Shown here in pieces: positions 1-64,000 of a stretch of DNA of 64,000 bases. A program made the position numbers and the translations under genes. This DNA is from Pleurostoma richardsiae. Lineage: Eukaryota; Ascomycota; Sordariomycetes; Calosphaeriales; Pleurostomataceae. Numbering within the stretch: the first letter of the stretch is position 1; the number at the start of each line of letters is the position of its first letter. The notes below the pieces were generated by a model, which worked only from the letters and a program-made list of their open reading frames with translations, had not been told where the DNA came from and did not search any database. Location of the stretch: contig JANBVO010000012.1 of assembly GCA_030052745.1 (NCBI GenBank), forward strand, positions 62,001-126,000, given 5' to 3'.

Positions 1-3000
1 GGTTCGGCTCCTTAGCTCCACCGTCTGTAGAGAGTATACTGACTGCGCGAAAGTAACTTGCATGCGTCTACAAGCAGACTGTCCCAGTCCATTTGGTCGT
101 CGCCAATCCCTTCTCCTCCCCCGGCCCCCCAAGGCGCTCCACCGCTCTTACCCAGCCTTTCATACAGTCTTAGCAGGCGTAGGTACACCGTCTACAACGG
201 TTAAAACCAAGGAACCTTCCCAATTCCCTTGTGTACTATGTGGATGTGTCCCAGATCGTCTTGTTGCCGCCTCGTCTTGGAAGCCTCTCCGCCCATAGTC
301 GATATTTAACATCACGGCGGGCGAACCTGTTCGCGGCATATGACGAATACGGTACCTCGCACCGACAGATCCCAGTTGGGCAATTGGTCTCAGAGGCTGT
401 GCTGCTGCATTACCTCGCCGATGGCTGCCGGGATTACTCTAATGTTGGCACACCGCCGAAGGAACTTGTGAGTTTACAGGAAGTACTCCGCCAATGTGGT
501 CCTAGATAGCCCACAAGGCCTATATGTAACGGCGCGCTGATGGTTTCTGCTGCTTTGTGGTAATGAAGTGGGTATTCGGCAATTGTGTCATACTCCCACC
601 GAGCGGATAGGCGAGGCAAGGCGCGGGGCCAGGGCTGTCAAGACACTGCTTTCTCACATCGGCTCGTCGCCTCCCCTCGTCAGCCTTGGTGGACAGAGCC
701 CGCAATCAAGTCGTAGCACCGGGCATCGCAGGAATTCCTAACTACAACGGCCCCGTGTCACAGACGGTGTACGTCGCGATATCTGCTGAAGCCTTGGTGC
801 TTGTTATACCTGTCCACACCAGATACTGTCCGGGCTGGCGCACACGCATCTTCAGGCCAGAGACAGGCCTGCGAGAGAAGGGGAGCTCGTCAGCAGCAAC
901 AAAGTCATCCCTAAACCAGAGTGTTCCACCCTTCCCCCGCCACCACATTTCTGCCTTTTCAATGTGCATGACGGGGGTGCGGCAGGGCTCAAATAATTGG
1001 GTGCCGGCGTAAACGCCGTTTGCTCTGAAGAGGATAGTTCGACGCTGATGACTTGGAGGGCTGCGCAGGCGGGGCCAAGCGGCTCGAAGGAGGCGCACTG
1101 TTTTGAGTTTGATAACTCATGGCCAGCGAATGAAGGCTCGTCGCCTGGGACACTTTGCCCATATGATCAAAGACGACAAAAGCGGGATAGAAAGCGGGAG
1201 GTCATGGGTGCATGAAACATCCGTTTCATGCGATTCGGTGCATCAGGACCACGTCATTTCTCGAGTTGTTCGTGGCAGAGCGGCGACACCATCAATCTGG
1301 TCGCAGCGCCCAATGTCACTGCCCTCGCTGATGCTGGGTTATACGCCGTGTGCGCACGATATCCCACGGAAGAAATCGATGGTCGAGGCGTTGGCTATGA
1401 CTTACAGGCCGGAGACAAGGATCAGATTTCGGCGGCCAAGTTCTGATCACGATCACGAGACATACACGTGCTCTTGCCCCCCCCCCCCCCCGCGGGACTT
1501 ACGTCCGACTGGCGGAACGATAAATACCTGAGGCACAGTATGTCGATTGACGTCACTCCCAATGATTAACCGCAAAAATCCTGAAGGTTTGTCTCTTACT
1601 GCGCTGAAGGTTCGGAAGCTGGGGACTTAATGGATGGAGAGTATGAAGACAGGAAGTACATGCTCTACATTTTCTGATCACAGTCATTTACGGGTACTTG
1701 TCATTACATAGGTACCTACCTAGTCGGAAGCAGAATAGTGCAACGAATGGGAATGGAATAACTCAAATGAAGGGGGAAGTCTCCTAATATGCCCGCCGCC
1801 AGTACATCAAGCATCCTTAAACAGAATGAGGGACTGCATGTGCTCAACACCGTTCTTTCCTATCCCCGATGGTTCGCGATGGATATATTTTGGCTTGGGC
1901 GTGGACGGGGCGCCAGAAATGACATCGGAGACTCGGAATACGTGTCTACCCTGTATAGGCACCTACATACCCAAATTATACTTACCTTAACCCCCTAAAC
2001 CACTGGGACCTCTCACCGATAACGTGCAGGCGAGCATCCCTGAAATCCGTCTCGACATGCCTGTGGGATGACCGAGGTATGTGCTCTGCTGCGGCAAGTG
2101 GAGGCGACTGTGCTACCTCTCGGCTCCGCAGACGGGCGCCACAGATGCCGTAACGCCAGTGAGCCTCCACCCGGTTCGATATTTGGGCGGCCCAACTGCA
2201 TGCCTAGACACGCCGTCTTCTCGCATCTCCTGCGCCAGGTGACGAGAAGCAACGCCTTTGAGAGTCGATGGGGTGCCTGAGGGCACATCCACCTACAACT
2301 CAATCAGAGTGAATCAAGATGCAGGATGGGGAGACTCCTGTCATTATCATTAAACATTCGGAGCATCATCCTATCGTCATGCACGTAGCGAGACTCCAAC
2401 AGTGGACATATCCTGGGTCAAGGCGCGAATCAAAGCCCGCGATGCTGAGCGCCTAACTATTCACTAGGAAGTCATTCCCACCGCCGAAAGAACGAGGCTG
2501 TGGCTGCAATGGTACGTGGCTTGACCACATTCGCTCAATTTAGGTTGATACACCAAACAAGGATATGCGGGATCTGACGTAGAAGCACAGCACAGTACTG
2601 TGCAGAATGCTGAGGAGCACTGTATTGAAGTGCAATCGGGTAAAGTGGTGGAAGAAACGGAAGAAAAACACAGCCATGGCCGGAAGCACCAAATCACTGG
2701 CTCTTGTCTCTAGAGTCCAGCGCGTTGAGATTCTTCCAGGGGTTGGGCCACTTGGACCTTTCTACGGAGCCTTTAGGTGTTTGAGCTACCCGACGTACCT
2801 AGATACCTTACCTTAGCAGAGGTGAGGGCTCAATACGCCGCTTTTCTCGCTATGGTGTCCCAAGGTTGGGCCCGAGAGGCCACGGCATCACTCCGTTACT
2901 TTATCAAAGCATACCCGACCTCGCTGCGGGCGCGGAGTAGTAGCCGTGCCAGTCGTCAATGGCCCGACGCTCAGGACTGTCCTCAAGTGGTACCTACGTT

Positions 3001-5167
3001 GTGCATGCGGGAGAAGGGGAGAAGGGAAATCAGTGTATATCACGCTGACGTCATTGTCTGAACGAGCATGAGGCACTGTACCTACCACATACCCTGTACG
3101 GAATACAAAACCCACAAGAAGGCCGATGGATGGATGCATGGACGCTTTCTTTACTTAAGATGTCGGTCTATAGCCCCCATCTAGTAGCGCAGCGCAAATA
3201 TTTCCATCCTTTATTAGCCGTCACCAAGGTGCCTTAACCGTCTCATTCGTCTTACAGTAGGTACCATAGTAGGTACCTGCAGGCTGTGGGCAGTACCAGT
3301 GTGGACTACTATACGCTAGGTAGGCAAGGTAGGTAGGTACCTACTACAGTAGGTAGTTCAACCTTCATATGTTCCATGGCAATTCACTCATTGTTAAGTA
3401 CCTAGGTCGGTATGCGGGCATTGAAGGGCAAGACCGACCAGCTCTTAAGAGTACTGTAGACCTAAGCTACCTTGGGTTTGCTTAAGATGGAACTCCTTTC
3501 GGGCAGCTGGGACCTCGCGTACGTAGGGTACCCTAAGAAGGTAGGTACCTCGGGTATCTAAACCCCATTACCCTTGCCGACCTCTGGTGGCCACGTGACC
3601 TTCAGATGCAGTACCTAGGGTACCTTAGTTACCTGAATGGAATAGGATACTTATTCCGCAGATGTGTCTCCGGGGTGCGGAGTACACCACTGAGGATTGA
3701 AGCTGCACACAAAGACGGGAGACATTGGTCCCTGTGCTAGACCGAGCCATGTCCATTTGCATGGACGCGGACACGCCCCGTTGCTGTGATTCGAGTACTA
3801 TCTTGTGACCGCGTGACCGCCGTTTATTCCGTTCGTGGCTTCAGGTGTGGCGCCGCCGTTTCTTCGAACTCTGGAACTCGAGGCCAAGGGTACCGCTCCC
3901 TCCGTCTTCCCTTTCCTCATCAGGAAATTCGGATGACCCACGGAGCGCCTAATAAAACCCCTCGACGGGGATTTTGTGAAGCCGATCGTAGAAACTGCAT
4001 GAACGGCGCGTCCTAGAGCGAAGACTAGATGTGGGAAACCTGCCCCGTTCGATTAGATACCCTCACCTTGCGTCCTGGTCCGCCGCGCGAGTTCGTCGTC
4101 TGTCGCGGAGCGCTAAGTCCTAATAGGGGTGATCCATAGGTGGCCACCACACCTCCTGTACCTGCGGAGTAGCTCCGCCTGTGACCTATCGATGGTCTGA
4201 ATACCTAGGTAAGGTACCTACCTTGAGGCAGTGCATGTACCTGTACCTGTGCCCACCTGATGCGGTGTACTCGACAAGGCAAATGCTTTCACGCCTTCTG
4301 TGGCCATGCACCCCCGAACGGACTGCCACCCTCCTTGATATCGATAGATCCACGTCCCACGCCCCCTCCCCGAAGGAACCCCTGTCCTGCCCCGGGTCGC
4401 TGGCTGCCTTCCGTGCGCAGGCCATCGTCCCATCCAGATCAACAAGGCGCTCGGCGCTGCTGCTTGCACGGAGGTGAGGGACGGGGAACCCACCCAAGAT
4501 CTATTATATCTCAGGTACCCACAGCGAGTGATCAATTCTGCTGCGCTCTAATTATAATCGGTATCCAGGCTTATATACATATACCCACGACATTACTCGC
4601 GCCGCTTCAGCCGAGTTGGGCTGCTTGCTGTCTTATATACTTAGTTGGTTTCGAGGGTCTTTTTATCGCTTCTCGCACATCCCGTTCTTCTGAGACGCAG
4701 GCCTCTCTGACCGTCGCCCTTCGCTCTGGGTCTTTCTTCTGTCTTTCTCTTTCTCTCTCTCTCGCTATCTCCGCCGCCGTTCCTCGGACACACGAACGCA
4801 CACGTTTTCTTCGCCATTTCTTTCTCTGTTTTCACGCCCCTCGCTGCACCTCGATTCGCGGAGAGACACTACGTAGGGCTGGGAGCTCGATTTTTTGTGT
4901 CGCGACCCGCGACCCGCCCACCGAGGCGCATCATTGCGCAGCACCTGACCCGACCTGGACGGCGGCGCCCCATGCGCCTCCTTCTATGAAGAGTCGGGAC
5001 GCTGCTGTTCCATAACGGCGAGCACTGGGTATTCATTGACGGCCAGATAGCTTGAGTTAGCAAGACTGCTACTGCGACTAGGAGGCTCCGTCGTCATTTG
5101 GGATTATTCAACCTCGGCCGGATTATCCTTGTCTCTGCTGTGCTCCGACTGCGCAACATAAATCGAG
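1..5167. other. Gene-free stretch and upstream region of the csp-2-like gene
   Basis: I see no protein I recognise on either strand. The open frames are short, unspliceable by eye and without family motifs. A run of 14 C residues lies near 1477-1490. TAGGTACC-type palindromic motifs occur near 1709-1722, 2795-2815, 3255-3360, 3395-3420, 3525-3640 and 4200-4250. From about 4500 onwards the sequence looks like promoter and 5' leader: TATA-like strings lie near 4501, 4572 and 4634, and a pyrimidine-rich CT tract near 4735-4770, a composition common upstream of filamentous-fungal transcription starts. That promoter reading is inference. Confidence 0.5.
3255..3360. repeat. Cluster of TAGGTACC-type palindromic motifs
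   Basis: Repeated GTAGGTACC, GGTAGGTAGGTACCTAC and similar words occur many times within about 100 bases, with both orientations interleaved because the motif is self-complementary. Related clusters recur at 3525-3640, 4200-4250, 11196-11233, 18197-18243, 23608-23690 and 29930-30012. I know of no defined element for it. Confidence 0.6.
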
Positions 5168-7921
5168 ATGTTTCGCCAGAGGTGAGCCACCCAACCTGAA
5201 GCTTGTAGCTTGACTCTCTATTCTGTGCTTAGAGCGCGCCCAAGCCAAGCCAAGCGAAGGTGTGCCAAGCAGGGTGATGGAGTCGTCGGGATTTAATCGC
5301 GCCGCCTCAGTCCTCGCAGGTCGCATTCACGCGCATTCGCTAACCCTTCTATCCTACCAGAACGAGTTCCCAGAAGCCTGGGGATGAGTTGCTCGCCAAC
5401 TTCAGGCAACAATTTCCTGAGATTGGTGTAGTAATAGGCTCATCGGCGGCTATCCCGGCTGCTCAGACGACAACTGCGGACAGCACGAACGTTCCTGTCA
5501 CCACCCAGGAAAGGTGAGCGTTGTTCTCCTCTTCTACTGCTTCTTTCGCCACCATGTTCACTGCGGGAGTCTCGTCGAACCGGCAGACCGTTAGCGGCGT
5601 TCTGCCAACTGTGAGCCGCCGGAGTTGCTAGAGCTCTCATATGCGCGTCCGGTCGTTCAAGCCAAGTCTGGTGCAGAGCTTCGACTGCTAACCCTGCGTA
5701 CAGAAGCCACAGTCTTAGCCATGAAGCTTTCCGGGACCAAGATCCGACGCCTCGAGCAACAAACGACCCTTGGAGGTTCACACCCTCATTGCTAGATCCT
5801 AATTCGTTCTCCTTCACTACGTTTGCGAATCAGCCTCCTGGCTATTACACTCCGACTCCAGGAGGGACGAACACCTTATACCACCCACAGGCCGGAGATT
5901 TGCACACCCCTACCCTTGGCTTTGGCATGGGACTGGGAACGCCGTTGTCCATGCCGACCTCAGAAGCCGCTCTGCACTCCGGCCCCTCCATGATGGACGT
6001 GGCCGGCTTCCACCCCGGGATCCATCCTCATCAGTTCCAACACTTCAGCCCGTTCGTACAGCCTGCACCTGCGCAACCCTCGTTTGCTCCCTCAACTTTC
6101 GTCCATCAGGACACCGGTTATGAGACAATGGACCAGGACGGCTCCCCAATGGATTCCGACCCCTCTGAGGAGAGGATGGGATCCATAGAGAATACCTTCC
6201 AAAGCCAGTCTCCGGTCATGGGCTATCAGGCAGGCCAGTTCGGTATGCCAATGTCGAGTGCAATGCATCCGGCTGGTGAAAAGTTCCGCTTCCACGCCAC
6301 CTTGAACGCCCCGACAGCCATGATCAGGCACGCGGACGAGATTCCCGTGACGTACCTGAACAAAGGCCAGGCTTATTCCCTTTCCATTGTCGACACAGAA
6401 ACCACAGCCCCTGTTGTTCCCGGCGTTCGTTACCGGACCTTTGTCCGAGTCTCCTTCGAAGACGAACAACAACGACAAAAGCCTAATGTCTGCTGGAGCC
6501 TATGGAAAGAGGGTCGAGGAACCAACGAAGCCCACCAACGGGGAGGAAAGCTTCAGGCAGTCGAATACGTGGAGGCGGGTCAACCCGTCGAGGGCGACGA
6601 CAAAAGAACAAGGACCGAGATCGAGAGTGCCTCTTTTGATGGATTCTCTGTGATATGGACTCCGGGAGCCAACGGCGCCGCTGAGTGCAACATCGCAGTG
6701 CGCTTCAACTTCCTCTCAACAGACTTCAGTCACTCTAAGGGTGTGAAAGGCATTCCTGTTCGGTTGTGCGCCAAGACGAGCGTCTTCCCTCCCGATAACG
6801 GTCAAACGCCCGATACCACGCCGGAGATTTGCTACTGCAAGGTCAAACTGTTTCGAGATCACGGTGCTGAGCGCAAACTCTCAAATGATATAGCGCATGT
6901 GAAGAAAACCATTGACAAGCTGAAGCAGCAGATCGCGCAAGCCGAGAGCGGTATGAAGGACTTCAGTAAGAGGAAGCGCGGCGGTGCTCTGCAGATGAAG
7001 GGACATGACACCCATCGAGCCGGCAAAGTTCAAAAGCATAAGCGTACGTGGTCGATGTCTTCGGCTAGCTCCTCCGGCGGTGGCCGCCTGCCCGTTGAGG
7101 AAGATCTCCACTTCAAGTTGCAGACCCTTCAGGACATGTTCACCAGCACACGGCCTGTGAGCATTCTATACCTGCGCGGCGACGAGCTTGACGACCCCGA
7201 CCTCCACCCGGTTGCTCTGCCAGGCGAACCTCTCGATCTGACGAAGGTGGATTCTCGAGATAGTAGCGCCTGGCAAGCGCGCAGTTCGAGAAGTTCGGTG
7301 GCGGGTTCCTCACTTGTCTCGCCGTCCCCCAGCTCCCTATCTCTCCACTCATCCATCTCTGTCAGCGGGGCAAACAGTCAGTGGCAGGACTTCCAGGGCG
7401 TAGGCAGCGCAGAGGCTTCTCGCCAGGGGTCCGATCAACCGACCAGGGTCTCCAGATCTGACGACGCGGGAAATCTCAGCGGCTGGATCGAAGCCTTGGG
7501 TGTCGACACTGCGTATCGTCCGCCACCGGAGAAATCCCTCAAGCCGGTCGCCTGTTTCTATATACTTCGGGTCGACTCAAGTGATTCGGAAGCTCGGGAC
7601 TACCACAGAGCGGTTTACTTGATGGAACGGACACTGAAGGAATTCATCATGCGGGTCGCGGCTAAGTGGAATATTGACGTCGCAAAGGTCGTTCGAGCGG
7701 TGCACGTCATACAGCGCGGCCTCAATGTCGAAATGGACGACGACGTCATCCAAGAGCTGGCCGAAGGGCAGGACATGAGCCTTGATATCATAGAACTCGA
7801 CGCTGTCTCTTCTCCTTTGAAGAGAGAATGGGAAATGGCTGTTGATGCCCCCGGAGAAGGCGAAGGATCATTGGCTGGAACAGCATCTCGAGGCAGCTAC
7901 GAACTCCGATTCAGCTTTTGA
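5168..7921 (+). CDS. csp-2: Grainyhead/CP2-family transcription factor, csp-2-like
   Basis: Three exons: 5168-5181, 5361-5513 and 5719-7921, giving 789 residues. The first exon is only 14 nt (ATG TTT CGC CAG AG, then GTGAGC). Exon 2 opens with the conserved SSQKPGDELLANFRQQFPE segment and exon 3 with PWRFTPSLLDPNSF, which fixes the splicing. The CP2/grainyhead DNA-binding domain spans about residues 243-445, from EKFRFHATLNAPTA through the hallmark KGVKGIPVRLCAKT to KVKLFRDHGAERK. A Lys-rich helix follows. The C-terminal third (VACFYILRVD onwards) looks like the dimerisation region of the family. Fungal grainyhead proteins act in the nucleus; Neurospora csp-2 controls conidial separation and wall-remodelling genes. 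The Pro/Gln/Met-rich segment of residues 80-240 is probably disordered. Family assignment is firm; the developmental role is inferred by homology. Confidence 0.9.
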
Positions 7922-10900
7922 CACCGAGCCTGCAAGAGGCGATGGCTAGAGAGAGCTGCAATCTCGGTAGCGGGCGGACGGTTCACTAGACTGGGGTCAC
8001 GACGACCTTGAACGGTTTCGGTCTATCACTGGATCAGCATCACGGACGCGAACATGAAAACACTTGACTTGGCTGTTAATCACTTTGGCGCATGCAGAAC
8101 CACTTGTATTGAGATACCGGGAACCCTTGATGGGTACCTCATTGGTGCTATGCTTCTTCCACCCCATGTGTTGGGGCTATACTTTTGGTTTAGAGGGTAC
8201 AACATTTGGGGGCGTGTTCTGGCTTCTGACGTCTTCCCTAGGCGAACTTGGAGGTGGAGGGGGCTACTCCAGAGTTTGCATGGCATTATACCATAATTCA
8301 ACCAGATGTGGATGGGCCGGTCGGGAGCGAGCCTCGGGTCTGCAGTCGCGTGGCTGCTTTCCCACGCTAGAGAGTGAGACGGGAGGCTGCCGGTCGGAGA
8401 ACTGTTCCTCTTGCTGACCGCTGACATACCTGGGATAATCATCATAACTGTTTCTCGAGTTGAGAAATAATAAGCCATGTCAAGACAGAAAGATAATGAA
8501 GATCAACAGTCGAAGAACAAGCCCAATTCGCGGGTCTCTATCCTTACACGTCCATCCCGATATTCTGTATGGGGTAACTAGTATGGCAGGATAAACGGGA
8601 AACTGAGATGGCTAGTGATAATAATCGAGTATGAAAGAAATGATGCCAATTCCCTATCGACTAACTCGGGAGCCCGTCCGAGAATGATGGATGTCGCGGG
8701 CCTAACGAAGGAGGTAGGTTGGCCGCGCCCGGACTTCTTCAGCTTGTGCATATTCGCAAGCGACTCCCATCCATCACTTGATACCTACTTACACAGCTTG
8801 CTTATAGTGCTTTGGCAGCTTGGGTAGCTATCTGGTTAGCCTCGTCGGACGACGGCTGGGTTCTGCTGCGGTGATAATTTCCAGTTGTAGGAGTGGTGGC
8901 CCGTTTGTTGACGGCGCATCTCGGAGCGGCTAAAAAGCCACACGGTCTTATAGCCGTCGCTCGGATACTTCAGCGCCCGGGCTACTACTGGCTGGAAGAG
9001 TGCATGAATGAAAGAGAAATTTTGATGAGGAGATGAAGGACCGGCCCAGTCCCCCCTCGTAAGCCGCCGTTGCGTCTCCTAACGTTTTCTTGTTCGTTCT
9101 GTAATATTTGGCCCTGCCCCTAGTTAGCGGGAACTTCCCCTCCGTCGGTTTCACTAACATCGTGGGTACGGTCGTGACTCGTGAGTGGCATCCTTCTTCC
9201 GGGAAAGCACCCCCGGGCAGGGCCAATACGCGAACCTACACCGAACAGATAAAGCAATACTATGTACGGCGGTTGACACCGAAGCAGCATTTCCTCGACC
9301 GTTGTCAGGCCGGGGTGCAGTTGCCTAGCGCATCACGTCTACAGCGTGCGGTGTAGGCGTTGTACGCAGGACGGCGCTACGGCAACCACACCCCGCTACC
9401 CACCTACCAGCAATATGGATGACTACCAGGCGTAGTAGAGATGCTGCATCCTCCGGTCGCTGCAGCTTAACCCTAGATCTCCTGTGCCCATAGAAGCCAG
9501 ACTCGCCGATCCGAGGCAGTGGCGATGGAGGCATTTCGGCCGCGCGAACAGCACAAGCTCTGCCCAAGAGCTGAGCATAGTTGACCAGCGACGCTGTCAA
9601 GGTCCCGCCGTTTTTCAACGCAAGTCAACCAGCAACTTGAGCCTGTCGCACTAACCGGGAGTTTAGATTCGTCCACAGAAAGATGTGATGGTCAGACGCG
9701 GCCCTGGAGAATGTTGGATTTGTTCACCAGCTGCGGGGGACGTGCCTTTATGTACAATGGCAAGATGCCTGCGCAGTCCGTGGGAGCTCAATGGGAATTA
9801 CCTGCTTCCGGGAAGCGACCAGCACCATCACTGGCCGCCTCGAGCGGTGATTGTGCCGGAGCGCAGAAAGAAACTGCGTGCCTACGATCCTACCAGCCTA
9901 CTACTGACCTACTATCGAAGGACGTTACCTACCTAGTTTTGTCACGGGCCATCTCGAGAAGGCTCTTGTCGACCACCGGCAACTCAGCTTACGGCCCTAG
10001 CGAGAGCTCCCAAGCCAGCACAAGGACGAGACGTCATAGCGATCGATGTGTGGATCCGTGAGAGTCCAGACCATGACGCTTGACTGGGTGAATTGGGTTG
10101 AAATCATGGAGCAAGCCACAGCACCAGCCGTTGCAGTCGCCACGTCTCTCTCGCGCCATACAAGCACCGCAAGAGGAGCGACTCTGGTGGCAGGGTGATG
10201 GCAGTTGCTGCGAGTGCAATGCGTCTTGCTCCGCAGAATCGCCGCATTGGCATGCGTTAGTTGCGCAGAGCTGCTGCCACTGGAGGAGCCTGCATGTCGG
10301 TACATCGTGCGTTGTACATGCGAACCGCGGTACCCTTCTGTTAGCAGCGTTTCAGGGGCTCTTGTCCTCCGTGCAGTACCTACCTGTACGACGCTGCTAG
10401 GGTGAGGGGGGAGCCACTCGCGTCCTCACTCGCCACATGCCCGCAGCACCTTTTGCTGTGAGGAACCGGGGGCGCACCGGGGCGTGTGGACAGGAATGGG
10501 GATGGCGCGAACGCATGAAAACGGACGTGGGTTGTGTTCTGCCGGCCCCCCGGGAGTGCAGGATACCTAGTGGTTTTCCGAGTCCCGTCTCCCCGGGGCT
10601 ACCAGTCCCCGGGAGATCATCTCTCGACTTTGCACTTCCCGATGTGGGTAGCTGGACGTCGATCCCTCTGGCGACGCCTGAGCCGCAAGTGCTGGAGATA
10701 CAAGCGTGTGTGGCACAACGGGGCTGGCCAGGCCAGTCCTGGGCCGAAGGAGCAGGTCCGTCTACTGTACTCGAGTAGTGTGTCCTCGGACTTGAAAACG
10801 CAAGCTGGCATTAGATTCTGGGCTATACGCTGCGCTCCTGGGCAGCTTGCAAGTCGTCAAGTCGCCACGCTCCTGAACCACGCTTCCCAAACAGAGTGGT

Positions 10901-13900
10901 GGTGAGCTGTTTTGCTCAGTGGGCATCGAAGACCGCGCGTCTTCCTGAGGCTTGACCCCAATAAGAATGAGCTTCATGCAGATTTCAGCTGGTCAAGGTA
11001 GCCGGCGTCCAGAGGTGTGGCTTCCCTTGTGGCAGAGCCTTGATAGACGTCGCCACCGAGTCCAATTCTGAGCCACAGGAGAACGATCTTCGTCAAGCCC
11101 CGGCGCGTGGCTGGAGCCAATTGACCGACAGCACCTCGCCAGGGTTAAACGTGCCGCCGTTCGACGGCCTGCCCGCGCGTAGGCCAATACGCTACCAGCT
11201 ACCTAAGGTAGGGAGGTACCTTAGGTACCTACCTTATCTTCACAGCATCTCGAGCCACTGTGGCGCAGCCTGCTACATAAGATGGGATCGCCACCGACCT
11301 TGTGGCTGCAGGAACCGGCAGACGCCCAGAACAATGTAGCGTAGCATGTCTGCCTAAGATTTGGAGGCCAGGCCCATGAAACGGGATGCGGCACTCCGCG
11401 TACCAGTACCTACATACGCTGGAGGGCAGGCGACCGATCATTTCACCAGCCACAGACCGGGACTTCAGGTGACTTGCCCTACCTCTTGGCGCTCATCAAA
11501 AGTTCTGGCCCTGGGGATGCTACTGACAGATACTTGGAAAATTAGAAATGAGGACATGAATTGCACCCACCTCACGGTCTGCGCAAGTTTCGAAGACAAA
11601 GTAAGACAGATTAGGGTACATTGCCGGACAAAGCCAATAATGGACTCTCATCCACCTCTCATCTTTCCCTTCCAGTTAGCTGTGTCATAGTCCTGGAACG
11701 GAGGTCACCGAAGTTTCATCGACAGGTCGAGGATGTAGAGACAAGCCTCATTAGCTCTCACAGATCTGGTGCGGGTGAGAAATGGAGGGAAGCTAGGCTG
11801 GGTTATGCGCGAGCTTGAGAGGGACTGGAGTACCTCGCCAAGATCACCACCTCGTAGGAACACTGGCAGCATCTTGGTATGATTTGAGCACTTGGATTCA
11901 TCTGGGTGGGCGGTCCATTACATGACAGATTGGTCATGCGATTGAAGGCCGTTTTGCCGCTGGTCTTTGTCCGGCTCTGAGAAAAGGCTGAACGGTGGCT
12001 TGCGCGTGAGCAGCAAGCGTCAGCTATGGACCAGCCCGACATGCTTCAGGGCTGGTAGATGTATGTACCCAGACAGCTACGTGCTGTTACTGTCATCGTC
12101 TGGGGTAAACTGAACTTCTTCGACGGCGGCGCGCAAGTAGCTTGCTGGCGAGCTCTCTCAGACGTGGTGTGGATGTTTCTCAGCCCTACCCTGAGACTTG
12201 TTGCTACACCACTGTACCATTGCCGCGAGAAGTCAATCGTCGCTTGCTCGGTGCGTGAGTCTCGACTTCGTGGACAAGTAATGATAGAGTTGCAACATTG
12301 CATCCTTCACAGCTTGCTACGAGAGCATCACTTCTGCCGCGCCTAAAGGCGTAGGAGAAGGAGAGTAGAGAAGGTCGGTACGCGTTTGATTTCTGGCCAC
12401 TCTTGAACGACATTGACCTGATATCCGAGCTGCTGTCACCTTTGAACGGGAATGCTCCCGATCGAGCCTTTGTCGACAACCAGCGACGAACCGCAACCTA
12501 GTCGCTCGGTCATCAGCTTCGATGTAGAGTCTAATGAGGAGACATGGAGGACCGCGGACCTGCGCCTCTGTCCAGTACATGTTGTGCAGAGTGAGCTGCA
12601 AAGTTCGACAGTCCGCAGGACAACATGGAGCTAGGCTACAAATGCTTGCGGACCCAAATCATGGACGCTGAGGTGTCTGCTAAATGCTGGTCATTTGATC
12701 TGAGACTGTGAGGTTTCGATGGACTTGGTGGATGGAATGGCTCTGTCCTTCCGAAAGTCCTCCCTGTCGCCTTGAATAGTTAGCATTCAGTTGTTGCACC
12801 CACCATCACGGCCTCACTAATCTCCCAGGCTACATTCTTGAAGACTTATCAGGGTTTTCCGTAAGGAAACCTGCCCTGAACTGATCAACCAGACACCGAC
12901 AACCAGAGAAGGGTGATAGAGTAGACACTTGCTTCTGGGAAGCGCTATATGAACCATGCTGCATCGTCCATCACTGTTTCAAGGGCGTCCATAACAGAAC
13001 AGTGGGTTGCCTGTTGTCTAGTGGCAAGCCTGGTGTGCTCAGGTTATCGTCATGTACTCGTACGTCAACCTTCGGCACCCGAACATGGTACACGCTTCAG
13101 CATAGTCGTAGACCAAGCACAATCAGCAGAGTTCCGACGGGAGACGAAGCTCGAGGGTAGGTACTCCTTGTGAACGAACCTGTTTCAGCCATGAAGTTGC
13201 CGTTGCTCTGTCCTGACATCTGTTAGCGTGCTACGGGCTCATGCTCACTCCATCGTGTCAAGCCAATAGTCATGAAGATCGTTAAACGGCTAGGCGGTCT
13301 CAGAAGATTCTTGGTTTGCTTCGTAGCCTAAGAATGCGGCGGTAGTGGCATACAACAGAACAAGCGGCTACATGTCTGGGCTTCGCTGTGGCTCCCGATG
13401 TCATCGAGTGGGCTGTGCTGCGCGGATGGGTATATATCCATCGAGTCAGTCCAAGGCTTTAGATCTGTGCCGTGTGGGAGACAGAGTCATAAATTTGATA
13501 ATGAATAGGCTTCGGGGACGCTCAAGGGATGTTTCGAAACGCTTGCGTCGACCTCCAAGGCAGAGGATCAGTCCGATTCCATATACTAATGTCGCCGTGC
13601 TAACCAACTTGTTTGATGATGCAGCGAATGTCCTTTAGGAGAGATGAGAAAGATGAAGCTATCCCGCCCGGTTCATGTGAGCTGGGTTCACGGGCGTACA
13701 GCAGAACCTGGTATGCCCAGGCCACGGCTACTGACGACTTGTTTTCACAAAATCCACACATCACTGACGGCAGAACCGAGACTCCAGGGAGATTGCCGAA
13801 GAGACAGACCGAAATCTGAGGGTGTGGAAGTGCATATCTTGGAAATAGAGGAGGTCTGAATTCGAAACCATGAGACAAGAGGCAGCTTTCTCCTCATCCC

Positions 13901-15466
13901 ACCGCGCCGGGGCGCTGGGGGACAGTATGACCGTCGAGTTTTGTCTCGGATGGCGGAGTGCTCCTAGGACGTTGGTGCCGAGAGGCACCGCCGCCGAGCC
14001 GCATCGCTTCTAGGAGAGCGGAATTGTTGGCAGGATTGTCCATCCTGTTACAGCAGAAGAGGGCACCTGAGCACCTCGACCCTGAGCGAAGATGTGCACA
14101 TGTCCCCGAACGATCAGATCCGGAACAGGAGCAGCCGTCATTCGACATTGTCGGCGGGCGTACCTCCTCTGACGACCGCGATGTGCTGGGTGGCTGCTCT
14201 TCGCCGCCGTCAAGACGTTGCAGCGAAGCACGGGCACCCAGCGTAAAGTGCCTGGCTTGGATAGAGCCCACAGATAGATACGTAGATCCGGAGCTATAGG
14301 TGGCATACCTATCACGGTTTGTGTTAAGAGCCGAGGGCCTTGTGTAGACAGAGGAGGCATGTACGTATCATTACTCTTTTCTCTCTTATTTCTTTTCCTT
14401 CCCTTTCCCTTGCCTTACCTTCCTTTCCCTTGTCAAAACGTGCCCCCCGGGGATTCACTGGTTAGGCCAAGTACGCCGAACACTAACAGGTCATAGGAGC
14501 AAGTTGGTTTGGGATACGTCAGTGCATTTATCGCTCTCGGTCTCAGAATACAACATGGTGCGTACGTACCTAGGCATGAATCAAGATGATTAATTTTAAT
14601 GGAGTGATAGGTTACGACCAGGCTGTTAGTGGACGGAAGGGAAACCGCCCATTTAACAGGCAGGTTCCCTGAGCCGCTGTGAAGTGTTCAGAAGTTGTAA
14701 ACTCACGGTGAAGGCAAGGTAGTTTCAAATGAGGGTTGGCGAGCATGTGGTAGACACCGAGGTACCCCAGGTGCCGAGATGCGCTAGCGGAAGCTAACAG
14801 AAAACAAAGGGCGAGACTAAAAGGGCAAAGGGACAAAATAACGACAGGAAAAAAATATCACGACTGCCCTGCACCGCTACCTCTCCTCTTCTCTTGACCC
14901 CCCTCCTCTTCGCCGTTTCTCTTCTCCAGCCCTCGGCCACGGACAACGCGCGCACCGCATTGTCAATTGCCTCTTCCCTTCGCCGGTGCTTGATCATTAC
15001 TCCCTTTCTATTTCTTCCCAACCTGTTCGTGGGTGTCCTTACTCGCGCGTTCCGCCACCGCCGTGCCTGTGCCAAATCCGAGGGTTCCACCCCAGATCAG
15101 GTACCGAGACCGCTCCGCCTTTGGGTCAGGCCTCCTTGCAACGACACGAGCAGAGCACATCACAGCGAAAGAAAGCTTCTGTTTTCCCGCTTTGCTGGCT
15201 TTCACTCCTCAGATCTCCTCATCGAGCATCCTGCCAGCCGTGCATCTCGCCGAAGCCGATCTAACGTCGTTCTTGCCCAACTCACTCGCACGTCTTGTGC
15301 GCCGACGCCAGCCGAGTCTAGATCATCTCTTCGATCCCCGTGCCCCAGGCAGCTTTGAACGAAGCGTCAACAGGGAACAGAAACAAATAAGAAAGAAAGG
15401 GACGCGATATCCCTTATCAAACACCCCACACTCTGCAATAGACCGTCTCTGTGACTTTGACTAGTC
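7922..15466. other. 7.5-kb gap without a recognisable gene
   Basis: I recognise no coding family here on either strand, and no tRNA or 5S rRNA. Open frames stay below about 130 codons, overlap one another on both strands and lack motifs. A palindromic CTACCTAAGGTAG / AGGTACCTTAGGTACCT cluster lies at about 11196-11233. A pyrimidine-rich stretch (CTCTTTTCTCTCTTATTTC type) sits at 14372-14435, and the final 600 bases are CT-rich and probably the leader of the downstream eIF2A gene. The rest could hold non-coding RNAs or decayed sequence, which I cannot show by eye. Confidence 0.5.
11196..11233. repeat. Palindromic TACCTAAGGTA / GGTACCTTAGGTACC cluster
   Basis: CTACCTAAGGTAG is followed at once by GGAGGTACCTTAGGTACCT, forming overlapping inverted repeats that could extrude as a hairpin. 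It lies in the gene-free region between the csp-2-like and eIF2A genes. Confidence 0.6.
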
Positions 15467-17649
15467 ATGGCCAGTCCGCTGCAGTTTGCCTACCGAACCC
15501 AGAAGGCCATCGGTGTCGTCGACGCCGCGCCGGTCTACGAGCCCCTCTCTGGATTCGTCAAGCCTGAAGGGAACCTACGGTGCTGCGCGTATTCCCTATG
15601 TGGCCGTTACTTTGCTTGGGCCTCTAATGAAGGCGTGAGCGTCATCGATGCTTCTGTCGGCCACGTCTTGACATCGCTGCTGATCCCCAACGTCTACGAA
15701 CTGGGGTTCTCCCCGCGGGGAACCTTCCTGAGCACCTGGGAGAGGCCTGCCAAGGACGAGAATGGTGATGCCACCAAGAACCTCAAGGTCTGGCGCACCT
15801 GTGAGGATCTTGCCGAGGGCGCGGAGAAGCAGCCGCTAGGATGTTTCGTGCAGAAAGCCCAGTCCGGCTGGAACTTACAGTACACCACCGACGAGAAGTT
15901 CTGTGCTCGGACCGTCACCAACGAGGTGCAGTTCTACGACAGCAACGACCTAGCCACTGTGTGGAATAAGCTGAGGGTTGAAGGCGTTGCAGACTTTGCT
16001 CTCAGTCCTGGTCAGAATCATACCGTCGCTGTCTTCATTCCAGAGCGGAAGGTAGGTCAACGTTCCCTTTACTGGAGAACTGCAGTCCAATGGTGCGATG
16101 CTGATGCCTCTGGTAATAGAGTCAACCCGCTGCCGTCAAAGTCTTCAGCGTCCCGCACTTCACGAGCCCCGTTTCTCAGAAGACATTTTTCAAAGGAGAC
16201 AAGGTCCAGCTCAAGTGGAATAAGCAAGGCACAAGCCTGATTGTGCTGGCGCAGACAGACGTGGATAAGTCCAACAAGAGTTACTACGGTGAGACTACCT
16301 TGCATCTCCTGAGTGTTAACGGTGCCTTCGATGCCCGTATCACTCTTGATAAGGAGGGCCCCATCCACGATGTGTCGTGGTCCCCGAACTCGAAAGAGCT
16401 CGGCGTCGTCTATGGGTATATGCCTGCTAAGACGACTATCTTCAATCATCGAGGCGTGGCCACCCACTCTTTCCCAATTGGGCCTCGAAACACTATCATC
16501 TTCTCGCCGACGGGCCGCTTCGTCCTCGTCGCCGGATTTGGTAATCTGGCAGGCCAGATTGATGTCTACGACCTGGAGAGGGACTACAAGAAGGTTACGA
16601 CTATCGAAAGTGGGAACCCTAGCGTCTGCCAGTGGAGCCCTGACAGTGTGTACATCATGACCGCAACGACTTCACCCCGGCTGCGCGTCGACAACGGAGT
16701 GAAGATCTGGCACGTGGGCGGCGGCATCATGTACAACGAGGACATGGTTGAGCTGTACAACGTCATGTGGCGGCCAATCTTGCCTGAGAACCTCCCCAAC
16801 GTGGATCCGCTACATCCTGTTCCAACCCCACACGCTTCCGCTCTCGCATATCTCGGGACCATCAAGACGCCATCCAAACCAGCGGGCGCCTACCGCCCAC
16901 CAGGAGCTCGTGGATCAGTCACGCCCCTTCACTTCAAGCGTGAAGATGAGGGCGGGGCGGCCCATGTTATGGGCAACGGGGGCCCTACGCTTGGACTTAA
17001 CGGCTTTGGTCGTCCTCGTCGTCAGATTCCCGGCGCCGAGTTCACGGAACCCGCTCCTACTATTCCCGGCGCTGCTTCAATGGTGCCTGGAGCTGAGCCT
17101 GTGGATGGCGATGAAGGTCTGTCAAAGGCGGCCCTGAAGAACAAGAAGAAGCGAGGGAGCAAGAAGGCGAAGGAAGCCGAAGCCAGGTCAGCCGGGGTTG
17201 ACGGAAGTCTGGCTCCCCCTCCCCGCGAGTATGGCAGTGGCTCGGGGCCCGAAGGGCGCAGCCCTGAACGCCGGGGCCAGCAGCAACAGCAGCGGCACCA
17301 TTCCCGGAGCCAGTCCCGCCACAACGTGCAAGGAGTCAACGGACGCAATCGAAGCAATACGTATCGTGGGGGGAACGGCCCACGGGATCACACTCCCATG
17401 GGCCAGCGCTCGCAGCAGCAGACTGGTCTAGCGGCAGCGCCTAGTGGTGCTGCCGGTGAGGCTTCAGGTGTGGGTCAGAATCCTAATGCCAAGAAGGTGC
17501 GCAGCTTGCAGAAGAAGATGCGCGCTATCGAGGATTTGGAAATGCGCCTCGCCGGAGGCGAAAAGCTTGAAGACACGCAGATGAAGAAGATTGCGACCAA
17601 GGCTGCGGTATTGAAGGAGCTTGACAACCTAGAGAAAGAGCAAGCCTAA
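15467..17649 (+). CDS. Eukaryotic translation initiation factor 2A (eIF2A)
   Basis: Two exons, 15467-16051 and 16120-17649, giving 704 residues. The 68-nt intron is GTAGGT...TAATAG and its removal restores the frame (PERK|SQPAAVKVFSVPHF). eIF2A is a cytosolic, single-chain WD-repeat factor. It binds 40S ribosomes and initiator tRNA and is used in non-canonical initiation; it is distinct from the alpha subunit of eIF2. The N-terminal ~430 residues show the repeating beta-propeller pattern (CAYSLCGRYFAWAS, LGFSPRGTFLSTWE, ISWSPNSKE-like repeats). The segment after it has IPGA motifs and a basic Gln/Arg/His-rich linker. The C-terminal helix (VRSLQKKMRAIEDLEMRLAGG, about residues 655-700) is the family's conserved tail. 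The ATG is preceded by a long CT-rich leader. Length matches fungal relatives (about 640-700). Confidence 0.93.
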
Positions 17650-19346
17650 GATGAACAGACAGCTATCACGGCAGGTCGCCGGCCCTGCTGGGTCTACGTG
17701 TGCGCGAAGACGACCGTCTCACAAGGCCGTCACAGCTCTGTGGACGCTCTGGGAGTCAAGTACTTGGAGACCATTCAGACCATGCTGTGCTGGTCCCAGA
17801 TGGCTCCAATACTTGTAGATCGCTTCGGCACCCAACTGCTTGACCCTCGGAGTCCAGAGGGGACACGCGCTTGCAGCTCGGAGGTGGGAGGGCCTGTGTT
17901 TCAATCGATGTCGGTTTCTGGTTGGCAATCATCCAGAAGGATCGGTTTTAGCATAGAAGCCATGTTCCCAGATGGCCATCTGAAGTGAATAATTTGACAG
18001 CGTGACTACCATGCCTTCCCACTCTCTATCGAGCTTAGAATGTTGTTATTCGCTATCCGTGTTCCATTCTCGCGATGAGAGCACAGAGGGGACTGCAAAG
18101 GTCCTCGGTGTCTGTTTGTGTTGTTTTCGGGGTTTGGGAATAACCTGGGAAGGCTATTTGTGTTCCTTTCAACTGCCTCCGTAATTAGCGGCTGACTAGG
18201 TAGAAGGTACTCCGTACCTACTGGGTGGATAGGTAGCTAGGTGCCTGACTTTTACGGAGTACAGCCCCCGAACCCCACAGCCTGGGTGGGGTAGTAAGTG
18301 GAATCGAAGGAAGCTTTCTCGGCCGAGCTCGGTTGCTCCCTAGCGGATATTTCCCACCACCGGAACTCGCTAGAGGATGATGGTAATCGTCCTGCAATCG
18401 CCCTAGCCGATGACTTGCATCAGCGGCCCTTGGTGTTATATCTTGGTAGCTGTGACTGCCTAAGAGCAGCATATGCTCGGGGCCTATATCGCGTGCGTCG
18501 TCTATTCTTGACCTTGCATTTGCATGTACGTCCTTGCCATGCAACAATTGACTTTGGAGACTCCTATAGGGGCGCTCGTCGACTCATCGCCCCGGCAGAG
18601 CTGAAGCGAGGACGCGACAGAGGAGAGTACAATCGGGCCGGAAAGGGTAGGACAGGGGGAGTTTGAACACTTCCGTGGCTGTTCCATCGGCTAACAAGGG
18701 GACTGTCTCTCGGGAGTGTAGACCTGAGCAGCATCTGGTGTGTGGTACCTTGCTATGTTAGCGTGCGTAACGACTGCATATGCCTGTCGTGCGTCGTTCT
18801 ATCTCATCTTGGCCACTCTCGGCTCTTCATCACCACGAGAAGTGCCGGCTCGCCGGCGCCTCCTCTACCTCCGCACTCCGCACCCCCAGGGTCTTTCCCC
18901 GCCCGCCCTAGCGAGTCCTCGCCTGATTCGGGCATCTACCCTGGGCTAGCTGCCCTCCATGTCTCGGCCAAGGAGAGAGGGACATGGCCGACTTCCATCT
19001 TCTGGCAGCGCCATGGCCCTCGAACATCGGCGCCAGATGACCCGAAATGGCTGCGGATGCTTCTTGCGCCGAACTCATCATGGGGAGGCCATATATACCG
19101 GCGGGCAGTGCCGCCGTGCAGTGCCCAGGAATGGGATCTGTGGGATATCTCTGCCGTGCTTGACAACACTGTCCGACTGGTCTGCTCTGAGCCGTACTCT
19201 GGGAACCTGCAGCAACACCTCTGCGGTTCTTCTAATCCGGTTCGCTGAGGCGTTGGTCCCATTTGCTCTGCTCCACTCTATTCCCCTGCTCTCCTCTTGT
19301 CCCTGTAACCATCCCTACAGTGACTGCGAGTGGGAACGGATACAAG
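17650..19346. other. Intergenic region between eIF2A and the FHS transporter
   Basis: No gene recognised. A cluster of TAGGTA/TACCTA motifs lies at 18197-18243. A TATA-like string (CATATATACC) lies near 19090, about 255 bases upstream of the transporter start codon, and may be its core promoter. The frames between 18740 and 19260 lack family motifs and overlap others on both strands. Confidence 0.45.
18197..18243. repeat. TAGGTA/TACCTA motif cluster
   Basis: Degenerate copies of the same word (CTAGGTAGAAGGTAC, GTACCTACTGGG, ATAGGTAGCTAGGTG) lie downstream of eIF2A. Same family as the other intergenic clusters. Confidence 0.5.
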
Positions 19347-21325
19347 ATGCGTCTGTACAAGAGGAATATTGTCGTGAGCGACGACACCGTCACCAGCGCC
19401 GCACACTTGACTTCAAAGCAGTCCCTGCTTCCAAATGCACTCGGTGAGAGCCGTCCTCCCTCCCCTACATCTCTATACATGGCGTGTTCTTCGAGGTGGC
19501 GACGAAGTGACTGATATCGATCAACAGTAACTATACTCTTTTTCCTGTGGGGATTCGCTTACGGTCTTCTCGATGTCCTTAACTCGCACTTTCAAGCGAC
19601 TCTCAGCATCTCGAGCAGCATGGCCTCAGGCCTGTCAGCTGCATACTTCGGAGCATATGTACGTGCCGGCATCATCATTTCCCTGCCCCAGTTTCTGAAT
19701 TCGGTTGGAGCACATGACTTCCGGTCTCAAAATCTTTCCCGCCTTGAGAGTACTCATCGCGCAGAGGCTGAACTGTGGTTGGTTGACGCCGGCACAGTTC
19801 ATCTGCCCACCAACTATCTCTGGATGGATACTGAGACGCTTCGGCTTCCGTATAACCTTCATGACCGGTCTCGCCGTCTTAGCGGTCGGGTGTCTCCTCT
19901 TCTGGCCGTCCGGATTGAAGAGAAGCTTCGGCGGCTTTTGCGGATCCATGTTTGTCGTTGGAGCAGGCTTATCGACCCTGGAAACTGCCGCAGACCCGTA
20001 TGCTTCCCCTTCCTCTGCTGGCTCCACAGCAGGCCCATGCCAGGCCATGATACTCGCGAAAGTAGTCCATCCGCTGACATCAAGACAGCTTTCTCTCCAT
20101 TTGCGGCCCTCCCAAGTATTCGGAAATCCGTCTCAACCTGGCACAGGCTGTGCAGGGCGTTGGGTCGTTTGGTGAGTTGCTTTGACGAGCTCCTAGTGAG
20201 TGACTGCAAGCTAAACCACACTCTCCATCGCCAGTCGCACCTCTTCTAGCATCCCGTGTCTTTTTCGCCAAGACTGTCGACGACGACGCCGGCCTGAAGA
20301 ACGTGCAGTGGACGTATCTCGGAGTTGCCTGCTTTGTCGCTCTCCTGATTATCTTGTTCTTCCTGGCCCCCATGCCTGAGATCACAGATGCCGACATGAA
20401 TATACAGGAAGACGAAATCAACGGCCACGACCCGGGTTCATTACGTAAGCATGTATTTGGAAATCTCGGCTGGGCGATCGCAAGCCAATTCTCATATGTG
20501 GGAAGTCAAGTCGCCGTTGCTGTAAGCTTTTAGACGCTGGATCTGCTTCTTCTTATCAGCGGTTGCTAAGTGTAGCAGAACTACTTCATCAACTTTTGCA
20601 TGGAGGCGGGGAGATCCAAGGCCGCCTCTTGTAAGTGGCCAACGGTCCGAGAACATTGGCTCTGAGAGGGAAAGGTTATACTGACATTGCCGTTAAATAG
20701 CGGATCTTCTCGCGGTTGGACAAGGCCTGTACGCGTTTAACCGTTTCGTCGCTGCCGGTCTCATGACGATACCGGCAGTCAAGCCGCGCTACGTCCTTGC
20801 AACGTATCTAGGGCTGTGTTTCGTGTTCATTGTTGCGGCGATGAACACATCGGGCACCACTTCGATTGCCATGCTAATACTCGTGCTCTGTTTCGAGTCC
20901 GCCTGCTTCGCAACAATCTTCACCCTGGGCCTTCGAGGACTCGGCCGACACACGAAAGTTGGTGGTTCGCTCCTGGTGGCTTCGATTTCGGGCGGAATGG
21001 TGTTTCCGCCAATGACGGGGGCGGTTGTCGATCGTCGAAATGCCCATATTGCAATGGCTATTCCTATGATGGGCTACATCTTGGCGTGGACGTGAGATTC
21101 CCTGCCCCACCGATGGTTGATATTGAGATGTGAGACTGACCACAATCTGAGAGCAGTTATCCGCTGTATGTCAATATCTGGAAGAGGGAGATCATGGATA
21201 TGCATCGTTCCACCAATGTTGGCATCGAACCTGTCAGCGACAAGGAGCTGAAATTGGAGGCGCAAGAGAGTCGAATTGAGAACAATGCGAGAGACTCCAA
21301 GCAGGCAGCAATGGAAGTGAGTTGA
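19347..21325 (+). CDS. MFS transporter, FHS / fucose-permease-like
   Basis: Eight exons: 19347-19443, 19528-19658, 19798-19997, 20089-20171, 20235-20521, 20576-20630, 20701-21091 and 21157-21325, giving 470 residues. Splicing restores a continuous 12-helix protein: TILFLWGFAYGLLDVLNSHF (helix 1, hallmark of the fucose:H+ symporter family), YFGAYFICPPTISGWILRRF, FVVGAGLSTLETAADPFLSI, GPPKYSEIRLNLAQAVQGVG, a hydrophilic central loop (PMPEITDADMNIQEDE) and six further helices ending at YPLYVNIWKRE. The protein should lie in the plasma membrane and import a monosaccharide with protons; the substrate cannot be read from sequence. ATG 19347 is the first in-frame start and leaves 32 residues before helix 1. 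Exon 6 has a tandem acceptor (TAGCAG), so 20579 is an equal choice. A consensus GTGAGT at 21317 may create an alternative last exon at 21400-21411. Confidence 0.85.
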
Positions 21326-21411
21326 GCTCTGTGAGATCTTTGACTTTTCAGTGCGAGAGGGCGCAGGCACTGTAATATATGCCTGACTTTATATATCAGA
21401 GTTGGGGTTAG

Positions 21412-22423
21412 CTTCTTGATCGGAGTTGTAGACGCAGGGCGGGTGAGCTAACGCGAAAATTGACCACGATTTGGGAAAATCTGACATGATTTGGACCGTT
21501 GTTGAAAGATCTTCTCCTCGCCCTCCTACACCGCGTTTCCATTGCAATCCGAGCCTTGGTATTATGGCCGCGGTGTTCGGGTAGGTAATTCAAGATCGTG
21601 CAAACTCGTGGGAGAATGCGCCACGCTCTTGCGGGAAGCTTTGTGGAGTACGGCCGAAGCCAAACTCTGGGATCAAGGTGATGACTAGGATTCTCATAAC
21701 GACCACATTAATAAAGGGTAAAAACCTCTCCTCGAGGTGGCGGTCGTTCATGAAGAGGGTGCGGCATCGCTTGGGCGACACTCGGTAGCAATATCAAATG
21801 CGATAAGTAGGGTCGGACTACCGCCGGGAACATTGTACTCCTCGCCAAGCCACGGGCGCTGCAGGTGCGTCTGGGCTGTGAAGCGAGAGCCCCTAAAGAG
21901 ACTCACATACACCGAAAGAAGACCCTCCAAATGGCAAATATTGATGAGAGGCCGGGTGAGCTCTTCGAGGCAGACGACAGACTTCAGCGCAGGCCGGCAC
22001 CACTCTGCAGCGCTCTTCGCATGACCAGACACAATATACCTGTCGGCAACGACGGCCGGTCCTCTGCCTTCTACGAAGAAGCAGAACAAATTCGTCGAAT
22101 ATCAACATGCGAAATCAGGTCTGGTCGACGTCAAAGAAGCATAACGGCGGGCACACTTCGAGAACGCGGAAGAAGTTGATTGCTTCATTATCATTGAGGC
22201 GGTGGTTATCCTTCAAATGCAAACGCCAGTACGGATCAGCTGACTGGAGAAGAAGGCCCGTACGGGGCGGGGTAGATGTCTATAATATACAATATGGAAC
22301 AGCTTTTTCGTTGGTGTCGAAAAGGGGGTGTATACAAATCAGGAGAGGTTGAAGAGCCTTCCCCGATACATGCTTCCTACTGTGAGAAAGACAGCGACCG
22401 CTTCGCCGTAGCGCAAAACTTCC
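21412..22423. other. Intergenic region between convergent genes
   Basis: This lies between the 3' ends of the FHS transporter and the MAM33 gene, so it should hold both 3' untranslated regions. I see no coding family. Short open frames on both strands overlap one another and carry no motif. Confidence 0.45.
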
Positions 22424-23385
22424 CTAGGCGTCCACAAACGATTTGACCTTGTTCAACCAGGCCAGATACTCGCGCTGCTCCTTCAGGTCCATGTAGTCAG
22501 GCACAAAGACAGCCAGCGCCTGTGTGACGCCTCGCTCCTCGAGATAGCGCTCCATCAGGATCTGCAGGTCCTCATCCAAGCTGCCGAAAGGAGGGCCCGG
22601 GTACAGGTCTTGCGCCTTGTGGGCAACCTCGGCTGAGGTCGAGTGGGCCATATCTGCGTCGGGGTAATAGTATAGGTTGTCAACAACGATGTTTCCATCC
22701 TGGGCAATGGCTTCGATGTTGAGAGCGCCCTTCCCGGCCTTCTCGACGACAACGTTCAACCGACACGGCACAGAAGCTTCGGAGCCAGAGCCATCGAGAT
22801 CCTCGGCGTCGTCGCCGAGGTCAGCTGCGCCGCGGGCATCCTGGCTTGCGGGCGGACGCGACCCGGCGCCTCCTAGGGAATCCTCAACATCTTCATCGCC
22901 CAGAGCAGAGTCCTCGTCGTACATATCGGGCTCGTAGTTGGCCAGGTCGGCGATGGAGAAAGTGACTGTGATCCTAGGTTCGGTTAGCTTTGCCTGTCGA
23001 GGCGCTCGAGGGGACTGGTGGATTTGCCGTACTTCTCATTGCCAAAAGTGCGTGTCAGCACCACATCCTCTTGGCCAGGGATGTCTTGTATCTCGAAGGG
23101 GCCATTCTCGAGGAAGTCTTTGATGCTGGCCGGCTGCGGCTCGTTCTCCTTGACTTCGGTCTCAAACTGGATCTCGCTCTCGAGCTTTGCACTGAGCTCA
23201 CTGTCCACTTCACCGGCCGCCACTCTTCGCAGAGAAGATGTGGAGAATGCAGACAACTGTTTCGTCCGGAGTGCTGGCCATCGGGCCCTAAAGAGAGAGC
23301 TTGGTCGTGCAACAGCTGGGGTCCGTCTGGCAGCTGTCGATGAAAGCCGGCTAGCAGTCCGTGCCACAGCTCGCAGGGACATCAT
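22424..23385 (-). CDS. MAM33: Mitochondrial matrix p32/MAM33-family acidic protein
   Basis: Two exons on the minus strand, 23385-23033 and 22973-22424, giving 300 residues. The 59-nt intron runs from GTACGG to CCTAG and joins FGNEK to ITVTFSIADLANYEPDMYDED. The start is the first of two adjacent ATGs. The first ~50 residues are rich in Arg, Ser and Ala with no acidic residue (MMSLRAVARTASRLSSTAAR), a typical mitochondrial presequence. The rest matches the MAM33/C1QBP (gC1qR, p32) fold: an acidic, variable loop (about residues 145-170), the strand pair ASVPCRLNVVVEKAGKGAL and NIVVDNLYYYPD, and the C-terminal helices LDEDLQILMERYLEERG and LKEQREYLAWLNKVKSFVDA. Family members form doughnut-shaped trimers in the matrix and assist mitochondrial translation and respiration. 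Length is normal and no defect is seen. Confidence 0.92.
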
Positions 23386-25551
23386 GTTGATGGTGTCGGA
23401 AGGAAGAGGTGGTATATTGTCTCTGATATAGGAAGATTGATGAGGCTCCGAAGTAGCTGTGCGGAGGCAAGAAGGGTGGTTGAATGGTGCGGGAGCTTGG
23501 ATGGAAGCTCAAGAGGTGCTCACGACGAAGCTCAGGAACTTTTTCGGCTTCGAGCCTGAGAAACTTTCCGCGCACGGGCCACCCCAGATAGTCAGATTTC
23601 GCTGACTACCTAAAGTGCGGTACCTAATCTACCTACCAGGTAACATAGGCAAGGTACTGTAACTACTATGTACCTTGGGTATCGAGTAGTGCAGCCAATC
23701 GCGTACGAGCTTTCGATCCGGTAGAGCTTCCAACTGTGCTCCATCTATGCATCTATCGTACCTTAGATGTATCATAGGAGACTCGTTGGCGTCTTTAGGT
23801 GAATATGTAATGAATTAACTGATGGATTGCCGGGCCCTTGAACCAAGGCCAATCACTGAGAGCCCTGAATGCTGTCGCATGTGGACGACATTCCTACCAG
23901 ACGGGGCTGCTAGTAACCCAAGTGAATATATCACGTATATGGAATAATCACTCGCCTATGTCGTGAGGCTGCCTTTCTCGCAGAGAAGATGGCTATCGAA
24001 ACCGGAGATGCTTGCATAGACCCCCAGGATAAGTCTTGCAGTACTCTCCTTGCACTTCCAGCAATCATGTTGCGTCGAGCTCTTCTCATTGCCTATTCCG
24101 CTCTCATGGTTGCCAAAAGCACCCCTGGACTTCGCCGCGGCACAGAGACGCTCCGAGATCAGGACCGTCTCCTCTCACTGGCAGCGGCAACATATGCAGA
24201 CGTGGTTGATGTAACTACACACCCCTAAGAAGAAGCTCAGCCCTGGTCAGTTTCCGCACGTCGCCGGACTAACTGGTTTCTTGTAACCCAAGACGTCGCT
24301 TAGCACACTGCGAACATGCTTCTCCTCGCAGGGACGGAGATCTCCGGGCGTGTGAAAGGCTTGTTGGTGATGGGGGCATCTCCTCGCCCACACAGCTTGT
24401 CAGATCAGGAGAACACGGGTCTCTAAACATACCCAAGATGTCACTGCCGGTTCAGAAGAGACACTCTTCACAGTGCTACGAGCGCTGTTATGCTCGCCGC
24501 TAGGTAGGATAGGTATGCGTACGACCACACCCACTTAGCGACAATGAGAGACGTTCTCTCCCGGGCGAGACCAATGCAACCAAGCGTGAAGCCGAAGTCC
24601 ATTCCGTGCCGGTGTCCTGGCTGGTTCACTTCTGCTGCACCCTTTAGATCCTAATATCAACGGCCGAATCTCGAGATGGCATGGAGCAACCGCGGGATGC
24701 ACGGCTGTGCCGGACACTTCGGATTTGTAGTCGCGCAAGAATCATGCATATGGAGAAGACAGGGTAGCATGATGCTGTGTTGGGAAAGCACAGAGCAACG
24801 AGTCTGGCGTGCCTACAGCCTGCAGACGAGATCCTTAACGGACAAGAAGATTCTAGGGCCGAGAGCCTATACATAAGAACCGGAGACGGGGGCTCACCGG
24901 CAAGCGGCAGCCGCCGGCGCGGCTGCGACATAGACAGCCTCTCCACAATCATACTCCCACATAGTGCGTTGGCTGTTCATCACTGCTCGTCGTGCAGCAG
25001 GCATTGGCATTGCATCTTCTGGCGATGTTAGCCCGTGATACAAGAGCCACGGGCATCACCGTAGCAGCCATGCAGAATCTTGGATGTGAGGAGCCAGCAC
25101 AGTATGCACTCGGAGCGCCAGGTTCTGGTCTTGGGGAGATATCCCAGAATACCGAGTGCAGGAAGCTCCAACCTCGTGGTGCTGCAGCGATGCCATCGCG
25201 AGGTATAAGTCGCACGTCCGTCACATGTTTCCGGGCGCACCCAAGGGCTAGCCAGACACCAGGTCAAGGTTGGCGGCATGCTCCCAAGCCAAGAACTGCA
25301 GAGGAAAAGTTGTTCCGCAGTTCAGAAGCACCATAAGCTCACAGCTGCTTGGGACGGATCTCCGCAACTTAAGCGCGAAGTGCGTGAAAGAGTCGCAGCC
25401 AACACAGGCCGGCCATTAATGATGTCTCAGACATGCCCGCGATTACATTAGATTCCAGCCAAGCAGCAAGAGCTGCCGAGAGGTGTATAGGAGGTGGGGT
25501 AACGATGATAAATGACGTCTCCGTCGCCGACGCTTGACTGACGTTGGCCAT
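23386..25551. other. Intergenic region upstream of MAM33 and downstream of TMA16
   Basis: No gene recognised. A dense TACCTA/TAGGTA cluster lies at about 23608-23690, roughly 225-300 bases upstream of the MAM33 start codon. The frame at 23989-24228 encodes a 79-residue peptide without similarity I know, and I do not call it. The remainder, to the TMA16 stop codon, shows only short overlapping frames. Confidence 0.45.
23608..23690. repeat. TACCTA/TAGGTA motif cluster upstream of MAM33
   Basis: GACTACCTAAAG, GGTACCTAATCTACCTACCAGG and TGTACCTTGGG occur within 85 bases, about 225 bases from the MAM33 start codon on its promoter side. Confidence 0.5.
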
Positions 25552-26288
25552 TCAACCCTGCATAGGAGGAAAGTTTGACGGCAACTCTTTGCCGGAATCC
25601 GTAATTTTCACCCAAATGAGGGTGGTAAGGTAAGACCACGATCCTTCCCATCGATCCAATAAGGAGAGGTTTTCTTTGGTCGAGAGGTCCGGTATAACTG
25701 CGTTATTTGTCAGCGGGAGAGAGCATACAAATAATGGTGGAATTTGCGTGAGCGTGCATACAGAATCCGTCCGTGTACTCCTTATTGAGGGCAGACACCT
25801 TCATCTTGAGAAGGTCTTCCCTGGTACTGGCGGGTCTGCCAGGCCTCCTGGCCTTCTTCAAGGCCTCGAGTTCACTGTCATACTGATGGATAAATCTAGA
25901 AGCCTGTGAGCCATGCGCAAGCGATTCAAACAAGAGGAGCCGAAACGAGAGCGGGCAGTCCAGTGGAAGAAGCACTTACGCTTTGATCAGCGTCTGTACC
26001 GCCTCGAGTTGAAGGGGCTTGCCACCACCCTCGCGGACGGCATGTTGAAAATGGGCCGTTCGATCGACTGGAATGAGTATGAGAAGACGGTGATGACACG
26101 GGTTGGGATTACTCACGGAGAGGCTGATTCTGCTTTCTTCGAGCCGCGGCAATCTTATCAAGGCGGTCATCTCGCACCTGCGCTCGATGAAGCCTCTTGG
26201 AATCGCGCGAATTCTGATGCAGGGCCTCTATCGTGCCGTTTCTCTTCTTCGCGATTTGCTTCCGAGTCTTGTCTAACGAACTAGGCAT
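25552..26288 (-). CDS. TMA16: Translation machinery-associated protein 16 (TMA16)
   Basis: Four exons on the minus strand, 26288-26117, 26067-25980, 25895-25762 and 25697-25552, giving 179 residues (the yeast protein is of similar size). Introns of 49, 84 and 64 nt have GTGAGT, GTAAGT and GTATGC donors. The N-terminus MPSSLDKTRKQIAKKRNG, followed by LHRAQVRDDRLDKIAAARRK, is diagnostic of TMA16. The later segments RTAHFQHAVREGG, FIHQYDSELEALKKARRPGR and FFIPDLSTKENLSLLDRWEG agree with the family. TMA16 is a nuclear 60S assembly factor bound to pre-ribosomes. It diverges from EXO1 across an 818-base region. Because the coding sequence is broken into small exons, no single frame shows it; the assembled model is self-consistent in phase at every junction. 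Confidence 0.9.
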
Positions 26289-27106
26289 CTTGGTCTCCTT
26301 TCAGCAACGGCTGGGCGTGGTCAGGACGTCAGATATATATGTGTATATATCTAAATAGCCACAAGGTCCCTGGTTATATGTGTCTGGATATGCTCTTATG
26401 CTGCCCCTTTCTTTAGACTGACAATTGCAGCGACGTATTTCAGGGGAAAAGTCAGATACAGCCACCGAGTCTTATACTGATATCGCTGGTCCAGAACTTC
26501 CACGGTCATGGAGAATTTTCGATGGGGCTGGCCCCGTGGCGTCCGTGGCCAATCAAGCCATGGCGGGAAAGAGACGTTGCTCCGGGAATCTGGGACCACA
26601 ACATGCTAACCGGATCAGGGAAAGAGCTCAGTGTTGTCGCGCCGTCTACACGCAGACGCGCCTGGCCTTTCATCATCGCGTCGGTGCTAGGTACATTGGC
26701 AGGTATCTTAACGACTTAGCTAAGGCAGGTCGTGAAGGGAGTCCACCATGTACCAACCGCTGCCCTTCCATCCTCCATCCTCCATCCTGTACTATGTATA
26801 CAGCTCCTCCCGCTCCATACCTTAACACACCCGTCTCTATCCCAGTCTCTGCGCTGCTCCTCGTCTAATATCGACTCTGCCGTCGACCGCCAATTGCCCG
26901 CCGTTCGATCACTAGGTTGGTGTGACAGCTGCCAATCCGGCGCCGCTTCAATCCGGGGCTCGTCCCTGTCGGAAGCCTGCCTCTCCTTGGACCTGTTCAC
27001 CCATCCAATCGGTTTCGAAAAAGGCAGTCTTTCGCTTGCGATCCTCTCTGTCAGAAGGATCGGATGCTTCTCGTCCGCTGCATCACCGCCCTTCCGAAAC
27101 TTGACA
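26289..27106. promoter_or_regulatory. Divergent promoter region between TMA16 and EXO1
   Basis: This 818-base interval separates the start codons of two divergently transcribed genes and should hold both promoters. A repetitive TATA-rich string (GATATATATGTGTATATATC) lies at about 26331-26350, about 45-60 bases from the TMA16 ATG. On the EXO1 side there is a short direct repeat of CCATCCT near 26767-26788 and pyrimidine-rich sequence. The frames at 26425-26868 and 26732-27163 lack motifs and overlap a minus-strand frame. Confidence 0.5.
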
Positions 27107-29556
27107 ATGGGCATCCAAGGTATAACGTCAACAGTTTGCTCTGGTAGCTCCTGCACTTGTTAGCTAAAGCTGCAGACACCAGGCCTTCTTCCTCTACTCA
27201 AGTCCATTCAGAAGCCAACCGAGCTGAAGAAGTTCTCGGGCGAAACTCTCGGTGTAGATGCCTACGGATGGCTTCATCGAGGCGCCGTGTCTTGCGCGAT
27301 CGATCTCGCGCAAGGCAAACCGACAAGAAAGTAAGCCTGCTTGTTCATCGAACTCTACCGGAGCCTCCAGGAGACTGCACATACCTTACCAGTAACAGAT
27401 ATGTCGACTTCGCTATGCACCGCGTACGAATGGCCAAGTACTTTGGCGTCACTCCCTACTTGGTGTTCGACGGCGACTTCCTTCCCAGCAAAGCTTGCAC
27501 CGAGGCTTCACGGGCGAGACGCCGGGAGGAAAGCAGAAAGACAGGGCTGGAATTGCTGAAGGCTGGGAAGCCATCCCAAGCCCACCTAGAACTACAAAAA
27601 GCTATTGACGTGACGCCCGAAATGGCTCGACACCTCATTGAGGAGTTAAAGGTGGCTGGCGTCCCGTACGTTGTCGCCCCTTATGAAGCTGATGCCCAAC
27701 TGGTCTACCTCGAAAGGCAAGGCTTGATCGGCGGTATCATCTCAGAGGATTCTGATCTGTTGGTGTTCGGCGCTAAGAGGCTCTTGACGAAGCTGGATCA
27801 GCATGGTCAATGCATCGAAATAAACCGGAGAGACTTTTGCGCTTGCCGTGAAATTTCTCTGACTGGATGGACCGACACCGAGTTCCGCCAGATGGCCATT
27901 CTGAACGGCTGTGACTACCTGGACGGCATCAACAACATGGGCCTCAAGACGGCATACCGAATGATTCGAAAGTACAAAACAGCTGACAAGGTTATCCGAA
28001 TGCTTCAGTTCGACGGCAAACACAGGATGCCAGAGAACTATCTTGCGGCATTCAAACAAGCCGAACTGACGTTTCTCCACCAACGGGTCTTCTGTCCCAA
28101 GAAGAGAGAACTCGTTCTTCTGTCCGAACCACAGTCGTCAATTGATTTGGGGGAGATGCCATACATTGGCGCAAAGGTGGATCCGGCCCTCGCTCGAGCA
28201 ATCGCCCTCGGTGATGTCAACCCCATCTCCAAAGAGCCCATCCTCATCACAGCTCTCCCACAGAAGAGAAAGGGGGCCAGATCTCTGGCAACTGCTTCTG
28301 TCCACAAGAAGCCGCTGGGCAAGGCAATTGACTCGTACTTCAAGGGCGATCGGCGTGTCCCACTTGGCGAGATGGATCCAAATTGTTTTGCAGTCGAGCC
28401 AAAACAGGAGGCCGATATGACTCAAGGCGGCTCTAGACCACTGGTATATCCCTTACCGAGGCCGTATATCAACGACTCCGGAAGTCCCCAGCCTTCTACT
28501 TCCCAACGACCTTATATCACCACGCAATTCCACCGCAGACAAACAGAACCGGTCTCGCAAATGCTGTCAGAGCTGGGGGGTTCTATGCCCCCTTCCACCT
28601 CTCGACGGCGCACAACAGGACCGATATCTCACGGGATCCTTAGCGTGGGGCTCGAGGTCAGCAACCACGTGCGGCCAGTGAAAAAGCCACGATTATGTCA
28701 CGATATTGTTCCTGAGAGTTCGAGCGACCTGCCGCAGCGAAGCAGATTTTTTCCCACAAGAACAAAATCGAAGCCGCTGGGACGGAAAGCAGAGGCGAAT
28801 CTGATGTCGGACGATTCAATTGAGGAGGCCCTGCTCAGCTTGCCCGATGTAGATACGTGGAATTCTGCCAAGTCTCCCAAGTCAAACCGTCCGCTGGAGA
28901 TCTTCCGGGAAGACACACCAATGGCTGCCCCCCAGAAGGAAACTGCATCTGCCACTGACATGGTGAAATCAAAGAGTCTGGTTGGCGGCTCTGGCGCCCC
29001 CCCTCCAAGTGTTGCAACCACACGTCACCCTGGCGGTGAGGCAGTACAGTCTATCAAGCCCGTTCATGAGACGCTACGAGGATTTTCGTATACTCCCACA
29101 AGCAAGCCTGCCGGCACGGCTCGGATGGTACATGGCCTACCGACTCCAGCTTCAAGCGTGGAACGATCGACCCCGAAGACCGCTCTCTCAACCTGCGATC
29201 GTTTGACTCCGCTCCAGCGAATCGGCGCTCAGGCATTCCAAAGAGGCAGGCCAGCAGCGGTAGTGCCCGTTGCTAGGAGAACTGGCCTGCAGTTTAGAAA
29301 CAGTGAGAAGAATGTGGACGATAGAGCTCCTCCTTCTGCACCTGAGCCCTTCCTTGTGCCTCTTCCCAAGGTTGACTTGGCCGAGGTTGAAGCACTGAAC
29401 ACGGCAGCAGGGAGCGAGGACCATATCATCCCCGATAGCGACGGAGAGGATGACTCGCTCCAGAGTCCTGGAGCCTACAGAGATGGCGAGGTGGCAGACC
29501 GACCAAGCATTAGGGGCCGGCTCAATCTGTCAAGATACTTATGCCCCAGGTGTTGA
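27107..29556 (+). CDS. EXO1: Exonuclease 1 (XPG/RAD2-family 5'-3' exonuclease and flap nuclease)
   Basis: Three exons, 27107-27119, 27183-27330 and 27399-29556, giving 772 residues. The first exon is 13 nt and encodes MGIQ plus one base. The free N-terminal MGI-GLLP segment is essential in this family, so the small exon is needed. XPG-N covers about residues 1-99 and XPG-I about 138-225, followed by the helix-hairpin-helix region (GCDYLDGINNMGLKTAYRMI). Metal-binding residues visible are D30, D78, E150, D152, D171, D173 and D226. The motif PLGEMDPN at about 415 and the long Ser/Pro-rich disordered tail are typical of fungal EXO1, where mismatch-repair partners bind. The enzyme acts in the nucleus in mismatch repair, double-strand-break end resection and telomere processing. 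The model is complete with no missing catalytic residue. Confidence 0.95.
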
Positions 29557-30310
29557 CGGAGCTGAAGGAGACAAGCTGTTCTTCATCTATCCAGCTGGCC
29601 GGGTTCCCTGTATCTGTAGAGAACCGTGCTGGCCCTATTTGTGCATGCATAGCCTTGGAGTTTGGTCTCGTGTTTGGTTGTGGTAGGTTTTGATGTTAGC
29701 TGTAGTTTTACTTGTGCTGATGTGCTGCTCCTTGTGGCAAGAAAGGCTACTGAATAAATGTCTAGAGTAATATACCTAGGTGCCTTTCTATATAATGTTG
29801 ATATGGTGTTCGACGTGCCCGTTTGGAACAGGACGTAAGTCATCCTCTGCCTAGGTAGAGAGTGACTAGCATGGTGTCTCCTCGGAGATTCTGTCGTGCT
29901 TCGATTTTGCTCGCTCTCCAGCTTCATCCTACCTACCTAGGGAGATATTATTTAATATACAGTAGGCGCTTGCACTAAATACCTAGGTACCTAGGTAGGT
30001 ACCTTAGGTAGACTGCCTCTGCGTCATGCCTCTTGAAGATGCGCACTCACCGCCTCGGCAGAAAAAGTGCCAAGATTCCGCAGTGGCGGGGAGGCAGCAA
30101 TTGGCTCCGCAAATCAAAAATTCCTGCTGTTGCGATAAAACTCCAGATCGTTTACCGCCGCCTCGCCCAATAGTCGCTGTCAAACCCAGCGCTTGGTTTC
30201 AGACGCTGCAGTGCGCAAAATCACCCAGACTTCTTTCAAGTTTCATCAAGCTCTTTTACCGTGGACTGCAGGTTGTGATCTGCCTAAGCAAGCAGAGGCT
30301 TGCGCGTAAG
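29557..30310. other. Intergenic region between EXO1 and SURF6
   Basis: This holds the EXO1 3' end and the SURF6 promoter. A strong palindromic cluster (CTACCTACCTAGG, then TACCTAGGTACCTAGGTAGG and ACCTTAGGTAG) lies at 29930-30012, about 300 bases upstream of the SURF6 start codon. No other feature recognised. Confidence 0.5.
29930..30012. repeat. TACCTAGGTA palindromic cluster upstream of SURF6
   Basis: CTACCTACCTAGG, ATACCTAGGTACCTAGGTAGG and GTACCTTAGGTAG occur within 83 bases. TACCTAGGTA is a perfect palindrome. The cluster ends about 300 bases upstream of the SURF6 ATG. Confidence 0.6.
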
Positions 30311-32239
30311 ATGGCGGACCCGGAGCTGAAGGTACTCACCCCGGACCGAACGGCGGTATACCTGACCTGAACTTGACTGACCGACATCCGTCGAACGCTA
30401 GGAGCGCCTCCGTGAACACTCGAATGCATTTGACAGTCTTTTGACGCTGATTCCGGCCAAGCATTACTATGGCGAGGACACCAGTGTATGTTCTCCTCCT
30501 CGCAGCTATGTTGCCTTGTCATTTCACATCATGGTTTGACCGGTGCAGGGCTCCACGACCACGAGGGGTTTGTATTCATGATTTAAGCTCACACGGACCT
30601 TTCTCTGTAGGATCAATGGAAACGGAAAAAGCAGACTAAGGACGAGGCGAGAGCCGCCAGGCGTAACAAGCTGAATCCCGACAGCGCTTTGAACCGTAAC
30701 GCGAAGGAGGTCATGGATGAGCGAGCGAAGAAGAAGCGGAAGCTCAAAGAACTGGAGTACAACGGGGAAGATGACGGCGACAACGCAAGCAGCGTCGACG
30801 ATGACGAGGGTGAGGAACCGGACGGCGGCGATAGCGGCGGCGTTCTTGCCGGGCTCGAAAAAGAGAAACCAGGAGAGGGGTTGAGGAAGAAGAAGGAGGA
30901 TCAGGACGGGGAGCCGGCGAAGAAGTTGAAGCTCTCCGAAACACCACAGAAAGACGACCATGATGAGCCTCAGAAACCATCGGCTTCCCAAGAAAAGAAG
31001 CTCCTCAGGAGACAAAAGAAACAGGAAAGGAAAGCCGAGAAGAAGCAGAAGAGGGTTCAAATTGATGAAGCCATGCCTGACCAAGCTGCCACCGGCGTCG
31101 CTAGACCGCATGAACAGGGCAAGCCTCGATCGAGCGGTGCATTGGCAAATCCCCCCAAAAACCTTGCGGATATCCAACTCTTGCCTTCTCAAGAAGCCGA
31201 GGAGGAAGCCGTTGAACTGTCAGATGAGCTGCGTCCTATTGAGCTATCTGGCCTCGCGGGTGATGAGGACGACACCATGCAGCCGTCTGGCCAAAGATCT
31301 CAGATCTCTTCTTCAGGATCGTCTCCTGGATCACCCACATTCGACTCTCATCAGCTCACTAGTAACACCTCTGTCGAACCCGCTAGCACGGCAACGTCCA
31401 TCTCCAGCACCGTGGGCCCCTCTGAAAAGCCCAAACATATCAAGATTCCTAGCGACACGACAGCTCTCCGCGCTCGGTTAGCCGCGAAAATCGAGGCCCT
31501 GCGCGCCGCTCGGAAGGCTGACGGCGTCGACGGGAAACCCATTCGCACTCGACAGGAGCTGATTGAAGCCCGTCGCGCCAAACAGGCTCAACGCAAAGCC
31601 CACAAGCAAGAACTTCGACGGCAGGCAAAAGAAGAGGAGGAGCGTAAGCGGGAAGAGGCTCTTGCTAGCGCACGAACGTCGCCCGGCAGCGTTCTGAGCC
31701 CCCTCCTGAGCTTTGGCTCCCCTGCTGATGAGGGAAATTCCAACTATTTCGCTTTTGGACGTGTGGCATTTGCAGATGGGGTGCAGATGTCGCACGACCT
31801 CAGCTATGTGAAAGAATCCAAGGGCAAACGGAAGGGGCCGTCAGATCCCAAGACGGCACTAGCCAAGCTTGAAGCGCAAAAGAAGCGCATATCGCGCCTG
31901 GACGAGGATAAGCGCAAAGAGGTTTTGGAGAAGGAAACATGGCTGGCTGCACGGCGGCGGGCAGAAGGAGAGAAGGTCAAGGACGACGAGAATTTGCTGA
32001 AAAAGACAGTCAAGCGCAAGGAGAAGGCGAAGAAGAAGAGCGAGCGTGAGTGGAAGGATCGCGCCAGAGGCGTCGAGCACTCTATTAAACAGAGGCAGCA
32101 GAAGCGCGAGGAGAATATCAAGAAGCGCCGGGATGACAAGCTGCTCGGCAAGGCAGGCAAGAAGAAGGGAGGCAAAGGGGCTAAGAAAAACCGGCCTGGG
32201 TTTGAGGGGGCGCTGAGTGTCGGCGGAAGGAAGAAGTAG
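30311..32239 (+). CDS. Ribosome-biogenesis protein SURF6/RRP14 homologue
   Basis: Three exons, 30311-30331, 30402-30485 and 30611-32239, giving 577 residues. Introns of 70 and 125 nt end in CGCTAG and CTGTAG. The N-terminus (ERLREHSNAFDSLLTLIPAKHYYGED, then DQWKRKKQTKDEARAARRNKLNP) is the RRP14 N-terminal domain. The middle is acidic and Ser/Lys-rich and probably disordered. The C-terminal SURF6 domain, about residues 360-577, has the signature basic helices (LAKLEAQKKRISRLDEDKR, EREWKDRARGVEHSIKQRQQ) and ends with the conserved GKGAKKNRPGFEG. The protein works in the nucleolus on early pre-60S and pre-40S assembly. The length exceeds yeast Rrp14 (434) because of the charged insert, which is common in filamentous fungi. 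Confidence 0.92.
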
Positions 32240-33060
32240 TTGCACAAAATGATGCCCTTTCTGATGGTGACTGCGGCTGGGTTCGCGCGGTCGCCGGGAT
32301 TCTTCTGTATATATGCTTCTCTGAACCGCATCTGGTGTTAAGGGCTGGTCATATATAGCATTAAGATGGGCTGAGCGGAAAGGAGAATAGGTATTTCTCC
32401 TTCAAGAGCGATGTTTGTCTCGAAGACCTGGCCAGGGTCCCTGACCGCGGTCATAAGTTGTGATACCTTAAATTCGGAAACGCCATGAAGAGCTGTATCA
32501 AAGGCGACCCTCGGGCTCCGTCCACTGTACATAGCTTGAAGGAGCATCGTCCAACATATCTAAGTATAAATTACAAGGGAGGAACACTTGCTCTTTGCTA
32601 GACTACCGTATCTCCATGTGTGTAGACCAGAAGAGGCCAGGAAGAGCATGCGCTATATGACAACGAAGAAACCAGTAATTGGCTCAAAAGAGCCCACCAT
32701 GTGGCCAGCAGCCGTCATGCGCCCCCAAGGCGCGAGAAATGCCCTTCTCTCCTGGAGGAATCGATCCGAAAACCCCTTGGCTGGCATTGCATTCGCGGGT
32801 GACTACTAGCTGAGGGTCTGCTTCGCCCATCCCTCCTCCCCTTCCGCTCAAGAATAGACCTGGGACTTCCATATGCAGACCCGACACAGTCGGATCAGCC
32901 GTTCATAGCAAGATATCCGGCCCTATAATACCAGCCTTTTAATTCCTCTTTACTCCTTGCCGTCACAGCTCGTTTGGAATATCTTGACACAATAAGCCAT
33001 ATGACACCTCACCCGTGCGAGACAGAAACAGGCGGTTAATGCCGCGAAGACGATGTGTAA
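32240..33060. other. Intergenic region between convergent SURF6 and VPS74
   Basis: The two genes converge here, so both 3' untranslated regions should lie inside. No coding family or RNA gene is recognised. The short frames at 32588-32887 overlap on opposite strands and carry no motif. Confidence 0.45.
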
Positions 33061-34442
33061 TCAAAGGAGGGAGTCGAGACGGGTGAAGACGCTCAAGCAA
33101 GCTGCGACAACTTCCAGCTGTAGCTCCTTGTCCTTCGCTTTGTTGACCTCCTAATTAGACATGGCAGTGTCAGCATTAATTGATCCAGGACGTGGGTAGC
33201 ACAGGTGGAGGGGAGAAAGCTCGGCTAGGACGGACCTCTGAGATGAGTTGTGGCAGGTTCGCGCCAATGCCGTTTCCAGTCGCCTTCTTGCCAAATGGCC
33301 ACTGGCTGTACTCGGCCAAGAGCTCATCAGTCTGCACGAAGGCACGCTCCCTCGCTTCGTGGCCCAGCGTAGACAGCGCGTTCTCGAGAACGTTTGCCGC
33401 GTAGGCGGCACACACCATGGCGATGGTTCGCAGGTAGCGGAACTCGAGGTTCTCGGGCAGAAACTGGGAACCGGGAAGGACGACCGTCCGCTGCGTCAGC
33501 ACGTTGCGCACCCGGCGTCGGATCTCCTCCTTGGCGCCGCCGTCGGCGACAGGGTGGGTTGCCATGTCGAACAGGAGAAAGTTTCGCTTCTCGGTGCGCA
33601 GTATACCCTTGTCTACCAGACCTTTAGCAAGCCGCTCACGGACTTGCTTCAGCTGGTAGCCGATCTTCATCAGGTTCCAGGTTTCACCTGCCGCGTAAGA
33701 GTTAGCTGTCAGCAACAAGACGAAACTACAACATTCAATCCTTGGAGGCGTCGTCGTTGGACCCAACAAAGAGGACGCGGTCAGCGCAGGCAGCAGGGAC
33801 TCACCACTCATCAGGTCAATCCAAGAGCTGACGCTCATCTTCTCGCTCGCCTTCATCATCTTTAGAGCCTCGTCCAGCAGCACCTCGCCGGTGAGGGTGT
33901 CATCGATGACCTCAATAACCCGGTCGGCCACAGGGAACCGTCGGCGGGATGGATCTTTCTGCATGCTAATTCGACCACGGAACGCGAGCTCGAGGACGAT
34001 GCACCCGCGAAGGGCGTAGGAGATGTTATCGTTCCAAAAGGAGAGGTAGCCCTAGAGGAACGAGCCTCCACTTTAGCAACAATCCCTACGTCTCGCCTAG
34101 AGTAGGCACACGACCAAAAGTAAAACTTCTAGATGCCATGCAATCTATTGCCGCGCCGAGTTAAAGGGATTAGTGGGGACGAACCTGTTTGTCCTTGAGG
34201 CCCAGAAGAAGCACCTCTTCCATCAGCGTCAGCTTAGGCTGCTTGCTCCGCTCCGCGCTCTCACTAATGTCTCGCGGGTCGAAGGCAATCTTGTGGCCGT
34301 TCTCGCCGGCCTCGTAGCTCGTCTCGGGCGCGCTGTCCTTGACGTTGTGGGTAGAGGCACTTCGGCTGATGCCATTGCTGTCCTCACCCGTGCTAGGTCC
34401 ACCAGCGCCCCTACGGCGGGTCAACCCCGATGTGGACGCCAT
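33061..34442 (-). CDS. VPS74: Golgi PI4P-binding protein VPS74/GOLPH3
   Basis: Four exons on the minus strand, 34442-34185, 34051-33805, 33687-33236 and 33150-33061, giving 348 residues. The last exon (EVNKAKDKELQLEVVAACLS...RLDSLL) restores the conserved C-terminus. The first ~60 residues are low-complexity. The GPP34/GOLPH3 domain follows: [24 protein letters not shown], then ISYALRGC. W92 and R101 of that segment correspond to the Trp and Arg that bind phosphatidylinositol-4-phosphate. The hairpin region DLMSGETWNLMKIGYQLKQV and the strand MVCAAYAANVLENALSTL also match. VPS74 is a peripheral Golgi protein that retains glycosyltransferases through COPI. The third intron has a weak donor (GTCCGT), but the frame and the family C-terminus support it. 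Confidence 0.93.
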
Positions 34443-35671
34443 TGTATATGTTGAGAGGAAGTATTCTTGGGGAATTTGCGGGGAGACAGCCGAATAGGCT
34501 GTGCGGTGATCTGTTTGCTGCGAATGATTTACCAGGGGCAGGTGGATGTGGACAATTCAGGATGCTTCAGTGCGGGCGTGTCTCTCGGCGCGTTGCTGTC
34601 AAGTCGCGACGAATTTTGGAGCCCTGGCGTATTCTTCTTCCTCAAGGTTCCTTCAGCGGTGCCTCTTGTCTCCCTCGGTTGTCCCTCTTCGAGAGTGCTG
34701 CTGTGCACGATGGCCCGCACTGGTCTCGTTGTCGTCCCGAACCAGATGAGCAATGAAAGAATCGGGGGTACCTAGGAGACGCCGTCAGTGCTGACTCTCC
34801 GAGGCAGAGGTTGCGCGCCGCTGCTGCTGCGGGAAATAGCAAGTAAAAGGGGGCCGCCATTGATGGATGCACGACCCACGGATTGACATTGACTTACGGC
34901 GCCTCGATTTCTGCTGCCCGGTATGGTGATGGCGCTGGTGAGAGGACAAGAAGCCGAAGGGGTGATGGTGTGCCGCGCGTGCGTGCGTGCCGTCAAGCTT
35001 GCCTCGATGGTCGGGCGAAGTCCTCCTTGTCCCTCTTTTTTTTGCCTGGCGCTGGCGTTGGCGTTGGCGACGGGGCCTCGTTCATTAAACTATTTTCGTT
35101 CAATAATTTGGTCTGGCCCTCCAGCCCCAGCCAGCTAGCTCTGCAACACGCCCTCGCGGGCTGCCCCGTTAAGGGGATAAGTTTACAGCCCCATTACCTA
35201 AACCGAAAGCCACAGCATCTCCTGTGGCTGATGCTCAACCCTTCATCTTCACCTACGCAGGCGCGAGCTTTTTGTGTGCACAGTACGCGCTCCGCGACCT
35301 TCCATTCGCTTTGTTTTTTACTCGAGACACTTTGGGATGAGAGGGAGATACGTCTCTCTTGAATTCCGCAGCAATCTAGGTCTGGTGGTAACTCCCCCTT
35401 CGCTCGAGATGATGCCTCGGTCCCATGAACCCTACCTGGTAAGTGGACGCTACAATACATGGGGCATGAACGAGCAGACCAATTCCTCGACAGAAAATCA
35501 AGTAAGGTAGTATTACTTTTTCCCATGTCTGTCATTCCGCTCATGTAGTCCCCTCGCGACGACCACCCACAGACCATCACTAGAGCTACCAAAAAATCAA
35601 GCGTTCTGTGACTGGGAAGAGAATAGTGAGTGGAAGCCAGTTTGGGCGACTCGTATTGCTGTCGTTGCTGT
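34443..35671. other. Upstream region of VPS74
   Basis: No gene recognised between the VPS74 start codon and the stop codon of the alpha/beta hydrolase. A GGTACCTAGG palindrome lies at 34768-34777. A GGCGTT direct repeat (CTGGCGCTGGCGTTGGCGTTGGC) spans about 35046-35068, next to a run of nine T. Frames on both strands at 34430-34775 and 35194-35592 overlap and have no motif. Confidence 0.45.
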
Positions 35672-36484
35672 TCAATTCTTCACGTTCTTCTCCACGAAGT
35701 CCAGCGCGAAGTCCAGGACGTCCTCCCAGCCCTTCTGGTTGACGATGCCATGAGTACGCCCCTCAAACTCCTTATACTCGACTAGCCCCGAGCCGTGCTG
35801 GTACGCTGCAAACTCCTTGGCGACGACGCTCTTAGGCACGACGTTGTCGTTGGTTCCCGCGATGAGCAGTAGCGGCGCCCGGTTGCTCTTGTCGAACTCT
35901 ACGTGAGTAGCCCCCTTGGGGTGCAGGAGGCTGAGCGCGCCCTGCCAGAGCACATGCGCCACGCTAGGGATAGCGTACCGGTCGTACAACTTCTTGCTCT
36001 CCTCGAGGCTCAGGTGGTTTCCGAAGCAGAAGTGGAACTCGCTGGGGCTGATCCTCACGGTGCTCTTGTAGTCGAACGGATTGCTTAGCACCGGGAAGCT
36101 GGCCTTGAGTGTGCTGAACGGCAGGGCCAGGATGCCTGCCGGCTGTGCGGGCGAGATGCCAACGCCCGCGGCACCGAGCCCGCGGGACAGCAGGATCTGT
36201 GTGAAGAGACCTCCAAAGCTGTGGCCAATGACGATCGGCGGCTTCGGCAGTGCCGTGATGACGGCTGCATATGCGTCGACTATCTCCTCGATGCTCTTGT
36301 TGGCCATGGGTTGGGGATTGGCGCGGATATCCTCCACTGTGCGGTCGTCCACGCCCGGCCAGCCTGGCGCGAGGACCTCGTAGCCGCGCGACTGCAGCCG
36401 TGGGATCCACTCCTCCCAGCACAGAGGGCTCATCCAGAGTCCGTGGACGAGCACTACAGTGCCCTTGGAACCGGGTGCTGCCAT
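35672..36484 (-). CDS. Alpha/beta-hydrolase fold protein (esterase-like)
   Basis: A single exon encodes 270 residues from ATG 36484. The start is sharp: MAAPGSKGTVVLVHGLW begins directly with the first core strand and the oxyanion HG motif (HGLW). The nucleophile elbow is GHSFGG with Ser89. The acid is Asp213 in IAGTNDNVVP and the catalytic His is H245 in EGRTHGIVNQKGW, so the triad is complete. There is no signal peptide, so the protein is probably cytosolic. Relatives are annotated as generic hydrolases or esterases; the substrate is not predictable. The next gene upstream on the same strand is the questin-oxidase-like gene 861 bases away, too far for a shared transcript in a fungus. No intron or damage is seen. 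Confidence 0.85.
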   Translation of the reverse strand: MAAPGSKGTVVLVHGLWMSPLCWEEWIPRLQSRGYEVLAPGWPGVDDRTVEDIRANPQPMANKSIEEIVDAYAAVITALPKPPIVIGHSFGGLFTQILLSRGLGAAGVGISPAQPAGILALPFSTLKASFPVLSNPFDYKSTVRISPSEFHFCFGNHLSLEESKKLYDRYAIPSVAHVLWQGALSLLHPKGATHVEFDKSNRAPLLLIAGTNDNVVPKSVVAKEFAAYQHGSGLVEYKEFEGRTHGIVNQKGWEDVLDFALDFVEKNVKN

Positions 36485-37345
36485 GATTGTCCGATACGAC
36501 TGTGATACGTCTGATGAATTGGAGAGGCTGAGAGCCCGAGAGTCCGTCTGGATGGTCTTTTAGTCGCGGATGCGAAGTCCCGCTGGCTCTAAGTCTCGAT
36601 GCCTATCTGACCTTTTTGGTCGGCTGCGCTGAAAGAGGCGGCACATTTCAGCAGGTGACGATCTCATCTCGTGCGAGAGCCCAGGTTCTTGTAGTCGCTC
36701 CTGCTACTGGTAGGGAACCCCCACGACCGACTTTGAACGGACCTTGGAGACAAAGACCTCGTCTGAAGGCCGGCAGCCAGGGTATCAATAGTTACCCTTT
36801 ACTAATCAAGCAGTGGACGCGATCGAGATGGTTACACGACTTGCTCGCCGACCTCGACCGACTCGCCGGGCCCAGTAGAAGATCTCGTCCGTCATTGCGG
36901 CGTCGACTAGGGTCTCAGCACGTCCAAAGTGCAGATGCCAAGATCCATGATCTGGGCGTTTCCCACCACATTTCTATTGTAATGCATGGTCCTGAGTCAG
37001 CGATTCCGATGTTGAGGTTTACTTTAGGGTTAGTCAGCGCTCCGACGGCTTGGAGGCGCAGTGCTGGACGCATCCGGCCACTTATACTCGTAGCTACACG
37101 CAGCCTCGGGCACTTAGCCGCTTCTGCACCGAATCCGAAGAGGAAAGAGAGACAAAAGATGTTTGGGGGCCGCACAAGATACGGACGGGGAGCAGAACTG
37201 GTGTCATCATGGAAACGGTTGATTGGTTAGGCAAACCAAGACGTAGCATACCTATCCAGACGAGCCAAAGCGGCATGCAAAAGATGGCTTCTATAACACC
37301 TCTATGTCAATTTATCTGCAACTGAAAACACCACGAGCAGCTAGC
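36485..37345. other. Promoter side of the alpha/beta hydrolase
   Basis: No gene recognised. The interval holds the hydrolase 5' region and the 3' region of the questin-oxidase-like gene, both on the minus strand. The open frame at 36616-37230 starts at a non-ATG codon, lacks motifs and overlaps other frames. Confidence 0.45.
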
Positions 37346-38657
37346 TCAAAGTCTGATGTTAAGGGAGTCCTCCCGAACGTTCCCAAACCCGGTCCAGCGT
37401 TCCCACTGGCGTTCGAGTTTCCGAGCCGCCCGGATGTAGAGCTGCTCATCATGGCCCGCCACCTTCCCAAGCTCAGACAAGCTCCAGAGAGCCCTGAGAA
37501 ACTCGGCATTAGAATGTGTACCCCGTATTGCGTTTCCATCACTAGAAAAATTGCCCACAATCCCCTGCCAGTTGCAGTCTTCCTCTCGAACCGCAAAGTT
37601 TAGAATGAGGGAGTCGTCGATGCATGGTCGGAGCTGCGTGATGTAGGAGAGTACGATGAGCAGCCACGTCCCTCTGACCAAGATCATCCCGTAATGCTCG
37701 TCGTCTGAGACCGAGAGCATGACGCGCAGTGCTTGGACGGCGCTTAGGGGGAAGCTCAGGTAGTAGTCGAAGGCGGGCTTGTTCCTCTTGTGTGTCGCGC
37801 ATAGAAGCTGGACAGCTAGATATGATAGCTGACTGACGAGCGCTGGGATATCTCGTGTGTCCAACTGGCTCACGTAGTCAATGATGGCAGCTCTTGCTGG
37901 GGAGTTAGATAAGACGAGGGACACCTGATTCAGTCCTGGTCCTGACCTCATCAGGCCACTGAATCGACCATCGTAAGCAATGCGGCCGAGAAGGATGTCC
38001 GGCCTGAGCAGAGATTCGGAGCCGGTTGTCACCTGTGGGTGGCACAAGATGTCGTACAGATCTTGGCGAAAGTCGACTGCAGCGAAGACAAGACCCTCCA
38101 GGATGAGGATTGGGTTCTGGAGCTGAAAACCGTCACTCAGAACTATCATTGGCTGCCCGTATCCGGAGAATAGTCCGTAGATTAGCGGCTTCGGCTCCGA
38201 AAGAAGCTGTGAAAGTGCAAGGGCTCTCGAGTTTCCCCTCAAATGCCCGTTCAGCATGCTGAAGTAATCCATATAAGCTCGTTGGAACCTTGAATTGTTT
38301 TCTTAGCTCTGTGGAGTTTCTTCGCGTTGTCGTGAAAGCCCGGGAAGACAGACCTGGCATCTCCTAAGTGCTCTTGCCTGCCTTCGGCGTCCGTGATTCT
38401 TCCTGGTGACATTGACCATGGTCGCAGCGGTCTCTCTTCGTTATCATACATGGATTGAATCTGCACCGGCGTGGCCCCTAAGTGCACGGCAGTAGCTAAC
38501 GCCTGGGGATATGTGTTAGCCGTAGCCCTACCAGAAAGGGGGGAATGCATACCATTGGTATGATATTATGCGCTTCATCTTGCTGTATGAGAGCATGTTC
38601 GACATGGTTTCTGGTAACAAGGCTACTGAAGGTTGAACGAGAGTCCATTTGATCCAT
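37346..38657 (-). CDS. Questin-oxidase-like / AflY-like protein
   Basis: Three exons on the minus strand, 38657-38553, 38502-38354 and 38288-37346, giving 398 residues from the chosen ATG. Splicing joins RNHVEHALIQQDEAHNIIPM to ALATAVHLGATPVQIQSMYD and then LGDARFQRAYMDYFSMLNG, which is the layout of the questin-oxidase-like family: an N-terminal HN-I/L--H segment, LGA(T/S)P--I---Y, and a later PLI--G(Y)G segment (KPLIYGLFSGYGQPMIVLSDG). Characterised members (AflY, GedK) carry out Baeyer-Villiger-type ring opening of anthraquinones. Many members sit outside known clusters, and no polyketide synthase is visible here, so no substrate is claimed. An open frame continues upstream of the ATG to a possible acceptor at about 38715, so one more 5' exon is possible. 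Confidence 0.72.
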
Positions 38658-41263
38658 GGGGGCAACACATGCAAGATTGTGAGCTACTCTTGAGAAGTCT
38701 TGACGTGGACCTCCCTGATCTTTCAGTCATAAGGGAGAACGTGGGCATTTATCTTCTGAGACATCCGGGACAAGTAGGCTTGTTATATTCAGAATGTTGG
38801 CTCTGGAACCATCGTGGAGCAGTTGGATGTCATGGTAGGCCGAAGTGTACTCTGACAAGACGGTCGATTAACTGTTCTCCTGCAGACATAGGAAAGCACA
38901 GCCTGAAATAGCTGGACAAGCGCCACCCAGTATGAGAGGTCGAGAGAGCCGGCTTCTAGTCCTATTTATGGAGTGTATGCCAAACGTGGCCATGCTAATG
39001 TCCTCGTGGCATGGGGCATTCAGGCTTATCCGGGATTTGAAGGATGTTTCACTGACAGTGACGCGTGCGAGACGACAGATGTCTGGCGCAATGCTGACCG
39101 CATGAACAGAGAGCCGCCACAAGGGCCATCCGGACTGCGTGATGCAGACCCGGATGCTGGGCCGCTGGTGCCGTGGCGGCCGGGTCCGCTATTGTGGCTG
39201 TCTTCCTCGGTTCTCCAGCGCTTGCCGTCTAGGTAAACGAGAAGTACCGGGCAGGACGGGGGAAAGTGGAGAAGCAAACATAAGCGGATGAAGGCGCATG
39301 GATGCTGTGATCCCTGTGCCAAAGAGAAGGCGCTCGAAACATGCCAGGCCTCAGCTGTTGAAACAGACTTGGCTTTGGAGGCAGTCTCGCTGTTTAGGGC
39401 CGATGACAAGTATCGGGACTTGAAATGTCTGCCCTATGGCGGCGTGCCCGTGATCCATGGGAACTGGCTTGAATGGCCGAGGCTGGTTCAATCTAGGCAT
39501 CCTGATGTGAAAACACTCGATTGTGAGGGCGAGGCGCGACGCCGCGCGTCTTGCAGACAGGCAAGCGGAAGCAAGAAGAGCGAGGAAAGAAAGCGAGAGG
39601 CAAAGTCCGGGCAGGAACAGCGAAGCAGATGGTGCCATGGCTATGCTACGCTTGTGCATAAGGACGGAGTTTGAGAGTCGGGGACGGAGACGGTGGCGGG
39701 CGCGGAGGATGTTGACTTGAAAGCCGTCGTTGCACCGGCCTGGCCGACCTCCCGAGGCACCAGAGTGGGGCTCTGTTAGCCGCCTGGAACTGTCCAGCGC
39801 GACTCGGCCGAAATGACGTCGATTTAGCCACGGCGTCCCCTTCCACACGTGTCCACCTGGCCCCACAGTTAGACCGGAACCGAGGCTTCAGTCCCCCGAC
39901 AACGCCGAAATGACCACACCACCTACCGACCTACTGCAGACGTGCAGAATCGCCCGGCTGCCGATGCCGTTGATGGTGATGACGACGGGAAGACGGCATC
40001 TGTCTGTCTGACCGAAAAAGACCAGACATCCGTCCTCGGGCTTTCTCATTGTTTGGCCTTCTTCTCGTCTTGCTGTAATTACCTGCAACAACACACTGAT
40101 AATAAGCATGATGGACAGGAGCAGCAGCCCTCCCAGACTGACTCAACGCGCAATATATGGACGCTCAAGTCTAGTTAAGCTCGCTCATCATGGCGGCATA
40201 TAGCACAAAGAGGCTGACAGCTCTGCAGGTAAGCAACCTCTATCATGATGCCGTATCACGACTTCTCCTGATTGTGAGACGCTCTCTCCATGCCATTGTC
40301 TGATAACTTCCGGAACAGCAATCTCCTCCGCACACCCGTGTCACTGCGTGATCGTCTGCCGCATCGTTTGTGGCTAGTAGCTACCAGCGATTCTGCAGGG
40401 ATGCACGATGTTGTAATGGCCTGCCTGTTCTGTCTCATGGTCTGGCAGGAATGTCATGTCTTCCCCTGTGTCGGGGTCGAGACCCCGCGATATGTTCCCA
40501 CTCGGCCAAGCCCCGTTCCTATCTCGTTTGCACGCCACAGCCACTTGAAGGTCAGAGTCAGTGTGGCCGAGAATGGTGAGCAGTCAACGACGCTCGATGG
40601 TGGCTTACGATCCGCCGACTGGAATCTTCGCTGAGCGCATTGACCCAGCTCTGTCAAGTCCGTACGAACCGTTTTGGCGTCCATATAAGTTGTATGTCTG
40701 GTTCTGACTGTTGAGGCTGGCCTATCCTTGCGGGCTCGGGGAGCAAGCGTCAAGTGCAACACTATCAGCACGCTGTCGCCCATTGCCAGCTCCTGTTTCC
40801 TGCAACCTTTCTCTCTTCTTTCGCTTATTTCTGTCTTAAAGCAGTGCGCAAACTATGTTCTTCCCCCTTGTTAACGACCCTTATTGATGCGGTCGATGTT
40901 ACTCCTGTATCCCACAACAGACATCATTTGCAATCTTACCTGAGACGCAGTTTTTGATATCGGACCTCCTGAGCTGCCGGAAAGGGAATTCGTCAGACCC
41001 ATCCTCTGAGCTCGCGCCTGTCTATCGATATGTCTCCTGGGAGAAATCACAGCTAGATGGAGGTTGTGCTCCCTCGAACTATCCGTCGTAAGAGCTTGCT
41101 TGTATAAATGGGAGTATCGATCATTATTCTCCTGCGTAGGCTTCCAATCTGTTCGCCGTCCAACCTACGTCCTTCGTTTAGCTCTCTCCTTCCTGCTGGT
41201 GATATTTCCTACCGAGGCAAGATTATTCTCTTGTTTCTATTGCTAACCCTGATCACTTCGGTG
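38658..41263. other. 2.6-kb gap upstream of the wall-protein gene
   Basis: I recognise no complete gene. An ATG frame of 128 codons at 39288-39674 overlaps a 171-codon minus-strand frame; neither shows a family motif. At 40190-40228 there is an exon-like string: ATG, 13 codons (MAAYSTKRLTALQ), then a good donor GTAAGC. I could not find a continuing exon. The last 200 bases contain the wall-protein promoter with a TATA box. Confidence 0.4.
41103..41108 (+). promoter_or_regulatory. TATA box of the Ser/Thr-rich wall-protein gene
   Basis: TATAAA lies 161 bases upstream of the ATG, followed by pyrimidine-rich sequence up to the start codon. Spacing fits a fungal core promoter with a leader of about 100 bases. 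This is a motif match only. Confidence 0.45.
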
Positions 41264-44200
41264 ATGCGCTCCAACAGCCTTGCACGCCTTGCCTCGGCTG
41301 GCTTGGCAGCTCTAGCTCTTGCGGAGGACCTCTTGTTCTACGGAAATCTGACCTACAACGAGTACAGGGAGGCCACCTCTGTTCTTGGGCTCAGCGGTAC
41401 GCTGCGCGTCTGGAACCCCCTTGACTTCTCTCGTTAACAGAAGCGACCAGCCCACATTGCCTCCGATGCGGAGTGGCGCAGCATGACCTCGAGCGACTTT
41501 GCGAACTACAAGGCCATCATCATCCCAGACCCCTCGTGTGGATCGCTCAACCAGGTAGCTTTCCTGGACGAGACAAAGTTCGCCTGGGGCCCAGCAATCG
41601 CTGGTAATATCATCCTCATTGGCACTGATCCCACGTTTCACTCGTCGAGTCGACCAGGAGCCTTGACCCTGATTGACGACGCTGTCAGGTTCGCGGCCGC
41701 GGGAAACGGAACTGGTCTCTACTTCTCACTTTCGTGCTACTACGATGCAGTCACTTCATCTACAGTAAACTCCCTGAGCTACTTCGGCACCTTCACCGTG
41801 CGTGGACGGTTGGCTTGCTACAATGACGCCCACATCGTAGCCAATGCCTCAGCTCTCATGGCCCTCGACGACGCTGATCTGAGTAACTGGTCTTGCAGTG
41901 TGCACGAAGTCTTTGCATCCTACCCGACGACGGGCTTGTACGGCTTTGAGCCCCTTGCTATTGCGCGGAACGCCATTGGAGAAGGGGTCCAGACCTTCGC
42001 AGATGGTAGCACCGGAGTTCCCTACATCATCGTGAAGGGCGCAACTCCAGCGGGCTGTGGCAACGGCATATTCGAACCACACTTCGGCGAAGAATGTGAC
42101 GAAGGCCCGATGAATGGCAATCCTGGGAGCGGCTGTTCTTCTTCGTGCAAGTGCACCAATGGAGCAGTTGCCCCGGGTGTCTGCCATCCTGTTCCTGCGA
42201 ACTCGACGTACAATCCCACCTTGTCCACTCCCTCCGTCTCCACGCCTCCCCTGTTCGCGAGCATCACTATGCCTCCCCCATTTACAAGGTCCAGGTGAGT
42301 AGCCTAGTGTATTACCAGAGATCTTTCCTCCGGTGGCTAATAGAACTCAAAGCTCTGTTCCTCTTATTACCTCGTCGTCCCAATTCAGCAATTCGTCACT
42401 GTCGTCCGTTTCAACTCCAGCAGAACCATCTACGACAGTCCTCAGCACCTCCACTTCGTTTATGAACACGTCGTCAGTCATTGCGACTGGTAGCTCTGCT
42501 GCCCCGTCTTCAGTATACCTCACCGCCTCAAACGGCAGTGCTATCCCGACAATGGCTGCATCTTCGGCTCCTCTTCCCACGAATGCAGTATCGTCCCTCA
42601 CTGCAACAGCTCCATGGCATGTCACATTAACACGCCTATCCACCGGCCTTCCAATTGCTTCACCCAGTCTCTTTACATCCGCTTTGCCTAGTATTTTGAA
42701 CGCGACCATTCCTGGCTTGAGCACAGGAACTGGTCCTCCTACAAGTCCCAGTGTTGCCCGTACATCAACTGGGGCTGCCACGGCTTCTGGGCTCCTGTCT
42801 CTCCCATCAGCTAACCAGTCCACAATATTTACCATGGAACCTGTGGCCACCTCCACTGCAGGAATATCTACAGCCTCTAATAATGTCTCGACTGCAAACA
42901 ATCCAGGCAGTGTCACAACAGGTACTCACCCTCAGCTTCCCACGACAATAACAAGCACGTTTGTAACCACGGTAGCAACCAACGAGTCGACAATCCAGAT
43001 AACCGGGCTTGTGACTACCGAGGTGGTCACCATTACTCGAAGCAGTTCGGAATTCCCTCATAGTGAAACTAAAAGCGCCTCGTTCTCTTTGTCAATACCC
43101 CCTCGATTCGGGAACACTACCTCGGTCGCGGGACGGGCAAGCGGAAGCACCTCTGTGCCACCTTCTGCAAGTTCATTCTCTACGCTAAGCTCCTCAGCCT
43201 CACTCAGCACTGCTGTGGCACTCTCAGGTTCTACGAGCAGCACGGGCCCAGAAATCACCCTCATCTTGCCTACCAGAGGAAGTTCATTAACAGGGACGTC
43301 ATCAACGCTTTTATCATTGCCATCATCAACCCCAGTGCAACCTCTCGGTTCTCCAACGATATCGGTCCAGGTTATCCTCAGCACCTCAAATGTTCCCACC
43401 TTCACTGAGAGCAAGCCCGGGACTGTTCTACCAACTGAGTCTACCGCCGTAGTGACATCACGGGCAGGCAGCTCCGTATCCTCTTGTTCAACGAGCCTGC
43501 TGCAGTATTCAGGCTCCACGTATTCATCTACCAGGGAAGCTGTTTCATCAGCCTTGACCTCTGGTCCCGCTGTGGTGTCAGGAGTATCTCCCATATTCGA
43601 AAGTTCGTCACTCGCCGTTCTCAGCGTTGCTCCCTATGAATATCCTTCACTTGGCACTCATCCCTCTAGGAATTCAATATTCACACCAGCCGGCTCCACG
43701 AAATCTGCTCCTATGTCTACGTCATTGGCAGATCTGTCGCAGAGTGCAGGACAGACATTCGCCTCGTCCCATTCAGCTTCCACATGGAGTACAACTCCAC
43801 GCGGTGCGACAAATAGTGGCTTGCCAAGCAGTCTTAGTTTGGCAACTCTGCACTCCTCTCTGCCTTCGACATTACCGGGCCAATCGCAGTCGTCGAGTCC
43901 GGTGCCAGAGCCTTCGAGTGGGATGCCCTCAAGTCCACTCGTGTCATTTACCGCAGAAACAGGGGCTGAATCTGCGTCGGCAGCTCTCTCGTCCATAATA
44001 CTCTCATCCGTGGAAGCGAGCAGGCTCTCTCAAGTGACGAGTGCCTTTCCGGAGTCGAGTATTGCAGCAGGATCACCAACGAGCGCAGGCCCGATCGTAA
44101 CCATACCGGTTTCTCCGGCCCAGAGTTCGTCCCCTGCTGGAGACTGCGATCAGTATGTCGGCGTTGAGATCATTGTCATCGTGGATATAACAGAGGTGTG

Positions 44201-45237
44201 TTCTGATGGCAGCACCGGTGAGCTCATCTATTGCTCCTAGCTCTTGAACTGCCAGATTGACCTCGGTTTAGTTACGGAGATGGTGACTGACGTCGTGTCT
44301 ACTGTGACGCGACCCATTTGCCAGACGCCGGTATCAGGGCACCCGTGCTATCCTTGTGTCTTAGGGACTCCTAGCCCTGGTGATTCCGCGACGGTAACTG
44401 TCGTAAGCTCCGACTCGCTTCCTTGGGCACTGAGAGAGTTACTGACACCATGTGCAGACGTCCTGTCCCGATGCTACGGACTATTTGCCTACGGTGACGG
44501 TTCGGATGTGTAGCAGCTGTTCACCTATCACGCTGACTCCGAACATCCCCAGCTACCAATCTGATGGACCGTGTCTAGCCTGTACGAGTTACGGGCCCTT
44601 TACGAGTCATATCACAGTGACCACCCATGCTTCGGCAACGGTGACGGAGGCCGGCCCAGTTCCACCTTCTCCGATCCAGTCCCTGCCGGGCTCATTGCCG
44701 GGCACGGGGTCTTTACCGCAGACCGCATTGAGCCCTACTACCTACAGGGGAACGGTCGCCTCGTCTGTAATGGTGGGGAGTTCCTATTCATCGGCTATAC
44801 CAGCGATGAGCCCCGAGCCATCGGGCAGCAGTATGCCGTTGATGGGGACCGATTCTGTGCCGAGCTTGCCTGTTCCGACCCTACCGACTTTCCCAGGAAC
44901 GGAAACACGGAGGATGGCCTGGTCGCCGGCCGCGAGCAGCACAAGCATCGGGGCATATACGGAACGGTCTAGTCTGCCACGTTCGTCGAGCATTCTGAGG
45001 GACTTGTCTTCCCGAGCCAGTCCCGCCTCGCCTTCTGCGGCCGCTACATTCATGTCTTCGGGAACCGGTCTCGGAGTGGCAGCAGGTGCAACTCCTCCGC
45101 CCGGTGGGCCATTGGTACCGGCGACTCCGTCGCGTCCACCGTCGATGGCGAGGGCGCCAAAGATGGGAGTCGGGGTCGGCGGGGCCGTACTCGGCTGGAT
45201 GACGGGGAGGGTCGTCTTGGCCCTGGTCAACATCTGA
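41264..45237 (+). CDS. Large Ser/Thr-rich secreted cell-wall/adhesin-like protein with a Cys-rich repeat
   Basis: Five exons: 41264-41396, 41451-42294, 42353-44217, 44272-44402 and 44458-45237, giving 1250 residues. Introns are 54-58 nt and phases agree at all junctions. Residues 1-20 are a signal peptide (MRSNSLARLASAGLAALALA). A globular domain of about 225 residues follows, with several N-glycosylation sequons. Residues 247-279 form one CGNG---E-GEECD-G----GCSSSC-C unit, resembling the DUF4215/myxococcal disulfide-rich repeat. About 650 residues of almost pure Ser/Thr/Pro/Ala/Val come next, probably heavily O-mannosylated. A Cys/Thr segment (VTEMVTDVVSTVTRPIC; CSSCSPITLTPNIPSY) follows, like Thr-rich wall-protein repeats. 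The tail ends in a hydrophobic stretch (MGVGVGGAVLGWMTGRVVLA), suggesting a GPI-attachment signal. Likely surface protein; ligand unknown. Confidence 0.75.
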
Positions 45238-46033
45238 TCATCTACAGTTCCTATTCTTGCACTTGCATCCATTTCCCGCTTCTGTGTCGTAGCTTCGTGT
45301 CTGATCGACAGTACCCAGGGAGCGGTTTCCTTCGCCCAAGCTGCCTCTCTCTCTGTCGTCTGTGTGTATCCGGACCGGGCCAGTCGCGCGGATGGCCGAT
45401 AACGCTGGGAGGCGAGCGGGGTAATGCCGTGTTAATACCTCATGGGAGGAGGAGGAGGTGTAAGCAACCAACCCACAAGAGCTCTTTGATTGCTTGGTGT
45501 CAGCCGATTGTTGCCGTCTTAGACATAACCTAATCACGCATTATCATGTAATCGAGACGCAGGATCGAGACGCCAGCGTTAGCTTCTCGGTCCGTTTCCC
45601 CCCCCTCTCCCCTTCCCTCCTTGATCATATCAGATCACAGTACCGTACCACAGTATGCGTGCGCACTTGGCTGGGCCATCATCGTCGTCGTCCTGCTTGA
45701 TCCCGCCCTCGACGCTTCAAGGTTTTGTGGGCTGTGCTTCCTTGGCTCCGCCCAACTTCGAAGTGGAGAAGCTTTGGCGGTATTAAAAAGGCGGCTGTCT
45801 CCCCCCTCCCCCCCCTTTTCTAGCCGACTCAACACCGACTCTCCCGAGCAACTCGCACATCTCAGCTACCTCCCGCAACCTTCCCGCAACCCCACCATCA
45901 CTTATTGCAACGAGCAGCAGCTCATTGAAAGTATCATAGTCATCCCAACTCTATGGCCGTGTCACCCAGACTAACCATTCCGTAGAGCTACCCCAAGCTC
46001 TGGTAATGATCTCCCGACTCAGCAGAGCCAGCT
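45238..46033. promoter_or_regulatory. Promoter and distal leader of the thiazole synthase gene
   Basis: No gene lies in this interval. A TATA-like TATTAAAAA sits at about 45780-45788, followed by a pyrimidine-rich zone (CTGTCTCCCCCCTCCCC) and a probable leader starting near 45830. A short upstream frame, ATG at 45953 to TAG at 45985 (10 residues), lies in this leader. A branch-site-like ACTAAC and a CGTAG at 45970-45985 could also be an intron end, so the leader structure is uncertain. Confidence 0.45.
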
Positions 46034-46162
46034 ATGGCGTCCTTCAATGGTTATATCGTCCATCATGATCAGTCTTCAGGTAATTATCTGACGCATGAGC
46101 CGGTGCCAATCCCTCCCGCCTTCCGCTGCGCTGTGTCGCCATCCTCTCGCGATGGTGACTGA
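46034..46162 (+). other. Upstream ORF in the thiazole synthase leader
   Basis: ATG at 46034 opens a frame of 42 codons in the unspliced leader, ending in TGA after SSRDGD. The frame crosses the riboswitch-controlled 5' splice site (GT at 46080-46081). If that site is used with the acceptor before 46293, the frame instead runs into the main coding sequence in another phase and overlaps its ATG. In either form it should reduce initiation at ATG 46300. Upstream frames are a known output of fungal TPP-riboswitch splicing. The peptide is probably not itself functional. Confidence 0.5.
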
Positions 46163-46242
46163 AGGGCGATGCGAGGCGTGGGGGAGCGGCTGAGATTATA
46201 CGGCTGAACTTGATCTGGATAATACCAGCGGAGGAATCATGC
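46093..46242 (+). promoter_or_regulatory. TPP (thiamine pyrophosphate) riboswitch aptamer
   Basis: The two conserved halves of the TPP (thi-box) aptamer are present. P1 is GCATGA (46093-46098) with TCATGC (46237-46242). The 5' core CCGGTGCC matches the GGUGC element; CTGAGA at 46190-46195 is the invariant pyrimidine-sensor loop. TGATCTGGATAATACCAGCG (46211-46230) is the P4/P5 pyrophosphate-sensor half. P3 is extended, as in fungi: CCCTCCCGCC (46111-46120) pairs with GGCGTGGGGG (46175-46184) at nine of ten positions, and an inner hairpin GCCATC/GATGGT follows. The aptamer lies inside a leader intron whose likely donor is GTAATT at 46080 and acceptor CCGCAG at 46287-46292, eight bases before the start codon. 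This is the arrangement known for Neurospora NMT1 and Aspergillus thiA, where ligand changes splice choice and represses expression. Confidence 0.93.
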
Positions 46243-46299
46243 AACCCCTCCCTTAAACCCTGTGTGAGGATGGAGGCGTTAACCTGCCGCAGATACACC

Positions 46300-49063
<2,764 letters not shown>

Positions 49064-49546
49064 ATGGCCGAGTCGCAGCCCGCCGCCCCGCCCGCCGCCG
49101 ATGCGGCGTCGCCACTCTTCGCGCACGTCCAGCAGGTCTGGCAGGGTATCAAGTCCAGGTCCGAGATCTACCGGATCCTCCTGGGCGACATCCGCCTGAT
49201 CTCGGCCTCGGAGGGCCGCATTGTCGCCCGGCTGGACATTGCACCGGTGCACATCAATTCCAAGGGCATCTTCCACGGCGCTGTGTCGGCCACCATCGTG
49301 GACTGGGCTGGCGGCATGGCCATCGCCGCGACCGGCCTCGACAAGACGGGCGTGTCCACGGACATCCACGTCGCCTACGTCTCGGCAGCCCGGGCGGGCG
49401 AGGTTCTCGAGATCGAGGCTTGGGTGACCAAGGTGGGCAAGTCGCTGGGCTACACCCAAGTGGAGATCCGGAAGGCTGTTGAGGGCGGTGGTAAGGGGGA
49501 GGTCGTGAGCACGGGGAGTCACACCAAGTACCTGAAGTTCACATGA
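49064..49546 (+). CDS. Hotdog-fold (4HBT) thioesterase, ACOT13/PaaI-like
   Basis: A single exon encodes 160 residues from ATG 49064; the ten codons before it start with a non-ATG codon and are not used. The hotdog signature is VHINSKGIFHGAVSATIVD, containing the helix-start HGA motif (H71) and the catalytic Asp80, followed by DIHVAYVSAARAGE and LEIEAWVTKVGKSLGYTQVE. This matches the thioesterase superfamily member 2 (ACOT13)/PaaI group, which hydrolyses acyl-CoA as a homotetramer. There is no clear targeting signal; a weak N-terminal Ala/Pro-rich region may be disordered. The substrate is unknown. It is convergent with the unknown gene that ends 267 bases downstream. Confidence 0.85.
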   Translation: MAESQPAAPPAADAASPLFAHVQQVWQGIKSRSEIYRILLGDIRLISASEGRIVARLDIAPVHINSKGIFHGAVSATIVDWAGGMAIAATGLDKTGVSTDIHVAYVSAARAGEVLEIEAWVTKVGKSLGYTQVEIRKAVEGGGKGEVVSTGSHTKYLKFT

Positions 49547-49813
49547 GCCCCGGAGACGTCCGCTCCATTGCTCTATGCTGGACGAATGACCAGTCTATTG
49601 GTTCCTATCCTACGGCCTCGTTCGTCGCGTGCCTCCTACGTCTTGTCCTACACGATCACTGCTGACGAGAAAGACAGGCTGGGCTATTCATAGACTAGAT
49701 ACACTGGATGATCGAGACATTTATATAATTAGATATTTATTGCAGGATCTGGGAGCAGACGGTCCAGCACACAAGCATCCTCGGTCCCCTGCTGTGGAAA
49801 GTCGCTGTCTCCG

Positions 49814-50957
49814 CTACAGCCGTTCAAGGAGTCTTTCAGCGCAGTCGGCGGTGTTGACGCCCCAGGTTTCCGGTTTGCACTGTCGTGTCGCTCAGAGTTA
49901 GTAAACGAGTTGATCAGCAGCGCGTAGAGGAGGGTGGAGGGCGGAGGGTGTCTCACCTGCAGGTACAATACCCCATCCTCGATCACGCATTCACAGTAGC
50001 TGCTATGCTCCAGCTTATCCACGACGCGGAAGGCCACCTCAGCCTTCTCGACGCACTCGTTGAACCCCTCTCTGAGCAGCTCGTCCTCGCCAAACTTCTG
50101 CTGCTGAAGCTGGCCAGCCAGGCCCTCGAAGTAGGAGAGGGTAAAGCTGCCCAAAACCGCCTGCCAGTCGTCCCGCAGCGACGTCCCCTTCTTCTTGCTC
50201 TCCTGTGCTAGCTTCTTGGCCGTCTCCTCAAAATGAGGCGCGAACTTGAGCTCAGGCTTCTCTAGCAGGTCCGCAACCTGCTTGCGCACCTGCTCCACCT
50301 TGTCCTCGTAGTCGCGACTGATCCCCGTGCGCCCCTCAAAGCTCAGCGCCGTCTCGCCACCCGCCTGGGTCGAAGCTTCGTTCAGCGCTCTGTTGAGGCC
50401 GGAAAGCTCCAGAGCGTCGCTGATGTTGACTGCCAGCCTGTCAGGCGCGAAGAGAATGCGTAGCTTGCCGTCGTGTATGTCTACGCCGCAGATCGAGAAG
50501 CGCTTGCTCTCGTCGAGGTCCATGATGAGGACATGCTCGGTGCAGAGGCTGTTAAGCTCGGCAACGCCCTCGGGTCCCTGCCGGGAAACGAAGTACTTGA
50601 GCTGGAAGATGGCGCCCTCGACATAACTGTTGTGGAAGCCGTCAGGGCCAGCCCGTCTGTGTTAGGAAGAATAAGGAGAGGGACGCATACTCCTTAAGAC
50701 AGTTACCGAGGGATTCGTGGGCATAACCCTCTTTGGCGTAGGGCCATATGCTCTTGGGGTCGATCTCGACTGTCCACTTCGTCCCAAGGACATCGGACAG
50801 CTCAGTCTCCAAGTCGCCCTTCTTGCTCTCCCAATTATCCCGAACTGAGACATTGTTAGCACTTTCCGTATAGATACACACAGCCCATCCCTTTAGACAT
50901 ACTGTTCTTACGAAGTGCCAGAGGCAACTTCTCGGCGGGTGGAAGTCTGGATGCCAT
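49814..50957 (-). CDS. Uncharacterised fungal protein (left member of a divergent pair)
   Basis: Four exons on the minus strand, 50957-50903, 50844-50691, 50626-49957 and 49879-49814, giving 314 residues. I do not recognise the family. The N-terminus (MASRLPPAEKLPLALRKN) is followed by IRDNWESKKGDLETELSDVLG, a mixed helical region and EGAIFQLKYFVSRQGPEG. A core then reads FSICGVDIHDGKLRILFAPD, with a long charged helical segment (residues ~170-250) and a C-terminal half ending YCECVIEDGVLYLQCKPETWG. There is no signal peptide or membrane segment. The second intron is 64 nt (GTATGC to AACAG); a 34-nt alternative ending at CACAG was rejected because it is shorter than fungal introns and would place the branch site too close. 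It diverges from a neighbour with a similar N-terminus. Confidence 0.78.
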
Positions 50958-51701
50958 CGTTTACAAGGCTGTTTTTGATTTAAAATGCAACCGGAACAGA
51001 AAGGGGTGAGCAGGCAACAGAGGAGGAAAGATGTGCAGCAAAAGGGGAGGAGACCGGAGAACATCGCGAGAGGGGCAACCCAGCATTTATAGCGCACTTC
51101 AACGTATCGACTGAACCGGTCTGCAGTGCCATTCTCCAAGAGCCGCCATGATCCTACTGCGCCCCGGCTTCTACACCGTTTGCGGGATAGAATCGGCTGG
51201 CGACAGCCAGAGCAAAACGTCCATGAGAATCAGCCTCACGCCGAGAGCTTGTTAGCGCGCCCCCAAGGACGCCGTTTCTGGGGATTCAGGGGTCACGTCT
51301 AAACGAGACAGCGGCTAATAAATGAGAAAAGCCCGCTATTTCTTCAGCTAGGTGGCCCCTGAGCGCAGTAGCCTAGACGAAGCCGGACTAGGTAATGCTC
51401 ACCTGGGAGACTCGTCAAGCTGCAAGCGAAACCGGCCGCAGTCTGCCTTGCTGGCTGAAGCGAAGGAGCACTTGGCGCTCACAGCCAACTCGATTATGTA
51501 TAATAGCACCTTGGCGCTTGCGCGTTCGCTTCTAGTCCATTAACTATAATCCACTACAGCTGTTGGAAAGAAACGATCGACGGGAACGGCTGTAGGGCGA
51601 GAGAATAGGCGGTAGTCAAACCGATGACTGGGTGGAAATTATAAGAGTGAAGGAAAAGCTGCGGTGAACCCTGAGATCGGCTCGCGGTGCACTTAACGAA
51701 A
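50958..51701. promoter_or_regulatory. Shared upstream region of the divergent unknown pair
   Basis: This 744-base interval lies between the two start codons and should serve both genes. Near the left gene there is a purine-rich string on the plus strand (GAAAGGGGTGAG); near the right gene lies TTATAAGAGTG at about 51638. No other gene is recognised. The 63-codon frame at 51352-51543 has no motif. Confidence 0.45.
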
Positions 51702-52892
51702 ATGACATCGCCGCTGTAAGTGTTCGAACACCCGATACATCACGCTACACAAGCTCACAACTCAGACCTCTGCAGGTCAGGGTCGGTATCCGAGACTACT
51801 GGGACAAAGAGGATGGAGCCCTGAAGAAGGCGGTTGCGAGCCTCGAGGAGATTCTCGGCTACAAGATCGTCATGGAGCCCCAGTGGCAGCTCCTCCTCGC
51901 AGACCTAGGCAAGGTCTTCCCCGATAAGGCCCAATTCGTCGCATGCGTATCCGCGTGCGTCGAGTCGTGGTGCAACAGCCTAGTAGGGCTGCTAGACGGC
52001 CAAGCCAGCGAGGACTGGACGGAGACTCTGCTCCAGAAGCTGGTCGACCGGCATCCCAGACTCGAACTGTTCCTGGAGGGAGGTCCTTTCATTCCCTGGA
52101 GGGAGCCAGACTCTTTGGGACGGTGAGCTAACCCGAGATCTTAGGTGACCTCGTCGGAAGATGTCTCGACCTCTTGGTCCGACGCCCGAGGTGGCTTCAT
52201 TCTCTCGCTTCCGAGACAAGCCGATGCCTACGTGGCACAGCTATTCCCAGTCTTCCGTAGCAATCTTCTGACTTGTTTCGAAGCGAAATCGCACGCGGCT
52301 CTCCCGCACCACAAGCGTATAATGGAGATTGACGACTGGGCAGATGTTGAAGTTGGGGAGGCAACCGGTGGGATCGACGTCGTCGAGAAGCAGCCGCCAC
52401 AGTCGGTGGCTGAGGTCGACTACCTCCCCAAGGTGGACCTTCTGCCCCGGCCGGACGAGCTGCTGCTGAAGCCTCCATACCACCTCGTCGTAGACGCTAC
52501 CGGGCGGGCCGAGGTCGAGATCCAGTGCAGCCACAGCCCGTCGCTGCAGTTTATCGCGCACTACCTGAAGCGGTGGTGCAAGGCGAACCTTGATGACACG
52601 CAGAAGGTACGCTGCTACCCGCTGTTATGCCATCCCTCGGGACGAAGGACCCCCTTTCCGACTGATGTTCGCCTAGCCTCTTGCTGTTGAGATTAAACTG
52701 CAGCAATCCGCCTTCGGGCTAGGGTTGATGTACGACCGGCTCGTGCTCTCTATGGAAGACAGATATACTCACCGATTTGGCGTGACCCCGACGATCGTGC
52801 TGGCTCTTGTGGAGGGTGTGCTGGGTTACGAGAGAGTCTCGGTAGATGGAACCATCTGGACGTACCGGAGGGCCAGAGAGTTGGCCATATAG
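51702..52892 (+). CDS. Uncharacterised fungal protein (right member of a divergent pair)
   Basis: Exons I can define are 51702-51715 (14 nt: MTSPL), 51781 to about 52122, about 52145-52606, and 52704-52892. The first acceptor is GGTCAG at 51775-51780, giving MTSPLVGIRDYWDKEDG. Downstream come LEEILGYKIVMEPQWQLLLA, FVACVSACVESWCNSLVGLL and, in exon 3, ADAYVAQLFPVFRSNLLTCF and EVEIQCSHSPSLQFIAHYLK. The end is FGVTPTIVLALVEGVLGYER...RARELAI. The middle intron is unresolved: two in-frame stops (52124 and 52142) must be removed. A consensus donor (GTGAGC, 52123) and a good branch/acceptor (GCTAAC...CTTAG, 52144) are only 22 bases apart. Usable alternatives have weak donors. Family unknown; no signal peptide. 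Confidence 0.6.
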
Positions 52893-53130
52893 TATATAAA
52901 GGCAGCATGTCTTACGATAGACTAGTTGGGAAGAAAGGTAGTGAACGTTATAGCCTGTTGATTGGGAAAAGATGCCTCGAGTATATCGAATACATGCGGG
53001 CGCCGGCACGCCAACCCGTCCGCCCTTTAATCCTAGGTCAACGCCATGCACCCATATGAATATCTAACTCGTTTTCAAGACCGTGCCCCTAAGCCAGCGT
53101 ACATAATAAACATTACGGGATCAAATCTCA

Positions 53131-55006
53131 TCAGAGCGTCGCAGTCCTGAGAATCCCGTTGGTCGGTGGGCTCTTGCCGTTGCGATACTGCCACAGCCGG
53201 CTCAGTTCCTTCACCTTCCTCCTCCTCCGTCTCATCACCGGCGTGAATCCGGAACCTGCCGTTGCAACGGGACTCTCTCCGAGGTGGACTTCCACGTCTT
53301 CCTCCCCTCGCCTCTCCTCCGCGGTCATATCACCCAGCCAACTGGACTCAAAAGCCTCCCTCGCGTCGGTAGCCTCGTCGCCGTCTTTCCCGAGAGCAAC
53401 CTCGCTCTCCATGAATTCGTTGTTGGTCTCGGCGCAGCCAAGAAACTCGCCTGTGATGCTGTCTTTCTCAAGTGGGAACACTGCGGCGCACGATGTCAGC
53501 AGCAACTTCTCCCATGGAGGCCGAGTCTCCAGAGGCGAAATAAGAGACGAGAGGCACAACTTACTACCGTCCAAGTAGTGCTGACAGAACTGATGCCCAC
53601 CGCGGTCGGAGGTGCGCGCGAACAGCCGCCCGATGAACCGGGGCAGAGTGTGCGTCGCGGTGGCAGAGCGCGCAAAGTGCAGCACCCCCCACAGGGCGAC
53701 GAAGTCGGTTGTGTGCGCGTAGTGCTCGATGTGCCCGATGGCGCGGTCACTTACCTCCGCCGGATTCGGGCTCATGGTCTCGGCCGCGAGGGGCCGCGAG
53801 ATGGCGGTGCTCAAAGGAGGCGGCGATGTGGGCGTCGGAGGGCGTTGATTGTTGGCCCTGCTGAACCACGGCCGGTCTGCGTGGGTGTTTTCTCCGCGGT
53901 GACGTCTCGGCCGGCCGTCTGAGCTGAAGTCAGGAGCACGCGTGGCGTCCACTGAGGCAAGCAGCGGATGTCTCAGGGCCGTGACCTGGGAGTCGACGTG
54001 GCGGTGCGGATTGTTGAAGTGGTTCGCCGCGTTGCCGAAGGTGTAGACCTCCAGCTTGGCAAGCAAGTCCTGGGGCAGCTCCTGCAGCAGCCAGTCGAGC
54101 ACGAGTCCTCCCTCGATGCCGCCCTGGGAGTGAAGGATGAATATGACCTTGGAGAACTTAGGGTCGTACAGCTTCTCCTTGATCTTGCTGTAGCACACAC
54201 GCACGTCGCTGGTTGCGTAGCAGAAGTTACGCTGTATCAGACACTCCACCACGTCGAAGATGATGCCGGATCTATTGAAAGGGGTTCAGTAACGCTGCAC
54301 CGCCAATCGAGGCGAGGCAAGTCTTCTGTGCGTTTTCGGGCTGTCTCACTTACGTCCGGTTATGGATACCCAGGACGGGCCTCTTAAACGTCAGGGCGAG
54401 GCGATTGAGGTTGTTCTTCATCCAGTGCTCCCTGCACCACGTCAGGAAACGGTGTCTTTCGGCTCGAGTGCGTCTGAGGGGCTATGCTTACCCTACTGCC
54501 ACACCGTTCAGAAATATCCACTGCTCGTGCTCGTGCTCTTTGCGTGCGCGGGCGTATCTGGCATCGGAGTGGAATACGATATCCTTGCCGTTCAGCAGGC
54601 GGCACAGAGCGTGGTTGATGCCAAAGAACAGGGCAATCGCGGGGATGACTATCCACAGCGGGAAGAAAAGAGAAAGCGGCAAACAGAGGATGAAGGCGAG
54701 CTGCAGGATGCAGAGAACAGTGTGAACGAGCACGCAGAAGAGGTTGCCACGGGTGAGAGCCAGCTCGTCGAGATCGCCAGAATCGGTGGGTTTGCTGGGC
54801 ATCACAATGTAGGGCAGCGCCCAGGCGAAGTGGAAGAAGTAGTATATGTCCCAGGCCAGCAGCTTCCAGGGGAAGTCGGTGTAGCTGTAGTTGATGACCG
54901 TCTTGCCCCCGATCTGGGACCCGAAAAACTCCGTTGATGGCGGCACCGAGGATCTGGCTACGCGTCGGCGCAGCAGCCAGCTGGTGGAAGCCATGCCGGC
55001 GACCAT
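53131..55006 (-). CDS. Membrane-anchored lipase-like (alpha/beta hydrolase) protein
   Basis: Four exons on the minus strand, 55006-54492, 54431-54354, 54271-53565 and 53480-53131, giving 549 residues. Residues ~45-150 hold several hydrophobic stretches (LLAWDIYYFFHFAWALPYIV; LFCVLVHTVLCILQLAFILC; SLFFPLWIVIPAIALFFGIN), so the N-terminus is embedded in a membrane. After NGKDIVFHSDARYARARKEH comes HNRTSGIIFDVVECLIQRNF. The nucleophile-elbow-like HSQGG lies in VIFILHSQGGIEGGLVLDWL, with Ser in the G/H-x-S-x-G position, then LEVYTFGNAANHFNNPH, a pattern seen in fungal lipase-like proteins. The catalytic Asp and His cannot be assigned confidently; HIEHYAHTTDFVALWG is a candidate. A low-complexity Pro/Ser insert follows the fold. 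Enzymatic activity is not shown, only suggested. Confidence 0.75.
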
Positions 55007-55995
55007 TGATGGAAACGGCGTACGTTTAGGTATAGCTGGGAAGACGAGGAGGAAGAAGAAGCAATGAAAGTCACATCCACAACACGCGTAGCGAGCGCCA
55101 GATACATACAACACTCCCTCCTCTCTGTCTGGATCAAGTGAGGCCGTGTCTGCGTATTTATGACCTTGGGACACACAGTAACTACATCATAGCTAGATGA
55201 AGCCAGGGGATCACATGGAGCGGAACTTGATGGCATCTGGAACAGGGATGGTGTTGCCGCTGCAACCCCCCGAAAGCAGCAGGGCTGAGCGGACTTGGCC
55301 CCTAACTGTCCAATCGCGCATGCAGCTGCACCGAGCTGGCGTTCTCCGAACCAGGCTACCTTCAGCCAAGAGAGCCTGAGAATGCCACTCATTACCTTAT
55401 TACCTTACTTGGACACACAAGAGGCGCTGTACATTGGGGCGGGAAACGGCCTAATGGAGGGGGGACGGGCAGCCGCAGCGTGTTGAAAGGAGATGGCGTC
55501 GCCAAGGCAGCCATGATGGATTCTCGGTCAGCTGGTAGTGCTGACCCGGGGGGCGCAGAGGCGGAGAGGAAATAGAGCAACAGAACAAGAAGAATGAGTA
55601 GCAAAAAGGAAGCCGCCATTGCCGATCGATAGGGCTGAAGACGATCGCCGCTGATGCCAGCCCCAGACCGAGCAGCGAATAACCGCCAAGCCCGGTGAGA
55701 TAGAGTTCGCAGCAAGACGGTATTCCGGCCTATCGCGACGAAGGAGGAGTCGAGGGGTTCTGCAGTCGTGCCGGCTGCAGTCAGCAAACGGTTGATGCAG
55801 CCGCTCCTGGCTGAACCTCCCATCATTAACCTCCTTCACGTGCCAAAGCAGCGTCGCCCAATTGCGGAGCGGCCGAGAGCTGCAGGTTCCAACGTGCCGC
55901 ACGACCATTCATGATCGGATCCTCTCTCCCCTTCCTTTTCTTTCGTGTCTCACGGCCTCATAGCTCGATCGATAGTTCGTGGCACTGGCGACAGA
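55007..55995. other. Divergent upstream region of the lipase-like and DJ-1 genes
   Basis: Apart from the doubtful small frame inside it, this interval holds no recognised gene. It separates the start codons of the minus-strand lipase-like gene and the plus-strand DJ-1 gene and should contain both promoters. The last 80 bases before the DJ-1 ATG are pyrimidine-rich (CTCTCTCCCCTTCC). Confidence 0.4.
55392..55619 (-). CDS. Possible small hydrophobic-N-terminus protein
   Basis: An ATG frame of 75 codons begins with MAASFLLLILLVLLLYFLSA, which resembles a signal peptide or membrane anchor, and continues with a Pro-rich tail. The frame extends open upstream to an ATG pair at 55826-55821. It lies between the divergent lipase-like and DJ-1 genes. 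No homologue is known to me and nothing else supports it, so it may be chance. Confidence 0.2.
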   Translation of the reverse strand: MAASFLLLILLVLLLYFLSASAPPGSALPADRESIMAALATPSPFNTLRLPVPPPLGRFPPQCTAPLVCPSKVIR

Positions 55996-57088
55996 ATGGC
56001 GGTGCCCAAGGTCGCGATACTGATGGCCGACTATGGCCACGACCCCACTGGTGCGTCTAGCATCCCTCGTGCCGATTGGCAACGAGCGCCGCCTCTGTTG
56101 GTCGACTCAAAATGAAGTCAAGCTCACCCTGAGTAGAGACGGCAGGGCCGTACTCGGCCTTCAAGGAGGCGGGATTCGATGTCAAGTTCGTGACCGAACA
56201 AGGCAAGGCGCCGCAGTGCGACAGGAGGATGCTTGAAGGCATCACGCAGAAGCTGCTTGTACGCCCACCGTCTCGCCAGTCGCATTTCACCTCCCCTCCG
56301 GTTCTCGGGTCTCCATCCTGACTGTGACTCCCTACTCTGCTACAGGGCGCAAAGAGGACATACATTGAGCAGTACAACACCATGGCCGCATCCGACGAGA
56401 ACCAGCACCCGCTGTCGTGGTCCGCGCCCGGCTTCTCGCTGGAGCCCTTCGACCTGGTGCTCCTGCCCGGCGGCCACGAGAAGTCGGTCCGCCAGGTCAT
56501 CGACTCTCCGGTCGTGCATGGGCTCCTTGCTGACTATCTCCCCCGGACTCGCAAGCCGGGCAGCAAGGCGGTCGCCGCTGTCTGTCACGGCGTCATGGCC
56601 TTGTCCGAGTCCAAGGGCGCCGACGGCAAGAGCGTCATCCACGAGTGCACGACGACGGCTCTGCCGGCGCGGTTCGAGCAGGTCGCGTTCTGGGGCACGC
56701 GTGCCTTCTTGGGCGACTACTACAAGACCTATGGCGCCGGCAGCGAGAACGTCGAGCAATCCGTGAGCCCTGCCTTCTCGGTGGCCCTTGTAACACGCTG
56801 TTGATGTCGCATTGGGCGGCTGAAGGTTACTGACATGAAGGCGTCATCAGGTCCGCAGAAGTCTCGCAGACCCTGCGAAACAGTTCAAGAATAGCATCAA
56901 TCCATCCCCGTATGCCTCCCCCCTTTGCACACTTCCTCGAGTGGAGGCATCGTTGACCACGTATATACCTTAGGTTCGTTGTCGAAGACGACAAGTACAA
57001 CTACATCAGCGCCAGGTTCCCCGGGGACATCCCTCTCTTCTCGGAGAAGGTTGTGAAACTGGTCCAGAGCCTCCATTCACCTCCCTAG
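55996..57088 (+). CDS. DJ-1/PfpI-family protein
   Basis: Five exons: 55996-56050, 56137-56258, 56346-56762, 56851-56909 and 56974-57088, giving 255 residues. The start reads MAVPKVAILMADYGHDPTE. Glu19, just after the first strand, sits where the family has its conserved Glu. PYSAFKEAGFDVKFVTEQGK, LVLLPGGHEKSVRQV and the nucleophile elbow AAVCHGVMAL (Cys139, followed by His140) complete the flavodoxin-like DJ-1 core. Relatives include glyoxalase III/Hsp31-like chaperones and uncharacterised intracellular protease-like enzymes; which activity applies cannot be decided. The C-terminus (KYNYISARFPGDIPLFSEKV) matches fungal members. All exon junctions keep the phase and the length is typical. Confidence 0.88.
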
Positions 57089-57188
57089 TAGAGTATTTAT
57101 TTGCCAGAGCCGTTGGTAGAGCCTAGCGTACAACACACGAATTGAAGCGGTCTCGTGTTTGTTGATTTATGCAGGTTGTCTGGCTTGT

Positions 57189-57997
57189 TCATCCAGATGA
57201 AGAACTCCTGATGATCTCAGCGACAGCCTCGTCGACACCCTGAACAACGACGGTAGGCTGAAGCCCCCCAATGACGTTGCCCAGCCGGTCTACCCATCCT
57301 GTACCCGCTCGATCAACCCACGCCGCCTGCAAGCCCGCAGCCCTCGCGCCCACAATGTCGAAGGGGTTCGCCGTGACCAGCCAGACGTCGCCCGCGCTGC
57401 CCGCCTTGCCAACTTTGTTGAGCAGGTCCCCATAGACGCCCATGTCGGGCTTGAACGCCTGGACGTCTTCTACTGTAATGAGGCTCTTGAACAGGCCTTT
57501 GTGAGAGGCCAGCTCAGGGGACAGGTTGAGTGAAGCGCCAACCATGGCGTCGGTGCCGTTGGAGAAGATGTAAGGCTCGATGGCCGGATGGCTCTTCACC
57601 TCATCCAGCGCCTTGGGCACCTCCGGGAAGACACGTAGGGAGTCGTATGCCTTCATGAGCTGCTCAGAGTCCTCGGACGACACAGACTGAGCCAGCCCCA
57701 GCTCGGCGACGGCGTGCTGCAGCGCGCCCTTTGTGATTTCACTGAAGGTACGGTAAATGCCTTTGGCTGCTGTCAGCTGAGGCGCCACAAAGTCATGAGA
57801 GAAGCTCGTGGAGGGGTGGATGACTTGCCCATGGAATTTATCCTCCATGTATATTCCAGCTGGTAGCGACGCCATAGTGCCGCCACCGACTTCGCTTTGT
57901 CGGCATCACCAATGCGTTCCTCCAGCTCCTTAGCGATGGACTCGGTCGACAAGAGCGTCCCGTACAGGTCGAATGCGATGACTGTCTTGCCCGCCAT
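57189..57997 (-). CDS. Haloacid dehalogenase, type II-like (HAD superfamily)
   Basis: Two exons on the minus strand, 57997-57829 and 57760-57189, giving 246 residues. The intron is of the GC-AG class: the donor is GCAAGT after ATGG, and the acceptor is CCAAAG with a CTGAC branch site. Joining gives WRINSMGIYRTFSEITKGAL, as in fungal 2-haloacid dehalogenases. Motif I is FDLYGTLL with nucleophile Asp10; the DxYGT form is typical of L-2-haloacid dehalogenases. Motif II is IFSNGT, motif III is the Lys in FKPDMGVY, and motif IV is VTANPFDIVGARAAG. The enzyme may hydrolyse 2-halo acids, but fungal members are mostly uncharacterised. No signal peptide is seen, so it is probably cytosolic. Confidence 0.88.
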
Positions 57998-58474
57998 GGT
58001 CTCTCTCGGGAAGCTAAATGTGTCTTACGCGAAAACTGCGAGTTGTGAGAGAAAATCCGTATGATCTCTGCATGCAGGGGCCTTCAATTGGAATGCGGCG
58101 AGGGCCATCTTCAGCGAACATCTCCGCTGTTATAGCGCAAGATCGCCATGTTCCCCGTCTGATCCCGCCGCTGCGTCACGGCGCCGCCGGGCCGCCAATG
58201 GGCCGCCGGCTGTGCACAGAGTACTCCGCAGATAAAGGCACCCTTTATTACCTACACAGCAGTTTCAATCCATGTAAGTGGACGACGTCACAGCGTCAGC
58301 CCATCTGGCAAGACTTATCCTCGCCATTGGTAACCCGCTTTCAGTTCAGGTACCAAAGACCAGTATGTCCCTAGTGGAGGTGCTCCATGCGTCGGACTCC
58401 ATCTCAGTCTCACTAGAATACAGTCACTACGGATTCCCAGCTTTCTCGGATGCGCAAATCAGGGCCGAGTCAGG
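57998..58474. promoter_or_regulatory. Divergent promoter between the dehalogenase and HNH genes
   Basis: The 477 bases between two divergent start codons contain a CCAAT string within a GC-rich patch (GCCGCCAATGGGCCGCC, near 58191-58207) and a CRE-like ACGTCA near 58286-58291. No gene recognised. Motif assignments are suggestive only. Confidence 0.4.
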
Positions 58475-59320
58475 ATGAGCGGCAGGGCTCAAGACGAGAA
58501 CGTGGGGAATTTTGAGCAGTTCCGCGATGCTTTGTCCACCGCTCTCATCGAGAAGATCTCCAGGCCGGCCTCGAAGCCAAAAAGGAAGAGGCGACCCAAA
58601 GCAAGGGCTAAGGGCGCGGACAAGCGGAACCACACGCTGGAGGTGCCCAAGCCCGGGAGCAACAACGATGCAGATCCGGAGAAAGATGCCGTCGAGCTGG
58701 CGGACTTTATTGACTACATCGCCTCCGAGACGTTCGCCGACCTCCCGCTGGAGTTGCAGACGCTCAACCACCGCACCTGGACCGAGGACCCGGCCGTCCA
58801 GGCGCGGTACAGCCTCCCCTTGACTGCATCCGACGTACCAGACATCCTCTCCGCCATCGACCCCTCCGTCTCCGATTCCCTCACCGCCTACAGCGTCCTC
58901 GGCGGTCCCGCCCAGCAGCAGCTCTCTCTGGGCGATTTTCTCGCGCCTGTCCTCACCTCTTACGTGGCCGCGCAGTCCGCACCGCCGCCCGCCGCCTGGA
59001 CGACGCGCGGGCGGGTGACGGCCTGCGAGATCTGCGGGCGCGACTGGGTGCCCCTGACGTACCACCACCTGATCCCGCGGTTCGTGCACGCCAAGGCGGT
59101 CAGGCGCGGCTGGCACCGCGAGGACGAGCTGCAGAACGTCGCGTGGCTGTGCCGAGCTTGCCACAGCTTTGTGCACCACTTCGCGGGTCACGAGGACCTG
59201 GCGAGGCACTACTACACCGTCGACCTGCTCGTGGAGCAGGAGGAGGTCAGGGCGTTTGCGAAATGGGTGGGCAGGGTGAGGTGGAAGGCCGGCGGGACGA
59301 GGAGCGCGCGGCGTGGCTGA
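58475..59320 (+). CDS. HNH-domain protein of filamentous fungi
   Basis: A single exon encodes 281 residues from ATG 58475. The C-terminal third is an HNH zinc/beta-beta-alpha-metal domain: CEICGRDWVPLTYHHLIPRF places C184 and C187, then H197-H198 (LIPR). ELQNVAWLCRACHSFVHHF supplies N221 and the second knuckle C226-x-x-C229 with H230. The N-terminal half has a basic stretch (KPKRKRRPKARAKG, residues 34-47), a likely nuclear-localisation signal, and a conserved-looking helical region (ELADFIDYIASETFADLPLE). HNH folds occur in nucleases and in proteins that have lost cleavage. The role in fungi is unknown. GC content of the last third is high, with no clear sign of transfer. Confidence 0.82.
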   Translation: MSGRAQDENVGNFEQFRDALSTALIEKISRPASKPKRKRRPKARAKGADKRNHTLEVPKPGSNNDADPEKDAVELADFIDYIASETFADLPLELQTLNHRTWTEDPAVQARYSLPLTASDVPDILSAIDPSVSDSLTAYSVLGGPAQQQLSLGDFLAPVLTSYVAAQSAPPPAAWTTRGRVTACEICGRDWVPLTYHHLIPRFVHAKAVRRGWHREDELQNVAWLCRACHSFVHHFAGHEDLARHYYTVDLLVEQEEVRAFAKWVGRVRWKAGGTRSARRG

Positions 59321-59514
59321 CGGAGAGATGATGGGCGCTGTGCTGCGTCGCTTCATGAAGGTCATGGTGCTCAACATAATGCATCAGTCATACACGCATC
59401 ATCTGGACTAACTCTCTGAAGTAAAAAGGGTTGTGCGCACTGCACGATTAAGCCGGAAGCCAAAAGGATATACCAGAACGCCAGCACGGATAACACCGTG
59501 TCTCCAACCAGGCC

Positions 59515-60636
59515 TTATGACTCTCTCCTTCGTTTCCGACTGTCTAGCCCCAGCAATCCAATATCTCCGACGTCGCCCTCACTCATCGTTCGGCCGCGGC
59601 CTAACAAGGCCTGCCGGTCTTCCTCTCCACCAATGTGTAATCCTCTTTTGGTCCCGTCATGTTCGTCAAGCTCACCCTCCGGAACTCCTATCAGACCCCT
59701 CTCGCTCCCCCAACTCACCATCCGGGGGCGGCCGTTCATCTCGGGTTTCCCCTTCGCATCGGGCACGACTCCGCTCGCCACGACGCTGCCTGACCGCTCG
59801 ACGGCTGACGCCGCGTTCGTGCCGCCCCAGCCGAACTCCGCCCCGATCGCCCGGTCCACCTCATCTTTGAATGAGAGTCCGCCCTGCTGCGCGTAAGAGG
59901 TGTCGACATCGGTGAAAGGAGTGTTGCCCTGCCGGCCATACTGGGCGGAGATGTCGACGGAGTGCCCGAGCTCGATGTCCGGCGGGTGGATCTGGATGAT
60001 GGGTGTCCCGGCCTTTCCCTCCGGGAGGTCATAGTCGTCGTATTTGAGGACGCGCCGGTAGACTCTTACGGCGTAGATCCCCGAGATGAGTGTGGAGAAA
60101 CTGAGAGTGGTGACCTGTTAGTTTAAAGCATGGGCCAGGCAGGGGCTTCCGGCTGGACAGTGGAAGCTACTTACATGAGACCGCAGTCTATTGCCAGGCC
60201 GACGGCCGACCAGTGCCCCTCTGACCGCGCGGTGTAGACGACAATGTCGAGGGCGAGGATTGCAAAGGAGCAAGTCAGCTTGATGATGTGCGTGAACAGC
60301 ATGGTCATGGGTGTGAGTCTCTCGGAGGTGACTCTTGCGATTTCGAGGATGGTCAGGATGAGCGATAGGAGCGAGAAGCCGATGTTGACGCATTCCCACC
60401 TACATCGGGCGTCAGTAGGCATGCGAGGATCTACGGAGCGGACCTCAAACGTACACAACCTCGACGGTGGGGAAATTGCCCTTCTTGTCGTTCTCTTCAA
60501 AGTTCTCGAGCGTCTCAGCCAGCCGGTACGAGAAGATGCCCATCAGGCACAACAGCATGGAGGTCTGCGCCGTCCAGGCCGGCACAAGGACCGCGAGTCG
60601 CCATGACGCGCGGTCGAACTGCACCTGGTCGCCCAT
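59515..60636 (-). CDS. Integral membrane protein, four transmembrane segments, function unknown
   Basis: Three exons on the minus strand, 60636-60455, 60399-60175 and 60100-59515, giving 330 residues. Hydrophobic helices are LAVLVPAWTAQTSMLLCLMG, CVNIGFSLLSLILTILEIAR, MLFTHIIKLTCSFAILALDI and VGLAIDCGLIFSTLISGIYA. A cytosol-type tail of about 170 residues, rich in Gly, Asp and Arg, starts with RVYRRVLKYDDYDLPEG. The last intron uses the acceptor CTCTCAG rather than the nearer AACAG, because only that keeps phase (CGL-IFSTLISG). I do not recognise a characterised family. The topology resembles small fungal plasma- or vacuolar-membrane proteins with a long regulated tail. It lies near the HNH gene, tail to tail. 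Confidence 0.75.
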
Positions 60637-62340
60637 CTCCCCTTCAGGCGAGGGGATGCCAGCAAGTCGCGGAGCCTTCTACTGAGCAGCTTGTTCGAGG
60701 CACGCGCGTAACTGAACCGCCCCAGTGCTAGCGATCACCCAAGAGACAGGAGTGCTGTCACTGTGCGCCCTCGGGCGGCTGCATTACCGTTATGTACCAC
60801 GAAAGGTGCTTGTCGCTCAAGGTCGTGCCCTTCGGCTCAGCCTGTCCTGTATTAGTGAGGGATATATATAGACAAGCATATCCATCCAAGAGGGCTCAGA
60901 GCCGTCTCCAGTCTCCCACGATGCCAAAATGGGTCGGCGCAAGGCTTTTAGCAGGAGAAGCGGCGTATTTGACCCGTGCGGGCGCACTTGTTCCGTCAGG
61001 CTCATGACCATAAGCCACGGCCTTCGACAAAGAGCATTTCAGCCCTCGCACGGCCGTCACGGCAGCGACTGCAGTAGGTCAGACCACGCGATATCGGCCG
61101 CCCATGGCTGCTCATTGGCCCAGGGACCCCAATGAGCGCCCGCCTGCCCCTCAGACTTGTCAATAGCTTCGCTGGGGAGGCCCCGCAGTAGGGCTTTCTT
61201 CCTCCTTGACAGCGAGCGTTGGCGCGCTCATTAGGCAAGATTAGTGCTTGTGCGGCTGAGTCCTGCCAGGATCAGCCAGCCCAGTGAGGGATGGCCTGGT
61301 CACGGATGGAGGTCTTTCCCTCTGTGACCCTTGCCCGGCCGGCTTTCTGGCTACTCTAGGCTGTGATAGCGACTTGAATGATGGCAGGGCTGTCTACCGC
61401 CTGAGAAACCTTCCGAGCTTAGACGAAGGAGGCTGCAGAAAGGAGAAAGAGACGCGCGGATATGCCATGCAGGGCGCCATGGTCCCCGCTGGGCCGGGCA
61501 GTGCCGGATTGACCGGGTCAGATCCTGCGGGATTTGGCTCGACGGGAAATTGGAGCGTGCGGCTGTGGCTTTCTCAGCTCCAATTTAGGGTCCTCTGAAG
61601 GAGGAAGGCCAGAAGATTCTCTCACTCGAGACATCTCTGGATTGGGGTCCTACATGCACCTGGAAACGGCCTTGGGCCATCCCGACCAAGATGAACTACT
61701 TAGAGAGTGGCGGACAGAGCCTCATGGACCGCCGATCTCCATGCTCTAATTTGTCCTGTCATGGTGGAGCTCGGTGAGCCAAGGGTTTGGGAACAGGCGG
61801 CGCAGCGGCCTATTTTTGGGGCGTTGCGGGTCATCCCATCTCACGCTGACGGGTAGTAACAAGGCTAGGTTTCATCTTTTCGATTCGATGTCTTCATCAT
61901 CTTGGGCGCTTGCTTCACCGAACAATCATCTCAATCCTCCCTTTGGGATGGACAGCCTGCCCCCAACGTCTTCCTTCATTCCTCTGCAGTTGCGGCTGTT
62001 CCTGGACCGGACTCGCTTTGAGCTGGCTAAGACTGCAGATGTGCGAATGGTTGGCAACAGCCAAAGGTGAAAATGTATATTCAGAATAAGTCACCTGCTC
62101 TGAGGAAGCAGCTCTTGCGTTCCTCAATCATGCTTGGTGTCCCCTTGTTGACCTAATGATGCAGCAGCCTCGTGGAATCGGCTACAGTCCCCATTACATC
62201 TTGTCCCCCACCCCTTGTCTTTCCGTACAAAATGCCGTAGTCGCGTCAAGTGCACCCCTTCCTCCCGGGGGTTCATTCTGCCCGTTATGCGTGACTGTGC
62301 ACTTGACGTCCACCTTTGTCTTGCTGCAATGAGCTTCGGC
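60637..62340. other. Gene-free stretch upstream of the membrane-protein gene
   Basis: No gene recognised over 1.7 kb. The open frames are short and overlap across strands. A plus-strand TATATATAGA lies at 60864-60873. The interval holds the 5' region of the membrane-protein gene and the 3' region of the secreted-peptide gene. Confidence 0.45.
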
Positions 62341-62619
62341 TTACAGTCCCTTCGCCTTGGCGTCCAAGTAGACGCCCGCAGTATCGAATTCGATGACGTT
62401 GCCATTCGCATCGGTCATGGCGGCCACACTCAGAGGCGGGCCGTTCTGGGTTGAAGGTGCTTGACGCTTAACCCACTCTGCAGAAGCCGACGTTAGCAAG
62501 CCATCTTTTCTCGGTCCAGTACCGAGCCCTCGTCCTGGTTACCCACCGTTGTGCTCCTGCTGGGAGACGGCAAGGGCCGCAGTGAAGAGTGCGAAGACGG
62601 TGAGGAGAGAGTACTGCAT
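62341..62619 (-). CDS. Small secreted peptide precursor with Lys-Arg site
   Basis: Two exons on the minus strand, 62619-62547 and 62477-62341, giving 69 residues. The 69-nt intron runs from GTGGGT to CTGCAG. The first 17-18 residues (MQYSLLTVFALFTAALA) are a clean signal peptide. After QQEHNEWVKR a dibasic Lys-Arg (KR) would be cut by the Golgi protease Kex2, leaving a mature ~38-residue peptide that starts QAPSTQNGPPLSVAAMTDAN and ends YLDAKAKGL. It has no cysteine, so it is not a disulfide-stabilised effector. I know of no named family; similar short Kex2-processed proteins are common in fungal secretomes. Start and stop are defined by frame, signal peptide and splice motifs together. Confidence 0.72.
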
Positions 62620-64000
62620 TTTGAAGCGAGGTTGTGGATGGATCAACTCGAAGAGACTTGAAAAAGGAACGATGATGTCGGCCGGCGACGAGCAGAAGAT
62701 GGTCTGAATAATACACAAGGACGTACAGGACGACGAAGAATGAGAAGGATGGGGAGAGGGAAAGGAGAGGAACGAGAAAGGGTCGAGCTGGGAGGGAAAG
62801 CTATTTGTACCGCATTGAGGCCCAGGCATGCCATCCCATGATAATGAAGAGGGAGAGCGGCAACCGGTTTCAGCCACGGCGGATCAGCGCAGGAGATCGG
62901 ATTGCAAGCAAGGACGATTATGCCAGCCGATCTTCTTGTCCTGCCTGAGCAAGTGCCTCTCGAGCCGAGCACTGCACGCCGTTGACGAAGAGCGTTGCCG
63001 AGTAAGAGGAGGGCCGTGACACTGTCAAGCCGGGCCTAGGCATACCCGAGGCCTCGACCTCAACCCCTGGCGGCTCTAGCTCCGCCCCCGTCGAATATAG
63101 AGTTATAAACAGACTCCAGGGAACGAAACAGCAATTAGACGTTAAGCATACCTTCCCCGGCGCCAGGAACACGCGGCATTGGTCTGGAGCAGAAAGCTTA
63201 TTCACGCAGTGTTACATTCCTCTGCTGCGCAGGCTTCCGTGCGGGCCCAGGGGAAGGGATTGGAGCGGGAAGCTCTGGAAGCCAAGCTTTCTGTCGACAG
63301 GGTGCTGAAACGCCGTTGTGACTGCTCCAGCGTGATAAGCCGCTGTGCGGTCCATAACAGCATCCCATGCCCCCCTGCGCAGCGGTTACGACGCCCGTGT
63401 CTTGGCGTGAAGATCAGACGCACTAGCAGACGCCTTCCGAGCTTCCGTGTTCCAAGAGGGACGGCATTCTTGGATATTTTGATATTAGTAGGGGCCACGC
63501 GCGGCGGCGGACATCGCGGTTGAGGACCAAAACGTCCCCGCGGCACCTTAACTTGAAAAAAGGGGAAAGGCAGGGTTGGGGGTTGGGGGTTGGAGCTGGG
63601 ACCCGTACCCGACAACAACAATAACAACAACAGGGAGAGCTGCTCGTTGGCCCTCGTTCAGGGCATCCATCAGATCAACGACCTTCACACCCTCACCTGC
63701 GTACTGCAAGACTTTGATCTTTTGTCTCTTCTCCCAAATCTCGTGGTAACCCCAGTAGTTATTAGCAGTGTGTTCCTACTTCTGGAACATGTTCTTTTGA
63801 TCTTGTTATCTACGCTTGTGAGATGTGGGCAGTTGTCAAGTCCTCCTCGACGCACCAGGGTCTGGCCCTCGAAAGCAGGGCGTGCAACCGGGTGACGTTG
63901 AAATCTCCTGCTCCTGCAACTTTACCCTCGAGGGGAAATGCTGTTGGCTCGGTCTCTGCAGGTAGCCTGCACACTGGCGGGGCAGCCGACGGGGAATGCA
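62620..64000. other. Upstream region of the peptide gene, to the window edge
   Basis: No gene recognised. A G-rich direct repeat (GGGTTGGGGGTTGGGGGTT) lies at about 63573-63591 and a fourth G run follows at 63598. Just after it an ACAACAACAATAACAACAAC tract spans 63612-63631. The pyrimidine content is high on the minus strand around 62640-62800, the likely leader of the peptide gene. Confidence 0.4.

Follow-up and report, generated by a model that had tools for sequence, protein, structure and literature searches.

The 5' leader of the thiazole synthase gene THI4 very probably contains a fungal Type I TPP riboswitch, a judgement that rests on the sequence and applies to the arrangement as a whole, apart from the detail of how the regulated splice donor is masked. 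In the window, which is the whole 64,000-nt stretch of Pleurostoma richardsiae DNA analysed here, the aptamer, its location in an intron, the candidate splice sites, the upstream reading frames and the complementarities among them are read directly from the letters; from these we infer the splice choices, the response to TPP and its direction, which are probable. In the published definition, a Type I switch occupies a 5' UTR intron with two donors, S1 and S2, placed around a short upstream ORF, S2 being masked at low TPP, and the genes named as carrying it are NMT1, THI4 and transporters (PMC5882874); in this published arrangement TPP favours S2 and expression falls. TPP riboswitches are described as the sole riboswitch class known in eukaryotes (PMC7404189, PMC8786325). 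As such, the leader described here is unexceptional: one more example, from a new fungal genome, of an established system, the Type I TPP riboswitch.

The host gene is given by the following model:

46300-46486, 46628-47140, 47216-47296, 47466-47570 and 47645-47739, + strand: exons of THI4 thiazole synthase, 326 aa

Its product matches Pfam Thi4 (E = 2.4e-112), and its best PDB match is Neurospora CyPBP37 (3jsk, 3.7e-156). The model places the aptamer in the 5' UTR intron of THI4. Upstream of the gene lies a 592-aa Ser/Thr-rich ORF (42462-44240, + strand) that by eye resembles a cell-wall or mucin-like protein, and downstream lies a gene of the thioesterase superfamily (4HBT, 1.5e-15; 49064-49546, + strand). 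A 126-aa open frame runs antisense to the riboswitch and the THI4 start (46044-46424, - strand), probably by chance.

The aptamer itself consists of the following elements:

46093-46242, + strand: TPP aptamer, from an RF00059 match to its 3' part and stems paired by hand
46093-46098 with 46237-46242, + strand: P1, six Watson-Crick pairs
46099-46102 with 46201-46204, + strand: P2, paired by hand
46105-46190, + strand: extended P3, closing pairs 46105-46107 with 46188-46190, span 86 nt, paired by hand
46209-46211 with 46232-46234, + strand: P4, paired by hand
46215-46218 with 46225-46228, + strand: P5, paired by hand
46219-46224, + strand: L5, the loop of P5

An E-value search matched RF00059 at 46166-46254 with 36.2 bits and E = 8.6e-5. 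This score lies below the RF00059 gathering cut-off of 54.3 bits, and at gathering thresholds no Rfam family passes anywhere in the 64-kb window; the cut-off is a curation threshold and not a biological feature. The low score is probably due to the length of P3, with the 5' strand of the model placed inside it. For fungal aptamers with a P3 longer than ∼60 nt, RF00059 is reported often to fail or to report incompletely (PMC11683625). The conserved core (CTGAGAT, TGAAC and GATCTGGATAATACCAGCG) is intact and all stems P1-P5 are present, with one non-canonical G-G apposition (G46212/G46231) just beyond P4. The core is near identical to that of a bacterial TPP switch on a Desulfobacter MAG contig, the single match in a pattern scan of genome contigs; the same scan of viral contigs gave none. 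In that bacterial copy (39-66, - strand), the P4-L5-P5 block is identical to the THI4 copy over CTTGATCTGGATAATACCAGCGGA. The earlier note had read an aptamer here by eye and proposed a covariance-model search; the RF00059 match, together with P1, P2, P4 and P5 written out pair by pair, bears this reading out, and by its sequence the riboswitch is real.

Around the aptamer, the leader offers the following splice sites and upstream frames (a slash marks the exon-intron boundary):

45931-45985, + strand: candidate first leader intron of 55 nt, donor AAA/GTATCA, branch CTAAC at 45971-45975, acceptor GTAG
46003-46008, + strand: candidate distal donor S1, CTG/GTAATG, U1 duplex -5.1 kcal/mol, predicted ON choice
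46006-46068, + strand: 20-aa upstream ORF between S1 and S2, from ORF reading
46034-46079, + strand: exonic part of the upstream ORF from ATG 46034, strong context (G at -3 and +4)
46080-46085, + strand: proximal donor S2, CAG/GTAATT (CAG/GTAATTATC), U1 duplex -8.1 kcal/mol, predicted use with TPP bound
46279-46292, + strand: acceptor CAG ending at 46292 with branch-site-like TTAAC at 46279-46283, common to S1 and S2

The U1 duplexes of the four coding donors in the THI4 gene model range from -1.6 to -10.3 kcal/mol. A strict donor-branch-acceptor pattern occurs 3 times on the + strand of the 64 kb and 14 times on the - strand. With these candidate sites the leader has a GT at 46003, a GT at 46080, four ATGs between them and one AG acceptor at 46292, which is the Type I layout. 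The resulting leader introns of 213 or 290 nt end before the THI4 start; a Type II switch has a long coding intron of 650-900 nt (PMC5882874) and a far-upstream alpha element, and THI4 does not fit that description.

The choice of donor decides which upstream frames the mRNA would keep. Splicing from S1 (46003-46292) removes the ATGs from 46006 to 46065; if candidate intron 1 is spliced as well, no upstream ATG is left, and if it is not, a 10-aa ORF from ATG 45953 stays and stops 24 nt before THI4. Splicing from S2 with intron 1 removed keeps four upstream ATGs (46006, 46034, 46047 and 46065). Translation from 46034 would run, out of frame with THI4, to 55 nt beyond its start, and from 46047 or 46065, also out of frame, to 26 nt beyond it; the frame from 46006 stops 18 nt short of it. 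The earlier note had named the upstream ATGs at 45953 and 46034 and supposed that splice choice would determine which upstream frame is read. Of these, 46034 matters; 45953 probably plays no part, because it lies inside candidate intron 45931-45985, and the three other ATGs kept by S2 splicing matter as well. Nor had S1 been named, and in the absence of such an alternative donor the freeing of S2 would carry no regulatory meaning.

Taken together, these features suggest the following switch. At low TPP, RNA near S2 would pair with the aptamer and mask S2, so that the spliceosome would take the distal donor S1 (46003, possibly 45931) with the acceptor at 46292, strip the upstream ATGs and allow THI4 to be translated. 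With TPP present, the aptamer would close and S2 (46080) would open; the S2-spliced mRNA would then retain the four upstream ATGs, of which 46034, in the strongest context, would overrun the THI4 start and repress THI4. The direction follows from the frames: because the S2-spliced mRNA keeps an overlapping upstream frame, freeing S2 should turn THI4 off. S2 also pairs with U1 better than the S1 candidates do, both here and in the NMT1 leader of the same genome, which fits S2 as the default donor unless it is masked. Both the anatomy and the published class support the proposal of the earlier note that the 46080 donor is controlled in the manner of Neurospora NMT1; the 6-nt pairing that it took for the mask probably does not play the leading part.

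The mask that we consider likeliest lies on the exon side of S2, together with a hairpin at the donor itself:

46040-46074, + strand: anti-aptamer segment of the exon, complementary to 46202-46235 in the aptamer 3' half
46076-46081 with 46086-46091, + strand: local hairpin holding the GU of S2, -3.7 (16 nt) to -4.4 (22 nt) kcal/mol

The duplex between 46040-46079 and 46200-46236 reaches -28.8 kcal/mol. Among 2000 shuffles each, 5 of the exon and 4 of the aptamer do as well, and so do 7 of 2349 genomic segments taken upstream of every third GT in the window on both strands. The corresponding NMT1 exon (1362-1401) pairs with its aptamer half at -27.9 kcal/mol, equalled by 2/2000, 3/2000 and 5/2349, respectively. 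These 40-nt complementarity tests were framed after the folds had been seen, and the closest approach to an independent test comes from NMT1. Segments upstream of the S1 candidates at 46003 in THI4 and 1346 in NMT1, used as controls, are ordinary (1726 and 1159 of 2000 exon shuffles as good), and the THI4 exon pairs more weakly with the NMT1 aptamer (-21.9, with 37 of 500 exon shuffles and 155 of 2349 segments as good). Complementarity at the proximal donor, as expected of a Type I switch, is thus found beyond chance in the long exon-side match, while the short match at the donor is near chance. As for the hairpin, 16 of the 220 GTAA sites of the window, THI4 S2 itself included, are as well hidden as THI4 S2, and 1 of the 220 is as well hidden as the S2 of NMT1.

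When the upstream exon is included in the fold, 46040-46074 pairs with the aptamer 3' half and S2 closes in its local hairpin. The exon-aptamer pairing probability averages 0.63-0.71 for folds starting at 46055, 46040 and 46020, with all three ends. From 45990 it is 0.69 (end 46236), 0.62 (end 46292) and 0.31 (end 46260); for starts at 45960, 45930 and 45900 it is 0.68 with end 46236 and 0.03-0.35 with longer ends; from 45860 it is 0.01-0.03, and from 46070 it is 0.00-0.33. In NMT1, the averages are 0.21-0.73 for folds ending at 1571, 0.07-0.58 for starts at 1362, 1372 and 1385 with ends at 1600 or 1630, and 0.00-0.10 for starts at 1250-1350 with the same two ends. In these models, the exon-aptamer pairing holds in some folds and not in others, depending on the ends chosen.

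Folding places the closed aptamer 4.5-8.9 kcal/mol above the free ensemble, and on these model energies TPP may fall short of bridging that gap when longer contexts are folded. Closing the aptamer leaves the S2 donor in its hairpin (0.77-0.93). With starts from 46040 to 45900, S2 is unpaired with a mean probability of 0.49 when the aptamer is forced and 0.48-0.49 when it is not; for S1, forcing the aptamer brings no consistent change. Because S2 is equally paired in both states, folding alone fails to show that TPP frees S2. The argument that S2 opens with TPP is instead one of competition: the bare hairpin (-3.7 to -4.4 kcal/mol) is weaker than the U1 pairing of S2 (-8.1 kcal/mol). We put about even weight on a mask in which exon 46040-46074 pairs with the aptamer 3' half and S2 sits in the local hairpin, rather than on the 6-nt match alone, and the earlier note probably misassigned the switching strand.

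The genome holds further TPP aptamers with which the THI4 leader can be compared. Searching the 39.4 Mb in 136 contigs gave three at E ≤ 0.001, in THI4, in NMT1/THI5 and in a transporter-like gene, all of them below gathering (36.2-39 bits); a pattern for the P4-L5-P5 block, allowing at most two mismatches, finds the THI4 and NMT1 copies only. The NMT1/THI5 leader (locus L002, G000:C1:580726-583812) carries a second Type I switch at 1339-1652, and the last coding part of its gene matches Pfam NMT1 (7.1e-49). Splicing from its S2 donor (1402) to an acceptor ending at 1630 would leave three upstream ORFs overlapping the start. Abutting that donor is a perfect 9-bp match, 1393-1401 with 1543-1551, a length reached by 8 of 5000 shuffles and 4 of 7055 GT sites. 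The U1 duplex of its S2 is -6.5 kcal/mol, against -4.3 and -1.5 kcal/mol for the S1 candidates. Paired with the aptamer half, however, these S1 candidates reach raw duplex energies of -12.0 and -9.8 kcal/mol, which counts against the model. The third aptamer (locus L001, G000:C60:388669-391775) lies on the minus strand at 1501-1607. We call its gene transporter-like because of a frame that is hydrophobic by eye and because two elements recall the Type II long-distance switch, one alpha-like (AGCGGTAGC at 1137) and one alpha-prime-like (GCTGCCGCT at 1594), both positions being counted on the reverse complement; a Pfam scan of this frame matched no family.

The earlier note had assigned the mask to a short complement between the donor and the aptamer:

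46083-46088, + strand: ATTATC, complementary to 46218-46223
46218-46223, + strand: GATAAT, comprising 46218, where the 5' strand of P5 ends, and five bases of the six-base loop L5

All the positions it gave were located (donor G at 46080, ATTATC, GATAAT, ATGs at 45953 and 46034, acceptor AG at 46292), and the complement is there, although GATAAT lies in P5/L5 and not in P4. A reading in which L5/P5 (46217-46226) pairs with the start of the intron (46079-46089), the GU of the donor included, and TPP withdraws L5 has real points in its favour: with one bulged A the duplex has 10 pairs (46079-46081 and 46083-46089 with 46217-46226), covers the GU of S2 and reaches -9.6 kcal/mol, stronger than the U1 pairing; its central pairs have probabilities of 0.82 and 0.92 in folds of 46070-46300 and 46070-46260; and P4/P5 of NMT1 are described as pairing with the region beside the proximal donor (PMC5882874). 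Against it stand the chance rates. In the window outside the leader, 10 of 218 GTAA and 93 of 1280 GTA sites reach a match of at least 6 nt, and 6 of 218 and 103 of 1280, respectively, an equal or better energy; when the aptamer half is shuffled, 137 of 2000 versions pair as well with the donor, and 968 of 5000 shuffles of the wider, 24-nt donor region reach at least 6 nt. By itself, the ATTATC/GATAAT complement is near chance (2.8-19% of controls) and is weak evidence, and we rejected the 6-nt match as sufficient evidence on these rates. It also dominates only in short folds: with the end at 46260, the donor-L5 probability is 0.66, 0.92 and 0.98 for starts at 46064, 46070 and 46076, but 0.00-0.02 for nine starts from 46010 to 46058 and 0.00-0.01 for three starts after removal of intron 1, so that the match is gone from predicted folds with more than ∼20 nt of upstream exon. 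NMT1 has no equivalent (-2.6 kcal/mol at the donor, -5.2 kcal/mol for a longer stretch) and pairs on its exon side instead. This short-pairing mask is in our judgement rather unlikely, and the exon-side mask is preferred.

Two other explanations concern whether the leader switches between donors at all. If 46080 were the single donor, TPP could block splicing, and the upstream ATGs of the retained intron would turn the gene off: the retained RNA would hold nine of them, one in frame with THI4. The title of a paper on A. oryzae thiA reportedly refers to a required splicing event, which counts for this explanation, as does the rise of unspliced RNA with thiamine described for Candida DUR31 (PMC5997356). 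Such a switch would make the S2-spliced mRNA the ON form, yet in that mRNA the strong-context upstream ORF overlaps the THI4 start; moreover, a candidate second donor with the right effect is present in both THI4 and NMT1, and we regard intron retention as distinctly improbable. A degenerate relic, an aptamer-like leftover that has lost switching and whose leader intron is spliced constitutively, would agree with the score under Rfam gathering and with the G46212/G46231 irregularity next to P4, but it is hard to square with the intact core and its near identity to the bacterial switch, with the three TPP aptamers kept in the genome and with the intact splice and frame logic. We give a relic scarcely any credence, and a working Type I switch stays the preferred reading.

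Two broader versions of direct pairing were tried and rejected. The aptamer 3' half is not inherently donor-complementary in a U1-like manner: across the 150 GTAA sites used out of 220, the mean pairing of 42 of 60 random 30-mers equals or exceeds its own, and its preference for GTAA over AATG sites is slight (-5.58 vs -5.00). Direct pairing of S1, too, with the aptamer (CTGGTA/TACCAG, -9.4 kcal/mol) is equalled at 10 of 218 GTAA sites and by 230 of 2000 shuffles and was treated as chance; S1 and S2 together are matched as well in 38 of 2000 shuffles.

The finding leaves the general picture of TPP riboswitches unchanged, and it makes the THI4 leader model concrete and testable by naming the donors, the upstream frames and the exon segment that would compete with the aptamer. 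If the anti-aptamer exon is true, it would explain THI4 and NMT1 switching by the same logic despite their differing donor letters. We tentatively suggest, as an idea that will more likely than not prove wrong, that both Type I switches here use a two-part lock, in which the body of the upstream ORF is the anti-aptamer strand, taking up the entire aptamer 3' half when there is no TPP, and the donor GU is held in a small hairpin stacked beside that helix. If so, the upstream ORF sequence would be both a translational repressor and an RNA switch strand, and the donor hairpin would set a threshold: U1 could melt it once TPP had cleared away the exon helix, but not before. The literature titles and abstract openings surveyed contain nothing on an anti-aptamer exon combined with a donor hairpin; that search was not aimed at anti-aptamers, and we claim no absence.

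Among the closest known systems is the TPP riboswitch of Neurospora crassa THI4/CyPBP37 (NCU06110); thiamine is reported to alter the splicing of both NMT1 and THI4 in Neurospora, and the THI4 switch is described as not fully studied (PMC11900860). The N. crassa NMT1 switch (NCU09345, Type I, Mukherjee et al. 2018), whose model is reviewed in PMC7404189, has the same layout of two donors around upstream ORFs and one acceptor, with the aptamer between S2 and the acceptor and a stretch of the riboswitch that pairs close to the second donor. The difference is that in the present THI4 the short donor-L5 match is weak, and the exon-side complement and donor hairpin are better candidates. The NMT1/THI5 leader of the same genome shares the layout, the exon-side complement of the aptamer 3' half, the donor hairpin and the overlapping upstream ORFs; its exon helix reaches right up to the donor (-9 to -1) beside a 4-bp hairpin, whereas the THI4 exon helix begins at -6 beside a 6-bp hairpin. 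The Type II transporter switch of the NCU01977 kind, for which the transporter-like gene with its alpha-like and alpha-prime-like elements is a candidate in this genome, differs from the THI4 layout in that it works by way of an element far from the aptamer within a long coding intron.
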